Notes under the pieces: generated by a model
The model's input: only the letters and a program-made list of their open reading frames with translations
Told to the model about the DNA's origin: nothing
Database searches by the model: none
Made by a program: the position numbers and the translations under genes
Shown here: piece by piece, positions 1 through 64,000 of the stretch
How positions within the stretch are numbered: the stretch's first letter is position 1
Layout: the number at the start of each line of letters is the position of its first letter
DNA from: Mesorhizobium sp. WSM2240
Lineage (GTDB): Bacteria; Pseudomonadota; Alphaproteobacteria; Rhizobiales; Rhizobiaceae
Direction: 5' to 3'
DNA length: 64,000 bases
Assembly (NCBI RefSeq): GCF_040438645.1
Contig: NZ_CP159253.1
Coordinates: forward strand, 3,348,001-3,412,000

Positions 1-406
1 TGCGCACGAACTCGATCGGTTGCCCGTCTTCCGTTTCCTCCCGCATCATCACCGCCACGTCGATGCCGCGGGAATCGTTGCCGGTGCTGGTGTATTTGTG
101 GCGATAGCCGTGCCCGACCATCTTGAACAGATAACCGTATTCGAAGGCCTTCAGCGCTTCGATATTGTCGACCTCCTGCATGCACAGAATATCGGCACGG
201 GTTTCGGCTATCGCCAATGCGGTCAGCTGGCGCATGTCGTCGGCATGCGCGATCGCGCGGCCCTGTTCGAGCAGCCGGTATTCGGCCTCGTCCTTGATAT
301 GGAACAGAGACAGCGTCCGATCCTGATGCAACTGGTTGCGGAAGCCTGAATAGTCGAACCTGTTCATCAGGTTCTCGACGTTGAAGGTGGCAAGGCGCAG
401 CGACAT
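1..406 (-). CDS. Endonuclease/exonuclease/phosphatase family protein (3' end outside window)
   Basis: Reading leftward from an ATG at 406, the protein begins [17 protein letters not shown]. It continues through ILCMQEVDN and a stretch ending [18 protein letters not shown]. The N-terminal TFNVENL and the QEVDN motif (metal-binding Glu) are hallmarks of the EEP (DNase I-like) fold, and SRGIDVAVM fits the substrate-handling strand. The family cleaves phosphodiesters in nucleic acids, lipids or sugars, so the substrate cannot be told from 135 residues. The gene runs off the left edge and its C-terminal catalytic His/Asp motifs are not visible. It is divergent from the BA14K gene. Confidence 0.85.
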
Positions 407-466
407 GGCGCGAGCTTTGCCCGCTCGGCGGGCCGATGACAAGGCCCGGCGGCGGAGAGCGTGACC

Positions 467-491
467 GGAACCATCCCGTTCATCCCCCGTT
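467..491 (+). promoter_or_regulatory. Sigma-EcfG (general stress response) promoter for the BA14K gene
   Basis: GGAAC (467-471), 16 nt, then CGTT (488-491) is an exact match to the alphaproteobacterial EcfG consensus GGAAC-N16/17-CGTT. It lies 79 nt upstream of the ATG at 571. The match is seen directly; activity is inferred. Confidence 0.65.
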
Positions 492-570
492 CATCCGTCC
501 AACGGCAATCTGTGCCTACTCCTCGAACAATGGGGCATGGGGCCAACCGTTTCGTTTCTGGAGACAGGCA

Positions 571-1083
571 ATGACACCAAAACTTTCGTCCTTGCTTCGC
601 TCGGGCCTGATCGCGCTCGGCGTCGCAGCAGGCGTTTCAGCAACACCGGCCTACGCGGTTCCGATCGCCGCTGGGCTCAATCCGGCGGTACAGCCAGCGC
701 TGCAGACTGACGCGGGAATAACATTGATACAGGATGGCCGGGCCTGGCGGCGTCATCGCGGTGACCGCGACCGCTGGCGTCACCGGCGTCACTGGAGGGA
801 CGGCGACCGCTGGCGCGACCGCCGCCATTTCAGGCGGGACTGGCGCCGCTACGACCGGCGGCCGAGCATCTATCTCGACTTCTCCATTCCGGCCTACCGC
901 TACTATGAGCCGCGCTACTATGCTCCGCGCTACTACGCGCCGCGCCGGGTGTACCGGTCCGGCCGTCTGTCGAGCGCCCATGTGCAATGGTGCTACGACC
1001 GCTATCGGTCCTACAGAGCCTATGACAACACCTTCCAGCCCTACAACGGGCCGCGCCGGCAATGCTGGTCGCCCTATAGCTGA
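571..1083 (+). CDS. BA14K family exported protein
   Basis: The 170-residue protein has an N-terminal signal peptide (about residues 1-29, ending AYA). A very Arg/His/Trp-rich basic middle follows (residues about 50-90), then YYxPRYYAP tyrosine repeats. The C-terminal BA14K signature has the form [24 protein letters not shown] (about 140-164). BA14K was described as a Brucella abortus immunoreactive protein with lectin-like properties; its biochemical role is unresolved. The ATG at 571 is preceded by a GGAGACAGG Shine-Dalgarno; longer upstream readings lack a signal peptide at their N terminus. A perfect EcfG promoter lies upstream and a strong hairpin terminator follows. The same C-terminal signature occurs on the PBP at 47285-49579. 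Confidence 0.85.
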
Positions 1084-1105
1084 GACGGCCTGACATCCGG
1101 CAGAT

Positions 1106-1139
1106 ATCAAAACGGCGCCTTCGCAGGCGCCGTTTTGAT
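1106..1139. terminator. Bidirectional intrinsic terminator
   Basis: A perfect 14-bp stem (1106-1119 with 1126-1139) encloses loop TTCGCA. The stem has A-rich and T-rich outer ends, so it can terminate both the BA14K gene and the convergent PilZ gene, whose stop codon starts at 1141. Confidence 0.85.
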
Positions 1140-1140
1140 T

Positions 1141-1431
1141 CTATTCGAATTTCATGCCTATCGCGGTCATCGACCGCCAGCGCACCCGCGCCCTTCGCAA
1201 CGTGTCCTCGCCTGAGATCAGCAAGTCGAATTGCGCCGGAAGCGAAAATGTCTCGGCAAGGGACAGCAGCGCGCCCTCCGCCGACTGGTTGCGCAGAACG
1301 CATTCAAAGGCGCTGAAGCCCCTGTTGAAGGTCAGCGTCGCGCCCTTCAGCACGCGGCGGCGCAGTGCCGCTCGGCGTTCGGAGAAGACTTGCCCGTCAA
1401 CGCCAATGGATTTCTCGGTGATCGGATTCAT
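1141..1431 (-). CDS. PilZ domain protein
   Basis: This is a 96-residue single-domain protein. RRAALRRRVLKGATLTFN near the N terminus resembles the RxxxR c-di-GMP-binding region of PilZ domains. The mid-region NQSAEGALL corresponds to the NxSxxG motif, in which Glu-Gly replaces the usual Gly/Ser order. PilZ proteins bind cyclic di-GMP and modulate motility, polysaccharide synthesis or transcription. The ATG at 1431 is chosen because GAGGAGGT sits 5 nt upstream; an in-frame start 12 codons earlier has no such site. A diguanylate cyclase is encoded at 16459-17250, but no direct link is shown. Confidence 0.75.
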   Translation of the reverse strand: MNPITEKSIGVDGQVFSERRAALRRRVLKGATLTFNRGFSAFECVLRNQSAEGALLSLAETFSLPAQFDLLISGEDTLRRARVRWRSMTAIGMKFE

Positions 1432-1595
1432 CGTACACCTCCTCAAATTATAAGGCATACGATGCAAAAGGCGCGCCAGCCGGCCGTCCTGGAATGGGAC
1501 AAGGAGCGGCGGCAGGCAAAGGACGCGAATTCCTGCCCGCCGTCTCGGCCTCCGCGCGGCCCCATCGGGATACGCGGAGGCAGAATTGCCGGTCG

Positions 1596-3295
<1,700 letters not shown>

Positions 3296-3323
3296 GTCCT
3301 GCCCGTGTTCGGCAAATTGCCGT

Positions 3324-3338
3324 ACCGTACGTTACGGT
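3324..3338. promoter_or_regulatory. Candidate TetR operator
   Basis: ACCGTA-CGT-TACGGT is a perfect 6-bp inverted repeat upstream of the TetR start codon. A second palindrome, CGGCAA-A-TTGCCG (3310-3322), abuts it. Autoregulation is inferred from position and symmetry. Confidence 0.55.
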
Positions 3339-3387
3339 TCGGCTCTATGCAGCATATTTTGCCGCGGCGCAAGCACCGTTCGGACGT

Positions 3388-3765
3388 TCAGCGCCGCGCC
3401 GGCTCGAAAAGCTCGATCGCGTTGCCGGAGGGATCGTCGAGCAGGATCTGCTTGCCGCCGTTCCCAATGATGATGTCGCCGCGGAACCGGCATCCCTTCG
3501 CGCGCAAGTCGGCGACCATCGCTTCCAGATCGGCGCATTCGACCTGAAAACGGTTCCAGCCGCCCGGCGCAGGCGTCGCACCTTCAGGCATGGATTGCCC
3601 GGCTCCGCCAGCTCCCGGCCGGTTCAGAAGCAGCCTGAGGTCTCCGCGTGAAAGCGCTGCAAAACCGGGCGCCGGATGAAAATCGACGTTGAAGCCGAGC
3701 ATATCCCTGTAGAAGCCGATCGCTTGGTCGACATCGTGCACGATATAGCGGATCGAAACAGCCAT
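3388..3765 (-). CDS. VOC (glyoxalase/bleomycin resistance) superfamily protein
   Basis: This 125-residue protein has the paired beta-alpha-beta-beta-beta layout of the vicinal oxygen chelate fold. The N-terminal half carries IRYIVHDVDQAIGFYRDMLGF and the second half WNRFQVECADLEAMVADLRAKG, ending DPSGNAIELFEP. Members include glyoxalase I, extradiol dioxygenases and antibiotic-binding proteins, and the substrate is not predictable here. The ATG at 3765 has AAGGAGGAAGG upstream. The gene is upstream of, and on the same strand as, the TetR gene, separated by the candidate operator. Confidence 0.85.
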   Translation of the reverse strand: MAVSIRYIVHDVDQAIGFYRDMLGFNVDFHPAPGFAALSRGDLRLLLNRPGAGGAGQSMPEGATPAPGGWNRFQVECADLEAMVADLRAKGCRFRGDIIIGNGGKQILLDDPSGNAIELFEPARR

Positions 3766-3952
3766 GGCCTTCCTCCTTGTACACACCCCGTGAATAGCGG
3801 CGTTGCACTGCAACCTGCGTGCCGATCGCGACCACGCGCCCGGTCGGGATCTGGAATACTCGGTGGCATCGGCCGCGGTGCGCGCCAGGCCGATGAAGAG
3901 CCGGTCCTGCCATGGCGGCATGCCGGAATTCGGCGAGGTCTTCAAACAAGCC

Positions 3953-4693
3953 CTACCAGCCGCAGGCCTTCAAAAATCTCCGTACGGTTTCCGCCATTCC
4001 GTGCTCCAGCGCATCCGCCGTCAGGCCGTGGCCGATAGACACTTCGGCCAGTTGCGGGACGCGCTTGGCCAGCGCCGGCAGATTGCTGACCACCAGATCG
4101 TGCCCCGCATTCACCGCGAGCCCGGCGGCAAGTGCAGCATCCGCGGCTTTGCCCAACCTTTCCAGCTCCTTGCGGGCTTTTTCCGAATCCGAATGACAGT
4201 TGCCATAGGGGCCGGTGTAAAGTTCGATGCGATCGGCCCCGATGTCACGCGCAACGTCGAAGCCGACCGGGTCTGGATTGGCGAATAGCGACACCCGGAA
4301 GCCGCCCTTCTTCAATCTTTTGACTATCGGCGTCAGGAAGATGGCGTTCGCAGCAAAATCCCAGCCATGGTCGGACGTCGCCTGCGCCGGATCGTCCGGC
4401 ACAAGCGTCACCTGCTCCGGCTGGTTTTTTTCTACCAGGTCCAGGAACTCTTCCGTCGGGTAGCCTTCGATGTTGAACTCCGCTTGCGGAAATTCGTCAT
4501 CGATCAGCGCGCGCAGTTCCGGCAAATCGGAATAGCGCGTGTGGCGCTGGTCGGGCCGCGGGTGCACCGTCAGCCCGTGCGCGCCGGCGGCGAGGGCGAT
4601 GCGCCCCAGTCCACTGACGCTCGGCCATGGCAGGTCGCGCCGGTTGCGCAGCATGGCGACGGCATTCAGATTCACGGAAAGCTTTGCAGGCAT
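3953..4693 (-). CDS. pdxJ: Pyridoxine 5'-phosphate synthase
   Basis: PdxJ condenses 1-deoxy-D-xylulose 5-phosphate with 3-amino-2-oxopropyl phosphate, the last ring-forming step of the DXP-dependent vitamin B6 pathway. The 246-residue TIM-barrel protein begins with the family signature [16 protein letters not shown]. It has [17 protein letters not shown] (phosphate and substrate contacts), FNIEGYP with the catalytic Glu, and [10 protein letters not shown] near the C terminus. The ATG at 4693 matches the usual family start; an upstream in-frame start would add 21 unrelated residues. Its nearest same-strand neighbour is the VOC gene (gap of 187 nt). Confidence 0.95.
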
Positions 4694-4798
4694 GGGGGTT
4701 CTCGATATTTGTTGTTGCGCCTCTATAGCCGCTCCGGCGGGAACTGACACGGCCATTCATGTGTTCCAGTGGAAGACTTCCCCTCGAAAGGACGCCTC

Positions 4799-5203
4799 AT
4801 GCATCCGCTCGACCCTGTGCCGGCCATCCGCCGCATCGACACCACCCGCGAGGATTTGTGCGCGCTGGAAATTGTCGGACGTTTCACCGCAGCCGATCTG
4901 GAAAACGCCTACGGCCTGCTCGAGGGCGCCTACGCAGTGCACGACAAGGTCGATCTTCTGGTGAGCGTCGCGCGCTATGAGGGCTTCGACTGGAGCGCGG
5001 CATTCACCGATGCCACGATCCGCGGCAAGACGCGCGCGCTGCGCCACATCCGCAAATATGCGGTGGTCGGCGGGCCTGCATGGTTGCGCACCGTGATCGG
5101 CATATTCGGCCCGCTCACCTCCATCGAAACCCGCTATTTCGACGCTGACGAAGAAGCGGCGGCCTGGGAGTGGCTGGATGCAAGGCCCGTCGCTTCGGCC
5201 TGA
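4799..5203 (+). CDS. SpoIIAA-like (STAS-fold) protein
   Basis: The 134-residue protein has a SpoIIAA-like/DUF3478 pattern: a strand with IVGRFTAADLENAYGLLE, VDLLVSVARYEGFDW, RHIRKYAVVGGPAWLR and a C-terminal FDADEEAAAWEWLDA helix. The last segment is typical of the lipid- or ligand-binding SpoIIAA-like domain, whose function is mostly unknown. The start at 4799 is preferred because of the AAAGGA site; an in-frame ATG at 4769 is possible. Its stop codon directly abuts the stop codon of the convergent helicase gene (5204). Confidence 0.7.
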   Translation: MHPLDPVPAIRRIDTTREDLCALEIVGRFTAADLENAYGLLEGAYAVHDKVDLLVSVARYEGFDWSAAFTDATIRGKTRALRHIRKYAVVGGPAWLRTVIGIFGPLTSIETRYFDADEEAAAWEWLDARPVASA

Positions 5204-6331
5204 TCAGCGGACGATCGTCAGCGTCTGCGCTGCCCGGGTGATGGCCGTATAAAGCCAGCGCTGGCGGGTTTCCTTGAACGCAAAACTCTCATCGAACAGC
5301 ACGATGTCGTTCCACTGCGAACCCTGCGCCTTGTGCACGGTCAGCGCATAGCCGTAGTCGAAATCGTCGAAGCGCTTCTTCTGTGTCCACGGAATGTCGG
5401 CGTCGGGATCTTCGAAGGCCGCCTTGAGCAGCTTGATCTTGGCGACGCCGCGATCGGGATCGTCCTCCTCCGGCGAAACCAAAAGGTTGATGCCCGGCTT
5501 CACCGTCTCGCGAGACGAGGTCATCACCTTCCACAGCGAGCCGTTGAGCAGGCCTTTCGCCGGATCGTTGCGCAGGCAGACGAGCTTGTCGCCGGCCTGC
5601 GGGTAATTCGCCGTAAAGCCCTTCAGTTCGCGCAGGCGGGCATTGTAGCGGCGCCGTGTGCGATTGGTGCCGACCAGCACCTGATCCGCGGCAAGCACCA
5701 GTTCCTGCGTTACCTCCTCCTTGCCGATCACCTTTGCCGTGCCGTAGTCGCCGCGCATGAATTCGCGGCCCTCGCGCACGTCGAGCGCCAGCCGGATAAT
5801 CGGATTGTCGCGCGCCTGCCGGTGGATTTCGGTCAGGAGGATGTCGGACTCGTGTTCGGTGAAGAAGCCGCCGCCCGAGATCGGCGGAAGCTGCGCCGGA
5901 TCGCCGAGCACCAGCACCGGCGTGCCGAACGACAGCAGGTCGCGGCCGAGCTGTTCGTCGACCATCGAGCATTCGTCGATGATGACGAGCGCCGCCTTGG
6001 AAATCGGGCTTTGCCGATTGAGCGCGAAGGTCGGCGACATCGACGTCTTGCCTGTCGCCTCGTCGGCCACCGCCTCCTCGCCGCGCGGCCGATAGATCAG
6101 CGAATGGATGGTGCGGGCGTTGACCGCGCCCTTGGAGCGCAGCACCTGCGCCGCCTTGCCGGTGAAGGCAGCGAACTGCACCTGCCCGTCGACATGCTCG
6201 GCGAAATAGCGCGCCAGCGTGGTCTTGCCGGTACCGGCATAGCCGAACAGCCGGAAGACCTGCGGCCTGCCCGACTTTAGCCAACGCGCCACCGCCTTCA
6301 GGGCATCGTCCTGCTGGGGAGAAAAATCCAT
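5204..6331 (-). CDS. RecD-like ATP-dependent DNA helicase (superfamily 1B)
   Basis: The 375-residue helicase has Walker A GYAGTGKTT (residues 30-38) and Walker B VIIDECSM. It also has GDPAQLPPI (motif III), the TEIHRQARDN motif, and the C-terminal UvrD_C_2 motif YALTVHKAQGSQW followed by YTAITRA. It lacks the N-terminal domains of RecD/RecD2 and is the short stand-alone type common in Rhizobiales. A 5'-3' translocase role in DNA repair or recombination is inferred from the family. It follows the nitrile hydratase operon on the same strand after 74 nt; no functional link is implied. Confidence 0.88.
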   Translation of the reverse strand: MDFSPQQDDALKAVARWLKSGRPQVFRLFGYAGTGKTTLARYFAEHVDGQVQFAAFTGKAAQVLRSKGAVNARTIHSLIYRPRGEEAVADEATGKTSMSPTFALNRQSPISKAALVIIDECSMVDEQLGRDLLSFGTPVLVLGDPAQLPPISGGGFFTEHESDILLTEIHRQARDNPIIRLALDVREGREFMRGDYGTAKVIGKEEVTQELVLAADQVLVGTNRTRRRYNARLRELKGFTANYPQAGDKLVCLRNDPAKGLLNGSLWKVMTSSRETVKPGINLLVSPEEDDPDRGVAKIKLLKAAFEDPDADIPWTQKKRFDDFDYGYALTVHKAQGSQWNDIVLFDESFAFKETRQRWLYTAITRAAQTLTIVR

Positions 6332-6405
6332 CCGGTTGACTGACAGGATTCGGCGGCTAAGGGCAAGGGATTTGGGTTGACGCTACCTGTGCGAAATCAC
6401 CTCGC

Positions 6406-6798
6406 TCACCTTGCAAGGCGACGCTCCGGATCATTCTCCAGCAGTATCGGCCTGCCGTGCGGCGTCGCATGCGCGGCCCGTTCCCATGCCGCGGCGAGCG
6501 CATCAATTTCGCTTCGGCCGGCCACGTCCTTTGCCGCAAGCAGCTTTTCCAGCGCCCGAAGCCAGCAATCGTAGTAATCGCTGCCGTCCTGCGCAGCGCC
6601 CGGCCCTTTCACCTCGTCCGAAAGCGCATCCGCCCACTCGCTCCACGAAAACAGCCCGCATTCATGGAGCGCCACCACCATGGCGAAGGCTTCGGCCTGC
6701 CAGGGTTCGGAAAATGTCGAGCTGTCCTTCGGAAGCGCACCATTGGCGGACTCGCCTGGCGTCTTCGACGGCCCCGAGCCGGCGTCATGCCGGCTCAA
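6406..6798 (-). CDS. Nitrile hydratase accessory (activator) protein
   Basis: The 130-residue protein contains FSEPWQAEAFAMVVALHECGLFSWSEW and a DYYDCWLRALEKLL segment. This is the signature of P14K/NhhE-type activators, which resemble the N-terminal part of the beta subunit. In cobalt nitrile hydratases such proteins form a complex with the alpha subunit and deliver the metal by subunit swapping while the active-site cysteines are oxidised. The start is a TTG (6798) overlapping the beta gene by 14 nt; no in-frame ATG precedes the conserved region. It is the last gene of the operon. Confidence 0.85.
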   Translation of the reverse strand: MSRHDAGSGPSKTPGESANGALPKDSSTFSEPWQAEAFAMVVALHECGLFSWSEWADALSDEVKGPGAAQDGSDYYDCWLRALEKLLAAKDVAGRSEIDALAAAWERAAHATPHGRPILLENDPERRLAR

Positions 6799-7444
6799 GA
6801 TAGCTCTCCCACGCGTCGATCGAAACAGTCAGCGTCGGGTCGGCGCCCTCACCCCATAACTCGGCGGCCGAAAACGCGACCGTATAGACCCGTTGCGGGC
6901 TTTCGCCTCCGCCATGGGCGTTGGTATCGGGAAAGACAAACCCGTCCCGCACCGCCTCGACCACGCCGTTCTTGCCGCGCGCGTAGCGGGGCAGCCGCGT
7001 GTGGCCGCTCGGGTGAAAATTCTTCGTCCGCACCCGGTCGCCCGGCGCGACCCGCGCCGGCGAATCGACAGGCCTGTCGCATGGCCCGCCTTTGGCGAGC
7101 ACGGCCGCGACGTTCTCCGCCTTCAGCACCCGCTTCGGCGTCGCTCCTGCGTCCAGCGCCGTACCCGCGGCCAGTTCCTCGGCCGTGACGAAGCCATGGC
7201 GCTTGAGCAGCGTCTCCAGCGCTTTGATCCAGATCTCGTAATAGCTCGATGAATAATAATCGGCCGGATGCAGGTTCTCGCGTGCGTGGCGGCTCTCGTC
7301 GATGGTCCAGTGGCCCATGGCGCCGGCCGTCAGCGTAACGCCGAGCGCCCGCTTCTCCCATTCCGCATGGAAATACGGCTCATCCTTCTCCGGCGCGACC
7401 AGCCCGAATCCCATCTGCCCGCCAAGATCGTGCGGCCCGTTCAT
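6785..7444 (-). CDS. nthB: Nitrile hydratase subunit beta
   Basis: The 219-residue protein begins [16 protein letters not shown], the typical beta-subunit N terminus. It carries [17 protein letters not shown] and [18 protein letters not shown], then the SH3-like C-terminal domain with [21 protein letters not shown] and [17 protein letters not shown]. Beta arginines contact the oxidised cysteines of alpha in known structures. The start overlaps the alpha stop by 4 nt (ATGA), implying translational coupling. The heterodimer hydrates nitriles to amides in the cytosol. Confidence 0.95.
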
Positions 7445-8058
7445 GAGGCTTGCGGCTCCAGCGCCAGTCCCGTGCCGATCATCGCATCGCGCGTCACCAG
7501 TTCGGCCAATCCTTCTTCGCTCCAGCCTTCAGTCCCCTTCGGCCGCAGCGGCACCACGAGATAGCGGAGTTCGGCGGTCGAATCCCATACGCGGATCTTA
7601 GTCTCCACCGGCAGGCTGACGCCGAATTCGGCCAAAACGCCGCGCGGATCGATCACAGCCTTCGCACGATAGGGCGGCGATTTGTACCAGACCGGCGGCA
7701 GGCCGAGCACCGACCACGGATAGCAGGAGCACAGCGTACAGACGACGAGGTTATGCGTATCGGCCGTGTTGAACACCGCCTGCATGTGTTCGCCCTGCCG
7801 CCCTGTGAAGCCGAGCGAGGCGATCGCCGCGGTTGCATCCGTCTTCAGCCATTCGGCGTAAGCGGGATCGCTCCATGCCTTGGCGACCACCTTGGAGCCG
7901 TTGCGCGGACCGATCTTCGTCTCGTAGGTCTCGACAATGGCATCGATCGCCGCCGGGTCGATCAGCCCTTTCTGCGTAAGGATCGTCTCCAGCGCCCTGA
8001 CCCGCGCGGCCATGGGGTCGAGTTCATTATCGTGATGATGATCGTGATCGTGGGACAT
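7441..8058 (-). CDS. nthA: Nitrile hydratase subunit alpha, cobalt type
   Basis: The 205-residue catalytic subunit binds a low-spin Co(III) through Cys107, Cys110, Ser111 and Cys112 in VCTLCSC. Thr in the second position after Val is diagnostic of cobalt enzymes; iron enzymes have Ser. The N terminus [11 protein letters not shown] is rich in His/Asp and could help metal loading, which is inference. It heads the operon alpha-beta-activator. No amidase or cobalt transporter gene is adjacent, so the resulting amide must be handled elsewhere; the LysE gene just upstream is on the same strand, 47 nt away. Confidence 0.96.
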
Positions 8059-8105
8059 GGCCGGAAACTAGTCCCAGCCGCCGAGGCGCGCAAGCAGGCC
8101 AGGAC

Positions 8106-8702
8106 TCATCGGAGCATCGGCCACAGCGTTGCTGCGAGCAGAACGCCCATGGCGATGTTGAACCATTTCAGCCGGGCCGGGTCGGCCAGAAAGCCGCGCA
8201 ACGCCATACCGAAGCCGGCCCAGACCGACACCGACGGCAGATTGACCACGGTGAACGCGAATGTGACCAGCAGCATGGACAGGAACGGCGCCTGCGGGTT
8301 TGTGTAGACGGCCATCGCCGTCACCGCCATTACCCAGGCCTTGGGATTGACCCATTGGAATGCGGCGGCTTGCAGGAACGTCATCGGCACGGCCTTCACC
8401 TCGCCCTTCGCCGCCATCGACCGCGACATCGCAATTTTCCAGGCGAGATAGAGCAGATAGGCGCCGCCGGCTATTTTCAGCGCCAAGTCAAGCGCCGGAT
8501 AGGCCTTGAGCACCGCGCCCAGGCCCAGGCCGACTCTGAAAAGCAGCGTGGCGAATCCGGCCGCAATGCCGAACATATGCGGCACTGTGCGCCAGAACCC
8601 GAAATTCACGCCGGACGCCAGCAGCATGAAATTGTTCGGCCCCGGCGTCACCGAGGTCACGAAAGCGAAGACCAGCAGGGCTAAGAAAGCTTCGGGAGAC
8701 AT
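8106..8702 (-). CDS. LysE/RhtB family amino acid exporter
   Basis: The 198-residue inner-membrane protein has about six hydrophobic segments. The family signature TSVTPGPNNFMLLASGVNFG is near residues 16-35, and a second motif FQWVNPKAWVMAV is mid-protein. LysE/RhtB proteins export amino acids such as lysine, homoserine or threonine, and the substrate cannot be assigned. It is 47 nt upstream of the nitrile hydratase alpha gene on the same strand, so partial cotranscription is possible. Confidence 0.88.
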   Translation of the reverse strand: MSPEAFLALLVFAFVTSVTPGPNNFMLLASGVNFGFWRTVPHMFGIAAGFATLLFRVGLGLGAVLKAYPALDLALKIAGGAYLLYLAWKIAMSRSMAAKGEVKAVPMTFLQAAAFQWVNPKAWVMAVTAMAVYTNPQAPFLSMLLVTFAFTVVNLPSVSVWAGFGMALRGFLADPARLKWFNIAMGVLLAATLWPMLR

Positions 8703-8775
8703 GGAGTTCGCGTCAATACGTCAATAATATTGACCTATAAACGAAATCCCGGCGGCTACGCTCCGGCCATGGCCG

Positions 8776-9114
8776 TCAGCCGCTTATGCCAAGAATTGAA
8801 CCGACAATCGCGCGGACGTCGGCGAGAACCTCGTCCGGTGCGTGTTCGATAAAGCGGAAACCTCGTTCGGAGCGATGAAGGGTTCTGATCTGGTCGGCGA
8901 GAACAAAACCCTGTGTCTTCATCGTTTCAGGCAACCGGATTTTCGTTGGCCAAAGCCCCGGATTGCGTGTGACAGGACAAACCACAGCCTTGGCGGAAAC
9001 CTGATGAAACTCCAAAGCGGTGAGCACGATTGCCGGGCGGACGCCACCCTGCTCGCTTCCTCTAATTGGATCAAAATCCGCCCATACGACGTCACCGGCG
9101 CTTAAAGATGTCAT
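8776..9114 (-). CDS. PemK/MazF family mRNA interferase toxin
   Basis: The 112-residue toxin begins SAGDVVWADFDPIRGSEQGG and continues RPAIVLTALEFHQ. These are the PemK/MazF core strands with the R-P active-site loop. VCPVTRNPG contains the second conserved region (T and R), and LADQIRTLHR the third. MazF toxins cut single-stranded mRNA at short sequence sites. Its start lies 23 nt inside the antitoxin gene, the usual antitoxin-first order. Confidence 0.92.
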   Translation of the reverse strand: MTSLSAGDVVWADFDPIRGSEQGGVRPAIVLTALEFHQVSAKAVVCPVTRNPGLWPTKIRLPETMKTQGFVLADQIRTLHRSERGFRFIEHAPDEVLADVRAIVGSILGISG

Positions 9115-9400
9115 CGAGCGTTATCTCGCCACGCGAATACTCGTCATCGATCCGTTCTCCCGGCCTATCAGGTCCCCAATCGACAAGCTCGGGCTCGTTT
9201 TCAGGCCCTAGCCGATCCATCTCGGAGATGATCCACTCGAGCGTGATCTTCTTCGGCTTTGCCGGTTCGATGATCGCCTTGCCGTCCTTGACGGTCAGTT
9301 GCACGCTGTCGCCCTGCTTGATGCCGAGTTCATCGAGCACTGCCTTTGAAAGGCGTATTCCGGAACTGTTGCCCCATTTGCCAACCTGTAGCACGGTCAT
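9092..9400 (-). CDS. AbrB/MazE-type antitoxin
   Basis: The 102-residue antitoxin has an N-terminal swapped-hairpin DNA-binding domain (VLQVGKWGNSSGIRLSKAVL, then GDSVQLTVKDGKAIIEPA). An acidic C-terminal tail, likely to wrap the toxin, contains ENEPELVDWGPDRPGERIDDEYSRG. The ATG at 9400 is preceded by AGGA; the in-frame reading 13 codons longer would run into the operator palindrome. The pair is probably autoregulated through the palindrome at 9413-9443. Confidence 0.9.
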   Translation of the reverse strand: MTVLQVGKWGNSSGIRLSKAVLDELGIKQGDSVQLTVKDGKAIIEPAKPKKITLEWIISEMDRLGPENEPELVDWGPDRPGERIDDEYSRGEITLDDIFKRR

Positions 9401-9412
9401 GGCCAAATTCCT

Positions 9413-9443
9413 GCTGATGTATATCCCATGTATATACATCAGC
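9413..9443. promoter_or_regulatory. MazEF-type operator palindrome
   Basis: A perfect 12-bp inverted repeat, GCTGATGTATAT (9413-9424) and ATATACATCAGC (9432-9443), is separated by 7 nt. ATGTATAT is also directly repeated inside it (9417-9424 and 9428-9435). It lies 12 nt upstream of the antitoxin start, where MazE/AbrB complexes usually bind. Confidence 0.7.
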
Positions 9444-9466
9444 CGGCGCTGATCTTCAACCGGTTC

Positions 9467-10039
9467 CTACATCCCCTGCGGGCCGCGGTTCATCGCGGCG
9501 ACACCGGTGCGGCAGACCTCGACTAGGCCGAGCGGCTGCATGATGGCGATGAACTGCTCGATCTTCGACACCTTGCCGGTGATCTCGAAGATGAAATGTT
9601 CGGTGTTGGCGTCGATGACATTGGCGCGGAACGCCTCGGCAAGGCGAAGCGCCTCCACCCGGTGATCACCCGTGCCCGAAACCTTGACCAGCGCCAGTTC
9701 GCGCGCCAGTGGCTTGTCCTGGCCGAGTTCCGCGGCGCGCACCGACAGGTCGACCACGCGGTGCACAGGCACGATCCGCTCCAGCTGATGCTTGATCTGC
9801 TCCAGCACATGCGGAGTGCCGCGTGTCACGATGGTGATGCGCGACAGGTGCTTCTCGTGCTCGGTTTCCGAAACCGTCAGGCTTTCGATGTTGTAGCCCC
9901 GGCCTGAAAACAGGCCGATGACCCGAGCCAACACGCCCGGCTCATTGTCGACCAGCACCGACAGCGTGTGGATTTCGGGCTTTTCCGTCTCCTTGGCGAT
10001 GAAGTAGGCGGAGCCGGTCGGTTGAAGGTGGGCGCTCAT
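9467..10039 (-). CDS. ilvN: Acetolactate synthase small (regulatory) subunit
   Basis: The 190-residue protein starts with an ACT domain (HTLSVLVDNEPGVLARVIGLFSGRGYN is its core) that binds valine for feedback inhibition. The C-terminal ALS_ss_C domain has GDHRVEALRLAEAFRANVID. It activates the catalytic subunit encoded 67 nt upstream and confers valine control. The ATG at 10039 (MSAHLQP) is used; a TTG six codons earlier is less likely. The order ilvB-ilvN and shared strand imply one transcript controlled by the attenuator at 11961-12071. Confidence 0.95.
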   Translation of the reverse strand: MSAHLQPTGSAYFIAKETEKPEIHTLSVLVDNEPGVLARVIGLFSGRGYNIESLTVSETEHEKHLSRITIVTRGTPHVLEQIKHQLERIVPVHRVVDLSVRAAELGQDKPLARELALVKVSGTGDHRVEALRLAEAFRANVIDANTEHFIFEITGKVSKIEQFIAIMQPLGLVEVCRTGVAAMNRGPQGM

Positions 10040-10106
10040 GGGATTCTCGATCTTCAAAAATTGCTACGCTGACGCTCTGATTTAAGCGGCTCTGATTAAA
10101 GTCGCG

Positions 10107-11894
10107 TCACACCAGTTCCCTGCCCCTCGCGTCGATCGCATTCGCCACCACTTCGTCCGTCGCCTCGTCGGGCAGCAACATCTCGTTATGCGCCTTGCCC
10201 GACGGGATCATCGGGAAGCAGTTGGCGAGCGCGGCGACCCGGCAGTCGAAGATCACCGGCTTCTTCACCGAGATCATCTCCTTGATCGCGTCGTCGAGAT
10301 CGCCCGGTTTCTCGCAGCGTATGCCGTGGCCGCCATAGGCTTCCGCCAGCTTGACGAAATCCGGCATCGCCTCGGTATAGGAATGCGACAGCCGGTTGCC
10401 GTGCAGCAGCTGCTGCCACTGCCGCACCATGCCCATATACTGGTTGTTCAGGATGAAGATTTTTATCGGCGCTTCGTATTGAACCGCGCAGCTCATCTCC
10501 TGGATCGTCATCTGCACCGAGGCGTCGCCGGCAATGTCGATGACCAGCGAGTCCGGATGGGCAATCTGCACGCCGAGCGCCGCCGGCAGGCCATAGCCCA
10601 TCGTGCCGAGACCGCCCGAAGTCATCCAGCGGTTCGGCTTCTCGAAATGGAAATGCTGCGCCGCCCACATCTGGTGCTGGCCGACCTCGGTGGTGATATA
10701 GGTGTCGAGATGCTTGGTCAGTTCGTAGAGCCGCTGCACCGCATATTGCGGCATGATCACCTCGTCGTTCGGCCGGTAGGCGAGTGAATCGCGGGCGCGC
10801 CAGCGGGCGATCTGCTCCCACCAGGGATGGAGCGCCTTCTTGTCGGCTTTCGCGGTCGCGCGCCACAGCCGCACCATGTCCTCCAGCACGCGGCCGACAT
10901 CGCCGATGATCGGCACGTCGGCGGGGACGTTCTTGTTGATCGAGGACGGATCGATATCGATGTGGATCTTCTTGGAGTTCGGCGAAAACGCGTTGAGCCG
11001 GCCGGTGATGCGGTCGTCGAAGCGCGCGCCGATGCAGATCATCACGTCGCAGTCGTGCATCGCCATATTGGCTTCGTAGGTGCCGTGCATGCCGAGCATG
11101 CCCATCCAGTTCTTGCCGCTCGCCGGATAGGCGCCGAGCCCCATCAGCGTCGAGGTGATCGGAAAGCCGGTCAGGTCGACCAGTTCGCGCAAAAGGTGGC
11201 TGGCTTCCGGACCGGAATTGATGACGCCGCCGCCCGAATAGATGATCGGCTTCTTTGCGTCGGCCATCAGCGCGACCGCCGCCTTGATCTTGTCGAGGTC
11301 GCCCTGGACCTTGGGCTGATAGCTGGTGCGCGGCGCGGTCTGCGGTGGCGTATAGATGCCCTTCGCGAACTGGACGTCCTTCGGAACGTCGACAACGACC
11401 GGGCCCGGCCTCCCCGTCGTGGCGACATGAAACGCCTCGTGCAGAATGCCTGCCAGTTGATTCACGTCCTTCACCAGCCAATTATGCTTCGTGCAGGGAC
11501 GCGTAATGCCGATCGTATCGCATTCCTGAAAGGCGTCGGAGCCGATCAGTGAAGTCGGTACCTGGCCGGTGATGCAGACCAGCGGGATCGAATCCATCAG
11601 CGCGTCCTGCAGGGGGGTCACCGCATTCGTGGCGCCGGGGCCGGAAGTCACCAGCAGAACGCCCGGCTTCCCCGTCGAGCGGGCATAGCCCTCGGCGGCG
11701 TGTCCTGCGCCCTGCTCGTGCCGCACCAGGATGTGCTGCACCTCGTCCTGCTGAAAGAGTTCGTCGTAGATCGGCAGGACCGCGCCGCCGGGATAGCCGA
11801 AGAGATGCTTGACGCCATTGTCCTTCAGCGCCTGCACGACCATTTCGGCGCCCGTCATTTCGCGCCGTCCGGTCTCGTCCTGTCGGTTGCTCAT
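10107..11894 (-). CDS. ilvB: Acetolactate synthase large (catalytic) subunit
   Basis: This ThDP- and FAD-dependent enzyme joins two pyruvates, or pyruvate plus 2-oxobutyrate, in the first common step of branched-chain amino acid synthesis. The 595-residue protein has catalytic Glu60 in VRHEQGAGHAAEGYA. The ThDP/Mg motif begins GDASVQMTIQEM and ends ILNN, and QQLLHGNRLSHSY is typical of AHAS. A leader peptide and terminator lie between the upstream gene and the ATG, so expression is probably tuned by charged Ile/Leu/Val tRNA. Confidence 0.97.
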   Translation of the reverse strand: MSNRQDETGRREMTGAEMVVQALKDNGVKHLFGYPGGAVLPIYDELFQQDEVQHILVRHEQGAGHAAEGYARSTGKPGVLLVTSGPGATNAVTPLQDALMDSIPLVCITGQVPTSLIGSDAFQECDTIGITRPCTKHNWLVKDVNQLAGILHEAFHVATTGRPGPVVVDVPKDVQFAKGIYTPPQTAPRTSYQPKVQGDLDKIKAAVALMADAKKPIIYSGGGVINSGPEASHLLRELVDLTGFPITSTLMGLGAYPASGKNWMGMLGMHGTYEANMAMHDCDVMICIGARFDDRITGRLNAFSPNSKKIHIDIDPSSINKNVPADVPIIGDVGRVLEDMVRLWRATAKADKKALHPWWEQIARWRARDSLAYRPNDEVIMPQYAVQRLYELTKHLDTYITTEVGQHQMWAAQHFHFEKPNRWMTSGGLGTMGYGLPAALGVQIAHPDSLVIDIAGDASVQMTIQEMSCAVQYEAPIKIFILNNQYMGMVRQWQQLLHGNRLSHSYTEAMPDFVKLAEAYGGHGIRCEKPGDLDDAIKEMISVKKPVIFDCRVAALANCFPMIPSGKAHNEMLLPDEATDEVVANAIDARGRELV

Positions 11895-11960
11895 CGATCT
11901 GTCCCGTTTTTTGCCGCCCGCGGGGGCGATTGCTGGTCGTTTAGTCTTGTTTCGGCCAAT

Positions 11961-12027
11961 AAAAAAGGCCCCCGAGGGAGCCTATGTCTTAGCGCATGGG
12001 AGGTTTCCGCCCGGCGGTTACACCGCC
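11961..12027 (-). promoter_or_regulatory. ilvB attenuator: hairpins and intrinsic terminator
   Basis: On the minus strand, a GGCGGT-GTA-ACCGCC hairpin (12027-12013) spans the leader-peptide stop codon. After about 30 nt a G/C stem, AGGCTCC paired with GGGGCCT (11983-11966), is followed by a run of six T (11966-11961). The terminator lies 67 nt upstream of ilvB. I could not settle the alternative antiterminator pairing by eye. Confidence 0.8.
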
Positions 12028-12071
12028 TTGCCCACGCGCCTTCCTACTACGAGAATGCCTGTCATCTTCAT
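12018..12071 (-). CDS. ilvB leader peptide
   Basis: This 17-codon frame encodes MKMTGILVVGRRVGKAV. It has consecutive Ile-Leu-Val-Val codons (ATT CTC GTA GTA) and two later Val codons, and its stop codon sits inside the first hairpin of the attenuator. Such a peptide senses the supply of charged branched-chain tRNAs: a stalled ribosome favours read-through into ilvBN. It is too short for ordinary gene calling, but composition and position make it convincing. Confidence 0.8.
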   Translation of the reverse strand: MKMTGILVVGRRVGKAV

Positions 12072-12131
12072 GGGCGCGGAGACTAATTGCCGCAAAGGCA
12101 TGGTGTCAATGGGCAAATTCAACACCTCTGC

Positions 12132-13031
12132 TTATCGGCCTGGATTGCCAAGGAAGCGGCCGAGAACGTCGGCCGTCTGTTCGGGAATCTCTTCCGGGAA
12201 AAAGTGGCCGCCTTCAAGCTTCTTCCCTTGAACGTCATCCGCCCAGGCCTGCCACAGCGCGATCGGTCCGGACTCTGCGGCATACCAGGTGTCGATTGGT
12301 CCGTTGGCACTCCAAATGGCGAGCAGTGGACAGAGTATCCGGCGCCCACTGGCCCGATCCGCTCTGTCGTGCTCGCGGTCAATCGTCGCTGCCGCTCGAT
12401 ATTCCTCGCAAATTGCGTGGATGTGGTCGGGATCGCCAAGGGCGTCGCCATAGGCTGCTCGGACCTCAGCGGAAAATGCGTCGGGCGACGAGCCCCATTC
12501 TCCGAATGCATTGTCAATGATGGCATTGGCGGCTGCCGAGAGAATGCGCTCGGGCAACGGCTCGGGCTGTGCCAGCAGCGACCATGGCCAGAAGGCCAAT
12601 GCAAGCCTTGCATCGGCTCGCTCCCATGTCGTCTCCGTCGGCAGGATGTCGAGTACGGCGAGCCGGTCGATACGGTCAGGATGGTCGAGCGCCATGCGAT
12701 AGGCGACGCGTCCGCCGCGATCGTGTCCGGCGACCGAGAAGCGCTGGAATCCGAGTTGCTCCATGACGGTCACCATGTCCCGCGCCATGGCGCGCTTGGA
12801 ATACGGCGCATGGTCCGGCGCGGAAGCCGGGCAGCCGCTCTGCCCGTAGCCGCGAAGATCGGCGCATACGACCGTGAAATCCCGGGCAAGCAGCAGCGCG
12901 ACCCCGCGCCACATCAAATGCGTCTGCGGAAAGCCGTGCAGCAAAAGCACTGGAGGCCCTGAGCCTCGCCAGCGCACGAAAATTGTCGTTTCGCCGGTGT
13001 CGATTTCAGCGGCTGTGAAGTCATCCATCAT
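12132..13031 (-). CDS. Alpha/beta hydrolase of the fluoroacetate dehalogenase-like family
   Basis: The 299-residue hydrolase has oxyanion loop HGFPQTH (residues 32-38). The nucleophile elbow GHDRGGR has Asp104 followed by Arg105 and Arg108. Acid Asp128 is in VLDILPT and the base is His276 in GGHFFPEE. Spacing and motifs match haloacetate dehalogenases such as FAc-DEX, in which Asp attacks the C-halogen bond and arginines bind the carboxylate. However, the cap segment reads FWPWSLLAQP, where the fluoride pocket of characterised enzymes has His-Trp. Dehalogenation is therefore uncertain; an epoxide- or ester-hydrolysing relative is the alternative. The first of two adjacent ATGs is used. Confidence 0.82.
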   Translation of the reverse strand: MMDDFTAAEIDTGETTIFVRWRGSGPPVLLLHGFPQTHLMWRGVALLLARDFTVVCADLRGYGQSGCPASAPDHAPYSKRAMARDMVTVMEQLGFQRFSVAGHDRGGRVAYRMALDHPDRIDRLAVLDILPTETTWERADARLALAFWPWSLLAQPEPLPERILSAAANAIIDNAFGEWGSSPDAFSAEVRAAYGDALGDPDHIHAICEEYRAAATIDREHDRADRASGRRILCPLLAIWSANGPIDTWYAAESGPIALWQAWADDVQGKKLEGGHFFPEEIPEQTADVLGRFLGNPGR

Positions 13032-13123
13032 TTCCGCCGTCTCGTGACAGTCCGTATGCGGGGTTCTCCGGGAACTAGTCGACAACCGTCTGTTTTCCAG
13101 TCGCCCGTTGGAGGCTGAAGAGC

Positions 13124-13282
13124 ATGTTGTCAACGGACCGGTCGCGCCACGGGTTGCGCTCTGCTGTATGGTCCAGCGGCAAGCCCTTCTTCGCGCGCGG
13201 CCTGTCGCTCAACCTCGAGCCACTCGGCACGGAGCGGCTGCCGCAGGATGTGATCCTGCTGCGCTATGCGCCCGCCGGCTGA
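13124..13282 (+). CDS. Small open frame, unknown (possible gene remnant)
   Basis: A 52-codon frame starts at an ATG with GAGG 10 nt upstream, and ends ARGLSLNLEPLGTERLPQD then ILLRYAPAG. I recognise no family. It lies between a divergent hydrolase gene and convergent minus-strand genes. The composition is compatible with coding, but the length makes it weak; it may be the tail of a lost gene. Confidence 0.25.
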   Translation: MLSTDRSRHGLRSAVWSSGKPFFARGLSLNLEPLGTERLPQDVILLRYAPAG

Positions 13283-13294
13283 TCCGGCTGCCTC

Positions 13295-13594
13295 TCAGCT
13301 TCGCCGCCTGCGCTTGGGCTTTGCCTTGATCTTGGCAATGCGCCCTGCATCCTCCTCGCTGAGGTGCCGGCCGCGCTCCAGGATCTCCAGCGTGTATTCC
13401 TCGTAGGTAAGGCCGAGCTTCTCCGCCTTGCCGAGGCGGAACAAGGCGACATCGCGGCTTGCGGGCTTCCATGCCGCGCGGTGAGCGTTGCGCCAATGCA
13501 AAAACCGATGCGGATCGCCCTTGCCCCAGGGTGGTCCCTCGTAATCGTCAAGCGGCGGGCCGCCATTGTCGTTGCGCCGGATACGCCGCGTCAT
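13295..13594 (-). CDS. Conserved hypothetical basic protein
   Basis: The 99-residue protein begins MTRRIRRNDNGGPPLDD. It continues with Trp/His-rich GKGDPHRFLHWRNAHRAAW, a helix RLGKAEKLGLTYEEYTLEIL, and a strongly basic tail KAKPKRRRRS. No function is recognised. Its ATG overlaps the stop of the upstream XRE-cupin gene by 4 nt (ATGA), so the two are translationally coupled and probably functionally linked. Confidence 0.65.
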   Translation of the reverse strand: MTRRIRRNDNGGPPLDDYEGPPWGKGDPHRFLHWRNAHRAAWKPASRDVALFRLGKAEKLGLTYEEYTLEILERGRHLSEEDAGRIAKIKAKPKRRRRS

Positions 13595-14163
13595 TGGGCG
13601 CCCCGCATCAGTGCGACGAGATAGGTCGCGGCAGCAGGTCCGGGAGCGTGAAAGGTACAGTCGCTGGGTGGGCCGAGCGCCAGGCAGTCGCCCTGCTCCA
13701 TGAGGTGGACGACATCGCCTTCCGTGAATTCCAGGCGCCCTTCCATCAGCCATATCTGTTGCCTGATGAAGGCGTAGGACTCCGCCGGCAAGCTGACCTT
13801 CGCGCCGGCGGGCATTTCGACCCTGATCAATTCGAGCGGCATGTCGGATGCGGGCGAAAGGTGGCGGCGGATATAGCCTGTATCGGGATCCCGCCAGACC
13901 GGCTGGTCCCTCTCCCGCAGGAGGCCCCCTCCGCGCAGTTCGGCTCGCGCGATGAGCGAAGACAAGGTCATTCCGAACGCCGAAGCCACACGCACCAGAA
14001 GGGCGGCGGTCGGGCTGGTCTCGCCGCGCTCGATGGCGCTCAGCATGGCCTTGGAAACGCCGGAGCGTTCGGAAAGGCTGGCCAGCGACCATTCCCTTTG
14101 GCTGCGCTCCGCTCGTATCCGGTTCGCGATCCCTCGCGAAAGGTCGTCTTCTATATAGGTCAT
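13591..14163 (-). CDS. XRE family regulator with C-terminal cupin domain
   Basis: The 190-residue protein has an N-terminal helix-turn-helix (about residues 10-65: LASLSERSGVSKAMLSAIER, then GETSPT). A C-terminal cupin (about 105-185) has LIRVEMPAGAKVSL, WLMEGRLEFTEGD and LEQGDCLALGPPSDCTF-like strands. This architecture (PuuR/SutR-like) typically senses a small metabolite through the cupin. The target is not evident; the only coupled gene is the small basic protein downstream. Confidence 0.88.
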   Translation of the reverse strand: MTYIEDDLSRGIANRIRAERSQREWSLASLSERSGVSKAMLSAIERGETSPTAALLVRVASAFGMTLSSLIARAELRGGGLLRERDQPVWRDPDTGYIRRHLSPASDMPLELIRVEMPAGAKVSLPAESYAFIRQQIWLMEGRLEFTEGDVVHLMEQGDCLALGPPSDCTFHAPGPAAATYLVALMRGAQ

Positions 14164-14324
14164 TTGGCCAACATAGCGGAACAACCAACGGTGTAAATAT
14201 GCGTTTCATCGAATTGCGGCAGTTTCCTTAACCGCGCCTATACCATCCGCTATCACGCGGCCTTAACCCCAACGCGGTTACGGTCCTGCGGCAGAGGGAT
14301 TGTCGGGGGCGAGGGTCCATTCAG

Positions 14325-16160
14325 ATGTTCGTAGAGCGGGAAAAATCCGCCGGTGAAGCAACGTCGCAGGAACGCCGCGACGCCGCGCAGAACGATGCGC
14401 GAATTCTCGGCCATGTCGTGCAGTGCGATGGCGCGCGCGCCACCATCAGCGCGTTCGCCGATACCGGCGAAGGCGCGGTGACGGGCTTGTGGACCGTCGG
14501 CAAGATGATCTCGATCAATCTTGGCTCCTCGCGCACGGTCGGCCTCGTCTACGCCATCGGCAAGGCCGACGGTACCTGGCACAGCCACGAACAGAACGCC
14601 ATCGAGGTTAGCGTCGAGCTGATCGGCGAGGTCCGCGACAGCGTCGCGCCGGCCAAACCGGTCTTCGATCGCGGCATTACCACCTATCCCCATATCGGCG
14701 CGGTCGCGCACCGCATCCGCAACCGCGACCTTCAGGCGGTCTACGATCTGGCGGGACGCCATTCGGTGACCATCGGGACGCTGTCGCAGGACGAGACGAT
14801 CGACGCCTGCATCGCCATCGACGACACGTTGGCCCGCCACTTCGCCGTGGTCGGCACCACGGGCGTCGGCAAGTCGACTGCCGTATCGTTGCTGCTGCGC
14901 AAATCGATCGAGGCGAGGCCGGATCTCAGGGTCCTCATCCTGGACCCGCACAACGAGTTCGCCGCCGCCCTGCCCGACAATAGCGTCAAGGTCGACACCT
15001 CGACGCTCGACCTGCCCTTCTGGCTTTTCCGGCTGGAGGAATTCGCCGAGGTGCTGTTTCGCGGCCGCGAGATCGTGCCGGAGGAATTGGACGTGCTGCG
15101 CGACCTGATCCCCGCCGCCAAGAACCTCTACCGCAATCCGGGCGCCGGAAGCTTCGTCCGCCGCGGCGGCGATTCGATGACCGCCGACACGCCGGTTCCC
15201 TACAGGATCGCCGACCTCATCAAGCAGATCGACGAGCGCATGGGTCGGCTCGAGAGCAAGGACTACCGTCCCACTTACCGTTCGCTCAAGACGCGCATCG
15301 AATCGGCCATCAACGACCCGCGCTACCGCTTCATGTTCGCCTCGCGGCTCATCGAGGACACGCTGCACCAGACCATCGGCAACATCTTCCGCATTCCGCA
15401 TGGCGGCCGGCCTATCACCTGTTTCGAAATGGCCGGCATGCCGTCTGAAGTGGTCAATTCGGTCTGTTCGGTGCTGGCCCGGCTGGCCTTCGATCTGGCG
15501 CTGTGGAGCGAAGGCAAGCTAAAGCTTCTGGTGCTGTGCGAGGAAGCGCATCGCTACATGCCTTCCGATCCGCGGCTCGGCTTCGCGCCTACCCGGCACG
15601 CTCTGTCACGCATCGCCAAGGAAGGCCGCAAATATGGCTGCTATCTCGGCGTCGTCACCCAGCGGCCGGGCGAACTCGACCCAACCATCCTGTCGCAATG
15701 CTCGACCGTGTTCGCCATGCGGCTTGCCAACGAACAGGATCAGGCGATCATCCGTTCCGCTATAGCCGACTCGTCGGCTTCCACCCTGTCGTTCCTCTCC
15801 TCGATGGGACAGCGCGAGGCCATCGCCTTCGGCGAAGGCGTGGCGACGACCATGCGGCTGAAATTCGAGCGACTTGCCTCGAACCTCATACCCGGCGCAG
15901 GCAAGCGCCACGCGACGGACGCACCGGTCGGCAATGGCGAGAATGTCGATCTGGTCTCCATCGTAGAGCGTCTGAGAAATGTGCCGAAGCCGCAGCAGAA
16001 TCTCGGGTTCGCCGAACCCGTGGACATGCAGCGCCAGGCCGGCGATTCCGGCTATCGCAAACCGGTAATCGAGGCCGCGCCGCCGCCCGCTCCCGAGGAT
16101 CTCGACGTCAGCTTCGGCCTGAAGCCCACCACATTCGGCCTGCGCCCGCGGTCGGACTAA
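14325..16160 (+). CDS. HerA-like ATPase (DUF87 / HAS-barrel)
   Basis: The 611-residue P-loop ATPase has an N-terminal HAS-barrel-like region (residues about 25-125, IGHVVQ-like strands and VGKMISINLG). The FtsK/HerA core has Walker A GTTGVGKST (177-185), LILDPHNEFA, and a Walker B-like LLVLCEEAHR (about 402-411). GVVTQRPGELDPTILSQCST and MRLANEQDQ follow. HerA proteins form hexameric DNA-translocating motors, often with the NurA nuclease; no nurA gene is next to it. The C-terminal 80 residues are Pro-rich and probably disordered. Function in DNA processing is inferred from the fold. Confidence 0.88.
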   Translation: MFVEREKSAGEATSQERRDAAQNDARILGHVVQCDGARATISAFADTGEGAVTGLWTVGKMISINLGSSRTVGLVYAIGKADGTWHSHEQNAIEVSVELIGEVRDSVAPAKPVFDRGITTYPHIGAVAHRIRNRDLQAVYDLAGRHSVTIGTLSQDETIDACIAIDDTLARHFAVVGTTGVGKSTAVSLLLRKSIEARPDLRVLILDPHNEFAAALPDNSVKVDTSTLDLPFWLFRLEEFAEVLFRGREIVPEELDVLRDLIPAAKNLYRNPGAGSFVRRGGDSMTADTPVPYRIADLIKQIDERMGRLESKDYRPTYRSLKTRIESAINDPRYRFMFASRLIEDTLHQTIGNIFRIPHGGRPITCFEMAGMPSEVVNSVCSVLARLAFDLALWSEGKLKLLVLCEEAHRYMPSDPRLGFAPTRHALSRIAKEGRKYGCYLGVVTQRPGELDPTILSQCSTVFAMRLANEQDQAIIRSAIADSSASTLSFLSSMGQREAIAFGEGVATTMRLKFERLASNLIPGAGKRHATDAPVGNGENVDLVSIVERLRNVPKPQQNLGFAEPVDMQRQAGDSGYRKPVIEAAPPPAPEDLDVSFGLKPTTFGLRPRSD

Positions 16161-16214
16161 ACTCAGGCCGTCGCTTCGGGTTGGTCGCTACTGCGCATCC
16201 ATGAGGAGCTTGGG

Positions 16215-16359
16215 AAGAATTCTGGCTGGAATTCGTCAGGCTGAGACTTGTGGCGCAGGTTTCGAGAACCGGAGCGGAGCGGACATTCAAGTCCGCGAGC
16301 ACCGGAAGCGCAGAAGGCTGCGTCAGAAGGCCAGCATCACGAATTCACGCTGAATTCTT
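16215..16359. repeat. Structured interspersed repeat, copy 1 (with copy 2 at 40229-40351)
   Basis: The core from TTTCGAGAACCGGAGCGGAG to CACCGGAAGCGCAGAA (16260-16315) matches copy 2 with only two or three changes. Both copies contain a GCGGAC-ATTCAA/G-GTCCGC/T hairpin. The flanks form an inverted repeat: AAGAATTC...GAATTCGT on the left and ACGAATTC...GAATTCTT on the right. The corresponding ends in copy 2 are different but again complementary. No coding capacity is evident. Confidence 0.75.
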
Positions 16360-16360
16360 A

Positions 16361-16460
16361 GAGCATGGTCCCGAAAAGTTGCAGACTTTTCGGACAAGAT
16401 CATGCGGCAAACAAAAGGTTAGAGCCCCATTCCGATTCTATCGGAACGGATCAGGCTCTC
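16361..16460. repeat. Rhizobial intergenic palindromic element (RIME-like)
   Basis: GCATGGTC...GATCATGC encloses a perfect CCGAAAAGT-TGCAG-ACTTTTCGG hairpin (16371-16393). A second nested hairpin follows, AGAGCC...GGCTCT with inner TTCCGAT-TCT-ATCGGAA (16421-16459). The layout resembles the short palindromic repeats scattered in Rhizobiales genomes. A related copy in the other orientation is at 27700-27762. It touches the stop codon of the diguanylate cyclase gene and could act as its terminator. Confidence 0.65.
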
Positions 16461-17250
16461 AGGCGCTGACGCGATTGCGTCCCTGCCGCTTTGCCTCGTA
16501 GAGCTGCTTGTCGGCGCGCCGGAAGAACTCCTCGGCGCTTTCCTTGCGGTCCCACACGGCAAGCCCGACGCTGGCCGTGATCTTCAACCGCACATTGCCC
16601 GACAGGATTGGCATGGCGGCGATGCCCTTGCGGATGCGCTCGGCGAGCTTGACCAAGAGGTCGTGATCCATGTTCGGGGCCACCACCGCGAATTCCTCGC
16701 CGCCCAGCCGCGCCACCACGTCGTGGTAGCGCGTCATGTCCTTGAGGCAACCGGCGACGGCGCGCAGCACCTCGTCGCCGACATCGTGGCCATGCGTGTC
16801 GTTGACCTGCTTGAAGTGGTCGAGGTCGAAGATCATCAGCCCGACCGGCTTGTCGATGCGGCGGAACTCGTCGAGATATTCCTTCAGCGCATCGTCGAAA
16901 TAGCGCCGGTTCTGCATGCCGGTCAGGCCGTCGGTCAACGCCGCGTGCTCCAGTGTCTCTGAGCGCGCGCTGAGCGAGGCGGTCATTGCCCTGAGCTTGC
17001 CCTCTTCCTTCACCTGCGTTCGGATCAACGGAAAGATGAAGAAAATTCCGAAGAACAGCGCGGTGGCAAGCAGCACGCCCGTTGCGAACAGGAGCTTTGC
17101 CAGATAGGCGACGCCTTCGATCCGCTCGGGCTGGTACAGTGAATTGGCATCGTCGCGAAGCACATCATAGGCGTGGAAGGTCACGAGTCCGGCCGCAAGT
17201 ATGACTGCGATGAACACGAAAAACGCAGATTCGGACTTGTGGAACCGCAT
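16459..17250 (-). CDS. Membrane-bound diguanylate cyclase
   Basis: The 263-residue protein has two transmembrane helices (about residues 9-29 and 51-76), a short linker and a GGDEF domain. The domain holds FDLDHFKQVND (metal/substrate binding) and active-site GGEEF at 183-187. An intact RxxD inhibitory site (Arg174-Asp177) lies five residues before it. It makes cyclic di-GMP from two GTP and is likely feedback-inhibited by its product. The roughly 20-residue periplasmic loop is too short for a classic sensor domain. A single-domain PilZ protein at 1141-1431 is a possible effector, but this is not shown. Confidence 0.93.
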   Translation of the reverse strand: MRFHKSESAFFVFIAVILAAGLVTFHAYDVLRDDANSLYQPERIEGVAYLAKLLFATGVLLATALFFGIFFIFPLIRTQVKEEGKLRAMTASLSARSETLEHAALTDGLTGMQNRRYFDDALKEYLDEFRRIDKPVGLMIFDLDHFKQVNDTHGHDVGDEVLRAVAGCLKDMTRYHDVVARLGGEEFAVVAPNMDHDLLVKLAERIRKGIAAMPILSGNVRLKITASVGLAVWDRKESAEEFFRRADKQLYEAKRQGRNRVSA

Positions 17251-17396
17251 TTGCTCCCCGTTGAGCGGCCGTCGTCTTCCCTTATGGCATGGGCGGCCTT
17301 ACGGAGGGTTAACGAAAGCAACTTCGGCGCGAAACTAACGTTAACGTGAAGTTGCGAATTTGCTAATAAACGTCCGTCGGCGCGTGGTTTTTGACG

Positions 17397-18308
17397 TCAA
17401 TTGCTGTCGATCCGCCGCCATTCCGGGCCGAGCTGATGGCGGAACCAGGTTGACTGCCGCTTGGCGTATTGCCTGGTTGCAATCTTGGCGCGCGCGATCG
17501 CCTCGGGAAACGACAACTCGCCGGCATCGGCGGCAGCCAGTTCGCGCACGCCGATCGCCTTCATGGCCGGCAGCGCCGGATCGAGCTTAAGCGCCAGCAG
17601 AGCGCGCACTTCGTCCAGCGCGCCGGCTTCCAGCATTCGGTCGAAGCGGCTGTCGATGCGCGCCACCAGCGCCGCCCGCTCCGGCTCGATCACCAGGAAT
17701 TCGGCGCTGTCGCGATCGATCAGCGGCTTCCCCTTTTCGGCCTGCCACTTCAGGATCGAGCGGCCCGAGGCCTCGAGCACCTCCAGCGCCCGAGCGATCC
17801 GCTGTCCGTCGCTCGGTCGCAGGAGTTGCGCTGCTTCCGGGTCTTCTCGCCAGAGGATCCGGTGCAGCCGCTCCGGCCCGTCCTCGTTGAGATGGTAGCG
17901 CCAGCGGTCGCGCACGGATTTCGGAATATCCGGCATCTCGGAGAGCCCTTCGACCAGCGCCCGGAAGTAAAGCCCGGTGCCGCCGACGAACACAGGGATC
18001 TTGTCCTTGAACGCATCTTCGGCCATCAGCCGCTTCACGTCGCGCAGCCAGGCGCCGGTCGAATAGGCCGTCTCCGGATGGATGTGGCCGTAGAGGTGGT
18101 GTGGCGCCCGCGCCATTTCTTCGGCGGTCGGCCGAGCCGTCAACACGTTGAGGATCGAATATCCCTGCATGGAATCGGTGTTGACGATGGCGCCTCCCCT
18201 GCGCTCGGCTACATCTAGCGCCAGAGCCGACTTGCCGCTGGCCGTCGGCCCGGCTATCAGGACGGCATTCTTCAGCCGCCCTTCGCCGCCGCCACCGGAT
18301 TTTTCCAT
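17397..18308 (-). CDS. miaA: tRNA dimethylallyltransferase
   Basis: MiaA adds a dimethylallyl group to N6 of A37 in tRNAs reading UNN codons. The 303-residue protein has P-loop GPTASGKS (residues 20-27), NTDSMQGY, the tRNA-contact segment VGGTGLYFRAL, DGQRIARALEV, and C-terminal RQYAKRQSTWFRHQ. The ATG at 18308 (MEKSGGGG) fits related proteins. Its start codon shares the tetranucleotide CATG with the serB start on the other strand. Starts at 18329 or 18353 are also possible and would overlap serB further. Confidence 0.94.
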   Translation of the reverse strand: MEKSGGGGEGRLKNAVLIAGPTASGKSALALDVAERRGGAIVNTDSMQGYSILNVLTARPTAEEMARAPHHLYGHIHPETAYSTGAWLRDVKRLMAEDAFKDKIPVFVGGTGLYFRALVEGLSEMPDIPKSVRDRWRYHLNEDGPERLHRILWREDPEAAQLLRPSDGQRIARALEVLEASGRSILKWQAEKGKPLIDRDSAEFLVIEPERAALVARIDSRFDRMLEAGALDEVRALLALKLDPALPAMKAIGVRELAAADAGELSFPEAIARAKIATRQYAKRQSTWFRHQLGPEWRRIDSN

Positions 18309-19197
18309 GCCGCTCGTCGCCACGCTCATATCCCATCCGGCCAGGCGTTCCATCTCGCAGCCGCTGGCGAAGCTGGCTTCGCAAGCTGTCGCTGCGACCG
18401 CGGCCGACTGGCTCGCCGATCAAGTCGCCTGCGACCTTGCTCTGCCCGCCGGCCTTGACACTCCGGAAGCCCTCGCCGCCCTCCGCGAAGCGGTCGCGTC
18501 CGAGCCGGTCGATGTCGTTGTGCAGCAGCGCGAGGGACGCGCCAAGAAAATTCTGATCGCCGATATGGATTCCACCATGATCGACCAGGAATGCATCGAC
18601 GAACTCGCCGACGAGATAGGCGTCAAGGACCATGTCGCCGCCATCACCGCGCGTTCCATGAACGGCGAGATCGCCTTCGAGCCGGCGCTGCGCGAACGCG
18701 TGGCGCTGCTGAAAGGACTGGATGCCGAAGTGATCGACCGCATCATATCCAGCCGCCTGACGCTTGCCTCGGGCGGCCGCGAACTGGTGGCGACCATGAG
18801 AAAGCACGGCGCCTGGACCGCTCTGGTTTCGGGCGGCTTCGACGTGTTCACCTCGCGCATCGGCAACATGCTCGGCTTTCACGAAAACCGCGCCAATCGC
18901 CTTGTCGTCGAGGCCGGCGGGCTGCTCGCCGGAACGGTCGTCGAACCAATCCTGGGGCGCGCCGCGAAAGCTCAGGCGCTGCTGGAAATCTCCGCGCGGC
19001 TGGGCCTGACGCCAGCCGACGCCATTGCAGTCGGCGACGGCGCGAACGATCTCGACATGATCCGGCTGGCCGGCACGGGTGTCGCCTTGCATGCCAAACG
19101 GGCGGTTGCTGCCGAGGCCGGTTTCCGGATCGACCACAGCGATTTGACGGCGCTGCTCTACATCCAGGGATATCGACGCTCGGAATTCGCGTCATGA
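18307..19197 (+). CDS. serB: Phosphoserine phosphatase
   Basis: SerB performs the last step of serine synthesis, hydrolysing O-phosphoserine. The 296-residue HAD-superfamily protein has motif I DMDSTMIDQE (nucleophile Asp86, acid Asp88), motif II in VSGGFDVF, and motif III/IV in GDGANDLDMI. The N-terminal 75 residues are an ACT-like regulatory region. The start at 18307 gives the common rhizobial N terminus MPLVATLISHP. It overlaps the miaA start on the other strand, so its ribosome binding region lies inside miaA. The GNAT gene follows with a 4-nt overlap. Confidence 0.95.
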   Translation: MPLVATLISHPARRSISQPLAKLASQAVAATAADWLADQVACDLALPAGLDTPEALAALREAVASEPVDVVVQQREGRAKKILIADMDSTMIDQECIDELADEIGVKDHVAAITARSMNGEIAFEPALRERVALLKGLDAEVIDRIISSRLTLASGGRELVATMRKHGAWTALVSGGFDVFTSRIGNMLGFHENRANRLVVEAGGLLAGTVVEPILGRAAKAQALLEISARLGLTPADAIAVGDGANDLDMIRLAGTGVALHAKRAVAAEAGFRIDHSDLTALLYIQGYRRSEFAS

Positions 19198-19763
19198 TAA
19201 TTCGCACCGGACGCCTGATCCTGCGCAACTGGGAGGATCGCGACCGCGATCTGTTCTTCCGTATCAATTCCGATGATCGCGTGATGGAGTTCTTCCCGTT
19301 CCGCCGCGACCGCGCACAGGCAGACGCCGTGATGGATCAGATGCGCGATGAGATCGTGCAGAATGGCTATGGCTGGACTGCGGCCGAGATCGCCGCCACC
19401 GGCGAGTGCATCGGCTTTATCGGGCTGCATGCCACGGAGGTCATGTCAGTGCTGCCGGCCGGTGTCATGGAGATCGGCTGGCGTCTCGCGCCCGAATTCT
19501 GGGGGCGCGGCTATGTCACGGAGGCCGCGAGGGCGCTGGTCGATTTCGGCTTCGAAAAGCTCGGACGCGACGAGATCGTTTCCTTCGCCGTCTGGAACAA
19601 CTTCCGCTCGACAGCAGTCATGGAGCGCCTCGGCATGAAGCGCGATCCGTCAGGCGACTTCGACCACCCGAACGTCCCCGACACGCATCCGCATCTCAGG
19701 CGTCATGTGCTTTACCGGCTGACAAGCGCGGAATGGAAGAAACAGAAAAGAGCGGCCCTGTAG
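19194..19763 (+). CDS. GNAT family N-acetyltransferase (RimJ/RimL-like)
   Basis: The 189-residue acetyltransferase begins MIIRTGRLILRNWEDRDRD, the usual RimJ/RimL-like start. It holds the acetyl-CoA-binding region IGWRLAPEFWGRGYVTEAAR (motif A, Gly-x-Gly-Tyr) and the C-terminal NFRSTAVMERLGM. Substrates in this group are protein N termini or small amines, and none can be assigned. The ATG overlaps the serB stop (ATGA) and a terminator encloses its stop codon, so serB-GNAT is one transcript. Confidence 0.88.
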   Translation: MIIRTGRLILRNWEDRDRDLFFRINSDDRVMEFFPFRRDRAQADAVMDQMRDEIVQNGYGWTAAEIAATGECIGFIGLHATEVMSVLPAGVMEIGWRLAPEFWGRGYVTEAARALVDFGFEKLGRDEIVSFAVWNNFRSTAVMERLGMKRDPSGDFDHPNVPDTHPHLRRHVLYRLTSAEWKKQKRAAL

Positions 19764-19774
19764 CCGCTCTTTTC
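19745..19774. terminator. Intrinsic terminator after serB-GNAT
   Basis: GAAAAGAGCGGC (19745-19756) pairs perfectly with GCCGCTCTTTTC (19763-19774) around loop CCTGTA. The A/T-rich ends make it usable from both sides, also by the convergent protease gene. The GNAT stop codon lies at the loop. Confidence 0.85.
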
Positions 19775-19808
19775 GTTTGCGATCAGCGATTTGCGGCGGT
19801 TTTCGGAT

Positions 19809-21389
19809 TCAATCCATCCGAATGGTCACGAAGCGCAGTTCGCCCGTCTTCGAGGCCAGCATCAAAAGCGCATTTTTGCGGCCCTGTTCCTTCAGCCCAG
19901 CAATGCGGTCCATCACGTCCTTGGGTGAGGAAACCGATTCCTGCGCGATTTCGGTAATGACCTCGCCAGCGAGAATGCCGCGCTCGGCGGCAGCGGAGTC
20001 GGGCGCCACTTCGTTGACAACCACGCCCGAGATGTCCGCACCGATGCCGAACTTGGTCCGCGCCTCGTCATTCAGCTCGCCAATGGTCATGCCGAGCACG
20101 GTCGCCGAGGCGACGGCCACGCCTTCCTCTTCGGGCTGGCCCTCGGCGTTTTCGGCGAGCTTTTCGCCATCCTCGAGCCGGCCGAGCGTGACCTTAACCG
20201 TCTGCTCCTTGCCTTTGCGCACGATCACCACGTCGACCGCCTTGCCGACCGGGCTTTCGGCGACCACGCGCGGCAGGTCGCGCATTTCGTCAACGTCCTT
20301 GCCGTCGAATTTTATGATCACGTCGCCGGGCAGGATGGTGCCATTGTCGACCGGGCCACCCTTGATGATGCCGGCCACCAGCGCGCCCTTGGCGATCTTC
20401 ATGTCGAGCGTTTCAGCTATGTCGTTGGTGACCGGCTGAATGCGCACGCCGAGCCAGCCACGGCGGGTCTCGCCGAATTCGGTCAACTGGCTGATCACGC
20501 CAATGGCCAATTCCGACGGGATGGAGAATCCGATGCCGATCGAACCGCCCGACGGCGAGATGATGGCGGTGTTGATGCCGACTACCTCGCCCTGCATGTT
20601 GAACAGCGGTCCGCCGGAATTACCGCGATTGATCGCGGCGTCGGTCTGGATGAAATCGTCGTAGGGCCCGGAATTGATGTCGCGGTTGCGCGCCGAAATG
20701 ATGCCGACCGTCACCGTTCCGCCGAGTCCGAACGGATTGCCGATCGCCATCACCCAGTCGCCGATCCGCATCTTGTTGGAATCGCCGAACTTGACCGCCG
20801 TCAGCTTCTTCAAAGACGGATCGATCTTGAGCACGGCTATGTCGGTCTTGGTGTCGGTGCCGACGAGTTCGGCCTTAAGCGTCGAGCCGTCGGAGAAATT
20901 GACCTCGATCTCGTCGGCGTCGGAGATCACGTGATTGTTGGTAATGACGATGCCTTTTTCGGCATCGAGGACGAAGCCCGAACCGAGCGACTGCACCCTT
21001 TGCGGGCCGCCCGGACCGCCGCGGTCCTTGAAGAAATCATCGAAGAAATCCTGGAACGGCGAGCCCTCCGGCAGTTCGGGCATGGGTACTGCGTCCCGGC
21101 CTTCCGCGCCCTTCACGTTTTGCGAGGTGGAGATGTTCACGACGGCGCCGAGCAGCCCTTCGGCCAGGTCAGCGACCGAATTGGGACCCTGGCCCTGCCG
21201 CAACGGTTGTAGCTGTGGATGCGGCTGCTGCAATTGCAGCGGCGGCTCTGCTTGAGTCTGCGGTTGCGGTTGCGTTTGCGCCAGGGCCGGCGCGACGGAG
21301 GACGGTGCAGCCACTGCGGCGGCAAGGATGGCAGCGGTCGCCGCCGGCAATATCCTTCGCACCGCGGGCAGGATGATCTTGGTCGCCAT
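19809..21389 (-). CDS. Periplasmic serine protease, DegP/DegQ (HtrA) family
   Basis: The 526-residue protein has a signal peptide (about 1-38, ending ALAQ) and an unusual Gln/Pro-rich linker (39-66). The trypsin-like domain has His153 (TNNHVI), Asp183 (KTDIAVLK) and Ser258 (GNSGGPLF), and two PDZ domains follow (about 310-400 and 430-520). HtrA proteases degrade or refold damaged envelope proteins. GGAGGCATTTCC precedes the ATG. The gene is downstream of hflK-hflC-DUF2065 on the same strand, a common alphaproteobacterial quality-control cluster. Which Deg paralogue it is cannot be decided from sequence alone. Confidence 0.93.
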   Translation of the reverse strand: MATKIILPAVRRILPAATAAILAAAVAAPSSVAPALAQTQPQPQTQAEPPLQLQQPHPQLQPLRQGQGPNSVADLAEGLLGAVVNISTSQNVKGAEGRDAVPMPELPEGSPFQDFFDDFFKDRGGPGGPQRVQSLGSGFVLDAEKGIVITNNHVISDADEIEVNFSDGSTLKAELVGTDTKTDIAVLKIDPSLKKLTAVKFGDSNKMRIGDWVMAIGNPFGLGGTVTVGIISARNRDINSGPYDDFIQTDAAINRGNSGGPLFNMQGEVVGINTAIISPSGGSIGIGFSIPSELAIGVISQLTEFGETRRGWLGVRIQPVTNDIAETLDMKIAKGALVAGIIKGGPVDNGTILPGDVIIKFDGKDVDEMRDLPRVVAESPVGKAVDVVIVRKGKEQTVKVTLGRLEDGEKLAENAEGQPEEEGVAVASATVLGMTIGELNDEARTKFGIGADISGVVVNEVAPDSAAAERGILAGEVITEIAQESVSSPKDVMDRIAGLKEQGRKNALLMLASKTGELRFVTIRMD

Positions 21390-21502
21390 GGAAATGCCTC
21401 CGGTGTTTGGAATGACGTGCCGCCTGGTCGGGGTTCACGCCATGTTCTGAAGAAATAAGGCGTGTTTGCGACCTTGCCTACAGGCATGGCCACAAACTTG
21501 CG

Positions 21503-21688
21503 TTACCCGCGCACCAGCCAGACGATGCCGACCCCGATGGCGATCGCAGCAAGGCCGGCAGTCCGAAGCGCGCTTTCCGGCGTAGACAGCACCTCCGACG
21601 CTAGCCGCTTGGCCAGCGTCGGAAAGCCGCCATAGACCAGGCCTTCCACGACCAGCACCAGACCCAGCGCGGCCAGGAAGTCGGCCAC
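21503..21688 (-). CDS. DUF2065 family small membrane protein
   Basis: The 61-residue protein has two hydrophobic helices: MADFLAALGLVLVVEGLVYG, and TAGLAAIAIGVGIVWLVRG at the end. A linker PTLAKRLASEVLSTPESAL separates them. DUF2065 (YjeT-like) proteins accompany hflC in many proteobacteria; their role is unknown. It starts 6 nt after the hflC stop, so it is part of that operon. Confidence 0.85.
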   Translation of the reverse strand: MADFLAALGLVLVVEGLVYGGFPTLAKRLASEVLSTPESALRTAGLAAIAIGVGIVWLVRG

Positions 21689-21694
21689 CGGCGC

Positions 21695-22696
21695 TTACTG
21701 GCCGGCGTCCGGCTGCGTAGCGCCCGTGGTCGTGCCGTTGGGGGCTGGCGCCGCCTCGGGCGCGCTGGCCGCCGGACCTGCATTCGGCGCCGTCCCGGGA
21801 GCGCCATCCCTCGCCGAGGCGGCGTTCGGACTGCGGAAATACCGGAAGAATTCAGAATCCGGCGACAGCACCATCGTCGTGCCGGTGGGATCGAGTGCTG
21901 CGGCGTAGGCGATCATCGAACGGTAGAATTCGAAGAAGTCCGGATCGCGCTGGAAGGCGTCGGCGAACACCGCGTTGCGCTGGGCTTCGCCCTCGCCTCG
22001 CAGGATTTCCGACTCCTTGCGCGCCTCGGCGATCGTTTCGACCACCTCGCGGTCAGCCCGCGCCCGGATACGCGCTGCCGCTTCCCGGCCGCGCGCGCGC
22101 AGCCTTTCGGCTTCCGCGAGGCGTTCCGCCTTCATCCGGTCATAGGTCTGCTGCGAGACTTCGGCCGTCAGATCGGTCCGGCGGATGCGGACATCCTCGA
22201 TCTCCAGCCCGAGCGAAGTCGCGTCGGGACGCAGCTGGTCGCGGACTTCGGTCATCATGGAGGCGCGTTCTTCCGACAACGCCGCCTCGAAACCGCGTAC
22301 GCCGTAGACCCGGCGCAGCGCCGCGTCGAGACGAGTCCTGAGCCGCTGCTCGGCCAGCTGTATGCTGCCGGACACCGTCTGGCGGAACCTGCGCGGATCG
22401 GCGATGCGATAGGCGACGAATGCATCCACCTCGTAGAACTTGCCGCCCGAGACCTGGACGCGGATGTCGTCGAGATCGAAACGCAGCACGCGGTCCTCGA
22501 TGATCTGGACGTTGTCGGCCTCAAACATGCCGAACGGCGCCTTGAAATAGATGCCCGGTTCGGACTTCACGTCGACGATTTCGCCGAAGCGCAGAACGAT
22601 CGCCTGCTCTCGCTCGTTGACCACGAAGATCGACGAGTAGACGAGCAGCAGGATGACGGCGACGATGACGCCGATAATTGGGAGACGGTTGGCCAT
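21695..22696 (-). CDS. hflC: HflC, SPFH-domain membrane protein
   Basis: The 333-residue protein has one N-terminal transmembrane anchor (about 7-26), the SPFH/band 7 domain (about 27-200) and a helical region rich in Glu/Ala/Arg. SEILRGEGEAQRNAVFADAF is a strong family mark. The C-terminal about 50 residues are Ala/Pro/Gly-rich and low-complexity. HflC assembles with HflK into a periplasmic cage around FtsH and controls its proteolysis. Its ATG overlaps the hflK stop by 1 nt (TGATG). Confidence 0.95.
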   Translation of the reverse strand: MANRLPIIGVIVAVILLLVYSSIFVVNEREQAIVLRFGEIVDVKSEPGIYFKAPFGMFEADNVQIIEDRVLRFDLDDIRVQVSGGKFYEVDAFVAYRIADPRRFRQTVSGSIQLAEQRLRTRLDAALRRVYGVRGFEAALSEERASMMTEVRDQLRPDATSLGLEIEDVRIRRTDLTAEVSQQTYDRMKAERLAEAERLRARGREAAARIRARADREVVETIAEARKESEILRGEGEAQRNAVFADAFQRDPDFFEFYRSMIAYAAALDPTGTTMVLSPDSEFFRYFRSPNAASARDGAPGTAPNAGPAASAPEAAPAPNGTTTGATQPDAGQ

Positions 22697-23808
22697 CAGT
22701 TGCTTACTCCTTCCGCGGCGGCCGCGGGAGCCGGGGCGCGTTTTTGCAGTTCCGGCAGCGGGAGATAGGGGATAACGCCCTGCCCGTTTGCGCCCTGCTC
22801 GACGATGACCTTGTTGGAATCCTTCAGCACCTTCTCCATGGTTTCGATGAACAGCCGCTGGCGCGTTACGTCGGGCGCCTTGGCGTATTCCTCGTAGACC
22901 GAGATGAAGCGTTGCGCCTCACCCTCGGCTTCCTGCACTACCCGGTTCTTGTAGGCTGCCGCTTCTTCGCGCACGCGCGCCGCTTCGCCGCGCGCCTGGC
23001 CCAGCTTCTGGTTGGAATATTGGTTCGATTCCTCAACGAAGCGGTCTTCGTCCTGTTCGGCGCGCTGCACCTCGTCGAAGGCATCCGCCACTTCGCGCGG
23101 CGGCGCTGCGTCCTCGATCGAGATTGCATTGATCGTCAGCCCGGCGCCGTAAGCGTCGAGCGTGCCCTGGATGATCTCGCGCACCGCATCGGCTATGCCT
23201 TGGCGGTCGTCGCGGAAGATGTCTTGCGCCGGCCGGCGCCCGACAGCTTCGCGCATGGCGCTTTCGCCAATCTGGCGCACCATTTCGTCGGGATTGGAGA
23301 CATTGAACAGATAGGCCTTGGGGTCGGATACCTGATAGGCGATCGAGAATTTGACGTCGACGATGTTCTGGTCGCCCGACAGCATCAGCCCCGACGAGGT
23401 GCTGCCGCGGACTTCGCCGAGGTCGACCAGCTTTTCCGCCGTGTTGGCGATCTCGACCGTTTCGATCGGCCACCAATGGAAGTGCAGGCCCGGACCGGAA
23501 AGCTCTTCCTTCGGCTTGCCGAAGCGCAGTTCCACAGCCAGTTCATCGGGCTGCACGGTATAGACCGACTGGAACACCCAGAACGCCAGCAGGGCGAGCG
23601 CAATCAGCCCGAACAGGGCCGGGCTTGCCGCGCCACCGCCAGGCAGTGCGTTCTTCAGCCGATCCTGGCCACGGCGAATGATGTCTTCCAGGTCGGGCGG
23701 CGATCCTTGCGGGCCACTCGGGCGCGGCCCCTGGCCCCACGGCCCCCCGCTATTGCCGCCGCCGCCCCACGGGCCGCCGCCGCCACCGCTCTGATTGTTC
23801 CAGGGCAT
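22696..23808 (-). CDS. hflK: HflK, SPFH-domain membrane protein
   Basis: The 370-residue protein starts with a Gly/Pro/Trp-rich cytoplasmic tail (MPWNNQSGGGGGPWGGGG), then DLEDIIRRGQDRLKNALPG. A transmembrane helix (about 65-84) and an SPFH domain follow, with QPDELAVELRFGK and SGDQNIVDVKFSIAYQV. The coiled coil ends EGEAQRFISVYEEYAKAP, all typical of HflK. It is the first gene of the hflK-hflC-DUF2065 unit. The folA stop lies 146 nt before its ATG. Confidence 0.96.
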   Translation of the reverse strand: MPWNNQSGGGGGPWGGGGNSGGPWGQGPRPSGPQGSPPDLEDIIRRGQDRLKNALPGGGAASPALFGLIALALLAFWVFQSVYTVQPDELAVELRFGKPKEELSGPGLHFHWWPIETVEIANTAEKLVDLGEVRGSTSSGLMLSGDQNIVDVKFSIAYQVSDPKAYLFNVSNPDEMVRQIGESAMREAVGRRPAQDIFRDDRQGIADAVREIIQGTLDAYGAGLTINAISIEDAAPPREVADAFDEVQRAEQDEDRFVEESNQYSNQKLGQARGEAARVREEAAAYKNRVVQEAEGEAQRFISVYEEYAKAPDVTRQRLFIETMEKVLKDSNKVIVEQGANGQGVIPYLPLPELQKRAPAPAAAAEGVSN

Positions 23809-23954
23809 GAAAGTCCTTTCGATTACGAAGTCGGTGCGCCAGGGCTTACCGGCGCGTGTTGCCTGACCTCTTCTATAAGGATGCCAGAGCGCGCTTTCAA
23901 CGCGACGGCTGCGCAGAAGGCCGATTTCGAGGAGGAAGCGGCCCTAACCTATCC

Positions 23955-24482
23955 TCAATGCACGCTGCCGCGCCTTTCGTAAACGGTATAACGCGTCGCA
24001 TGACTATCCTTCTCGCCCGCAGGCACGTCAACGACCCGGACAGCCTGCCAAACATCGCTGTCGATGTCGGGAAATCGCGTATCGCCCTCCACCTCGGCCA
24101 GCACATGCGTCACGTGCAGGCGGTCGGCCAGCGGCAGCGCCTGCCGGTAGATCTCGCCGCCGCCGATCACGCAGATTTCATCCGCCCCGGCCATGCAGCG
24201 ACCGCGCGCCCTGGCCAGCGCGATCGCCTCGTCAAGCGAATGCACTGTCTCGGCGCCTTCGGCGCGAAACGTCGGATCGCGCGTAACCACGATGTTCAGC
24301 CGCCCCGGCAATGGCCGCTTCGGGAAGCTCTCCCAGGTCTTGCGGCCCATGACGATCGGCTTGCCCATCGTGTCGGCCTTGAAGCGCTTCAAATCGCTCG
24401 ACAATCTCCACGGCAGCCCGCCCTTGCGCCCGATCACGCCGTTTTCGGCGATGGCGACATAGATTGCGATATCCATCGTCAT
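23955..24482 (-). CDS. folA: Dihydrofolate reductase
   Basis: FolA reduces dihydrofolate to tetrahydrofolate with NADPH. The 175-residue protein has [20 protein letters not shown] (substrate loop with Trp and acidic Asp), the cofactor motif [17 protein letters not shown] and [20 protein letters not shown]. It follows thyA with a 4-nt overlap (ATGA at 24479-24482). This couples DHFR translation to thymidylate synthase, the enzyme that generates its substrate. Confidence 0.96.
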
Positions 24483-25273
24483 ACCGCGATCGGCGCGCGG
24501 ATGGTCGCGTCGGCGACGTAGTTCTCGAGCCGGAAATCCTCGTAGCGGAAGGCGAACAGATCCTTCACCTCAGGATTGATCCACATCGTCGGCAGCGGTT
24601 TCGGCGTGCGCCGAAGTTGTTCGCGCGCCTGCTCGAAATGGTTCGAGTAGAGATGCGCGTCGCCCAGCGTATGGACGAAGTCGCCGGGCTTCAGCCCGAC
24701 CACCTGCGCCACCATCAGCGTCAGCAGCGCATAGGAGGCGATGTTGAACGGCACGCCCAGAAAGATGTCGGCCGAGCGCTGGTAGAGCTGGCAGGAAAGT
24801 TTCCCGTCCGAGACGTAGAACTGGAACAGGCAGTGACAGGGCGGCAGCGCCATCGCATCGACCTCGGCCGGGTTCCACGCCGAAACGATCAGCCGCCGCG
24901 AATGAGGATTTTTTTGCAACTGGTTCAGAAGATTGGCGATCTGGTCGATCTCGCCGCCGTCCTGCGCCGGCCACGAGCGCCACTGTTTGCCGTAGACCGG
25001 GCCGAGATCGCCATTCTCGTCGGCCCATTCATCCCAGATCGTCACGCCGCGATCGTTGAGGTATTTTATGTTGGTGTCGCAGGCCAGGAACCACAGAAGT
25101 TCATGGATGATCGACTTCAAATGCAGCTTCTTGGTCGTGGTGACGGGAAAGCCCTGCGCGAGGTCGAAGCGCATCTGGTAGCCGAACACCGAGCGCGTAC
25201 CCGTGCCGGTGCGGTCGCTGCGGTCCGAGCCGTTTTCAAGGACATGGTTTAACAAGTCGAGATATTGACGCAT
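24479..25273 (-). CDS. thyA: Thymidylate synthase
   Basis: ThyA methylates dUMP to dTMP, turning methylene-tetrahydrofolate into dihydrofolate. The 264-residue protein matches E. coli ThyA in length and numbering. Catalytic Cys146 is in [27 protein letters not shown], the [11 protein letters not shown] segment and [20 protein letters not shown] contribute phosphate, folate and dUMP contacts. It is transcribed away from ssrA and is coupled to folA. Confidence 0.97.
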
Positions 25274-25398
25274 CGCTGCCGCTTCGATTCGAGGTTTTGG
25301 CGATCATAGCCGAGGCCAAATCCGGCGCATACGGCATATCGCCGATTGAGGCCATTGCGGCCTTCCATTTTCGCCCGGGGCTTCCTATATTCATCGAG

Positions 25399-25713
25399 CC
25401 GGCTTGTCCGGCTATGGCGATAAACAGGCGATGCAATAAGCCGTTCGGACCCGGGGGCGGTACCCGGCGCCTCCACCAAAAGCCGCTTTTCGAGAGCGGT
25501 TTCTGATGGGGGCGAAATAGGATCGACGAAGGTGTAAAGATCGTGCTTTCGCCCGGCATTGTACCACCGTTATCGGGCTAACCTAGTAGTTGCAAACGAC
25601 AACTATGCGGAAGCACGTCTCGCCGCTTAATGCGGTGCGATAGCTTCAAATCAAGTCCTAGGGGTTCGCACTTCTAGGCGAGGTTCGGAGGTACCTGGCA
25701 ACAGAAACCTCCA
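25399..25713 (+). ncRNA. ssrA: Circularly permuted (two-piece) tmRNA
   Basis: tmRNA with SmpB rescues stalled ribosomes and tags nascent chains for proteolysis. The acceptor piece ends CGCCTCC-A-CCA at 25468-25478. The complementary GGGGGCG that starts the coding piece is downstream (25508-25514), so the 3' half precedes the 5' half, as in other alphaproteobacteria. The predicted 7-bp acceptor stem keeps a G3-U70 alanine-type wobble. A 29-nt spacer that can form a hairpin (25479-25507) should be excised. The tag frame (25592-25630, ending TAA) encodes ANDNYAEARLAA. The T-stem CCGGG/CCCGG holds loop GGCGGTA. The 5' end (about 25399) and 3' end are estimates. Confidence 0.93.
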
Positions 25714-25823
25714 CTTCTCTCTCCCCATTCCATCTCTATTTGGCCGACACGGCGCAATGTGCAGCATTTGCTGCGTGCGCCTGCCTGTCGACCTGCGCCT
25801 CCCTTCATATTCCGGAGACAAGC

Positions 25824-26381
25824 ATGCCTGGCGATTCCGATCGATTCTTCGTCCTGACCGGCGGCCCCGGGTCGGGCAAGACTACTCTTATCGAAGCGCT
25901 GAAGGCGCGCGGATATGCTACCACCGAAGAGGCCGGCCGCAGTATTATCTGCGAAGAAATGCGCGATAGTGGTGGCGGATTGCCTTGGGCCGACCGCTCG
26001 CGTTTCGCCGAACTCATGTTCGATTGGGAGTTGAGGTCATACCGCGACGCGGAGCGGCAGGACGGCCCGGTAGTGTTCGACCGGGGCCTCCCCGACACGA
26101 TCGGCTATCTGCGGTTGGAGGGCCTGGAGGTGCCGGCCTGGATGGAGGAAGAGGCTTGGCGCCTCCGGTACAACAAGCGCGCGTTAATCGCGCCGCCGTG
26201 GCGGGAGATCTTCGGCAATGACAAAGAGCGTAGGCAGAGTTGGAGCGTGGCTGTCCGGACATACGAGATCATGGTCGAGACCTACACGGAAATGGACTAC
26301 GAACTGCTTGAAGTCCCCCATGCGCCTGTCGCGGAGCGGGTCGAATTCGTGATCCGCAAAATCCGGCGTTCCGAAAAATGA
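25824..26381 (+). CDS. AAA family ATPase/kinase-like protein
   Basis: The 185-residue P-loop protein starts MPGDSDRFFVLTGGPGSGKT. Walker A is GGPGSGKTT, and ATTEEAGRSIICEEM and VVFDRGLPDTIGYLRL follow. The compact AAA_28-like layout resembles small nucleotide or metabolite kinases. No substrate can be assigned. GGAGA lies 7 nt before the ATG at 25824. It is a single gene between ssrA and a hairpin terminator. Confidence 0.8.
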   Translation: MPGDSDRFFVLTGGPGSGKTTLIEALKARGYATTEEAGRSIICEEMRDSGGGLPWADRSRFAELMFDWELRSYRDAERQDGPVVFDRGLPDTIGYLRLEGLEVPAWMEEEAWRLRYNKRALIAPPWREIFGNDKERRQSWSVAVRTYEIMVETYTEMDYELLEVPHAPVAERVEFVIRKIRRSEK

Positions 26382-26382
26382 T

Positions 26383-26411
26383 GAAAAGGCCAGGGTCTTC
26401 CCGGCCTTTTC
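26383..26411. terminator. Intrinsic terminator between convergent genes
   Basis: GAAAAGGCC (26383-26391) pairs with GGCCTTTTC (26403-26411); the loop can extend the stem by GGG/CCC. It is placed just after the ATPase stop and before the convergent MFS stop, so it can serve both. Confidence 0.8.
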
Positions 26412-26434
26412 AGTCAGAGTTGACGGATCTAAGA

Positions 26435-27637
26435 TTACTCCGCCGGCGCTTCCGCCGCCGTCCGGCGTCCGAGCGTCACCTGCGTCAGGCCGAAGGCGAT
26501 CACCGCACAGGCTGCGATGCCGATCACCATGGGCAGCGGAGAGCCGTCGAAGAAGACGCCGGCCACCGCCATGGCGACCGCGCCGGTGGCGAAATGCAGC
26601 GTTCCCATCAGCGCCGAGGCGGTGCCCGCGATCTCGCCATGGTCGTCCATCGCCAGCACCGAGGTCGACGGGATGACCAGGCCCAGAAAGCCGTAGCCGA
26701 CGAAGAGCAGCGGCGCCATCACGGCGAGTTGGTCCAACCCGGAGGCCATCACCGCGAGCAGGATGACCATCACGGTGGCGTAGCTTGAAACCGCCACGCG
26801 CACGACGCGTCTCAGCCCGAAACGCTCCGCAAGCATGCCCGTCATCTGCGACATCGCGAAGAAGGCGACCGCGTTGATCGAGAAGAACACGCTGTAGACC
26901 GAGGGCGACAGGCCGTAATGGTCGATCAGCACGAAGGACGAACTCGCCAGATAGACGAAGAAGCTCGATATGCCGAAGCCGCCGATTAAGGCCAGCCCGA
27001 GGAAGTTGCGGTCTCCCAAGAGGAATTTGTAGCCGGCCAGCGCACTGCCGAACGAACTTCCGACACGATGGCCGGCCGGACGCGTTTCCTTCAGGCCGAA
27101 CGCCAGAAGCGCAACTGCGATCAGCGCGGCGATGGTCACCGCCCAGAACACGGCGCGCCAGCCGAACCCCTCAATGATGAAGCTGCCGGTCAACGGCGCC
27201 AGGATGGGCGAGATCGAGAAGACCAGCATCAGGAGCGACATCAGCCGCGCCGCTTCCGTGCCGGTGTGGAGGTCGCGCACCACGGCACGCGGCACCACCA
27301 TGCCCGCGCAGGCGCCCAGGCCCTGGATGAACCGGAATGCGATCAGCCAGCCGATATCCGGCGCCAGCGCGGAGCCGATGCTGCCGGCGACGAACAGCGC
27401 CAAGCCGAAATAGAGCGGCGCCTTGCGGCCTACTATGTCGGAAATCGGCCCTACCACGATCTGGCCTAAACCCATGGAGAGAAAGAACACCAGAAGACTC
27501 ATCTGCACGGCGACGGTGCCGGCGGCAAGGTCCTGCCCGATGGTCGGCAGCGCGGGTAGATACATGTCGATGGCGAAGGGGCCGATGGCGGACAACAGGC
27601 CGAGAATGACCGCCGTGCGGAGGAAGTTCGTCGTCAT
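26435..27637 (-). CDS. MFS drug exporter, Bcr/CflA family
   Basis: The 400-residue, 12-helix proton-driven transporter has the family marks AIDMYLPALPTIGQDL after helix 1, GQIVVGPISDIVGRKAPLYFG (MFS motif A), FRFIQGLGACAGMVVPRAVVRDL, and SPILAPLTGSFI. Bcr/CflA members export bicyclomycin, chloramphenicol, sulfonamides or cysteine. It diverges from a TetR gene, with a palindromic operator between them, so induction by a TetR ligand is likely. Confidence 0.92.
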   Translation of the reverse strand: MTTNFLRTAVILGLLSAIGPFAIDMYLPALPTIGQDLAAGTVAVQMSLLVFFLSMGLGQIVVGPISDIVGRKAPLYFGLALFVAGSIGSALAPDIGWLIAFRFIQGLGACAGMVVPRAVVRDLHTGTEAARLMSLLMLVFSISPILAPLTGSFIIEGFGWRAVFWAVTIAALIAVALLAFGLKETRPAGHRVGSSFGSALAGYKFLLGDRNFLGLALIGGFGISSFFVYLASSSFVLIDHYGLSPSVYSVFFSINAVAFFAMSQMTGMLAERFGLRRVVRVAVSSYATVMVILLAVMASGLDQLAVMAPLLFVGYGFLGLVIPSTSVLAMDDHGEIAGTASALMGTLHFATGAVAMAVAGVFFDGSPLPMVIGIAACAVIAFGLTQVTLGRRTAAEAPAE

Positions 27638-27699
27638 GACTTGATTCTCTTGGCTCGAGTGATTGTTGGAGCCGCGCTTCGTCTAGGACGCGCGAAAGA

Positions 27700-27762
27700 C
27701 GCTCTAAAACTTTGAATCTGCGCATGATCCTTTCCGAAACCGATCCGGGATCATGCGCCAGA
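27700..27762. repeat. Rhizobial intergenic palindromic element, second copy
   Basis: GCGCATGATCC (27720-27730) and GGATCATGCGC (27748-27758) form a perfect 11-bp inverted repeat. The preceding GCTCTAAAACTTTGAATCTG matches, in reverse orientation, the tail of the element at 16361-16460. It lies in the gap between the MFS and TetR genes. Confidence 0.6.
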
Positions 27763-27851
27763 GCCGAGCGCCGGGGGCTGCCCTCGACCTTCCCTCGCGG
27801 ATCGGCCGGCTCCTCCAAACCACCCGCTCCCACAAGGAACTGTCCAGAAAA

Positions 27852-27869
27852 TTAGACAGTCTTGTCTAA
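27852..27869. promoter_or_regulatory. Candidate TetR operator between MFS and TetR genes
   Basis: TTAGACA-GTCT-TGTCTAA is a perfect 7-bp inverted repeat 27 nt before the TetR start and 214 nt before the divergent MFS start. Its size and position fit TetR autorepression; control of the MFS gene is inferred. Confidence 0.65.
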
Positions 27870-27896
27870 ATTGTCAATCACGACTATCTTCTTTTC

Positions 27897-28586
27897 ATGC
27901 CAGCACCTGACATGACGCTCCTCGAGCCGGCCGCCCAGCGCGGCCATATCGCCAAGCGCGTTTCGATCCTCGACGCGGCCGCCAACGTGTTTTGCCGCGA
28001 GGGCTATGGCGGCGCCAATATCGACATGATCGCCGCCGAGGCAGGCGTATCGCGGCAGACTGTCTACAATCACCACGGCGACAAGACCAATCTGTTCGTC
28101 GCCGTCGTCCGCGAGATCACCGAGCGCACCAATGCCGGCGTCTTCGCCACACTCGCCACCTTCCCGGACCAGCCGCGCGACCTCGAAGCCGACCTGATCG
28201 ACTTCGCCATGCGCCTGAACCGGAACTGCGTCTGCAATCGCGATGGTAAATTCTTGCGCAAGCTGATCCAGACCGAGGGCGAGCGCTATCCGGAACTGTT
28301 CGAAACGTGGCGCACCGACGGTCCGGGCAAGACCTGGGCAGCGCTTGCCGCCCGCTTCGCCCGCCTCGCCCATGCCGGTTTTCTCGAAATCGACGACCCG
28401 GACGTCGCAGCTCGCCAGTTCCTGGCGCTGGTCAACGCCGACCTGCAGACGTCCTTCATGCTGGGCATCACACCCTCGGAAGAGGAACTGCGCATTGCCG
28501 CCACCAACGCGGTGCGAACTTTCCTGCGCGCCTACGGCAAACCAGGCCGGCAGCGTACCGAAAACGCTCCCTCCCCGCCTGCCTGA
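27897..28586 (+). CDS. TetR/AcrR family transcriptional regulator
   Basis: The 229-residue protein has an HTH domain at about residues 18-65 (SILDAAANVFCREGYGGANI, then AGVSRQTVYNHHGDK). A helical effector domain contains KFLRKLIQTEGERYPELFE and a TetR_C_7-like C-terminal region. It probably represses itself and the divergent exporter. The first ATG is used; a second at 27912 is possible and neither has a clear Shine-Dalgarno. Confidence 0.88.
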   Translation: MPAPDMTLLEPAAQRGHIAKRVSILDAAANVFCREGYGGANIDMIAAEAGVSRQTVYNHHGDKTNLFVAVVREITERTNAGVFATLATFPDQPRDLEADLIDFAMRLNRNCVCNRDGKFLRKLIQTEGERYPELFETWRTDGPGKTWAALAARFARLAHAGFLEIDDPDVAARQFLALVNADLQTSFMLGITPSEEELRIAATNAVRTFLRAYGKPGRQRTENAPSPPA

Positions 28587-28714
28587 CAGCCGCATTGCGC
28601 TTATGCGGAGGCTTGCCGCGTTGGCAGGTCAGTGCGGTTGTTCTATATCCGGTTTACGGCGGCGCGAAGCTTGATTAGAGGTAGGGCTGACGATTCACCG
28701 GAACTGCTTACAAT

Positions 28715-29266
28715 ATGGCCGAGGACCACATCCGCTACGACATTCTTGCCCAGGAGGCATTGCGCGGGGTGATGCGCAAGGTCCTGGCGGAAGTCGCGCG
28801 CACCGGCCTCCCCGGCAGCCACCATTTCTTCATCACTTTCCTGACCGGAGCGCCCGGCGTACGCATCTCCAGCCGCCTGCGCGAGCGCTACCCGGAACAG
28901 ATGACGATTGTCGTGCAGTTCCAGTACTGGGACCTGAAGGTCTCCGAAACCGGCTTCGAAATCGGTCTGTCCTTCTCCGACGTTCCGGAAAAGCTGGAAA
29001 TCCCCTTCTCGGCCGTGCGCGGCTTCTATGATCCTTCCGTCAATTTCGAGCTCGAATTCGACGTCAAGTCCGAAGGTCCGGCGGAGATCGCCGACCAGGC
29101 GCTGCCGCCGAAGCCCGAAGCCGCGCCTGCCCCGGCAGCGGGCGGCAAGAAGGCAGAGCCGAAGAAAAAGCCGGCCGAAGCGGCGAAAGATGCGGCGGCA
29201 GCCGCTGAAGCCGGTTCGGCCAAGGGCGCCGAAGTCGTTTCGCTCGACGCTTTCCGCAAGAAATAG
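28715..29266 (+). CDS. sspB: SspB-family ClpXP adaptor
   Basis: The 183-residue protein carries the alphaproteobacterial SspB fold (residues about 5-120). It begins IRYDILAQEALRGVMRKVLAEV, with FFITFLTGAPGVRIS and YWDLKVSETGFEIGLSFS following. A long Ala/Lys/Pro/Glu-rich linker (about 125-175) leads to a C-terminal hydrophobic tail VVSLDAFRKK, which in the family docks on ClpX. SspB captures ssrA-tagged proteins for ClpXP; the permuted ssrA gene is 3 kb away. Two small genes follow closely. Confidence 0.9.
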   Translation: MAEDHIRYDILAQEALRGVMRKVLAEVARTGLPGSHHFFITFLTGAPGVRISSRLRERYPEQMTIVVQFQYWDLKVSETGFEIGLSFSDVPEKLEIPFSAVRGFYDPSVNFELEFDVKSEGPAEIADQALPPKPEAAPAPAAGGKKAEPKKKPAEAAKDAAAAAEAGSAKGAEVVSLDAFRKK

Positions 29267-29268
29267 CC

Positions 29269-29466
29269 ATGGCCGACATCGTCAGCCTCCGGCAGGCGCG
29301 CAAGCGGAAGGCGCGGGCCGACAAGGAGCACGCGGCCGAGCAGAATCGCGCGCTCCATGGCCGCAGCAAAACCGAGAAGGCTCGCGACACTGAGGCTGCA
29401 AGGAAATCCCATAGCTTTCTCGAAGGCCATCGCCGCGAACGCCCGGCCGGAGACAGCGACGCGTGA
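29269..29466 (+). CDS. DUF4169 family protein
   Basis: The 65-residue, highly charged protein begins MADIVSLRQARKRKARADKE, the DUF4169 signature, and continues as a Lys/Arg/Glu-rich helix. Function is unknown. It starts 2 nt after the sspB stop and overlaps the next gene by 4 nt (GTGA), which places it in an sspB operon. Confidence 0.8.
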   Translation: MADIVSLRQARKRKARADKEHAAEQNRALHGRSKTEKARDTEAARKSHSFLEGHRRERPAGDSDA

Positions 29467-29705
29467 ACCTGGTGCGCAAGCGTTCGGTTTCGATCCGGGG
29501 CCATCGCACCAGCTATTCGCTCGAACAGCCCTTCTTCGATGAACTCGTCGCCATCGCGGCCGGGCGGCAGATCGCGCTCGCCGCACTGATCGCCGAGATC
29601 GACGCATCGCGGCCGCGCGAGGCGAACCTGTCCTCGGCGCTTCGGCTGTTCGTGCTGGACGAGGTAAAACGCAAATCGGTCGAGGCGTTGATGTCGGCGA
29701 GATAA
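29463..29705 (+). CDS. Ribbon-helix-helix domain protein
   Basis: The 80-residue protein begins MNLVRKRSVSIRGHRTSYSL. An RHH_4-type fold follows: FFDELVAIAAGRQIALAALI, EIDASR and SSALRLFVLDEV. It probably binds DNA as a dimer. The start is a GTG overlapping the DUF4169 stop. Position behind sspB and DUF4169 is recurrent in Rhizobiales as far as I know, but the regulated target is unknown. Confidence 0.82.
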   Translation: MNLVRKRSVSIRGHRTSYSLEQPFFDELVAIAAGRQIALAALIAEIDASRPREANLSSALRLFVLDEVKRKSVEALMSAR

Positions 29706-29777
29706 ATCGAGCCAGCCGCCGCGACGGATTTCGCGGCGGCTGTAAGGACAACTGCCCGGCCGAAGCGCGGGCGTCTG

Positions 29778-30272
29778 TTACGATTTCACCTCGATGCGGC
29801 GCGTCTTGTCACGACCGGCAGGGTTCTTCGGCAATTCGACCGACAGAACGCCGTTCTTGAAATTCGCCTGAACCTTGTCGGCATCGACTTCTGCGTCCAG
29901 CGGGAGGGAACGCATGAACCGGCCGTAGCTGCGTTCGGCATAAGTCCGGCCGCCATTTTCTTCCTTGTGCTCCCGCCGCTTTTCACCGCTGATGATCAGG
30001 GAGTTGTCACGCAGGGTGACTTCGACATCCTTCTGCTCGAGCCCCGGCAGTTCGGCGGTCACTTTATAGGCCTTGTCGGTCTCCTCGACATCGACGCTCG
30101 GCCATACACCGCCGCTATCCTGCTCGGGTGCGAGGCCGCGGGTGCTATCGAACGGCGTCAGAAAATCGTCGAACAGCCGATCGATCTGCTGGCGGAAAGA
30201 GGTGAATGGATCGCGCGCGAAAGGAGCGATTCCGCGGGACCGCGTCCAAGGCGCAAGGTCACGATTTGGCAT
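29778..30272 (-). CDS. Hsp20/alpha-crystallin family small heat shock protein
   Basis: The 164-residue holdase has an alpha-crystallin domain (about 60-160) with GVWPSVDVEETDKAYKVTAE, LPGLEQKDVEVTL and SLIISGEKRREHKEENG. The phrase FKNGVLSVELPKNP is its C-terminal signature. The N-terminal region includes FTSFRQQIDRLFDDFLTPF. It binds unfolding proteins in oligomers without ATP. The ATG at 30272 has AAGGAGAAAAGT upstream. A perfect EcfG promoter lies 65 nt upstream and a GTCGCCG/CGGCGAC hairpin sits in the predicted leader (30305-30329). Confidence 0.92.
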   Translation of the reverse strand: MPNRDLAPWTRSRGIAPFARDPFTSFRQQIDRLFDDFLTPFDSTRGLAPEQDSGGVWPSVDVEETDKAYKVTAELPGLEQKDVEVTLRDNSLIISGEKRREHKEENGGRTYAERSYGRFMRSLPLDAEVDADKVQANFKNGVLSVELPKNPAGRDKTRRIEVKS

Positions 30273-30336
30273 GACTTTTCTCCTTGTCTTTTTGGGTTGG
30301 ACGGGTCGCCGCCCTGGTGGTTCGGCGACGCAATTT

Positions 30337-30361
30337 AACGTTTTTGTTCGACTGATGTTCC
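30337..30361 (-). promoter_or_regulatory. Sigma-EcfG promoter of hsp20
   Basis: On the minus strand GGAAC (30361-30357), 16 nt and CGTT (30340-30337) match the EcfG consensus exactly. The predicted transcript would begin near 30330 and have a leader of roughly 60 nt. Confidence 0.7.
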
Positions 30362-30409
30362 GCAAAAACGGCAGGAAAGCCGGCGTGCAAAAGGCGGGCG
30401 ATGGGAGTT

Positions 30410-33400
30410 CTATTCCGCGTTCTGCAGCGACCTGATGAAGCTCTCGATCGTATTCGGCGCGGGCCTTTTCGGCTCAGGCGGAATTATTGCCGCCGGACCG
30501 TCGGCTCTTGGCTCCGGCAACGGCGTACGCTCGATCTCCGCAGGCGGTGGCGTCACTGCCTCGCGACGCGCTTTTTCATCCGCTGCCCGTTTCGCCGCCT
30601 GTTCCGCCCTTTCCTCGGCCTCGGCTTTCAGCCGCGCTTCTTCCTCGGCGCGCGCTCTGGCTTCAGCTTCGAGCCTGGCCCTTTCCTCGGCCTCGGCTTT
30701 CAGCCGCGCCTCTTCCTCGGCGCGCGCTTTGGCTTCGGCTTCGAGCCTGGCCTTTTCCTCGGCCTCGGCTTTCAGCCGCGCTTCTTCCTCGGCCCTTGCC
30801 GCCTCGGTCAGAGCGCGCAGGCGTGCTTCCTCCGCAATCCGCGCCTGTTCGGCCGCGCGCTCGCGCTCTGCCTGCAGCGCAGCAAAGTAGCGCACCTCGC
30901 GCCGCAGCCTCTGCTTTTCCAGAAGCTCTGCCTGCATTGCTTCCACCCGCGCCTGCTCCCGTTCCAGCGCCCGCTGCGTCAGGAATTGAGCCAGCGGCTC
31001 GCTGTCGAAAACGCGCTCCGCCTCGCCTGGCCTGCCTTGCAGGTGAAACCGCAGCAACGGCTCGGAACCGGCCAAGGCTTCGTCGCCGGGTTTGTAGGCG
31101 ATCGTGCCCTCCACCGCGACTTCCCTTGTGTTGAGGTCGGCGCGGATATCCGCCGTCACCGCCGCGTCTTGGTTTTCGAGGCTGACCGGCGGCGCCCGGA
31201 GCACACCTCCGGCGACGGTGAAGGCGATCTCCGCCCCTTCCGCCGAAAAGCTGCCGCCGGCCGCGATCTCCGGCGCGAAGCCTGCCGTCTGCGCCGCGTC
31301 TATGTCGCGGCCGATCGCGTCTGCCCTGGCGATGAAAGCCGGGAACGCCTGGCTGTTGAGCCCGGCGATGGTCAGGTCCTTGAGCGCGGCGGTGCCTGAG
31401 CCCGACAGCGCCGCAACCATGCCGCCGACCGACTTGCCACTTGCCGAAAGCGCGGCCGAGAAGTCGCCGGCTCCCGAAAGCCCGACGCCCGGCAGCGCCG
31501 TTTCGAGATCGGCGCCGGTGAGCGACAACTGGCCTGAAAACAGCCCGGTGCCGCCATTGTTCTTGAGTTCGAGCAGGCCTGCGAGATCGCCGCCGAACAG
31601 CTTTCCCTGCAGGTCCGATACCCGCATGCCTTCCGCGTCGAGCCGGAAGGCCATCGTCGCATCATAGGCGCTGGCCGCCGCGCCCGCCGAAAGCGTTCCG
31701 GCGGATATGTCCATTTCGGCGGTGAACGGCGCCGCCGATTTCGGCTGGAAGGGCACGGATGGCCATCCGCCTTCCGCCGCGGGCGCCATCGAGTTTTCGC
31801 CGAGCAGCATCGCCGCCACCGGTTCGAGGTCGAGTGCGTCGAGCGCCAGCGCGCCGGTCAGGTGCGGCGCCCCCTCGCGGATCTCGGCGTTGACGTCGCC
31901 CGACACCGCGTTTTCGTTCACCGTGCCGTTGAGGCCGGCAAGCACCAGCAGGCCATCGGCATAGTCGGCTTCAGCCGCGAGCGCGACCGGCATGCCCAGT
32001 CCCATTCCGGGCAGCGACACGCCGCCGGTCATCAGCCATGGCTCCAGATCCGCGCTTTCGAGTTGGGACTTGCCCTTCGCAGCCAATCCCTGATCGCCGA
32101 AGCTGGACGTGCCTTCAAAACTGGCGAGAAAATCGTCCCCCGAAAGCGCGAACGCCGTTTCCATGCCCTCGGCTGGTTCGCCCTTGGCCGAAAGCGTCAT
32201 TTCGCCCGGCCCTACCGCGCCCAGCGGCAGCACCGGCAGGCCCGCTAGCGCCATCAGCGACGTCGCATCATCGTTGCGCGCGGAAAGCGACAGCGACATT
32301 TCACCCTCGCCAATCGCTCCGGCCTTGGCCGAGCCAGACAGCGCCGCCGAAATCGCCGATCCGCCGGCGTCGCCCTGTAGGCTGAGCGCCAGGCCCGTCG
32401 TGCGATTATCGTTGGCTGCGGCGCTGGCGATCAGGTCGATGCGGGTGTCGGCCAGCAAGCCGGAATAGGCAGCCGCGCGCCTGTCCAGCCCCGCGAGCAG
32501 CGGGTTGTCCGGGTGGCGCGCCGCCGCCAGCGAAACCAGCGGCGCCAAGTCGACAGCCACCACCGAGGCGTCGAGATTGCCTGTGGGGTTCTCGGGAAAA
32601 CCCTTGATGGTCCCGGTCGCGCTGACCGACGCGCCGGCAAGCCCCCCGATCGCCAGCCGGTCTATCTCCAGCACGCCGCTGCGCAGCCGCAGCGCGGTGT
32701 CGACGGTCTCCGCCGTCAGCCCGCCGGCGCTCACTGGTCCTGCCGTGATCTGGAAATCGAGATCGCGGTCGGCGAAGCGGTTGGCCCCCTCGTCGCTGAC
32801 GAACAGCGACGCGAACGCCGTCAGCCCGTCCACATCGAGCGCCTCGCCGTCGAGCTTGAGCAATACCGAAGGCCGCAGGTCAGCCGGCTGGCGGCTGTCG
32901 ATGGCTCCGTGGAAGACCGCATCGCCGAGCACCAGCTCCAGATCGCTGAAAAGCTGGCGCTGCTTCGTCATCTCCACTTCGGCCTTGAACCCTGCCGCAG
33001 GCAGCCGCCGGATCGCGTCGTCCACGTCCTTTGCCACCCAAGCCGCGAAGCCCGAAGGCTGGTTGATGGCGAGCAGCAGCGATCCGTCGAAGCCGAATTC
33101 TCCTTCGGTGCGCAAAAACCCATCGGCTTCCAGCGTCGTGCGTCCCGGCAGCGTCGCGCCGAGCGAATTCAGGTTCCAGCCGCCGTCGGCCGGCTCGGCG
33201 GAAAGGCGCACATTGCGGATTGTCGTGTCGCCGACCACGACCGCCGGCAGGTTGACCTTGACCGCACCCGGTATCGCCGGCCTCGGCAGGCCGGTCAGCG
33301 CCGTCTCCAGTGCCGCGATTCGCTGCGACAGCGACAGTTTCGCGCCCTCCTCCGCCCCGACCGCCTCGTCGAAGCGAACCTGTGCGCCGCTGGTCTCCAC

Positions 33401-34351
33401 CAGGAAGCGCGGCTCAGCGCCGATCTCCACGAAGGCCGTCCCATCGGCCGTATAGGGATTGTCCAGCGGACCGGTCTCGAACCGGAATTCGTCTATGCCG
33501 AGCCGCTCGTGGTCCAAGGTGAATCGTCCGTTGATCCGGTATCCGGGATCGTCCTCCAGCGCACCGACCTTCACCGGCTGGCCGTCGCTGCCGCGCAGGC
33601 TCTCGGCCTCGCGTTTGCCGCCCGCGATCTTGAACACGCCGGTATAGACCGCCGCGCCTTCCTCTATGCGGACATTCCCATCGGTTTCTATAGCGATTCC
33701 ATATTGTTGCGGCTCAGCCTTGATTCTAAGCCGCATCTGGCCGGCATCGTCGGCGACACCGGTCGAGACAGCCAGCGCGACCGGCATGCCGTCCATTCTC
33801 ACCGTGCCGTCGGCCCGCCACGGACCGGCAAACGAACGCGCAGAAATTTCAGCGTTGATTTCCGACAGCGCATGCGTCCGACCGCTCGCCGCATGCCGCA
33901 CTATCACCTGGCCATCGGTGACGGTCAGCCTTTCGAGCGATATCTGACTCGCCTTGAACGGCGTCGATGGCCGCACCGTCCAGTCGACGGTTCCATCGGC
34001 GGCCACGTCGACCGTCGCCTTCGGCCGCACCATGCGCATGTCGAAGATCAGGAACTCGCCGCGCAGGAACGGCGCCAGTTCGGCATCCATCGAAAATGTC
34101 TCGATGGTCATGGCCGGCGCGGCTGACGATCCACCGCCCACCGAAACGTCCGAGAACGTCACCGACGGAAACGGCAGCAGCCGCGCACTCGCGTCCCCCT
34201 CCACCGTCACCTTGCGGCCGAGGATGGCGCTAGCCTCGCGCTCGAAATCGGCGCGGTAGGATGTCCAGTCGACGAAATACGGCCCGACCAGCGCCGCCGT
34301 CAGCACCACTACGATCAATCCGCCGATAATGACAAAAAGCCGCGCCAGAAT
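30410..34351 (-). CDS. Large AsmA-family protein with TolA-like C-terminal repeats
   Basis: The protein of about 1313 residues begins with one membrane helix (LARLFVIIGGLIVVVLTAAL) and the AsmA start GPYFVDWTSYRADFE. It continues with many beta-rich repeats of AsmA/AsmA2 type (for example LTVTDGQVIVRH and SGSGTAALKDLTIAGLNSQA). AsmA-like proteins are thought to bridge inner and outer membranes and carry phospholipids. The last 190 residues form a charged helix with three 24-residue repeats and a Pro-rich end. No ATG fits the start: an ATT at 34351 follows GAGGAACTG, where relatives have ATG. A TTG at 34318 would cut the membrane helix in half. Confidence 0.85.
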   Translation of the reverse strand: MLARLFVIIGGLIVVVLTAALVGPYFVDWTSYRADFEREASAILGRKVTVEGDASARLLPFPSVTFSDVSVGGGSSAAPAMTIETFSMDAELAPFLRGEFLIFDMRMVRPKATVDVAADGTVDWTVRPSTPFKASQISLERLTVTDGQVIVRHAASGRTHALSEINAEISARSFAGPWRADGTVRMDGMPVALAVSTGVADDAGQMRLRIKAEPQQYGIAIETDGNVRIEEGAAVYTGVFKIAGGKREAESLRGSDGQPVKVGALEDDPGYRINGRFTLDHERLGIDEFRFETGPLDNPYTADGTAFVEIGAEPRFLVETSGAQVRFDEAVGAEEGAKLSLSQRIAALETALTGLPRPAIPGAVKVNLPAVVVGDTTIRNVRLSAEPADGGWNLNSLGATLPGRTTLEADGFLRTEGEFGFDGSLLLAINQPSGFAAWVAKDVDDAIRRLPAAGFKAEVEMTKQRQLFSDLELVLGDAVFHGAIDSRQPADLRPSVLLKLDGEALDVDGLTAFASLFVSDEGANRFADRDLDFQITAGPVSAGGLTAETVDTALRLRSGVLEIDRLAIGGLAGASVSATGTIKGFPENPTGNLDASVVAVDLAPLVSLAAARHPDNPLLAGLDRRAAAYSGLLADTRIDLIASAAANDNRTTGLALSLQGDAGGSAISAALSGSAKAGAIGEGEMSLSLSARNDDATSLMALAGLPVLPLGAVGPGEMTLSAKGEPAEGMETAFALSGDDFLASFEGTSSFGDQGLAAKGKSQLESADLEPWLMTGGVSLPGMGLGMPVALAAEADYADGLLVLAGLNGTVNENAVSGDVNAEIREGAPHLTGALALDALDLEPVAAMLLGENSMAPAAEGGWPSVPFQPKSAAPFTAEMDISAGTLSAGAAASAYDATMAFRLDAEGMRVSDLQGKLFGGDLAGLLELKNNGGTGLFSGQLSLTGADLETALPGVGLSGAGDFSAALSASGKSVGGMVAALSGSGTAALKDLTIAGLNSQAFPAFIARADAIGRDIDAAQTAGFAPEIAAGGSFSAEGAEIAFTVAGGVLRAPPVSLENQDAAVTADIRADLNTREVAVEGTIAYKPGDEALAGSEPLLRFHLQGRPGEAERVFDSEPLAQFLTQRALEREQARVEAMQAELLEKQRLRREVRYFAALQAERERAAEQARIAEEARLRALTEAARAEEEARLKAEAEEKARLEAEAKARAEEEARLKAEAEERARLEAEARARAEEEARLKAEAEERAEQAAKRAADEKARREAVTPPPAEIERTPLPEPRADGPAAIIPPEPKRPAPNTIESFIRSLQNAE
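30584..30799 (-). repeat. Three tandem 72-bp repeats inside the AsmA gene
   Basis: Three 24-codon units encode ARAEEEARLKAEAEEKARLE plus four further residues, with slight drift in the last unit. They form a continuous charged alpha-helix like the TolA or IgA-protease linker type. Unit borders are approximate. Confidence 0.8.
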
Positions 34352-34569
34352 CAGTTCCTCACGATGGATTGGAAACGGGTTTGCACTCTACCGTCATCAG
34401 TCCTGGCATAAAGTGGCAATTTTGCCGAAGAGTTCCGATACGTGTCCGCTGGGGCTTCGGCTCGCAGCCCAAGCGGACAGTGCAGCAGCCCAGGGATCGG
34501 TCAGGTGCCATTGTCCGCTCGCTGGTCGCCCATGCTAAGCTGAGACGCCGCTCATGCACGGAGGAAGCA

Positions 34570-35148
34570 ATGGCAGAAAGCTTGGAAAATGGCGGCGGAC
34601 GCGCAAACCGTTGGAGGATAGCCGGCTGGAGCGCCGCGGCGCTCGTCCTGCTGCTGCCCTTTGTTGCGATGCAGTTCACCGATGAAGTGGTCTGGGACAG
34701 GACCGATTTCATTATCTTCGGCGCCATGATGGTCGCCGCTGGCGGCAGCTTCGAGCTGGCAGCAAGGATGACGGGCAATAGCGCGTACCGCGCCGCCGTC
34801 GGCGTCGCGGTCGCCGCAGCATTCCTCCTCGTCTGGATGAACCTCGCCGTCGGCATTATCGGAAATGAAGACAACCCCGCCAACCTGATGTACGGTGGAG
34901 TGCTCGCTGTCGGGATCATCGGCGCCGTCGTCGTGCGTTTCCAGCCGCATGGAATGGCGCGCGCGTTGGTCGCGACAGCGTTAGCTCAGGCGTTGGTCGC
35001 CGTGATCGCCCTGATTGCTGGCGAGCACCAGTCGCCGGTTAGCTCCGTGACGGAGATCCTTGGGCTGAATGGGTTCTTCGTCGCGCTGTGGCTCGGATCG
35101 GCCTGGCTGTTTCGGAAAGCGGCGCGGGAGCAAACTCCCTCCGATTGA
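34570..35148 (+). CDS. Unknown multi-pass membrane protein
   Basis: The 192-residue protein has about six hydrophobic helices, including AALVLLLPFVAMQFTDEVVW, IIFGAMMVAAGGSFELAARM and ALVATALAQALVAVIALIAG. I recognise no family beyond a general resemblance to uncharacterised alphaproteobacterial membrane proteins. GGAGGAAGC precedes the ATG at 34570. It stands alone between the divergent AsmA gene and the DUF1326 gene. Confidence 0.7.
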   Translation: MAESLENGGGRANRWRIAGWSAAALVLLLPFVAMQFTDEVVWDRTDFIIFGAMMVAAGGSFELAARMTGNSAYRAAVGVAVAAAFLLVWMNLAVGIIGNEDNPANLMYGGVLAVGIIGAVVVRFQPHGMARALVATALAQALVAVIALIAGEHQSPVSSVTEILGLNGFFVALWLGSAWLFRKAAREQTPSD

Positions 35149-35273
35149 CCGATAACGTCCACCCATAGCCGAAATTCAAACCGAAACACTATCGGTTCCC
35201 GGTCGATATTCATGGGCGCCCTTTCGTGCTATTCTTTCGGGTCCGGTTTTTCGATCGGTCAAGGGAGGAAATC

Positions 35274-35906
35274 ATGGCATCCGCGGACTGGAGATTGGAA
35301 GGCGAGTGGCTCAAGAATTGTAACTGCGCGTTCGGCTGTCCCTGCGATTTCAATGCGAGGCCGACCAACGGCGAATGCGAAGGCCTCGTGGCCATGCGCA
35401 TCACGAAAGGCCATTTCAACGACGTAAGCCTGGACGGACTGCATTTCGCCGTCACGGTCCATTTTCCCGGACCGCTCCATGAGGGCAATGGCGACGCCCA
35501 ACCGATCCTGGACGAACGCGCCAGTCCCGAGCAGCGCAACGCGCTGGCCGCTATACTGTCGGGCGAGAATTCGGCGGAAGGAACCCTGTTCCACATCGTC
35601 AGCGTCATCGTCGCCAGGATGCACGAGCCGATCTTCGCACCGTTCGAATTCAGCTTCGATATGGAAGGCCGCACCGCGCGGATGGTGGTGCCTGGCGTTC
35701 TCGAAACCGAGGTCGAGCCGATCAAGAACCCTGTGACCGGAGAGCCGCACCGCGCCCAGGTCGTCATGCCCGAGGGCTTCGAGCATCGGATGGCGGAGAT
35801 CGCCTCGTCCGGCACACGCAGCATGGGCGCGATCAAGTTCCAGACCAGCGGGGCGCACAGTTCGCTGGCCCACGTGGTTCAGACGCCGCAAGGCGTCGCT
35901 GCCTGA
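35274..35906 (+). CDS. DUF1326 family Cys-rich protein
   Basis: The 210-residue protein begins MASADWRLEGEWLKNCNCAF and has a cysteine cluster Cys16, Cys18, Cys22, Cys24 and Cys35 (CNCAFGCPC then GECEG). The remainder is a beta-rich domain with no membrane segment. DUF1326 has no established function, and the CxCx3CxC cluster suggests metal binding. GGGAGGAAATC precedes the ATG. The DUF2182 membrane protein follows after 11 nt and is very probably its partner. Confidence 0.88.
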   Translation: MASADWRLEGEWLKNCNCAFGCPCDFNARPTNGECEGLVAMRITKGHFNDVSLDGLHFAVTVHFPGPLHEGNGDAQPILDERASPEQRNALAAILSGENSAEGTLFHIVSVIVARMHEPIFAPFEFSFDMEGRTARMVVPGVLETEVEPIKNPVTGEPHRAQVVMPEGFEHRMAEIASSGTRSMGAIKFQTSGAHSSLAHVVQTPQGVAA

Positions 35907-35917
35907 CGGCGCCTGAA

Positions 35918-36700
35918 ATGCAGTTTCTGACGGCGCTGCACCGGCACGACCGGACGGTCCTGGTCGCCATCGTGGCGGGCGTCGTGCTCGCCTCGTGGGC
36001 GTATCTGCTCCTGGGCGTCGAGATGCCCATGCCGGACATGCCGGGCATGGACATGCCCATGGCCGAGCCGGTCTGGACCGCCGGCTACGCCGCGCTGATG
36101 CTTCTCATGTGGATGGCGATGATGACGGCGATGATGCTGCCCAGCGCCGTGCCGATGCTCCTCTTCTACGATTCCATCGCGCGCAAGCGCAGCGGCGGGG
36201 CAAGCACGATCGGGCCGACCGGCCTGTTCGGGCTCGGCTATCTCGTCATATGGGCAGCTTTCAGCATCGCCGCGGTCCTGCTTCAATACGGCTTCGACAG
36301 GGTCGCCCTGCTTTCGCCGATGATGCAAACGACCAGCACGGTCCTTGCCGGGATCGTCCTGGTCGGCGCGGGCCTCTACCAATGGACGCCGTTCAAGCAG
36401 GCGTGCCTGCTCCAGTGCCGCTCGCCGCTCGATTTCGTTATGACCCAATGGCGAAGCGGCAAGACCGGCGCCTTCGCCATGGGGCTGCGCCACGGCGCTT
36501 ACTGCCTCGGCTGCTGCTGGCTCCTGATGCTGCTTCTGTTCGTCGGCGGCGTCATGAACTTCGCCTGGATCGCCGGCATCGCGCTGTTCGTGCTGGTCGA
36601 AAAGCTCAGCCCCGCCGGCCACTGGATCGGCAAGGCCGCCGGCGCTGCGCTGATCGTCTGGGGCGGAGTTGTGCTGGCTGGTCTCGGTCCGGTGCTTTAG
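35918..36700 (+). CDS. DUF2182 family metal-binding membrane protein
   Basis: The 260-residue protein has about six to seven membrane helices. A Met/Asp-rich loop, MPMPDMPGMDMPM (residues 36-48), follows helix 1, and a Met-rich helix MLLMWMAMMTAMMLPSAVPM comes next. Cysteines include CLLQC (about 163-167) and CLGCCW (about 195-200). The family is described only as predicted metal-binding. Met-rich loops of this sort bind Cu(I) in copper transporters, so copper handling is a reasonable inference. It is cotranscribed with DUF1326. Confidence 0.87.
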   Translation: MQFLTALHRHDRTVLVAIVAGVVLASWAYLLLGVEMPMPDMPGMDMPMAEPVWTAGYAALMLLMWMAMMTAMMLPSAVPMLLFYDSIARKRSGGASTIGPTGLFGLGYLVIWAAFSIAAVLLQYGFDRVALLSPMMQTTSTVLAGIVLVGAGLYQWTPFKQACLLQCRSPLDFVMTQWRSGKTGAFAMGLRHGAYCLGCCWLLMLLLFVGGVMNFAWIAGIALFVLVEKLSPAGHWIGKAAGAALIVWGGVVLAGLGPVL

Positions 36701-37218
36701 CGCGCGTCGCGCCTTGCCTGCGCCACCTTGGCGGCCTGTCGCTGCCGTCCGAGTTCCATCGGCCGGATCAGGTTCTTGCGCTTTCGGCTCTCCACAGCGC
36801 GCATGCCCTGATGCGCGTGGCGGGTGTTGAATTCCGCGCCGCTCTCCGAAGCTCTTTGCTTCAGCGTCAGCGCGTTGCGCGCTTTTTCGGCGAGATCGAG
36901 CTTTGCGGCGAGGCGTCGCCTGCGTTCATGCTCGCCGTTCAGCCGTCGCATGCTCATGGCGAGCACTTCGAGCTTGGCTTGCGTGCCTCGATCCTTGGTT
37001 GCGGGTTGGGCGCCTTTCGGCGACGCCTTTCCCCGCATCTCGCGGCGTTTCCTGTACGCCTCCGTCTGCGCCCGGTCGCGTCGCTCGCGCACCGACTTGA
37101 TCAGGCCGATCAGTTCGGCATCCGGCAGGTCCTGCACCGCCGGATGATGCGACATCTGCACCAGTTGCCATTCGTCTTCGCTCAGCGCCCGAGCCTCTTG
37201 CTTGCGCGACACCGCCAT
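36697..37218 (-). CDS. Conserved hypothetical basic protein
   Basis: The 173-residue, mostly helical and very basic protein begins ARALSEDEWQLVQMSHHPAV after six residues. It includes PDAELIGLIKSVRERRDRAQ and several RRxR stretches. I recognise no characterised family; it may bind nucleic acid. Its stop codon overlaps the DUF2182 stop on the other strand by 4 nt. It starts 90 nt downstream of the FAD oxidase gene on the same strand. Confidence 0.65.
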   Translation of the reverse strand: MAVSRKQEARALSEDEWQLVQMSHHPAVQDLPDAELIGLIKSVRERRDRAQTEAYRKRREMRGKASPKGAQPATKDRGTQAKLEVLAMSMRRLNGEHERRRRLAAKLDLAEKARNALTLKQRASESGAEFNTRHAHQGMRAVESRKRKNLIRPMELGRQRQAAKVAQARRDAR

Positions 37219-37307
37219 CTGTCTGTCCTCGCCTTACCGATCGGATCGCCCACCGCTTGGAGAATCTTCAACCCAAGCCGCAGTCAGGTCAAGCGTGGCA
37301 GACAGGG

Positions 37308-38726
37308 CTATTCCATCGGCGCTGGAAGTATTTTCCCCGGATTGAGGATGTTCTGCGGGTCTAGCGCTGCCTTGATGGTGCGCATGATGTTGACGCCGTG
37401 GCCGAGTTCGTGCTCGAGAAAGCCCATCTTGCCCTGGCCGATGCCGTGCTCGCCGGTGCAGGTGCCCTCCATCGAGATCGCCCGCATGGTCAGCCGCGAC
37501 ACGAATTTTTCGGCGAGCGCGATCTCCTTCGGGTCGTCCACGTCCATCAGCACCAGCGTATGGAAATTGCCGTCGCCGACATGGCCGACGATCGGTGCGA
37601 TCAGGCCCATCTCGGCGATGTCGGCCTCGGTCTCGGCGATGCATTCGGCGAGCCGCGAGATCGGCACGCAGACGTCGGTCGACAGTCCCTTGGCGCCGGG
37701 ACGCAGCGTCAGCGAGGCCCAATAGGCGTCGTGCCTGGCCTTCCACAGCTTCGCCCGCTCCTCCGCCACGCTGGTCCACAGGAACGGCCCGCCGCCATAT
37801 TCCGCGGCGATCTCGCCGAACGTCTCGGCCTGCTCGGCGACCCCTGCGTCGCTGCCGTGGAATTCTACGAACAGGCATGGGCTTTCGGGATAGTCGAGCT
37901 TCGAATAGTTCTTAAGCGCCCGCATCTGCAGCGCATTGACCAGTTCAATCCGCGCGACCGGAATGCCCATCTGGATGGTCGCGATCACCGCCTGGCACGC
38001 CGTCTCCACGCTCGGGAACGGGCAGACGCCGCCTGAGATCGCCTGCGGGATGCCGTAGAGCTTCAGCGTCAGCGAAGTGATGATGCCGAGCGTGCCTTCC
38101 GAGCCGATCAGGAGCCGCGTCAGATCGTAGCCGGCCGAGCTCTTCTTCGCCCGTCGCGCCGTCGTCACCATGCTTCCGTCGGCCATCACCGCCTGCAGCG
38201 CCAGCACATTCTCGCGCATCGTGCCGTAGCGCACGGCATTGGTGCCGGATGCCCGCGTCGCCGCCATGCCGCCCAGGCTCGCATTCGCGCCGGGATCGAT
38301 CGGGAAGAACAGGCCAGTGTCGCGCAGATAGGCGTTGAGGTCCTCGCGCGTCACGCCGGGCTCCACCGTGCAGTCGAGATCCTCGGCATTGACCGAAAGC
38401 ACGCGGTTCATGCGCGAGGTGTCGAGCGAGATGCCGCCGCCCGGCGCGTTGACCTGGCCCTCCAGCGAGCTGCCGACGCCGAAGGCAATCACCGGCACGC
38501 GATGCTCGGCGCACACCTTCACGATCTCCTGCACTTCCTCGGCCGTTTCCGGAAAGGCCACGCCGTCCGGCGCCTGCGTCGGTATGTAGGTCGTGGTATG
38601 AGCGTGCTGCCCGCGTATGGCGGCGCCCGTCTGGAACCGCTCGCCGAAGCGCTGCTTCAATATGCTGAGCGCCGCCTCTATGCCGGCCTCGTTGCGTTCA
38701 ACCGTTCGCAGGTCGCTTAGCGCCAT
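37308..38726 (-). CDS. FAD-linked oxidase, D-lactate/glycolate dehydrogenase type
   Basis: The 472-residue flavoprotein has an N-terminal FAD-binding PCMH domain (PETAEEVQEIVKVCAEHRVP, GVGSSLEGQ, DPGANASLGGMAATRASGTN). The C-terminal FAD-oxidase domain has HVGDGNFH (metal/substrate ligands) and EGTCTGEHGIGQGK. This pattern fits cytochrome-linked D-lactate dehydrogenases and GlcD-like proteins that oxidise 2-hydroxy acids and pass electrons to the respiratory chain. The substrate is not decidable and no glcE/glcF partner is adjacent. GGAGGATTT precedes the ATG at 38726. Confidence 0.9.
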   Translation of the reverse strand: MALSDLRTVERNEAGIEAALSILKQRFGERFQTGAAIRGQHAHTTTYIPTQAPDGVAFPETAEEVQEIVKVCAEHRVPVIAFGVGSSLEGQVNAPGGGISLDTSRMNRVLSVNAEDLDCTVEPGVTREDLNAYLRDTGLFFPIDPGANASLGGMAATRASGTNAVRYGTMRENVLALQAVMADGSMVTTARRAKKSSAGYDLTRLLIGSEGTLGIITSLTLKLYGIPQAISGGVCPFPSVETACQAVIATIQMGIPVARIELVNALQMRALKNYSKLDYPESPCLFVEFHGSDAGVAEQAETFGEIAAEYGGGPFLWTSVAEERAKLWKARHDAYWASLTLRPGAKGLSTDVCVPISRLAECIAETEADIAEMGLIAPIVGHVGDGNFHTLVLMDVDDPKEIALAEKFVSRLTMRAISMEGTCTGEHGIGQGKMGFLEHELGHGVNIMRTIKAALDPQNILNPGKILPAPME

Positions 38727-38828
38727 CAAATCCTCCGCGAATGGACCAGTGCCGGTCCTTGTCTCATGATTATGGTCCTAATCTGCCGGCCAGCTTCACT
38801 TGTCCAGTGCCAACTTTGAGGACCGTTC

Positions 38829-39314
38829 ATGCCCATTCCCGCCCCCTTCGTCTCACGCGTCATGGAACTGGAGAAGGACTGGATCGACTATAACGGCCAT
38901 CTCAACATGGCTTATTACAACGTCCTGTTCGACCGCTGTTCCGACGACGCCTTCGAAATCATGGGGCTCGGTCCCAATTACGCCAAGGAGCGCAGGCTGA
39001 CCATCTACACGGCGGAAGTCCACATCTGCTACGTCCAGGAACTGCATCTCGGCCACAATGTGACGGTCACCTTCCAACTCCTCGACCATGACGAGAAGCG
39101 GCTGCGCGCCTATCAGGAGATCCGCCATGTCGACGGCTGGCTCGCCGCTACCTCGGAATCGCTCTCGCTGCATGTCGACATGGCTGGCCCCAGGGTCGCG
39201 CCCTTCCCGGCCGACATCATGGCGAAAGTGGAGACCATGCGCGCCGCGCACGCCGCTTTGCCCATGCCCGAGCGCGCGGGGCGCTCGATCGGCATCAGGC
39301 GCAAGACCGCTTGA
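38829..39314 (+). CDS. Hotdog-fold thioesterase
   Basis: The 161-residue protein has the 4HBT-type sequence DWIDYNGHLNMAYYNVLFDR (active-site Asp/Asn region), with YTAEVHICYVQELHLGHNVT as the second strand set. The DYNGHLN form resembles the betainyl-CoA/carnitine-pathway thioesterase group, but no carnitine genes are near, so the acyl-CoA substrate is open. It diverges from the FAD oxidase gene; a shared regulatory region of about 100 nt lies between. Confidence 0.82.
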   Translation: MPIPAPFVSRVMELEKDWIDYNGHLNMAYYNVLFDRCSDDAFEIMGLGPNYAKERRLTIYTAEVHICYVQELHLGHNVTVTFQLLDHDEKRLRAYQEIRHVDGWLAATSESLSLHVDMAGPRVAPFPADIMAKVETMRAAHAALPMPERAGRSIGIRRKTA

Positions 39315-39467
39315 GCAAGGCTCCAATGCGCCGCCGTTAACCTTAACCGATTTTCACTGTGAACAATAAACCTGTCGGGTTGTTTGGTTCCTGCGACTCG
39401 GGAAAGAAAGGGACTGAAGCGGAATGCAAGCGGGCGGGCCGGGGCTTAAGTCGCTTGAGGACGGACT

Positions 39468-39665
39468 ATGCGAATCGATATCGAAACGGCGTCGGACAAG
39501 CTCGCCGACGATCCCCGCCTGACCGATTACGATTTCTGGCGCACGCTGAAGAACCTCAACAACGAGATTTTCCACATCGCCAACAACAACGATCCGATTC
39601 CGCTCGACATGATCCGCTGGCGCGTGATCCTCAAGCAGGCGCGGATGAAGCGCGGTTACGGCTGA
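39468..39665 (+). CDS. Small conserved hypothetical protein
   Basis: The 65-residue acidic/basic mixed protein begins MRIDIETASDKLADDPRLTD, followed by FWRTLKNLNNEIFHIANNND and a final WRVILKQARMKRGYG. No family is known to me. The high density of specific residues and a start after a purine-rich stretch argue for a true gene. It stands alone and converges with the cupin gene. Confidence 0.6.
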   Translation: MRIDIETASDKLADDPRLTDYDFWRTLKNLNNEIFHIANNNDPIPLDMIRWRVILKQARMKRGYG

Positions 39666-39677
39666 GGCCGCTACCGG

Positions 39678-40199
39678 TCAATCCGCCGGCTGCCGCCAGA
39701 TCTCGGCCACCCCGTCGGCGTGGCCGGTGATCGGGTCGGTTTCCGGCAAGGCAAGAGCCGCGATCGCCTGCGCCGCAAGCGCTAATTCGATGTCGCCCGG
39801 TTTCACGATGTCGCCTTGCTGGCCCGGCGGATAGCCGCCAGCCATCTGGAAATCGGCGGACGCATCGAGCCGCTTGTGGCCGACGCCTGCGGGCACGATG
39901 CAGACATCGCCGATGGAAACGTCCGCCGCGATGCCGGCATCTCCGCCGAAGCCGATGCGCGCGTTTCCCGATACGCAGGCAAGCACTTCGTGGCCGAGCG
40001 TGTGGAAGTGCCAGAACGGGTACACGGTATAGACCCAGGTGCCGCTCCAGCCGTTCTTCTCGTAAAGCGCGCAGACACTCCGGCCGTCACGCGCTTCACG
40101 AGGAGTGCGGTCCCGCCAGATCAGCAGCGGCAGCGGATTGTTGGGAATGCCGTCCGCCGGCTCGAAAACATGCTTTTCTGGAGCATCGGTATTGATCAT
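39678..40199 (-). CDS. Cupin domain protein
   Basis: The 173-residue single cupin has the metal-site motif YPFWHFHTLGHEVLACVSG (His-x-His...Glu-like) and a second motif IGDVCIVPAGVGHKRL with the last His. A product-protecting or sugar/amino acid-related enzymatic role is typical, but none is recognised. The ATG at 40199 has GAGG 9 nt upstream and is preferred to the ATG at 40214. It follows the repeat copy at 40229-40351. Confidence 0.82.
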   Translation of the reverse strand: MINTDAPEKHVFEPADGIPNNPLPLLIWRDRTPREARDGRSVCALYEKNGWSGTWVYTVYPFWHFHTLGHEVLACVSGNARIGFGGDAGIAADVSIGDVCIVPAGVGHKRLDASADFQMAGGYPPGQQGDIVKPGDIELALAAQAIAALALPETDPITGHADGVAEIWRQPAD

Positions 40200-40228
40200 C
40201 ACGCTGTGCCTCATCCGAGGACGTACCG

Positions 40229-40351
40229 AGATTCAGGTCAGGCCGAGTCGAGAATGGTGGATTTCGAGAACCGGAGCGGAGCGGACATTCAGGTCCGTGA
40301 GCACCGGAAGCGCAGAAAGCCGCCATTTGCAGACTGGCATCACCTGAATCT
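40229..40351. repeat. Structured interspersed repeat, copy 2
   Basis: The ends AGATTCAGGT (40229-40238) and ACCTGAATCT (40342-40351) are a perfect 10-bp inverted repeat. The core TTTCGAGAACCGGAGCGGAG to GCACCGGAAGCGCAGAA is shared with copy 1 (16215-16359). It fills the gap between the dienelactone hydrolase stop codon and the cupin gene. Confidence 0.75.
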
Positions 40352-41225
40352 ACGCCAGTTTCTCCTTGAAGAACTCAACCGTCCTCCCCCAGGCTAAATC
40401 AGCGGCCTCCTTGTCGTAGCGCGCCTCGGACGTATCGTTGTTGAAGGCGTGCTGCGCGCCTTCATACATATGGATAGTGACTTCCTTGCCGGCGGCCTCG
40501 AGCGCGGCTTTGTAGGCGTCGATGCCGGCATTGATGCGCTCGTCCTGCCCGGCATAGTGCAGGAGCAACGGCGCCTGGATCTTGGCTGCGTCCTCCGCCG
40601 CGGCCTGCCGCCCGTAATAGGCGACGGCGGCGTCGAGGTCCGGAGCGTTGACGGCCAGGTCGTTGACCGCGCCGCCGCCCCAGCAAAAGCCGACCGCGCC
40701 GACCTTGCCGTTGCCCGCTTCATGGTTTTCGAGGAACGCCACGGTCGCAACCCCGTTTGCGATGGTCTGCGCGGCGTCGAGCTGGCCGATCATCTCGCGC
40801 GCTATGTCCTCGTCTTCCGGAGTGCCGCCCAGCGGCGACAGGAAATCCGGCGCCAGCGCCACGAAACCTTCCAGCGCCATGCGCCGCGCCACATCGCGTA
40901 TATGCGGGTTGAGGCCGCGATTCTCGTGGATGACGATCACCGTCCCGAGCTTGCCGCTCGCGTCCTTCGGCCTCACGAGATAGCCCTTCATATCGCCGCC
41001 CGAACCGGGATAGGTGATGTCCTCGGCGGTGAGCCGCTCGTCGTCCTCGGCGACGATCGCCGCCTGCGCCGAATTCGCCGCCAGCAGAGGCGCGATCATC
41101 GCCGCAGCCGCGCCCGATCCGGCAAGCTTGGTCAGCTTCTCCATGAAGCCGCGGCGATCCAGCGTCAGATGGGTGTATTCGTCATAGGCGTCTATCATCG
41201 CCTGGGTGATGGCCGGTGTCGTCAT
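40350..41225 (-). CDS. Dienelactone hydrolase family protein, Tat-exported
   Basis: The 291-residue alpha/beta hydrolase has nucleophile Cys181 in GFCWGGG, Asp228 in YAGQDERIN and His259 in MYEGAQHAFNN, the complete DLH Cys-Asp-His triad. HENRGLNPHIRDVARRMALE is another family mark. Unusually for DLH, residues 22-55 form a twin-arginine signal (LDRRGFMEKLTKLAG, then a hydrophobic stretch ending SAQA), so it probably acts in the periplasm. Its natural substrate is unknown. GGGAGAACAGC precedes the ATG. Confidence 0.9.
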   Translation of the reverse strand: MTTPAITQAMIDAYDEYTHLTLDRRGFMEKLTKLAGSGAAAAMIAPLLAANSAQAAIVAEDDERLTAEDITYPGSGGDMKGYLVRPKDASGKLGTVIVIHENRGLNPHIRDVARRMALEGFVALAPDFLSPLGGTPEDEDIAREMIGQLDAAQTIANGVATVAFLENHEAGNGKVGAVGFCWGGGAVNDLAVNAPDLDAAVAYYGRQAAAEDAAKIQAPLLLHYAGQDERINAGIDAYKAALEAAGKEVTIHMYEGAQHAFNNDTSEARYDKEAADLAWGRTVEFFKEKLA

Positions 41226-41411
41226 GCTGTTCTCCCGATACTGCTTGCGCCCACCCGGCAAAAACATAGCGGCCGGCGGCCGGCGGTCCAGTAACGCCTC
41301 GGTGAGATCGGCCGGGACCGGCCGGCCGAAGCAACGCCGCATTTTCCACTTTGACGCAAAGTAATTCTCAACTATGGTCGCCAGGCTTTTGGCTTGGGGG
41401 GAATATTGCCG

Positions 41412-42065
41412 ATGGTTTTGTCACGCAGGAATGTCGTGCTCGGCGGCCTGGCGCTGCTCGTCGCGGGTGCAACGGGCAATATTGCTGAGGCCGCCGCTGC
41501 AAAATCCTTTTTCGCCGGCACCGCCAGCGACAACAACTTTGTCTACCGCAAGACGAATTTCGCCAGGATCGACAAGCGCTGGCATCGCCAGATCGTCAAA
41601 TATTTCAGCAGCGAGCCCGTCGGCACGATCGTGGTCGATACGCGCAACCACTTTCTCTACGTGATCATGGAGAACAAGACGGCGATCCGCTACGGCGTTG
41701 GCGTCGGCAAGGAAGGCTTCAAATGGTACGGCCGCGCGACCATCGACCGCCGCGCGCTGTGGCCGCAATGGGTCCCGCCCCCCGAAATGCTGAAGCGCAG
41801 GCCTGACCTGCCGCGCTTTGTTGCCGGTGGCGCGCCGAACAATCCGCTCGGGCCGCGCGCTCTCTATCTCCACCGCAACGGCGCCGACACCGGCTATCGC
41901 CTGCACGGCACGCTCGAGCCGTGGAGCATCGGCACGGACGCCTCCAGCGGCTGCATCCGCATGTTCCCGGAAGACATCATCGACCTCTACCAGCGTTCGC
42001 CGATAGGCACCGCGGTGCAGGTCCTGCCGCACATCGCCGACCAGGCCTCAACCGCTGTCGAATGA
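41412..42065 (+). CDS. L,D-transpeptidase (ErfK/YbiS/YcfS/YnhG family)
   Basis: The 217-residue exported protein has a signal sequence with SRRNVVLGGLALLVAGATGN (Tat-like) and a YkuD domain (about 75-210). The active-site block is HGTLEPWSIGTDASSGCIRM, in which His and the nucleophilic Cys of SSGCIRM lie. Such enzymes make 3-3 peptidoglycan cross-links or attach proteins to the wall, important for polar-growing rhizobia. An in-frame TTG at 41394 is less likely than the ATG. The OmpA-like lipoprotein gene follows after 7 nt. Confidence 0.92.
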   Translation: MVLSRRNVVLGGLALLVAGATGNIAEAAAAKSFFAGTASDNNFVYRKTNFARIDKRWHRQIVKYFSSEPVGTIVVDTRNHFLYVIMENKTAIRYGVGVGKEGFKWYGRATIDRRALWPQWVPPPEMLKRRPDLPRFVAGGAPNNPLGPRALYLHRNGADTGYRLHGTLEPWSIGTDASSGCIRMFPEDIIDLYQRSPIGTAVQVLPHIADQASTAVE

Positions 42066-42072
42066 ACCGTCC

Positions 42073-42585
42073 ATGAACCGCATGATCCGAAACACGCAGC
42101 GGCTGCTCGCCGCCGGCCTGCTCACGCTGGCCGCATCCTGCTCGACCAGCAACACGCTGGCGCCCGCCACGCCCAACGTCACCAACGCCGAGGTCGCCGG
42201 CTTCCAGAGCGTGCAGCCGGGCAGCGAGGAGGATTTTATCCTCAATGTCGGCCGCCGCACCTATTTCACCCAGGGCTCGGCCACCCTCGATTCCGTCGCC
42301 AGGGCCACCCTCGACACGCAGATCGCCTGGCTGACAAAACATCCGCGCTGGCTGCTCAAGCTGCAGGGTTTTGCCGACGATCCCGGCTCCAGCGAAGTCG
42401 CCCTGTCGCAGCAGCGCGCCGACGCGGTGATGGCCTACCTCGCCGCCGGCGGCATAGACCGCAACCGCATGTGGGCCAAGGGCTACGGCAAGGACCGCCT
42501 CGTCCGCAACTGCCCCGACACCGCCTGCCGGTCGCAAAACCGCCGCGTCGTCTCGAATTTGCGGGATGAGAGGGACGAGCCGTAG
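42073..42585 (+). CDS. OmpA-family (Pal-like) lipoprotein
   Basis: The 170-residue protein has a lipoprotein signal ending LAASC (lipidation Cys23) and an OmpA-like peptidoglycan-binding domain (about 55-165). The core includes YFTQGSATLDSVARATLDTQ, LQGFADDPGSSEVALSQQRA and RNRRVVSNL. It resembles Pal but is not next to tol genes. Its adjacency to the L,D-transpeptidase gene (7-nt gap) suggests a joint role in linking outer membrane and cell wall. Confidence 0.88.
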   Translation: MNRMIRNTQRLLAAGLLTLAASCSTSNTLAPATPNVTNAEVAGFQSVQPGSEEDFILNVGRRTYFTQGSATLDSVARATLDTQIAWLTKHPRWLLKLQGFADDPGSSEVALSQQRADAVMAYLAAGGIDRNRMWAKGYGKDRLVRNCPDTACRSQNRRVVSNLRDERDEP

Positions 42586-42820
42586 GAGGTGGGCGCCTAG
42601 CATTCGCGAAACGGGCTTGACCCAGCGCCGGCCTCGACAGGGCATATTGTTGATGTCCGGAACCCCTTATGCTCGCGACATCGTTATAGGCTTGTATTCG
42701 CCGCCATCTCCTGTCGAGGCCCGGACGCGGTGCGTATATTAGCAATAGCTGGAACTTTTCAGCGAATATTCCATTGCTGTTGCGCCGACTATCAGGCTGC
42801 ACCATCGGACGGGGAAAAAC

Positions 42821-43828
42821 GTGTCGCCCCCACGATATTCGCTCGTGATCCCTATCTGCAACGAGGAAGAGGTGCTGCCTCGACTAATCGGGCGGATCAA
42901 GTTGCTGCTTCACCGGCTGGATGGAGACGCGGAGGTTATCTTCATTGACGACGGGAGCCGGGACGGAAGCGTCAACTGCCTTCGGGAGGTCATCGCCGCT
43001 GAGTCGGGTTTTCGGCTGATCGAGCTTTCCCGCAATTTCGGACACCAGATCGCGATCACGGCCGGCATGGATGCCGCCAAGGGCGACGCCGTGATCGTGA
43101 TGGACGCCGACCTTCAGGATCCGCCGGAGGTCGTTCTAGATCTGGTGGCGAAGTGGAAGGAAGGGTTCGAGATCGTTTGTGCCCGGCGCGTCAGCCGGCA
43201 GGGTGAAACCTGGTTCAAGCGATTCACCGCTCGTGTCTTCTACCGTTTGCTGAGGCGGATGACGACCGTCGACATTCCGCGCGATGTCGGCGACTTCCGC
43301 CTGGTGGGTCGCAAGGCCTTGGAAACCTTCAAGCACATGCCCGAACATGATCGTTTTGTCAGGGGCATGTTCGGCTGGATGGGTTTCAACCAGGCTGTCG
43401 TACCCTTTGAACGTCCGGCGCGAACAATGGGTGAGACCAAGTACCCATTCTGGAAAATGGTGCATCTTGCGGTTCACGGCATCGTCAGCTTCTCGGAAAA
43501 GCCGCTACACATGGCGCTCTGGGGCGGATTGATCATTTCGGCGTTTGCCGCGCTGCTTGGCGGTTATGCGATGTTCGCCTGGATCTTCGAGACAGGGGTC
43601 GTTGCCGGCTGGACATCCGTCGTAGTGGTAGTCTCGCTTCTGTGCGGCATCAATCTCTTCATGACGGGCGTGGTTGGGCTCTATGTAGGCAGCATCCATG
43701 CCGAAGTGAAACGCCGGCCTCTTTATGTGGTCGAGCGGGTCACGGGCTTCGAGGAGCCGAACCCCGCTGCCGTCCCCGGCAAAAGCCGTGGCGTTCTTTC
43801 GCTGAGCCCGGATCGGAAGCTCGGTTGA
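42821..43828 (+). CDS. GT2 glycosyltransferase, GtrB/DPM-like
   Basis: The 335-residue protein has a cytosolic GT-A domain (SLVIPICNEEEVLPRLIGRI, FIDDGSRDGS at 41-50, DxD-type MDADLQDP at 94-101). Two C-terminal transmembrane helices follow (about 230-250 and 265-290). This is the architecture of GtrB and dolichol/undecaprenyl-phosphate sugar transferases, which load a sugar onto the lipid carrier. The start is GTG. The methyltransferase gene overlaps its stop (TGATG) and gtrA-like follows, completing a lipid-linked sugar module. Confidence 0.9.
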   Translation: MSPPRYSLVIPICNEEEVLPRLIGRIKLLLHRLDGDAEVIFIDDGSRDGSVNCLREVIAAESGFRLIELSRNFGHQIAITAGMDAAKGDAVIVMDADLQDPPEVVLDLVAKWKEGFEIVCARRVSRQGETWFKRFTARVFYRLLRRMTTVDIPRDVGDFRLVGRKALETFKHMPEHDRFVRGMFGWMGFNQAVVPFERPARTMGETKYPFWKMVHLAVHGIVSFSEKPLHMALWGGLIISAFAALLGGYAMFAWIFETGVVAGWTSVVVVVSLLCGINLFMTGVVGLYVGSIHAEVKRRPLYVVERVTGFEEPNPAAVPGKSRGVLSLSPDRKLG

Positions 43829-44520
43829 TGGCCAGCCTGTTCGACGACTACCGGAACGGCTACCGGGAGGCAGTTGAGGGATCGATCGGATTTTCCGGGC
43901 TGGGGCATGATTTCTTTCTGAAAGCAAAGGCCGACCTGCTGCGGCGCCTCATGGTCGAGAGGGGTATCGAGCAAGGCGGCGCGGGCGTGCGGGCCTTGGA
44001 CATTGGCTGCGGCATCGGTTCGCTTCATCGTCATCTCAAAGGTGTCTTCGCGAGCCTGAGCGGCTGCGACGTTTCGGAACAATCGATCCTCCGCGCGCGC
44101 ACTGACAATCCGGACCACGCCTACAGCGTCTGCGCGTCCGCCGTCCTGCCTTATGGCGATGGCTCCTTCGATCTGGCGTTCGCCAGTTGCGTTCTCCACC
44201 ACGTTCCGCCAGCCGCGTGGCGCGAATTCTTTCGGGAAATTCGCCGCGTCCTGCGGCCGGGAGGCATGGCCTGCATCATCGAGCATAATCCCTGGAATCC
44301 GCTGACGCGCCTCGCCGTTCTGCGGTGCCCTTTCGACAAGGACGCCGTCCTGCTTAGCGCTGGCAAGGTTGAGGCGCTCTTCCGAGCAGCCGGCTTCGGG
44401 GAAATCCGGTCGGAGCATTTCCTCCTTTTGCCGCGGGCCGGCCGTCTGGCCAGGAGGTGGGAGCGCGCGTTCGCCCCTCTTCCCCTGGGTGCGCAATATG
44501 CGTGCAGTGCGCGCGCCTAG
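43828..44520 (+). CDS. Class I SAM-dependent methyltransferase
   Basis: The 230-residue protein has a SAM-binding motif I ALDIGCGIGSLHRHL (about 56-70), GCDVSEQSI, SFDLAFASCVLHHVPP (motif of UbiE/Methyltransf_11 type), and RRVLRPGGMACIIEHNPWNP. The ATG overlaps the GT2 stop by 1 nt and its end overlaps the next gene by 23 nt. Tight coupling points to methylation of a lipid-linked or surface sugar, although this is inference. Confidence 0.87.
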   Translation: MASLFDDYRNGYREAVEGSIGFSGLGHDFFLKAKADLLRRLMVERGIEQGGAGVRALDIGCGIGSLHRHLKGVFASLSGCDVSEQSILRARTDNPDHAYSVCASAVLPYGDGSFDLAFASCVLHHVPPAAWREFFREIRRVLRPGGMACIIEHNPWNPLTRLAVLRCPFDKDAVLLSAGKVEALFRAAGFGEIRSEHFLLLPRAGRLARRWERAFAPLPLGAQYACSARA

Positions 44521-44923
44521 ACCGATCGCTGGCTTCGGGCCGAAGCTCGTGCTGCGCTTCGTGCTGGTCGGCATCGCGGCCACGGCGCTGTACGCCATCC
44601 TGGCCACGCTATTCATGAACCGGGTCGGCTTGAGCGCCGTCCCGGCCTCCCTCGCCGCCTACGCCGCGGCCGCGCTGTTTTCCTATCTCGCCCACAAATC
44701 CGGGACCTTCATGTCGCGCAGACGGCATCGGGCGGAGGCCCCGCGCTTTGTGCTGCTGACGGCGGTGGGGCTCGCGGTGGCCTTTGCAGCGCCGGCGCTG
44801 CTGACAGGCGTGCTCGGCCTGCCGGGCATCGTACCCGTGCTGGTTACGTGCATACTGATCCCGACACTCAATCTTCTGGCGCTCGATCGGTGGGTGTTTG
44901 CGCGGCGGAAGCCGGATCGGTAG
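44498..44923 (+). CDS. GtrA-like flippase-type membrane protein
   Basis: The 141-residue protein has four transmembrane helices of the GtrA/PF04138 kind (FVLVGIAATALYAILATLF, AYAAAALFSYLAHKSGTF, a third with AVAFAAPALLTGVLG, and VTCILIPTLNLLALDRWVF). GtrA is thought to flip undecaprenyl-phosphate-linked sugar to the periplasm. It is the last gene of GT2-methyltransferase-GtrA and its 3' end overlaps the convergent gene by 56 nt. Confidence 0.85.
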   Translation: MRAVRAPRPIAGFGPKLVLRFVLVGIAATALYAILATLFMNRVGLSAVPASLAAYAAAALFSYLAHKSGTFMSRRRHRAEAPRFVLLTAVGLAVAFAAPALLTGVLGLPGIVPVLVTCILIPTLNLLALDRWVFARRKPDR

Positions 44924-45575
44924 CGCCGGCACCCTCGGTGACCGGGTCCAGCCTGAACGACATCAGCTTGATCGCGCGATCATAGATGTTACTTGCGACC
45001 GGCGTCTGCCGAATAGAATCGGGATAGTCGAAGGCGATGTCGAGCACCTCCGCCCCCGCGAGAACCGCCTGCGGGATTACGAAGGAGACCTTTTGAGGCT
45101 CATCGCCCGAGAGCGTCGTTTCGTGCAGGCGAACGCCGTTCACCGAGATGATGACCGTCTGCGCGGTTTGCGGCGGGCGAAGCATCGGCGCCATCTCCAA
45201 CGTGGCCGTCAGACCGCTGGGGATTTCCGGGATTTTTACGCGCAGCCGCGAGGTCTCGCCCAGCGAATATGTGCCGTCGCCGGTCGGCCCGGTCCAGCCG
45301 CACACCTTCAAGCCCGCCGCGCGCTTCATCCGCTCCGCCTGCCGCCCCAGGTGCAGAAATGAAACCGTCTCGCCGAGTCTATAGCCGCCGATGCGGTCGC
45401 GGTTGAGGCAGGTGGTCGTCTCGTCGATGTAGAAGGCGCGGTAGTCCGGATGCACCCGCGGATTGAGAGCCAGCCCGAGGATAAATATTTCCGCGCCGGC
45501 CAGCAGCGCCGCCAGCACATAGCCGCCGGCGAACGCCGCGCGCCGATGCGGCGCCGGGATTCTAGACCAGGGCAA
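44868..45575 (-). CDS. Unknown exported/membrane-anchored protein next to PIG-V-like gene
   Basis: The 235-residue protein has one N-terminal membrane helix (about 13-37) and a periplasmic beta-rich domain, with LRVKIPEIPSGLTATLEMAP, VIISVNGVRLHETTLSGDEP, and VLAGAEVLDIAFDYPDSIRQ. The latter half looks like a carbohydrate-binding or jelly-roll type domain seen beside membrane glycosyltransferases. The start is TTG with GAGAGG upstream, and it overlaps the upstream gene by 14 nt. Its 3' end overlaps gtrA on the opposite strand by 56 nt. Confidence 0.65.
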   Translation of the reverse strand: MPWSRIPAPHRRAAFAGGYVLAALLAGAEIFILGLALNPRVHPDYRAFYIDETTTCLNRDRIGGYRLGETVSFLHLGRQAERMKRAAGLKVCGWTGPTGDGTYSLGETSRLRVKIPEIPSGLTATLEMAPMLRPPQTAQTVIISVNGVRLHETTLSGDEPQKVSFVIPQAVLAGAEVLDIAFDYPDSIRQTPVASNIYDRAIKLMSFRLDPVTEGAGATDPASAAQTPTDRAPED

Positions 45576-46719
45576 GGTAGCCTCTCATCCACGCGATCGT
45601 GGTGAAATAGCAGGCGACCGGCAGCAGCACCAAAGCCGCATAATAGGTCACTCTGTATGTCGCCAGCAGGCTCATGGACAATACGATCAGCGGAGCCAGT
45701 CCGACGACATATCTCACCATCGACGCCAGGTTCGTCAGCAGCGGCAGGACGATGCCGAGCGCGCAGAAAAGTGCCGCGCCATACTGCCTGCGAAACGCCA
45801 GCACCGCCGAAAGCGCCAGCCCGGCCACGCAGGCGAACGCGCTCCACTGCGGAGCGGTCGGCAGCCATCCGCTCGCCGGCATCGCCGAGAGCCCGTCCCA
45901 CAGGAACTGGAGCGGATTGCCCGTCACCCGCCCGAAGGCGCGCTGCACGTGGACGAAGGCAAAACCGTCCCCGACGGTTAAATAGAGATACAGCATGTAG
46001 GCGAAAAGACCGGCGGGCGAGATGAGGATGGCGACGAGGAGATCCGGCCGCGAAAGCACCCGGCGCGGGAAGGACAGGGCCGATCCGCCATGCGCCCGAT
46101 GCTCCTGGAGCATCCGGGTCACCGTCGCGAAGACGACGAAGACCCCGACCAGCCGCGTGGCCGACAACAGTGCGGAGAAAGCGCCTGCCCGCAGATAGCT
46201 GGACTGTTTCAGCGCCAGGAAGACACATAACGTTAGAAGCACGAATAGGGGCTCGGAGAGGAAAGTGGTGAAATAGAAGGAAAACGGGCCGCTGAGCAGG
46301 AAAGCGCAATAGAGCACGTAGGCGCGCATGTTCCTGTCGAGAAGCTGCCAAGCGACCAGGCAGGAGGCGTAGCTCAATGCGATCGACGTGGCGATCGCGA
46401 CGACCGCCGTGGAAAACGGGAAAACGGCCCTGATCCCCGCAACCAGCATCGGATAGAGCGGAAAGAAGCCCCAGCGCCCGACATTGCTTTCGCCGGGGAT
46501 CGGAAAGCCTTCATAGCCGTGCTCGGAAATGCCCACATACCAGGAGCAATCCCACCTGCACAGCGATTGCAGATAGGGCTGCAGGCTATGGTCCGGCCAG
46601 ACCTGCGTGAATGCGGCATAGCGGATCAAAATTCCGCTGATGACGAAGAAAAGCGGCACCACCGCTATGGTCAGCACCGTCAAGCGACCGGCATTCGCGT
46701 GCGCAAGGTCATCCAGCAC
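45562..46719 (-). CDS. PIG-V-like polytopic mannosyltransferase family protein
   Basis: The 385-residue protein has about 10 membrane helices. The N-terminal luminal-type motifs LCRWDCSWYVGISEHGYEG and GRWGFFPLYPMLVAG match the PIG-V/GT76 pattern RWD-x-WY and FFPLYP. FTTFLSEPLFVLLTLCVFLA follows. Eukaryotic PIG-V adds the second mannose of GPI; bacterial relatives use lipid-linked sugars for surface glycolipids. The start is a GTG with GAGG 8 nt upstream; a TTG one codon earlier is also possible. It is coupled to the downstream exported protein. Confidence 0.85.
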   Translation of the reverse strand: MLDDLAHANAGRLTVLTIAVVPLFFVISGILIRYAAFTQVWPDHSLQPYLQSLCRWDCSWYVGISEHGYEGFPIPGESNVGRWGFFPLYPMLVAGIRAVFPFSTAVVAIATSIALSYASCLVAWQLLDRNMRAYVLYCAFLLSGPFSFYFTTFLSEPLFVLLTLCVFLALKQSSYLRAGAFSALLSATRLVGVFVVFATVTRMLQEHRAHGGSALSFPRRVLSRPDLLVAILISPAGLFAYMLYLYLTVGDGFAFVHVQRAFGRVTGNPLQFLWDGLSAMPASGWLPTAPQWSAFACVAGLALSAVLAFRRQYGAALFCALGIVLPLLTNLASMVRYVVGLAPLIVLSMSLLATYRVTYYAALVLLPVACYFTTIAWMRGYLALV

Positions 46720-46937
46720 CAAGTCTGCCTCTGCCCATATCGAGTTGCGGCGCCGCTCTCCGCCTGAATCAACCAGTTACGCTGGCTGGTTCAAAACGTT
46801 CCGTTCCTTCACGCCAATTTGCGCGCGGGCCAGCGATAGACCTCCATCGGCCCGACCCTGGCTCGGCGCCAGCTCCGCATGGATGTTTTGTTCAAAGTCG
46901 GCCCAAGGCGTCGCCCGCTCCGCCACACCCGGCCGGG

Positions 46938-46962
46938 GGAACAAGCCGGGCAATAAGGGGTT
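46938..46962 (+). promoter_or_regulatory. Possible sigma-EcfG promoter of the DUF982 gene
   Basis: GGAAC (46938-46942), 16 nt and GGTT (46959-46962) differ from the EcfG consensus at one -10 position. A short AGGAGC/GCTCCT hairpin lies between it and the gene. It is 39 nt upstream of the ATG. Confidence 0.45.
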
Positions 46963-47001
46963 GTAGGAGCGCTTTGCGGTGCTCCTCAAAGGGACGTGGC
47001 T

Positions 47002-47244
47002 ATGACAAACAAGCCTTTCGACCGCCCGATCACGGTGGATGACCCTGACGTCGGCAGGATAGAGATCGCTTCGGTTCGCGAGGCCATGGATTATCTTTCC
47101 GCCGTGGATTGGCCCTTCGAGGATTTGCTGGAGAAAGCGATACACACCGCCGAAGCCGCCCTTGAGGGAACCTGCTCGACAAGCGATGCCCGCGACGCGT
47201 TTCTCAAGGCCGCTCGCGCGGCAAACGTCGTCATCTTCGATTGA
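47002..47244 (+). CDS. DUF982 family protein
   Basis: The 80-residue protein has FDRPITVDDPDVGRIEIASV, then REAMDYLSAVDWPF, and a C-terminal ARDAFLKAARAANVVIFD helix, the common rhizobial DUF982 pattern. Its function is unknown; many rhizobia carry several copies, often stress-induced. The ATG at 47002 is chosen over the GTG at 46996 because of AAAGGG spacing. It converges with the PBP gene. Confidence 0.85.
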   Translation: MTNKPFDRPITVDDPDVGRIEIASVREAMDYLSAVDWPFEDLLEKAIHTAEAALEGTCSTSDARDAFLKAARAANVVIFD

Positions 47245-47284
47245 CGATGGCGTCCGCGCACGATCGGAAGCCCTGCCCGGGAAA

Positions 47285-49579
47285 CTACTTCTCGCACAGC
47301 CTCCGCGGCCCGCTATAGGGCTGGAACGTGCAATCCTCGGCCCGGAACGAGCGATAGGCGCGCGAGCATGCCCGCACATTGCACGACACCGGCGTCTCCT
47401 CCCCTTCCGCAGTCGCGGTCACCGCCTCCGTCGGCTCCCGGGCCGTATCGCGGGCCGCCGACATGAAATTCTTCCAGATCGCCGCCGGCAGCGAGCCGCC
47501 GGTGATCTCGTTCATCGGACTGTCGTCGTCATTGCCGACCCAGACGCCGGCCACCAGCGGCTCGTTGAAGCCGATGAACCAGGCGTCGCGATAATTTTGG
47601 CTGGTGCCGGTCTTGCCGGCGGCGAACCCGTCGAGGCTGGCGGCCTTACCGGTGCCGCGGTCGACCACCAGCTGCAACAGCCCGACCAGGTCGCGCTGCG
47701 CGCCGCGCAGATCGACTTCGGGCTGCTTCGACGGCCCGACCCGGAACGCCTGCGGCTGGCCCTCGCTCTGGAACGAGACGATGCCCCACGGCTCGATCGG
47801 CGCCAGCCCGGCCCGCACCGAGGCGTAGGCGCCGGTCAAGTCGAGCAGGCTGACCTCCGACGCGCCCAGCGCCAGGGCCGGCGTCTCGGTCAGCGGCGCG
47901 TCTATGCCGAGCTCGCGTGCCGCCGCCACCACGTTCTTCAGGCCCACCTCCTGCGCCAGATTGACCATCGCGGCGTTGAGCGAGCGCGCGAAGGCCTCGG
48001 CGATGGAGACGCGGCCATTATACTCGCCGCCGAAATTTTTAGGCGTCCAGCCGTTTATCTCGACCGGCTCGTCGCGCACCCTGTCGCGCGGCGAATAGCC
48101 GGCCTTCAGCGCGGCGTGCAGCACGAACAGCTTGAAGGCCGAGCCCGGCTGCCGCATCGCCGCCGCCGCCCGGTTGAATTCGCTGCCGGCATAGTCGCGC
48201 CCGCCCACCATCGCCACCACCGCGCCGTCCGGCGTCATGGCGACCAGCGCCGCCTGCCCGACGCCCGCGGCCTGCTCCGAAGCGAGCCCCTTACGCACTG
48301 CCTCCTCCGCCAGCGCCTGCAGTTTCGGCACGATGGTGGTGCGCACATTGATCGTGCCGCGATACGGCCCGGCGATCTCGCGCGCATCGTCGAGCACCCA
48401 GTCGGAGAACCAGCTGCCGGCGCGGTGCGCCGGGCGCGCCGGGTTGAGCATTGCGGTTTGCGTCCGCGCCGCCCGCGCTTCCGCCTCGTCGATCGCGCCA
48501 CTCGCCACCATCACGTCCAGCACGGTCTCGGTCCGCTCGGCAGCGCCCTGCGGGTTTGTGAGCGGGCTGAGCTGCGAGGGCGACCTTATGATGCCGGCCA
48601 GCAGCGCCGATTCGGTCAGATTGAGCTGGTTTACCCTCTTGTCGAAATAGATGCGCGCGGCCGCCGGCACCCCGGTCGCGCCGGCGCCGAGATAGATGTT
48701 GTTCAGGTAGCGCGTGAGGATCTCGTCTTTGCCGAACCTGGCCTCCAGCCAGAAGGCGATGACCAGTTCCTGGATCTTGCGCTTGAAGGTGCGGTTGCTC
48801 TCCAGATAGAGGATTTTTATCAGCTGCTGGGTGATGGTGCTGCCGCCCTCGACCACCCCGCCGGCCAGCAGATTGCGCCAGATCGCCCGCCCGACGCCGC
48901 GAAAATCGATGCCGTAATGCTCGTAGAAGCGGCGATCCTCCACCGCCAGCACCGCATCGACCAGATGCGGCGGAAACTCTTCGCGCTTGGCGTAGGCGCC
49001 CTGATACGGCCCCTGCTGCACGATTGCCTCGCCGTCGGCGCTTTCGAGCACCACCACCGGCTTCAACGAGCCTTCGGCGATCTCCTGCCAGGGCACGTCG
49101 CGCAGCGCCCACCACAGCACGCCGACCGAGACCACGATGAAAGCCAGCACCGACAGCGCCGCCGCCTGCAGCCAGGAATAGCGCCTGCGGCTTTCGACGG
49201 CCTGCGGGGAGCCCGGCTCGACACCCGCCTCTCCTGCCCGGTTCCGCCAGCGCTCAGCCAGTCCCGGCAGGCTGCGGATCGAGCCGGCCAGCGCGCCGAG
49301 CCGCGCCTCGATCCCTGAATAATCGGCCTCGCGTGTCCGTCTGCCTAGCCGCCTCGCGCCCGCCGCAATGGCCCTCCCCGAGCGGCGTGCTGCGATGCCG
49401 AAATCATGGCGCAGCGCCCGGGCGAGTGCCGCCGCCGCCCTGGCGCTGCGGCTGAACGCCGGCCGGCTTTCCTCCACGGGCGCTTCATCCGCCGCGCCGA
49501 GTTCCACCTGCGGCTCCGGCGCGGCGGACTGCCCCTCATGATCGCCGATGCTTTTCCCGGCCTTCTTCCTGCCTGCCAT
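47285..49579 (-). CDS. Class A penicillin-binding protein with BA14K-like C-terminal tail
   Basis: This bifunctional peptidoglycan synthase has 764 residues. A basic cytoplasmic N terminus of about 135 residues and one membrane helix (about 135-158) come first. The GT51 transglycosylase has catalytic Glu214 in VEDRRFYEHYGID, with GGSTITQQL after it. The transpeptidase has Ser480-x-x-Lys483 (SAFK), a SLN-type motif ARSLNAAM and KTGTS. It polymerises and cross-links glycan strands. Its last 32 residues (CNVRACSRAYRSFRAED and TFQPYSGPRRLC) copy the BA14K signature of the protein at 571-1083, which is not a usual PBP feature. Confidence 0.93.
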   Translation of the reverse strand: MAGRKKAGKSIGDHEGQSAAPEPQVELGAADEAPVEESRPAFSRSARAAAALARALRHDFGIAARRSGRAIAAGARRLGRRTREADYSGIEARLGALAGSIRSLPGLAERWRNRAGEAGVEPGSPQAVESRRRYSWLQAAALSVLAFIVVSVGVLWWALRDVPWQEIAEGSLKPVVVLESADGEAIVQQGPYQGAYAKREEFPPHLVDAVLAVEDRRFYEHYGIDFRGVGRAIWRNLLAGGVVEGGSTITQQLIKILYLESNRTFKRKIQELVIAFWLEARFGKDEILTRYLNNIYLGAGATGVPAAARIYFDKRVNQLNLTESALLAGIIRSPSQLSPLTNPQGAAERTETVLDVMVASGAIDEAEARAARTQTAMLNPARPAHRAGSWFSDWVLDDAREIAGPYRGTINVRTTIVPKLQALAEEAVRKGLASEQAAGVGQAALVAMTPDGAVVAMVGGRDYAGSEFNRAAAAMRQPGSAFKLFVLHAALKAGYSPRDRVRDEPVEINGWTPKNFGGEYNGRVSIAEAFARSLNAAMVNLAQEVGLKNVVAAARELGIDAPLTETPALALGASEVSLLDLTGAYASVRAGLAPIEPWGIVSFQSEGQPQAFRVGPSKQPEVDLRGAQRDLVGLLQLVVDRGTGKAASLDGFAAGKTGTSQNYRDAWFIGFNEPLVAGVWVGNDDDSPMNEITGGSLPAAIWKNFMSAARDTAREPTEAVTATAEGEETPVSCNVRACSRAYRSFRAEDCTFQPYSGPRRLCEK

Positions 49580-49789
49580 GAATGATCTGTCGTTCGCATG
49601 TCCCTGCTTCTCGAACTAGCGCGAGCGGCGGCTTCGGAAAGTGCGCTCCCAGGCATTTGAAGCGCCGCGTTGCCCCGCCGCCACGCCCGGTCGGCCGCAA
49701 TGCCTTGCGCCGGGCCAAACGCCGCGCCTTGCGGCACAAAACGGAAACGCTGCTGGTCTTTCGCCCCCGAATCACTACATTCGGTGTCA

Positions 49790-52504
49790 ATGTCAGGTTT
49801 CCCGGACGACATGCCCTTTTTCGACGAGCCGAGCGCCCCGCCCGCCCGCCCGGCTGGCGGCCACGCGCCTTCGGGCATCGCCGCGCGCGCCATGGCCGCG
49901 CGCCAGGCTTCCGCGCCCGATTACCTCGCCGGCCTCAACCCCGAGCAGCGCCTCGCGGTCGAGACCACGGAGGGTCCGGTGCTGGTTCTGGCCGGAGCCG
50001 GCACGGGCAAGACGCGCGTGCTTACCACCCGCATCGCCCATATCCTTGCCACCGGCCGCGCCTTTCCCAGCCAGATTCTGGCCGTCACCTTCACCAACAA
50101 GGCCGCGCGCGAGATGAAGCAGCGCGTCGGCATGCTGGTCGGCGAAGCCATCGAGGGCATGCCGTGGCTCGGCACCTTCCATTCCATCGGCGTAAAAATG
50201 CTGCGCCGCCACGCCGAGCTCGCCGGCCTGAAATCCGGCTTCACCATCCTCGACACCGATGACGTCGTGCGCCTGATCAAGCAGTTGATCCAGGCCGAGG
50301 GGCTGGACGACAAGCGCTGGCCGGCGCGCCAGTTCGCCATGATGATCGACGGCTGGAAGAACAAGGGCCTCGGCCCCTCGGAAATCCCCGAGGGCGACGC
50401 GCGCTCCTTCGCAAACGGCCGGGGCCGCCAGCTCTACCAAGCCTACCAGGAGCGGCTGCAGACGCTCAACGCCTGCGATTTCGGCGATCTCCTGTGCCAC
50501 CCCATCCGCATCTTCCGCGCCTATCCGGACGTGCTGAAGGAATATCACCGCCGCTTCAAATACATCCTCGTCGACGAATACCAGGACACCAACACCGCGC
50601 AGTATATGTGGCTGCGGCTCCTGGCGCAGCGGCCGGAGGAGCCGCGCCGCCCCTCATCCCCTGCCGGACCTTCTCCCCGGGAAAAACGGGGAGAAGGAGG
50701 AAGCTCCAACGCTGATGCCCCCCTCTCCCCGTCCTTACGGGGAGAGGGTAAGGGTGAGGGGCAGCGCGACTTTGCGGCCGTGAGCGAAAACAAAAGGCAG
50801 CAGATAAATATCTGCTGCGTCGGCGACGACGACCAGTCCATCTATGGCTGGCGCGGGGCCGAGGTCGACAACATCCTCCGCTTCGACAAGGATTTCCCCG
50901 GCGCGACCATCATCCGGCTGGAGCGCAACTACCGCTCCACCGCCCACATTCTCGGCGCGGCCTCGCATCTCATCGCCCACAATGAAGGGCGGCTGGGAAA
51001 AACCCTGTTCACCGAAAGGGCCGACCCCGACGACGCCAAGGTCCATGTCCACGCCGCCTGGGATTCGGAGGAGGAAGCCCGCGCCGTCGGCGAGACCATC
51101 GAGCAGGCGCAGCGCGAAAAGCACAATCTGAACGACATGGCGATCCTTGTGCGCGCGTCCTTCCAGATGCGCGAATTCGAGGACCGGTTCGTCACGCTCG
51201 GCCTCAACTACCGCGTCATCGGCGGCCCGCGTTTTTACGAGCGCCAGGAGATCCGCGACGCGCTCGCCTATTTCCGCGTGGTCGCCCAGGGCGCGGACGA
51301 CCTCGCCTTTGAGCGCATCGTCAACGTGCCCAAGCGCGGCCTCGGCGAAGCCGCCATCCGCCAGGTCCACGACACCGCCCGCGCGCTTGGCGTGCCGATG
51401 CTGGAAGCCGCCGAAAAGCTCGCCGAAAGCGACGAGCTGAAGCCGAAGCCGCGCGCCGCACTCCGCGAAGTCGCCGCCAATTTCGCGCGCTGGCAGGCAG
51501 CCCTCGACCACACGCCCCATACCGAGCTTGCCGAGACCATTTTGGAAGAGTCCGGCTACACCGACATGTGGAAGAACGACCGTTCGGCGGAAGCGCCGGG
51601 CCGGCTCGAAAACCTCAAGGAGCTCATCCGCTCCGTGGAGGAATACGAGTCGCTGCGCTCCTTCCTCGAGCATGTCGCGCTGGTCATGGACGCCGAGCAG
51701 CAGGAGAACATGGACGCCGTCAACATCATGACGCTGCACTCGGCGAAAGGCCTCGAATTCGAGACCGTCTTCCTCCCCGGCTGGGAGGAAGGCCTGTTCC
51801 CGCACCAGCGCTCGCTCGACGAGGGCGGCCGCTCCGGGCTGGAGGAAGAGCGCCGCCTCGCCTATGTGGGCTTGACCCGCGCCAAGAAGAATCTGCACAT
51901 CTGGTTCGTCTCCAACCGCCGCATCCACGGCCTCTGGCAGTCGACCATCCCCTCGCGCTTTCTCGACGAGCTGCCCGAAGCCCATGTCGAAATCGACGAG
52001 GGCTCATCCTCCTATGGCGGCTACGGTTCGGCCTATGGCGGCGGCAGTTTCGCCTCCGGCCGCGGCGCCAAGGGGGCGGGAAGACAAAATCCCTACGGCG
52101 CCTCTCGATTCGACAATCTGGGGGGCGGTTCCGGCGCGGGCGGTGGCTCTTTCTCCAGCACCTACCAGACGCCGGGCTGGCAGCGCGCGCAGCAGAACCG
52201 CACCGAGGCGACAGACCGCAATTGGGGCACGCGTTCCGGCCATGCCGTCGAGCGCATCGGCTATGGCGAAACCGATAGCGGCTACGGCGCCGGCCGCGGA
52301 TCGGTAAAAGGCCGCACCATAGACGGCGAGCTCGTCGCCAAATCCGTCTCCGACACCCCCTCCCCGTTCACGGTCGGCGACCGTGTCTTCCACCAGAAAT
52401 TCGGCAACGGCAACGTCGTCGCCATCGACGGCAACAAGCTCACAATCGACTTCGACAAGGCCGGCCAGAAACGGGTGCTGGACGGGTTTGTGACGGGGGT
52501 TTGA
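49790..52504 (+). CDS. uvrD: ATP-dependent DNA helicase UvrD/PcrA/Rep family
   Basis: The 904-residue 3'-5' SF1A helicase acts in nucleotide excision and mismatch repair. Walker A AGAGTGKT is at 68-75, TFTNKAAREM (motif Ia) follows, then VDEYQDTN (motif II, about 262-269). GDDDQSIYGWRG (motif III), LERNYRST (IV), TLHSAKGLEFE (V) and YVGLTRAKK (VI) complete the set. A Gly/Ser-rich linker leads to a PcrA-type C-terminal Tudor-like domain (DRVFHQKFGNGNV). Between motifs II and III there are about 76 residues instead of about 20, of which 38 are encoded by a palindromic repeat (50649-50762). The ATG at 49790 begins the common N terminus. Confidence 0.95.
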   Translation: MSGFPDDMPFFDEPSAPPARPAGGHAPSGIAARAMAARQASAPDYLAGLNPEQRLAVETTEGPVLVLAGAGTGKTRVLTTRIAHILATGRAFPSQILAVTFTNKAAREMKQRVGMLVGEAIEGMPWLGTFHSIGVKMLRRHAELAGLKSGFTILDTDDVVRLIKQLIQAEGLDDKRWPARQFAMMIDGWKNKGLGPSEIPEGDARSFANGRGRQLYQAYQERLQTLNACDFGDLLCHPIRIFRAYPDVLKEYHRRFKYILVDEYQDTNTAQYMWLRLLAQRPEEPRRPSSPAGPSPREKRGEGGSSNADAPLSPSLRGEGKGEGQRDFAAVSENKRQQINICCVGDDDQSIYGWRGAEVDNILRFDKDFPGATIIRLERNYRSTAHILGAASHLIAHNEGRLGKTLFTERADPDDAKVHVHAAWDSEEEARAVGETIEQAQREKHNLNDMAILVRASFQMREFEDRFVTLGLNYRVIGGPRFYERQEIRDALAYFRVVAQGADDLAFERIVNVPKRGLGEAAIRQVHDTARALGVPMLEAAEKLAESDELKPKPRAALREVAANFARWQAALDHTPHTELAETILEESGYTDMWKNDRSAEAPGRLENLKELIRSVEEYESLRSFLEHVALVMDAEQQENMDAVNIMTLHSAKGLEFETVFLPGWEEGLFPHQRSLDEGGRSGLEEERRLAYVGLTRAKKNLHIWFVSNRRIHGLWQSTIPSRFLDELPEAHVEIDEGSSSYGGYGSAYGGGSFASGRGAKGAGRQNPYGASRFDNLGGGSGAGGGSFSSTYQTPGWQRAQQNRTEATDRNWGTRSGHAVERIGYGETDSGYGAGRGSVKGRTIDGELVAKSVSDTPSPFTVGDRVFHQKFGNGNVVAIDGNKLTIDFDKAGQKRVLDGFVTGV
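50649..50762. repeat. Interspersed palindromic repeat inserted in frame in uvrD
   Basis: The 114-bp element has near-perfect terminal inverted repeats, GCCCCTCATCCC and AAGGGTGAGGGGC. It holds two perfect hairpins, CCTTCTCCCC with GGGGAGAAGG (50669-50697) and CCCTCTCCCCGT with ACGGGGAGAGGG (50721-50748). The sequence is of the repeat type usually found between genes in Rhizobiales. Its length is 38 codons, so the helicase frame is kept. Confidence 0.8.
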
Positions 52505-52877
52505 ACTTGACTCGTTGCAATAACTCGAAATCCAGATAATCATAGTTTACGTCTCGTTTATAGCTGCAAATCAATGCCTCCATCCGACTTCACAACCATC
52601 GGAAATCCAAGAAAAATCAAAATTATGGATTCTATACCGGCGTTGTAGCCGCGCAAAGCGTAGATCTTTTTAACAAACAGGGTGGAAAAATAACTTACAA
52701 AGAGCTTAGAAGGATTCCTATTTTTAAATAGCTACTCCGTCTACATTCCGGTTTCCAGTCAGGAGAACATCTCAGAGGGTTCTTGTCATGGTGTTTTTGC
52801 TTTAAACGGCATCGTATCCATACATATATTCAATATTGGATTGACTGCGCATCCATCTTCTCTTGTGCCTCGGATCC
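52505..52877. other. AT-rich intergenic island
   Basis: This 373-bp stretch is visibly richer in A and T than the rest of the window (runs such as AAAAATCAAAATTATGG and ATACATATATTCAATATTGG). It separates uvrD from DUF488. No full gene is seen. It includes a 55-codon open frame described separately. The composition suggests acquired DNA. Confidence 0.6.
52564..52731 (+). pseudogene. Possible remnant of a foreign gene
   Basis: An open frame of 55 codons without an ATG reads NASIRLHNHRKSKKNQNYGF, then YTGVVAAQSVDLFNKQGGKI and TYKELRRIPIFK before TAG. The residue composition looks protein-like and AT-biased, unlike neighbouring genes. It could be the C-terminal remnant of a decayed gene; no family is recognised. 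Confidence 0.3.
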
Positions 52878-53228
52878 CTACCCTTCCAGCACCTCTCTGA
52901 TCACCACCGCCTGGTTGTGCTCCTCGTCCTTGGCCGAATAGACCAGCGTCAGCCGGCCCTTCGCCGCGTGGGCGCGCAACTGGTCTAGCAGGTCGCGCTT
53001 TGCCGCGAGCTCATCGCGATAGCGCGTGCGAAATTCATCCCAGCGCTCAGGCTTGTGGCCGAACCATTTGCGCAGCCCCGTCGACGGCCCGATCTCCTTC
53101 ATCCAGAGATCGACCGCCGCCTTCTCCTTTGTCACTACGCGCGGCCACACCCGGTCGACCAGCACGCGGAACCCGTCGCTCCTCTCCGGCTCGTCATAGA
53201 CCCGCTTGATCGCAATCCCTGTGCTCAC
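52878..53228 (-). CDS. DUF488 family protein
   Basis: The 116-residue protein begins with IAIKRVYDEPERSDGFRVLV, then DRVWPRVVTKEKAAVDLWMK and WFGHKPERWDEF. LTLVYSAKDEEHNQAVVI ends it; all are DUF488 (YeaO-like) features. The function is unknown. The GTG at 53228 (MSTGIAIK) gives the common family length; a TTG further upstream is less likely. Confidence 0.85.
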   Translation of the reverse strand: MSTGIAIKRVYDEPERSDGFRVLVDRVWPRVVTKEKAAVDLWMKEIGPSTGLRKWFGHKPERWDEFRTRYRDELAAKRDLLDQLRAHAAKGRLTLVYSAKDEEHNQAVVIREVLEG

Positions 53229-53796
53229 CAGTCCGCTTCCCTTCGCTCCTCTCGACCGCAAATGTGGATAGAATCCGCGTTCCTTCCGGCCCGATCAAAA
53301 AATTCGCCTTTCATATCAGCAGGATAGAAGATTTTCGAATAAATTTGGAGCAGCGTTTTGTCCATCGATGCCTCTCCCTCCCGCATAATGGCCTCACCGT
53401 TCTTGCGGGAAATCCGGTGCGCACCGGGTATCGGATGAGAGCGGCGGCGCCGGGCCGGTCATGCTGCGGTGGCATGGCTGGGTGATGAGCCCCCAGGTCC
53501 GGGCCCGAAGGGAAGGACAGCGTGCGCCAATGCACCCTCCTTCCCAGGGCAAGACGCCGGCGGGGCGCGGGAAACCGGGCCACGTTTACTTTTAGGAGCA
53601 CGGCCTCGCGCCCCGCTTCCCGACTACTCCTCGCAAATGGGGAGCGTTCTTTGACAATGGCCAGACGCGAGAGCGGGCGTGGCAATGATGAACCGCGCCA
53701 ACGCCCTACCTCCCCTCGAGGGGAGGTCGGCGAGCGCAGCGAGCCGGGTGGGGTGAATTCCAGATGGCGACGAAGCCCTTGGCCTCCGCTTCGCCC
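53229..53796. other. Gene-poor region, GC-rich, unexplained
   Basis: In 568 bp I find no convincing gene. Long open frames exist on both strands but have biased Arg/Pro composition and no recognisable domain. From about 53410 to 53640 the sequence is GC-rich and rich in short inverted repeats, and may be an interspersed element or structured RNA. A distinct short palindromic repeat closes the region (53709-53755). Confidence 0.4.
53709..53755. repeat. Short palindromic intergenic repeat
   Basis: CCTCCCCTCGAGGGGAGG (53709-53726) is a perfect 18-bp palindrome centred on CTCGAG. It is followed by TCGGCGAGCGCAGCGAGCCG and GGTGGGGTG, a form often scattered in Rhizobiales intergenic DNA. The 3' boundary is approximate. 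Confidence 0.6.
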
Positions 53797-54264
53797 CTAC
53801 TGCACGTAAACCGTCAGCGCGCCGTCGGCCTCGATCTCTGTCGCCACGATCCTCGGAACCTCGACCTGCTTCTTGTCGAGTTCGGCCATCAGCGCCGGAT
53901 TGGCCTCGACGGCGCTGCGCAGCTTGGTCAGATCGTCCTGGTGTTCGGTCAGCGCGGTCTGCAACTCGGTCGCGCTGCCGGCCAACTCGCTGATTTTCAC
54001 CACCTTCACCTCCCCTATGGCGGAGATGGTGCCGATTTGGGTAGCGCTGGTGTCGGTGGCTTTGACCGCCTGAATCACGTCTGCGATCGAGGGCGGCGCG
54101 GTCGTCGTAATGGCGCCGGTCGTGTCGATATCGGGCGGCAAGACGCCCGTCGCGGCGCCGCTCTCGGCGCCCGGCACTGGCTCGCTCGTATCCTGGGCAA
54201 AAGACGGCGCGGCCAGGCTCGCGATGGCCAACGATGCAGCGGCAAGGGTGATCATGCGTTTCAT
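53797..54264 (-). CDS. Hypothetical exported protein
   Basis: The 155-residue protein has a clear signal peptide (about 1-23, ending SFAQ), a Thr/Pro-rich linker (25-60) and a small alpha/beta domain. That domain has VIQAVKATDTSATQIGTISA, KVVKISELAGSATELQTALT and AVEANPALMAELDKKQ. It resembles uncharacterised rhizobial periplasmic proteins. A near-consensus EcfG promoter is 38 nt upstream. Confidence 0.75.
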   Translation of the reverse strand: MKRMITLAAASLAIASLAAPSFAQDTSEPVPGAESGAATGVLPPDIDTTGAITTTAPPSIADVIQAVKATDTSATQIGTISAIGEVKVVKISELAGSATELQTALTEHQDDLTKLRSAVEANPALMAELDKKQVEVPRIVATEIEADGALTVYVQ

Positions 54265-54301
54265 GATGAATTCCTTTGGCTAGCTTGCCCTTCGGTTGGA
54301 A

Positions 54302-54326
54302 AACAGCCGCCGGCGCTGATGGTTCC
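54302..54326 (-). promoter_or_regulatory. Possible sigma-EcfG promoter of the exported protein gene
   Basis: On the minus strand GGAAC (54326-54322), 16 nt and TGTT (54305-54302) deviate from the EcfG consensus at one position. It is 37 nt before the ATG at 54264. Confidence 0.4.
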
Positions 54327-54405
54327 GGTTCCCTCGACGCGGAATATGCGAGTTGAACGCGGCGCAGCGCGGTTCCGGGAGGGAACGGTCAGTGGAGCCT
54401 GTCGG

Positions 54406-55041
54406 CTAGGATTGTTCCCAACGTTCGAGAAACGCCTCGATCGACAGCGCCTGCATGTCGGGAACCGCATCGGCGAGTTTTGCGACCGGCCAGTCCCACC
54501 ACGCCAGGCGCTCGATGCACGCCGAAATCTCTGGCGGAAAACGCAGCCTGAGCCGCCGGGCCGGAACGCCGGCGACGATTTCATATGCGCCGACATCGCG
54601 CGTCACCACGGCATTCGTGCCGATCACCGCGCCATTGCCGATCGTCACCCCCGGCATGATCACCGCGCCATGCCCGACCCAAACGTCGTGGCCGATGGTC
54701 ACCGCCTTCGCCTGCCGCCTTTGTTTGAAAGCAGCGTCGACCCCGAGATAGCGGAAATATTCGTTCGGCCGGTAGCTCACCTTATGCGTGGTCAGCCGTT
54801 CCAGCGGGTGTTCCAGCGCATTGATCCTGGTGTTGGCGGCGATCGAGCAGAACTTGCCGATCGTGGTATAGATCGCCTCGGCGTGACGCTCGAAATAGGA
54901 GAAGTCGCCAAGCGTCACCTCGCGCAATATGACGCGCTCGCCGACGATCGAATAGCGCCCGAGCCGGCACGATTTGAGCTCCGCCGTCGGGTGGATGCGC
55001 GGCTCCGGCGATTTGAAGCGGATGTCTTCCGGCTCGTCCAT
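54406..55041 (-). CDS. Left-handed beta-helix acetyltransferase (CatB/DapH-like)
   Basis: The 211-residue protein has hexapeptide repeats: SCRLGRYSIVGERVILREVT, then IGKFCSIAANTRINALEHPL, and IGHDVWVGHGAVIMPGVTIG followed by NGAVIGTNAVVTRDV. GVPARRLRLRFP ends the helix. This is the xenobiotic acetyltransferase (CatB) family, also called DapH/DapD/GlmU-related. Relatives sit beside phosphonate genes in rhizobia, but none are here. The acceptor is unknown. The ATG at 55041 (MDEPED) is used. Confidence 0.87.
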   Translation of the reverse strand: MDEPEDIRFKSPEPRIHPTAELKSCRLGRYSIVGERVILREVTLGDFSYFERHAEAIYTTIGKFCSIAANTRINALEHPLERLTTHKVSYRPNEYFRYLGVDAAFKQRRQAKAVTIGHDVWVGHGAVIMPGVTIGNGAVIGTNAVVTRDVGAYEIVAGVPARRLRLRFPPEISACIERLAWWDWPVAKLADAVPDMQALSIEAFLERWEQS

Positions 55042-55083
55042 GGCAGCGGCTTTACGCCGCCGCCGCCCGCCCGGCAAGCAGCG

Positions 55084-55572
55084 CTATTTCGGCTTGCCGT
55101 TGGTCCAGGCCACTTCCTGGCCGTAGAGCGGCACCGTGGTCAGCGACATTTTCGCCGAACCGTCCTGCACCTGACGCGAATGCGAAAGATAGACCAGCGT
55201 GTCGTTGGCCTTGTCGTAGATGCGGTTCACCACCTGCTGCTTCCAGATCAGGCTGATGCCCTGGTTGAAGATCTCCTCGCCTTCCTCGTCCATCGAGATG
55301 TCGCCGATGGTGATCGGCCCGGTCTGCCGGCACGAGATCGACGAATCGGACGGATCCTCGAACCAGTTGCCCTTCTGCAGCCGGTCGACCATGCCGCGCT
55401 CGAAATAGGATACGTGGCAGGTCACGCCCTGCACCTTCGGGTCCGGCACCGCCTCGATGATGATATCATTGCCGAGCCAGTCGACGCCAACCTCGCCGAC
55501 CTGCTGGGCGAAGGCGGGCAGCGCCGCGCTGACGGCGAAAAGGGCCAAGACCGCAGAAATGCCAAACCGCAT
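55084..55572 (-). CDS. creA: CreA family periplasmic protein
   Basis: The 162-residue protein has a signal peptide (about 1-22, ending AFAQ) and the CreA core. Core motifs are VGVDWLGNDIIIEAVPDPKV, the VTCHVSYFERG segment with the conserved Cys-His, SSISCRQTGPI and NDTLVYLSHSRQ. CreA is widespread in proteobacteria and of unknown biochemical function. The ATG at 55572 gives the signal peptide start. It diverges from the small membrane protein gene. Confidence 0.9.
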   Translation of the reverse strand: MRFGISAVLALFAVSAALPAFAQQVGEVGVDWLGNDIIIEAVPDPKVQGVTCHVSYFERGMVDRLQKGNWFEDPSDSSISCRQTGPITIGDISMDEEGEEIFNQGISLIWKQQVVNRIYDKANDTLVYLSHSRQVQDGSAKMSLTTVPLYGQEVAWTNGKPK

Positions 55573-55724
55573 CGAAATCTCGCTTCTGTTGAGAACTGCC
55601 CGTTCCAATTGGGACCGAGCACCGGACCTTGCAAGAAGAAATCGTCGACGAGTCTCGGATGCGCCAACGGACAGCGGCATCATGGCCTCTTTCTGCCGGG
55701 GCTTGGCCGTACTATGTTTACGGG

Positions 55725-55886
55725 ATGAAACAACCCGTTTCGATGCCGGTCGGCACGGCCGCGAAGATACTGGCTGGCGCAGCGCTTCTCGCTGCAGCCA
55801 CAGGCCTTGCCTTCGCGTCCTGGATCGACCACGGCGCCGCCATCTTCATGACGATGGTCGAAGCGGGCATCTCCTGGTGCTTCTGA
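55725..55886 (+). CDS. Small single-pass membrane protein
   Basis: The 53-residue protein begins MKQPVSMPVGTAAKILAGAA, with one hydrophobic helix (about 12-32) and a short tail ending MVEAGISWCF. No family is known to me. It lies 47 nt upstream of the SCO1 gene on the same strand, and the 3' Cys and small size invite a link to copper/cytochrome oxidase assembly, which is speculation. Confidence 0.45.
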   Translation: MKQPVSMPVGTAAKILAGAALLAAATGLAFASWIDHGAAIFMTMVEAGISWCF

Positions 55887-55933
55887 TCCCCACCGCGCCG
55901 GGCGCGTAACAAATCCGATTGGCGAAACCACCC

Positions 55934-56512
55934 ATGATGCGATCCATTCTCGTCGGCATACTCGTCCTGATGGCCGCCGGCATCGGCTGGCTGACCTTCG
56001 ACTGGTACCGCTCGCAAAATGTCGGCGAACCCTATGGCGGACCGTTCACACTGGTCGATCAGAAAGGCGCCGAGATCACCGAGGCGGCGTTCCGCGGGCA
56101 TCCCTCGGCGGTCTTCTTCGGCTTCACCCACTGCCCGGAAGTGTGCCCGACCACCCTTTTTGAACTGGACGGCTGGCTGAAGAAGCTGGGTGACGAGGGC
56201 AAGGACATCCGCGCCTATTTCGTGACCATCGACCCGGAGCGCGACCGGCCGGAGATCATGAATGCCTATGTGAGCAATGTTTCCGACCGCATCACCGGCA
56301 TCACCGGCGATCCGGAAAAGGTTGCAGCAATGGCCAAATCCTTCGGCATCTATGCGCGCAAGGTCGATCTGGAAGGCGGCGACTATACGATGGATCACAC
56401 CGCCTCGATCCTGCTGCTCGACGGCAGCGGCGATTTCGCCGGCACCATCGCCTATGGCGAGAGCGCCGATGCGGCGATCGCCAAGCTGAAGCGGCTGGCG
56501 GACGAAGGCTGA
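55934..56512 (+). CDS. SCO1/SenC family copper chaperone
   Basis: The 192-residue membrane-anchored thioredoxin-fold protein has an N-terminal helix (about 4-22) and GFTHCPEVCP with copper-binding Cys67 and Cys71. The third ligand His is about residue 155 in YTMDHTASILLL. AYFVTIDPERDRPEIMNAYV is another family mark. SCO proteins deliver Cu to the CuA centre of cytochrome c oxidase or reduce it. Tandem ATGs at 55934/55937 are the likely start; a TTG at 55919 has no clear ribosome site. Confidence 0.92.
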   Translation: MMRSILVGILVLMAAGIGWLTFDWYRSQNVGEPYGGPFTLVDQKGAEITEAAFRGHPSAVFFGFTHCPEVCPTTLFELDGWLKKLGDEGKDIRAYFVTIDPERDRPEIMNAYVSNVSDRITGITGDPEKVAAMAKSFGIYARKVDLEGGDYTMDHTASILLLDGSGDFAGTIAYGESADAAIAKLKRLADEG

Positions 56513-56563
56513 CGCCGCCCGTTCGCACCCCGCTTACCTCGCTCTCATCGCGAAAAGAAATCC

Positions 56564-57436
56564 ATGACGCAGACCCGCCTTTACCTGACGACCGGGCGCA
56601 CTGACGCCGCCCGCATCTTCGCGGCCTTTGAGGCAGCGTTCGAGGAGGACGGGTTTCCAATTGCCGTGCTGGAGATGGACGAGGCGCGCGACATCCAGGA
56701 GATATCGCTCTACGCCGATGGCGACATAGACGAGATAGAGCAGCGCATGCATGCGGGCTTGGGCGAGCTTTCGCTGCCCAAGGCAATCGAGCGCGAGATC
56801 CTGCCGGACGTCGACTGGGTCGCGCGGTCGCTCGAAGGCTTGAAGCCGGTGCGCGCCGGCCGTTTCTTCGTCCACGGCTCGCATGACCGGCAAAAGCGCC
56901 GCAGCGGCGATATCGCCATAGAGATAGAAGCAGGCCTGGCCTTCGGAACAGGCCACCACGGCACCACGGCCGGCTGCCTTGAAGTGCTGGAAGAGGTCGC
57001 CCGGCGCGAACAACCTCGGAATGCGCTCGACCTTGGCACAGGCAGCGCCGTGCTTGCCATCGCGCTGGCGAAGTTTTCGCACATCCCGGTGCTGGCGACC
57101 GACATCGATCCTATCGCGATCAAAGTGGCGACCGACAATGTCCGGCTGAATGGCGTGTCGTCGCTGGTCGAGACGGCGACAGCGCCCGGCTTTCATCATC
57201 CGGTGTTTTCGCGGCGCGGGCCCTTCGACCTGATCGTCGCCAACATACTGGCGAGGCCGCTGATGCGGCTTGCCCCGCAAATGGCGCGGCACCTGACGCC
57301 CGGCGGCTCCATCGTCCTGTCGGGCATTCTGGCGCGTCAGCGCAACGCGGTACTCGCCGCCTATGCCGGCCAGAAGTTCCGCCACCTCCGCACACTGGAA
57401 CGCGAGGGCTGGGTGACGCTGCATCTCAAGCGGTAG
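56564..57436 (+). CDS. prmA: Ribosomal protein L11 methyltransferase
   Basis: PrmA trimethylates L11 with SAM. The 290-residue protein has an N-terminal substrate-recognition domain ([20 protein letters not shown]) and a linker leading to [17 protein letters not shown], a PrmA hallmark. The SAM domain has [33 protein letters not shown] and [13 protein letters not shown] (NxLA motif). It is 51 nt downstream of the SCO gene on the same strand. Confidence 0.94.
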
Positions 57437-57441
57437 ATACG

Positions 57442-57463
57442 AAAAGGCGGCCCGGAGGCCGCC
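57442..57463 (-). terminator. Intrinsic terminator of the DUF1127 gene
   Basis: GGCGGCC-TCCG-GGCCGCC on the minus strand is followed by TTTTC (57445-57441). The plus-strand side lacks a T run, so it mainly serves the minus-strand gene. Confidence 0.75.
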
Positions 57464-57473
57464 TCGAAACCGT

Positions 57474-57656
57474 TCAGATGAAGTAGGCTCTGCTGCGCTT
57501 GGACAGCTCTTCGCGGCTGTAGCCGCCAGCCTTCAGCGTCTTGTCGTCGAGCGCCAGCAACGCGCCGGTGACATAGCGCTCAGCCTGGCGCTGACGCGCT
57601 TCGACGAAGGCGTTGAAGGCGGATTTGAAGAAGCCGGATTTTGCACGGGTGGTCAT
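57474..57656 (-). CDS. DUF1127 family small protein
   Basis: The 60-residue protein is amphipathic: FFKSAFNAFVEARQRQAERY, then LLALDDKTLKAGGYSREELS. It is of DUF1127 (YjiS-like) type. Some alphaproteobacterial members affect RNA turnover or phosphate/carbon responses, and one is induced via LsrB-type stress regulators, but the job of this one is unknown. AAGGAGAGCG precedes the ATG at 57656; the reading further upstream is not supported. Confidence 0.85.
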   Translation of the reverse strand: MTTRAKSGFFKSAFNAFVEARQRQAERYVTGALLALDDKTLKAGGYSREELSKRSRAYFI

Positions 57657-57884
57657 ATACGCTCTCCTTTCAGAGATCGGAATTTGTCCTCCCGTGCAAA
57701 GAGATAGGCTGTGCCGGCCCGTCCCGGAATAGACCGAAATGCATGGCTCCCATACGATTTTGCACGTGCGAAGACAGAGTGTGCGTTGCAGCAATCACTA
57801 TCTGGCCCAAGCTCGCCGCGTTGCAAGCCGCTTGGCCGGAAGTTAGGGTTCGCACTCCCGATTTCATAACTGAGGCGTGCCCGA

Positions 57885-59714
57885 ATGTTCCAGTCCTTCG
57901 ACGATGTGAGCGACGCAACGCTGGGCGCGGCGCGCGTGGCGGGCCTGCGCGAATGGCTCGCCGCCAACGGCCTCGACGGCTTCATCGTGCCGCGCTCCGA
58001 CGAGCATCAGGGTGAATATGTCGCTCCGGGTTCCGAGCGGCTGAAATGGCTGACCGGCTTCAGCGGCTCGGCGGGCGTTGCGATCGTGCTCGCAAAACAG
58101 GCCTACATCTTCGTCGACGGGCGCTATACGCTTCAGGTACGCGATCAGGTCGACCTCGGCGTGTTCACGATCGAAAGCCTGATCGAGAACCCACCGCCAT
58201 CGTGGATCAAGAACAATCTCGGCAAAGGCGCCCGGCTCGGCTTCGACCCGTGGCTGCACACGATCGGCGACGTGAAGGCGCTGAAGGCCGCCGCTGAAAA
58301 GACCGGCGCGGCCCTCATTGCGGTCGAGCGCAATCCGATCGATCAGCTTTGGCAAGACCGGCCCAAGCCGCCGCTGGCGCCGGTGGAGATCCACCCGATC
58401 GCTTTCGCCGGCGACCTGGCCAAGGAAAAGCTGGCGCGTCTGGCGGCGGCCATCGAAAAGCAGAAGGCGACCCACGCCGTGCTCACGGACCCGTCGTCGA
58501 TCGCCTGGGCCTTCAATATACGGGGCAGCGATGTTCCCCATACGCCGCTGGCGCTGGGTTTTGCCATTCTTGCCGCCGACGGCGCGCACCAGCTCTTCAT
58601 GGACAAGCGCAAACTTCCCACCGAACCCGAGGCCTATCTGACCCAGCTTGCCGACCTGCGCGCGCCCGGCGGGCTGGAATCCGCGGTCGTCGAACTGGCC
58701 AGATCCGGCGCCGCCGTCTCGCTCGATCCGGTGCTGGCCGCCGAACGTCTGCGCGCGTTGGTGGAGGACAATGGCGGAACCGTCATTTCCGCGCCCGACC
58801 CCGCCCGGATCCCGCGCGCCACCAAAAACAAGGCCGAAATCCAGGGCGCGCGCGCCGCGCACCGCCGCGACGGCGCGGCGATCGCGAAAATGCTGTGCTG
58901 GCTCGACGCCCAGACGCCCGGAACCATAGACGAGATCGCAACAGTCAGCCGGCTGGAAGAAATTCGCCGCTCGGTGGGCGAAGAAACCCAGATGCCGCTG
59001 CGCGACGTCTCGTTCTCCACCATTTCCGGATCGGGGCCGAACGGCGCGATCATGCACTACCGAGTATCGCGCGCGACCAACCGCAAGCTGGGCAACGGCG
59101 AATTGTTCCTGCTCGATTCCGGCGCGCAATATCAGGACGGCACCACCGATATCACTCGCACTATTCCGGTCGGCCAGCCGACCGAAGAAATGCGCGAGCG
59201 CTATACGCTCGTGCTCAAAGGTATGATCGGCATTTCGCTGCTGCGTTTCCCGGCGGGCACGCGCGGCGCCGACATCGACGCAATTGCTCGCCTGGCGCTG
59301 TGGCGGCACGGGCTGGACTACGCCCACGGCACCGGCCATGGTGTCGGCTCGTATCTGGCGGTGCATGAAGGGCCGCAGCGCATCGCCAAGACGGGCACGG
59401 AAAAGCTGCTCGAAGGCATGATCCTGTCCAACGAGCCCGGCTACTACAAGCCCGGCCACTATGGCATCCGGCTGGAGAACCTGGTCATCGTCACCGCCGC
59501 GGAACAGCTGCCGGACGGCGACATTGCCATGCACGGCTTCGAGACGCTGACGCTTGCGCCGTTCGACCGGCGCATGCTGCGCACTGATCTGTTAATGCCC
59601 GAGGAACTCATCTGGCTGGACACGTACCACGCCCGCGTGCTCTCCGAGATCGGGCCGATGGTGGATGGCGAAACGCTGAAATGGCTGGAGGCTGCGACCG
59701 CGCCGCTGGCGTAA
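57885..59714 (+). CDS. Xaa-Pro aminopeptidase (M24B)
   Basis: The 609-residue, long three-domain aminopeptidase P has two creatinase-like N-terminal domains (for example EYVAPGSERLKWLTGFSGSA and VDGRYTLQVRDQV). The C-terminal pita-bread domain carries metal ligands in LLDSGAQYQDGTTDITRT (two Asp), TGHGVGSYLAVHEGP (His), SNEPGYY (Glu) and IRLENLV (Glu). It removes N-terminal residues before proline using Mn2+. The length matches the cytosolic APP1-like form of rhizobia. Confidence 0.93.
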   Translation: MFQSFDDVSDATLGAARVAGLREWLAANGLDGFIVPRSDEHQGEYVAPGSERLKWLTGFSGSAGVAIVLAKQAYIFVDGRYTLQVRDQVDLGVFTIESLIENPPPSWIKNNLGKGARLGFDPWLHTIGDVKALKAAAEKTGAALIAVERNPIDQLWQDRPKPPLAPVEIHPIAFAGDLAKEKLARLAAAIEKQKATHAVLTDPSSIAWAFNIRGSDVPHTPLALGFAILAADGAHQLFMDKRKLPTEPEAYLTQLADLRAPGGLESAVVELARSGAAVSLDPVLAAERLRALVEDNGGTVISAPDPARIPRATKNKAEIQGARAAHRRDGAAIAKMLCWLDAQTPGTIDEIATVSRLEEIRRSVGEETQMPLRDVSFSTISGSGPNGAIMHYRVSRATNRKLGNGELFLLDSGAQYQDGTTDITRTIPVGQPTEEMRERYTLVLKGMIGISLLRFPAGTRGADIDAIARLALWRHGLDYAHGTGHGVGSYLAVHEGPQRIAKTGTEKLLEGMILSNEPGYYKPGHYGIRLENLVIVTAAEQLPDGDIAMHGFETLTLAPFDRRMLRTDLLMPEELIWLDTYHARVLSEIGPMVDGETLKWLEAATAPLA

Positions 59715-59724
59715 GCGTTGGGGT

Positions 59725-60021
59725 TCAGCCCATCACTTGCCGCAGCGCGATCAGCACGGCGGCGCCGGTCAGGAACATCGGCATCATGCCGGCCCTGAGC
59801 GACACCAGTCCGGCGACCAGAAGCGCTATCGCCTCCGCTGGACCGGCAGAGACCGCAGCCGGCGCTACCAGCGTGGTCAACACGGCCGCAGGCACGGCGT
59901 TGAGGCCGGCCTCGACGCGCGGATGGATCCGTTCGAAACGCGACAGCACCAGATGGCCGCCAATGCGGGTCAGGTAGGTCATGACCGCGCCCCCAAGGAT
60001 GATCCAGACGGTCGTGCTCAT
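59725..60021 (-). CDS. azlD: AzlD family transporter subunit
   Basis: The 98-residue, four-helix membrane protein begins MSTTVWIILGGAVMTYLTRI and has LSRFERIHPRVEAGLNAVPA, an AzlD mark. With AzlC it forms a branched-chain amino acid exporter. Its ATG overlaps the azlC stop by 4 nt. The window also holds ilvBN and ilvC, but they are far apart. Confidence 0.88.
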   Translation of the reverse strand: MSTTVWIILGGAVMTYLTRIGGHLVLSRFERIHPRVEAGLNAVPAAVLTTLVAPAAVSAGPAEAIALLVAGLVSLRAGMMPMFLTGAAVLIALRQVMG

Positions 60022-60746
60022 GGCCTCTTTCCTCCGTTGGCTCTGCCGGGCATTGCCGCCGCAAGCAGGATGCCGGTGATGGCGCCGACGGATACATGCC
60101 AGGGCGAGCCGATCGTCTTGTACGCAAGGATCGAGGCGGCCGCGCTGGCTATCACGATGGGCAGCCAGAGCGGCCTGTTCCGGAATCCCATGACCAGCCC
60201 GAGAAAATAGATCGGCAGCAGGAAATCGAGCCCCAGCGCCCGCGGGTTGGCAATCATGTTGCCGAATGTCGCGCCGAGCCATGTGTCCGCGATCCAGCAG
60301 ATATAGATCGGCAGAGCCATGCCCATGTACCAGGCGAAGGTTATCTCCTCGCCTCGCTCGCCCTTGGTTTCCGCCTCGGCATATTGCGGGTCGACCAGGA
60401 AAAAGAACGCGAATGCCTGGCGTGCGAGCGGCCAATGGCTGATCCGCCGTCCGACCACCGCCGAATAGAGTATATGTCGGAAATTGACGGCAAAGATGGA
60501 AAGAACGATCAGCCAGGGCGCCACCTTCTGGCCGAAAAGTTCGATGCCGACCATCTGGCTCGCGCCGCCATAGATCGTCGCGCTCATCAGCATGGTTTCG
60601 AAGACGCTGAAGCCGTTTTCGACGGCAAGCGCGCCGAACAGCAGGCCGAAAGGCGCCGAGGCCACCACAACGGGCAGGCCCACCCGTGCGCCGCGCCAGA
60701 ACGCGCTTGGGGCCCGGGCCTCATCTTCTATCGCTTCGGCGGACAT
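60018..60746 (-). CDS. azlC: AzlC family branched-chain amino acid permease
   Basis: The 242-residue membrane protein has PFGLLFGALAVENGFSVFET, ATIYGGASQMVGIELFG, VNFRHILYSAVVGRRISHWP and an aromatic FAFFFLVDPQYAEAE segment, all typical of AzlC (export of branched-chain amino acids and their analogues). About six to seven helices are visible. It is coupled to azlD by an ATGA overlap. Confidence 0.92.
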   Translation of the reverse strand: MSAEAIEDEARAPSAFWRGARVGLPVVVASAPFGLLFGALAVENGFSVFETMLMSATIYGGASQMVGIELFGQKVAPWLIVLSIFAVNFRHILYSAVVGRRISHWPLARQAFAFFFLVDPQYAEAETKGERGEEITFAWYMGMALPIYICWIADTWLGATFGNMIANPRALGLDFLLPIYFLGLVMGFRNRPLWLPIVIASAAASILAYKTIGSPWHVSVGAITGILLAAAMPGRANGGKRP

Positions 60747-60874
60747 GACGGCTCCAGGGAAAGGGGGCCTGTGTATGTCAGCCGGGCCGCACTGTCATAT
60801 GAATTCGCTTGAGCCAGCAATCAGCGTAAGTGAAGAGAGCGTTGGCATGCGTCCGGTGAGCGGCGCTAGCGTCG

Positions 60875-63100
<2,226 letters not shown>

Positions 63101-64000
63101 CTAAACTGCGTTCTCGCTGAGCAGGCGGTTCGCTGCCGCCCGCGCCTCTTCGGTAATGGTCGCGCCGGCCAGCATGCGGGCAATCTCCTCCTGCCGCGAG
63201 CCGCGGTCCATTTCCGCAATGCTGGTCGAGACCTGGCTGGCCCCGCCCGATTTGGAGATGAGGAAGTGTGTGCCCGCCCGTGCCGCGACCTGCGGCGCAT
63301 GGGTCACCGACAGCACCTGCACCCGTGCCGACAGCCGAGCCAGCCTCTGCCCGATGGCGTCGGCAACAGCCCCGCCAACACCAGTGTCGATCTCGTCGAA
63401 CACCAGCGTCGGCGCCGAGCCGCGATCTGCGAGCGCCACCTTGAGCGCCAGAAGGAAGCGCGACAGCTCGCCGCCTGACGCGACCTTCATCATCGGGCCG
63501 GCTCGCGTTCCGGGGTTGGTCCGCACCCAGAACTCGACCTGGTCGACGCCTTGTTCCATTCGGTTGTCGGGTTCACTCGACATTTCCACGATGAACTCGG
63601 CGCGTTCCAGCTTCAGCGCCGGCAATTCGGCCATCACGGTCTTCTGCAGGCCGACCGCCGCGCCCTTGCGCAATTCGGAAAGCCGCTGGGCGATCTCGTC
63701 GTAGGCATCGCGGGCGACCGCCGCCTGCTTTTCCAGGGTGCGAAGCCGCTCCTCGCCTGCATCGAGATCAGCGAGATCCGCCGCCATCGTATCACGCAGC
63801 TGCGCCAGATCGTCGACCTGCACATTGTGCTTGCGGGACGCGGCGCGCAGCGCAAACAGCCGCTCCTCGGCCCTTTCAAGCCGCTGCGGATCGTATACCG
63901 TCGCGCGCATGGCGGCCTCGACGGCCGATTGCGCCGCGTCGAGCGACAGCATCGCTTCGTCGAGCGAAGTCACCACCTCGTCGAGCAGGCCCGGAACATC
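63101..64000 (-). CDS. recN: DNA repair protein RecN (5' part outside window)
   Basis: This is the C-terminal 299 residues of an SMC-like ATPase. Coiled coil (RLFALRAASRKHNVQVDDLA) comes first. Then SGGELSRFLLALKVAL (ABC signature), Walker B TLVFDEIDTGVGG and the D/H loop VTHAPQVAARA complete the nucleotide-binding head. RecN helps double-strand break repair. The frame is open to the window edge (DVPGLLDEVVTSLDEAM), so the start lies beyond it. Confidence 0.95.
   Translation of the reverse strand, partial: DVPGLLDEVVTSLDEAMLSLDAAQSAVEAAMRATVYDPQRLERAEERLFALRAASRKHNVQVDDLAQLRDTMAADLADLDAGEERLRTLEKQAAVARDAYDEIAQRLSELRKGAAVGLQKTVMAELPALKLERAEFIVEMSSEPDNRMEQGVDQVEFWVRTNPGTRAGPMMKVASGGELSRFLLALKVALADRGSAPTLVFDEIDTGVGGAVADAIGQRLARLSARVQVLSVTHAPQVAARAGTHFLISKSGGASQVSTSIAEMDRGSRQEEIARMLAGATITEEARAAANRLLSENAV

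Follow-up and report, generated by a model that had tools for sequence, protein, structure and literature searches.

The uvrD gene in the window, a stretch of 64,000 nucleotides of Mesorhizobium sp. WSM2240, raises the question of how a palindromic repeat came to lie inside a conserved helicase gene and whether it is read there as protein. This uvrD/pcrA-type gene occupies 49790..52504 on the forward strand, starts with an ATG at 49790 and runs through 904 codons in a single open frame. Its product scores 287.9 bits against PF00580 and 766.8 bits against TIGR01073, the latter under that model's cut-off of 911.2; together with PF13361 and PF21196 these models place the SF1A core domains and motifs in the protein, which is the sole match at E<=1e-100 in a search of the window's whole genome (G000). 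Between helicase motif II, DEYQDTN (50573..50593, forward strand), and motif III, GDDDQSIYGWRGA (50822..50860, forward strand), there are 76 residues as against 20 in E. coli UvrD, the latter figure being taken from the alignment numbering (chain residues 237 and 243 opposite query residues 278 and 340, the query starting at residue 2). These spacings agree with the values of about 76 and about 20 given in the original prediction.

The loop contains a palindromic repeat with a core of 114 bp (50649..50762, forward strand), which belongs to a repeat family that we call A; 18 of the 56 extra loop residues fall outside this core. As had been predicted, the core has inverted ends (GCCCCTCATCC / GGGTGAGGGGC, 10 of 11 positions pairing by eye) and two perfect hairpins on the forward strand, the left one (50669..50697) with 11-bp arms at 50669-50679 and 50687-50697 and the right one (50721..50748) with 12-bp arms at 50721-50732 and 50737-50748. 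Folded as RNA the 114 bp reach -74.7 kcal/mol (z -5.9), and none of 200 shuffled sequences folded equally well. Rfam at gathering scores gave no family at 50649-50762; elsewhere in the window an alphaproteobacterial permuted tmRNA gene (25359-25715, forward strand) and an Atu_C8-type sRNA (11950-12072, reverse strand) were found over the gathering score.

We compared 38 intact ends from 30 fetched family-A matches and found that the bases just outside the core follow the pattern RGCGCC, with a purine in 38 of 38 and then G in 30, C in 25, G in 17, C in 21 and C in 19. The uvrD copy continues this pattern at both sides. The ends of the element are thus not sharp. Because these outer bases are conserved among the copies, it probably extends beyond the 114 bp, with a probable fuller extent of 124 bp (50644..50767, forward strand). 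It had been claimed that the insert adds exactly 38 codons and keeps the frame; the frame is indeed kept, whereas the exact count varies with the ends chosen. Further downstream follows a 21-bp tail (50774..50794, forward strand) of an older low-copy element, G, which is 95% identical to the G element of locus L083. Around the QQINICC codons ahead of motif III (50796-50819) we also noticed by eye a near-perfect short palindrome (GCAGCAGATA / TATCTGCTGC).

In the window's own genome (6.7 Mb) family A is present in many other copies: 40 of 56 first-look candidates were scored and gave at least 67 pieces at E<=1 on both strands, which come down to at least 40 places once neighbours no more than 200 bp apart are joined. 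All 22 long matches (at 21 places, uvrD itself and partial matches included) have at least one open frame of the six, and it is therefore not surprising that the element could arrive in uvrD in frame. A length divisible by three, which only 12 of these 22 matches have, was dropped as strong evidence. We looked at the surroundings of the 30 best-scoring matches, representing 28 of the at least 40 places. An open reading frame of at least 100 codons spans 17 of the 30, uvrD included, and is absent at 13. Among ten such loci scanned besides uvrD, one is a family-4 uracil-DNA glycosylase, three probably have the repeat in front of the gene, with family A ahead of a recognised domain, and six matched no family. 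Two in-gene copies, in uvrD and in the uracil-DNA glycosylase gene, are therefore certain among 11 of the 17 loci with a spanning frame; others may exist, these counts referring to the fetched loci and not to a scan of the whole genome. To sum up, the sequence at 50649-50762 is confirmed as one copy of a dispersed family-A repeat read in frame within an intact uvrD gene, which supports the idea that a mostly intergenic repeat has become protein-coding, and most likely the insert is translated.

Neither of the two outcomes named beforehand as refutations was found: the element has many other copies, and two genomes of the same genus hold other DNA in the loop. In G002 uvrD has a G-type loop and in G001 a short hairpin of another kind, both without family A. 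Outside uvrD these two genomes contain 44 and 48 family-A pieces, a rough count for which no more than 40 candidates were scored. The window's copy shares 93% identity with one other copy of its own genome, 92% with the best ones of G001 and G002 and 88% with the uvrD insert of L069. In addition two database UvrD proteins (P0002 and P0010) have nearly the same loop of family A plus G tail. Family A could have reached the window's uvrD once its lineage had parted from those of G001 and G002, or else have been lost or replaced in these two; since P0002 and P0010 carry a near-identical loop, the insertion may not be recent and the two relatives may have lost or replaced it. On account of these two proteins we dropped the claim that family A in uvrD is specific to the lineage of the window. 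In uvrD of G001 (L043, about 1490-1640), which comes from a draft of 350 contigs, the reading frame changes at the loop hairpin, and this may be an assembly error.

We then asked how the loop looks in UvrD more widely and collected 110 uvrD loci, namely the best 30 of 60 genomes with a match and 80 from a genome collection, among the matches listed. With the exception of the G001 locus all of them (109 of 110) read open through the loop, the length of which spreads from 20 to 116 residues. Taking the short loop of L111 as reference, 91 of the 109 sequences are longer by 8 residues or more at one and the same point, the largest excess being 91. In this alignment, which covers the protein from about residue 20 onwards, only 12 insertions of at least 8 residues were found elsewhere, all in the C-terminal part, plus one further case of 9 residues three positions from the main point. 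The 109 loops were labelled as family A (4), B (16), C (11), D (5), E (2), short (19) and G or other (52); a G probe matches 48 loops of the last class at E<=1e-3, in some cases weakly, and the loops of L033, L037, L038 and L040 matched none of the probes. Short loops recur and one of them (L125) is found within Mesorhizobium. Judged by eye the insertion points shift by about 0-27 nt past the QRP codons. CTCCCC arms were found in codon phase 2 (48 cases), phase 1 (20) and phase 0 (1) and GGGGAG arms in phase 0 (53), 1 (8) and 2 (1); as both arms occur in all three phases, the idea of one strict reading frame for every family was dropped. We favour the view that this loop is a recurrent site, or hotspot, for several repeat families, as the sequences suggest.

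According to general knowledge of the fold, the UvrD loop should run from where the helix behind motif II ends to where the strand leading into motif III begins. In RecA-like folds the edge joining these two elements points away from the nucleotide site. Such a position would explain the wide range of loop lengths and makes it unlikely that the loop lies on the ATPase face, a placement in the original prediction that we could not support. The loop would be surface-exposed and structurally tolerant.

Searches of whole genomes showed that the families A, B, C and D are each dispersed, including in genomes whose uvrD is without the family in question. Counting pieces on both strands with at most 40 candidates scored per genome, which makes all these numbers rough, we found 91-144 pieces of family B in each of 12 genomes and 13 in the window's genome, 11-33 pieces of C in 9 genomes, and 10-16 pieces of D in the genomes of L110, L119, L130 and L136 with 0-11 in four others. 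Family A has 0-54 pieces in 13 genomes and is matched in 12, two of these 12 handles showing identical places. Element G is low-copy (0-3 in 13 genomes, some of them being uvrD itself), and genome searches at 1e-4 found none in G000 or G001. At locus L168 we noticed by eye a G-type element within an open reading frame of 634 codons that resembles a mobile-element primase.

When the probes were compared with each other, A matched E (31 bp) and B, C and D matched each other over 19-49 bp. The best matches within a group were those of the L031 loop (A) to E (55 bp at 85%) and of B to C (49 bp at 78%); C and one G probe gave a marginal match (66 bp, 71%), and no similarity between the A/E and the B/C/D probes was seen at E<=0.01. 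The common monomer-like stretch of A and E and the common arms of B, C and D led us to drop the statement that all families are unrelated. On sequence comparison they form three groups, A/E, B/C/D and the low-copy G, with distinguishable families inside each, and considering the hairpin stretches shared within groups and the marginal match of C to G there may be fewer independent families than names.

The loops are also layered. Two families lie side by side in several of them, namely B and G (L041, L059), E and G (L047) and C and G (L126), and a G tail stands beside D in L133 and beside A in L031 and L034/L131, the match of the last two to family A being limited to the right 46 bp and the hairpins. 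In database proteins A is followed by a longer G (P0008) and B by G (P0062). Since the loop in the window ends in the 21-bp G tail, family A there sits within or beside an older insert. In the loop of G002 (L064) a putative remnant of B scored 16 as against a maximum of 14 among 200 shuffled sequences, a weak support. Could all these loops nevertheless stem from one ancient insertion which diverged into apparent families? The hairpin stretches common within the groups would fit, as would the observation that uvrD B loops of different species are 94% alike and at most 88% identical to other copies in the genome of L120. However, for A, B and C a large part of the loop is matched by dispersed copies of the same family, A/E and B/C/D do not match each other at E<=0.01, and different families adjoin in the same loop. 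We therefore consider a single origin very unlikely.

A tree of UvrD was built without the loop by a quick method; of its 104 inner branches 41 are unresolved, and the 109 rows include two identical pairs. The families are scattered over this tree, and near-identical UvrD proteins hold different loops. The minimum number of changes, which is not to be equated with a number of insertions, is 3 for A, 12 for B, 10 for C, 4 for D, 2 for E and 10 for short loops. Within the same sequences the synonymous divergence of the loop stays below that of the 134 UvrD codons that follow (B 0.174 and 0.312, C 0.179 and 0.338, G 0.201 and 0.318, respectively). This and the likeness of the B loops fit an exchange of loop alleles between species. 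It is quite possible, although we incline against it, that insertions were few and that the scatter is largely due to homologous recombination, which would have carried loop alleles between species; the different loops on nearly identical proteins would then follow as well. Exchange cannot, however, create different families at one site, so that several founding insertions are still needed, and constraint on the hairpins could likewise have reduced the synonymous divergence. Read conservatively, each group would have arrived at least once. Such a spread is compatible with, and partly contained in, the repeated insertion of different repeats that we favour.

The same repeats occur in other proteins. 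We searched 5.8 billion proteins with two of the elements in translation, covering a single reading frame and a single range of protein lengths. Element A gave 35 matches: UvrD (10), PolA (6), CobN (5), IleS (5), GlyS (4), oxoprolinase-type proteins (3) and UvrB (2). The translated B element gave 145, and among the 120 of these listed are UvrD, GlyS, CobN, CobG, FtsY, an ABC protein, a methylase and others. In 31 full-length GlyS sequences (from 35 loci) we found three recurrent sites, at about 295, 386 and 561 of L268, and the family-E peptide recurs in GlyS too. In the window's genome glyS (L270, C1:1409546-1412134) is one open reading frame which on the DNA level has family B at two of these sites, the first and the third. 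G001 has B at all three. In G002 the second site contains an element resembling D (75% over 88 bp) and the third contains family A, so that the third site is occupied by B in G000 and G001 and by A in G002. Genomic loci of B (L278-L292 without the uvrD locus L282) lie in genes in 11 of 14 cases (pyruvate dehydrogenase E2 5, GlyS 4, oxoprolinase 2) and those of C in 4 of 5 (E2 2, XdhC 2); these loci were chosen for their similarity to uvrD copies and are therefore biased towards in-gene forms. The E2 gene of the window's genome (L275, C1:1370800-1372900) contains B and a second palindromic element, and the frame changes near both, possibly by an assembly error.

The family-4 uracil-DNA glycosylase gene of the same genome (C1:1621436-1622371) has family A at residues 58-97 of its reading frame, in an N-terminal linker where G000, G001 and G002 all have it (L197-L199). 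We do not count this linker as a hotspot; the 17 other readable linkers among 30 fetched orthologues are by eye without a clear repeat. In-frame copies of such elements are hence known from unrelated conserved proteins, namely from uvrD, the uracil-DNA glycosylase and glyS in the window's genome and seven kinds of protein for the translated A element.

The ratio dN/dS in the loops was 0.30 for B (8 of 16 loops), 0.39 for C (10 of 11), 0.31 for G (14 loops) and 0.44 for a second G set (9 loops), compared with 0.16-0.20 in downstream UvrD. When a further 16 copies of family A from G000 were treated as coding sequence, they gave 0.76-1.16 over the three frames, with 0.76 in the frame of UvrD; this control is small and stems from a family other than those measured in the loops (B, C and G). 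Values below 1 in frame would support translation. It is thus highly improbable that the insert is absent from the mature protein by translational skipping or RNA processing, an idea for which the strong hairpins and the frame changes in G001 uvrD and in the E2 gene could be put forward, both changes being possibly assembly errors, and which has against it, besides the dN/dS values, the open frame in all loci but one.

The same values hint that the loop residues are not wholly free and may even matter, contrary to a pure spacer. The loop might then have been recruited, its length or sequence modifying UvrD in processivity or partner binding, with the long loop selected and the source of its DNA turning over. 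The dN/dS of 0.30-0.44 and the long loop in 91 of 109 UvrD proteins speak for such a role; yet short loops turn up repeatedly (in 19 of the 109 sequences, with no fewer than 10 changes on the tree, and also inside Mesorhizobium), inserts of the different groups have no common sequence and the same repeats are found in enzymes otherwise unlike. Altogether we regard recruitment as unlikely.

We consider it probable that the insert belongs to a family of REP-like palindromic repeats of this bacterial group and lodged in a permissive loop of UvrD, where such elements would insert, persist and turn over. REP-like repeats would insert widely and mostly harmlessly between genes. Within genes only insertions that can be read through and lie in tolerant surface loops would persist, selection removing the others, and later elements would arrive beside or within earlier ones. 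Loop alleles would pass between species, some being replaced and some deleted again, and the encoded residues would mainly form a flexible spacer without a sequence-specific job. More doubtful is a further reading, that the Hyphomicrobiales have a lineage of palindromes adapted to a life within genes, with paired inward-facing hairpins, a short stop-free spacer, spread from gene to gene and re-use of loops in core enzymes (UvrD, GlyS, IleS, CobN, pyruvate dehydrogenase E2 and PolA) with turnover between sister species. If this were true, such loops would act as lasting docking places, the occupants changing from one sister species to the next. The original prediction of a coding repeat has thus stood, without its placement on the ATPase face; it had overlooked the recurrent site, the older G element and the other housekeeping proteins.

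How do these elements compare with known systems? In the literature searched we found no description of the UvrD site or of in-frame palindromes in Mesorhizobium, subscription papers being mostly outside this search and most papers being judged by title or the start of the abstract. The RIME, Sm and ABC repeats of rhizobial genomes are described, in the available part of PMC2573895, as dispersed and intergenic with conserved sequence and structure; family A resembles them in its dispersal and departs from their description as intergenic, a comparison of descriptions. Intragenic REPs of the GTAG and CGTC super-families, catalogued in 2013, hit UvrD/REP helicase, excinuclease proteins, DNA polymerase I and tRNA synthetases, and alphaproteobacteria have CGTC-type repeats, as far as the portions of PMC3733652 available to us go; its main text does not mention Mesorhizobium. 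Family B resembles the CGTC-3/4 description given there (9 bp stem starting with AT, 5 bp loop), but by eye its flanking tag does not read CGTC. Family A, with stems of 11-12 bp and no AT start, departs from the CGTC-REP form (8-9 bp stem starting with AT, 4-5 bp loop, terminal CGTC, 3-bp tail). Nor does it fit a GTAG REP with its RAYT transposase: a search for the Y1 transposase (PF01797) gave no match in G000, and in 5 of 21 genomes a match at E<=0.001, four of them over the cut-off, one of these four being the same-genus G001. In the accessible part of PMC3733652 the insertion sites also differ between the cases of a gene, except for recB of two Xanthomonas species, whereas the UvrD loop is recurrent.

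The closest likeness is to the palindromic elements of Rickettsia (RPE) and Wolbachia. The available text of PMC2229807, PMC10969869 and PMC3767692 describes dispersed palindromes of about 100-150 bp in several families, which lie in frame in conserved genes at solvent-exposed places. Family A is likewise dispersed and multi-copy (at least 40 places) with a strong palindromic fold and is found in frame in conserved genes, a likeness drawn from descriptions. In contrast to what is described of the RPE, the elements here are GC-rich, their hosts are free-living Hyphomicrobiales, and families of different groups occupy one point of UvrD, also side by side, in many species. In R. japonica different RPE groups lie near one another in orthologues, and for the sites with several groups (RPE-4/6/7) either a hotspot or one diverged insertion was considered, the authors inclining to the latter in the text available (PMC3767692). 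For this question, left open in Rickettsia as far as that text goes, UvrD and GlyS favour hotspots here, and the present group offers many sequenced and culturable relatives in which hotspots can be tested. The pattern marks sites at which essential enzymes accommodate tens of additional residues, and in it non-coding repeats are seen in the course of becoming protein. The kind of element is thus already known, and the new part is the host group together with the layered occupation of one protein site by several families.
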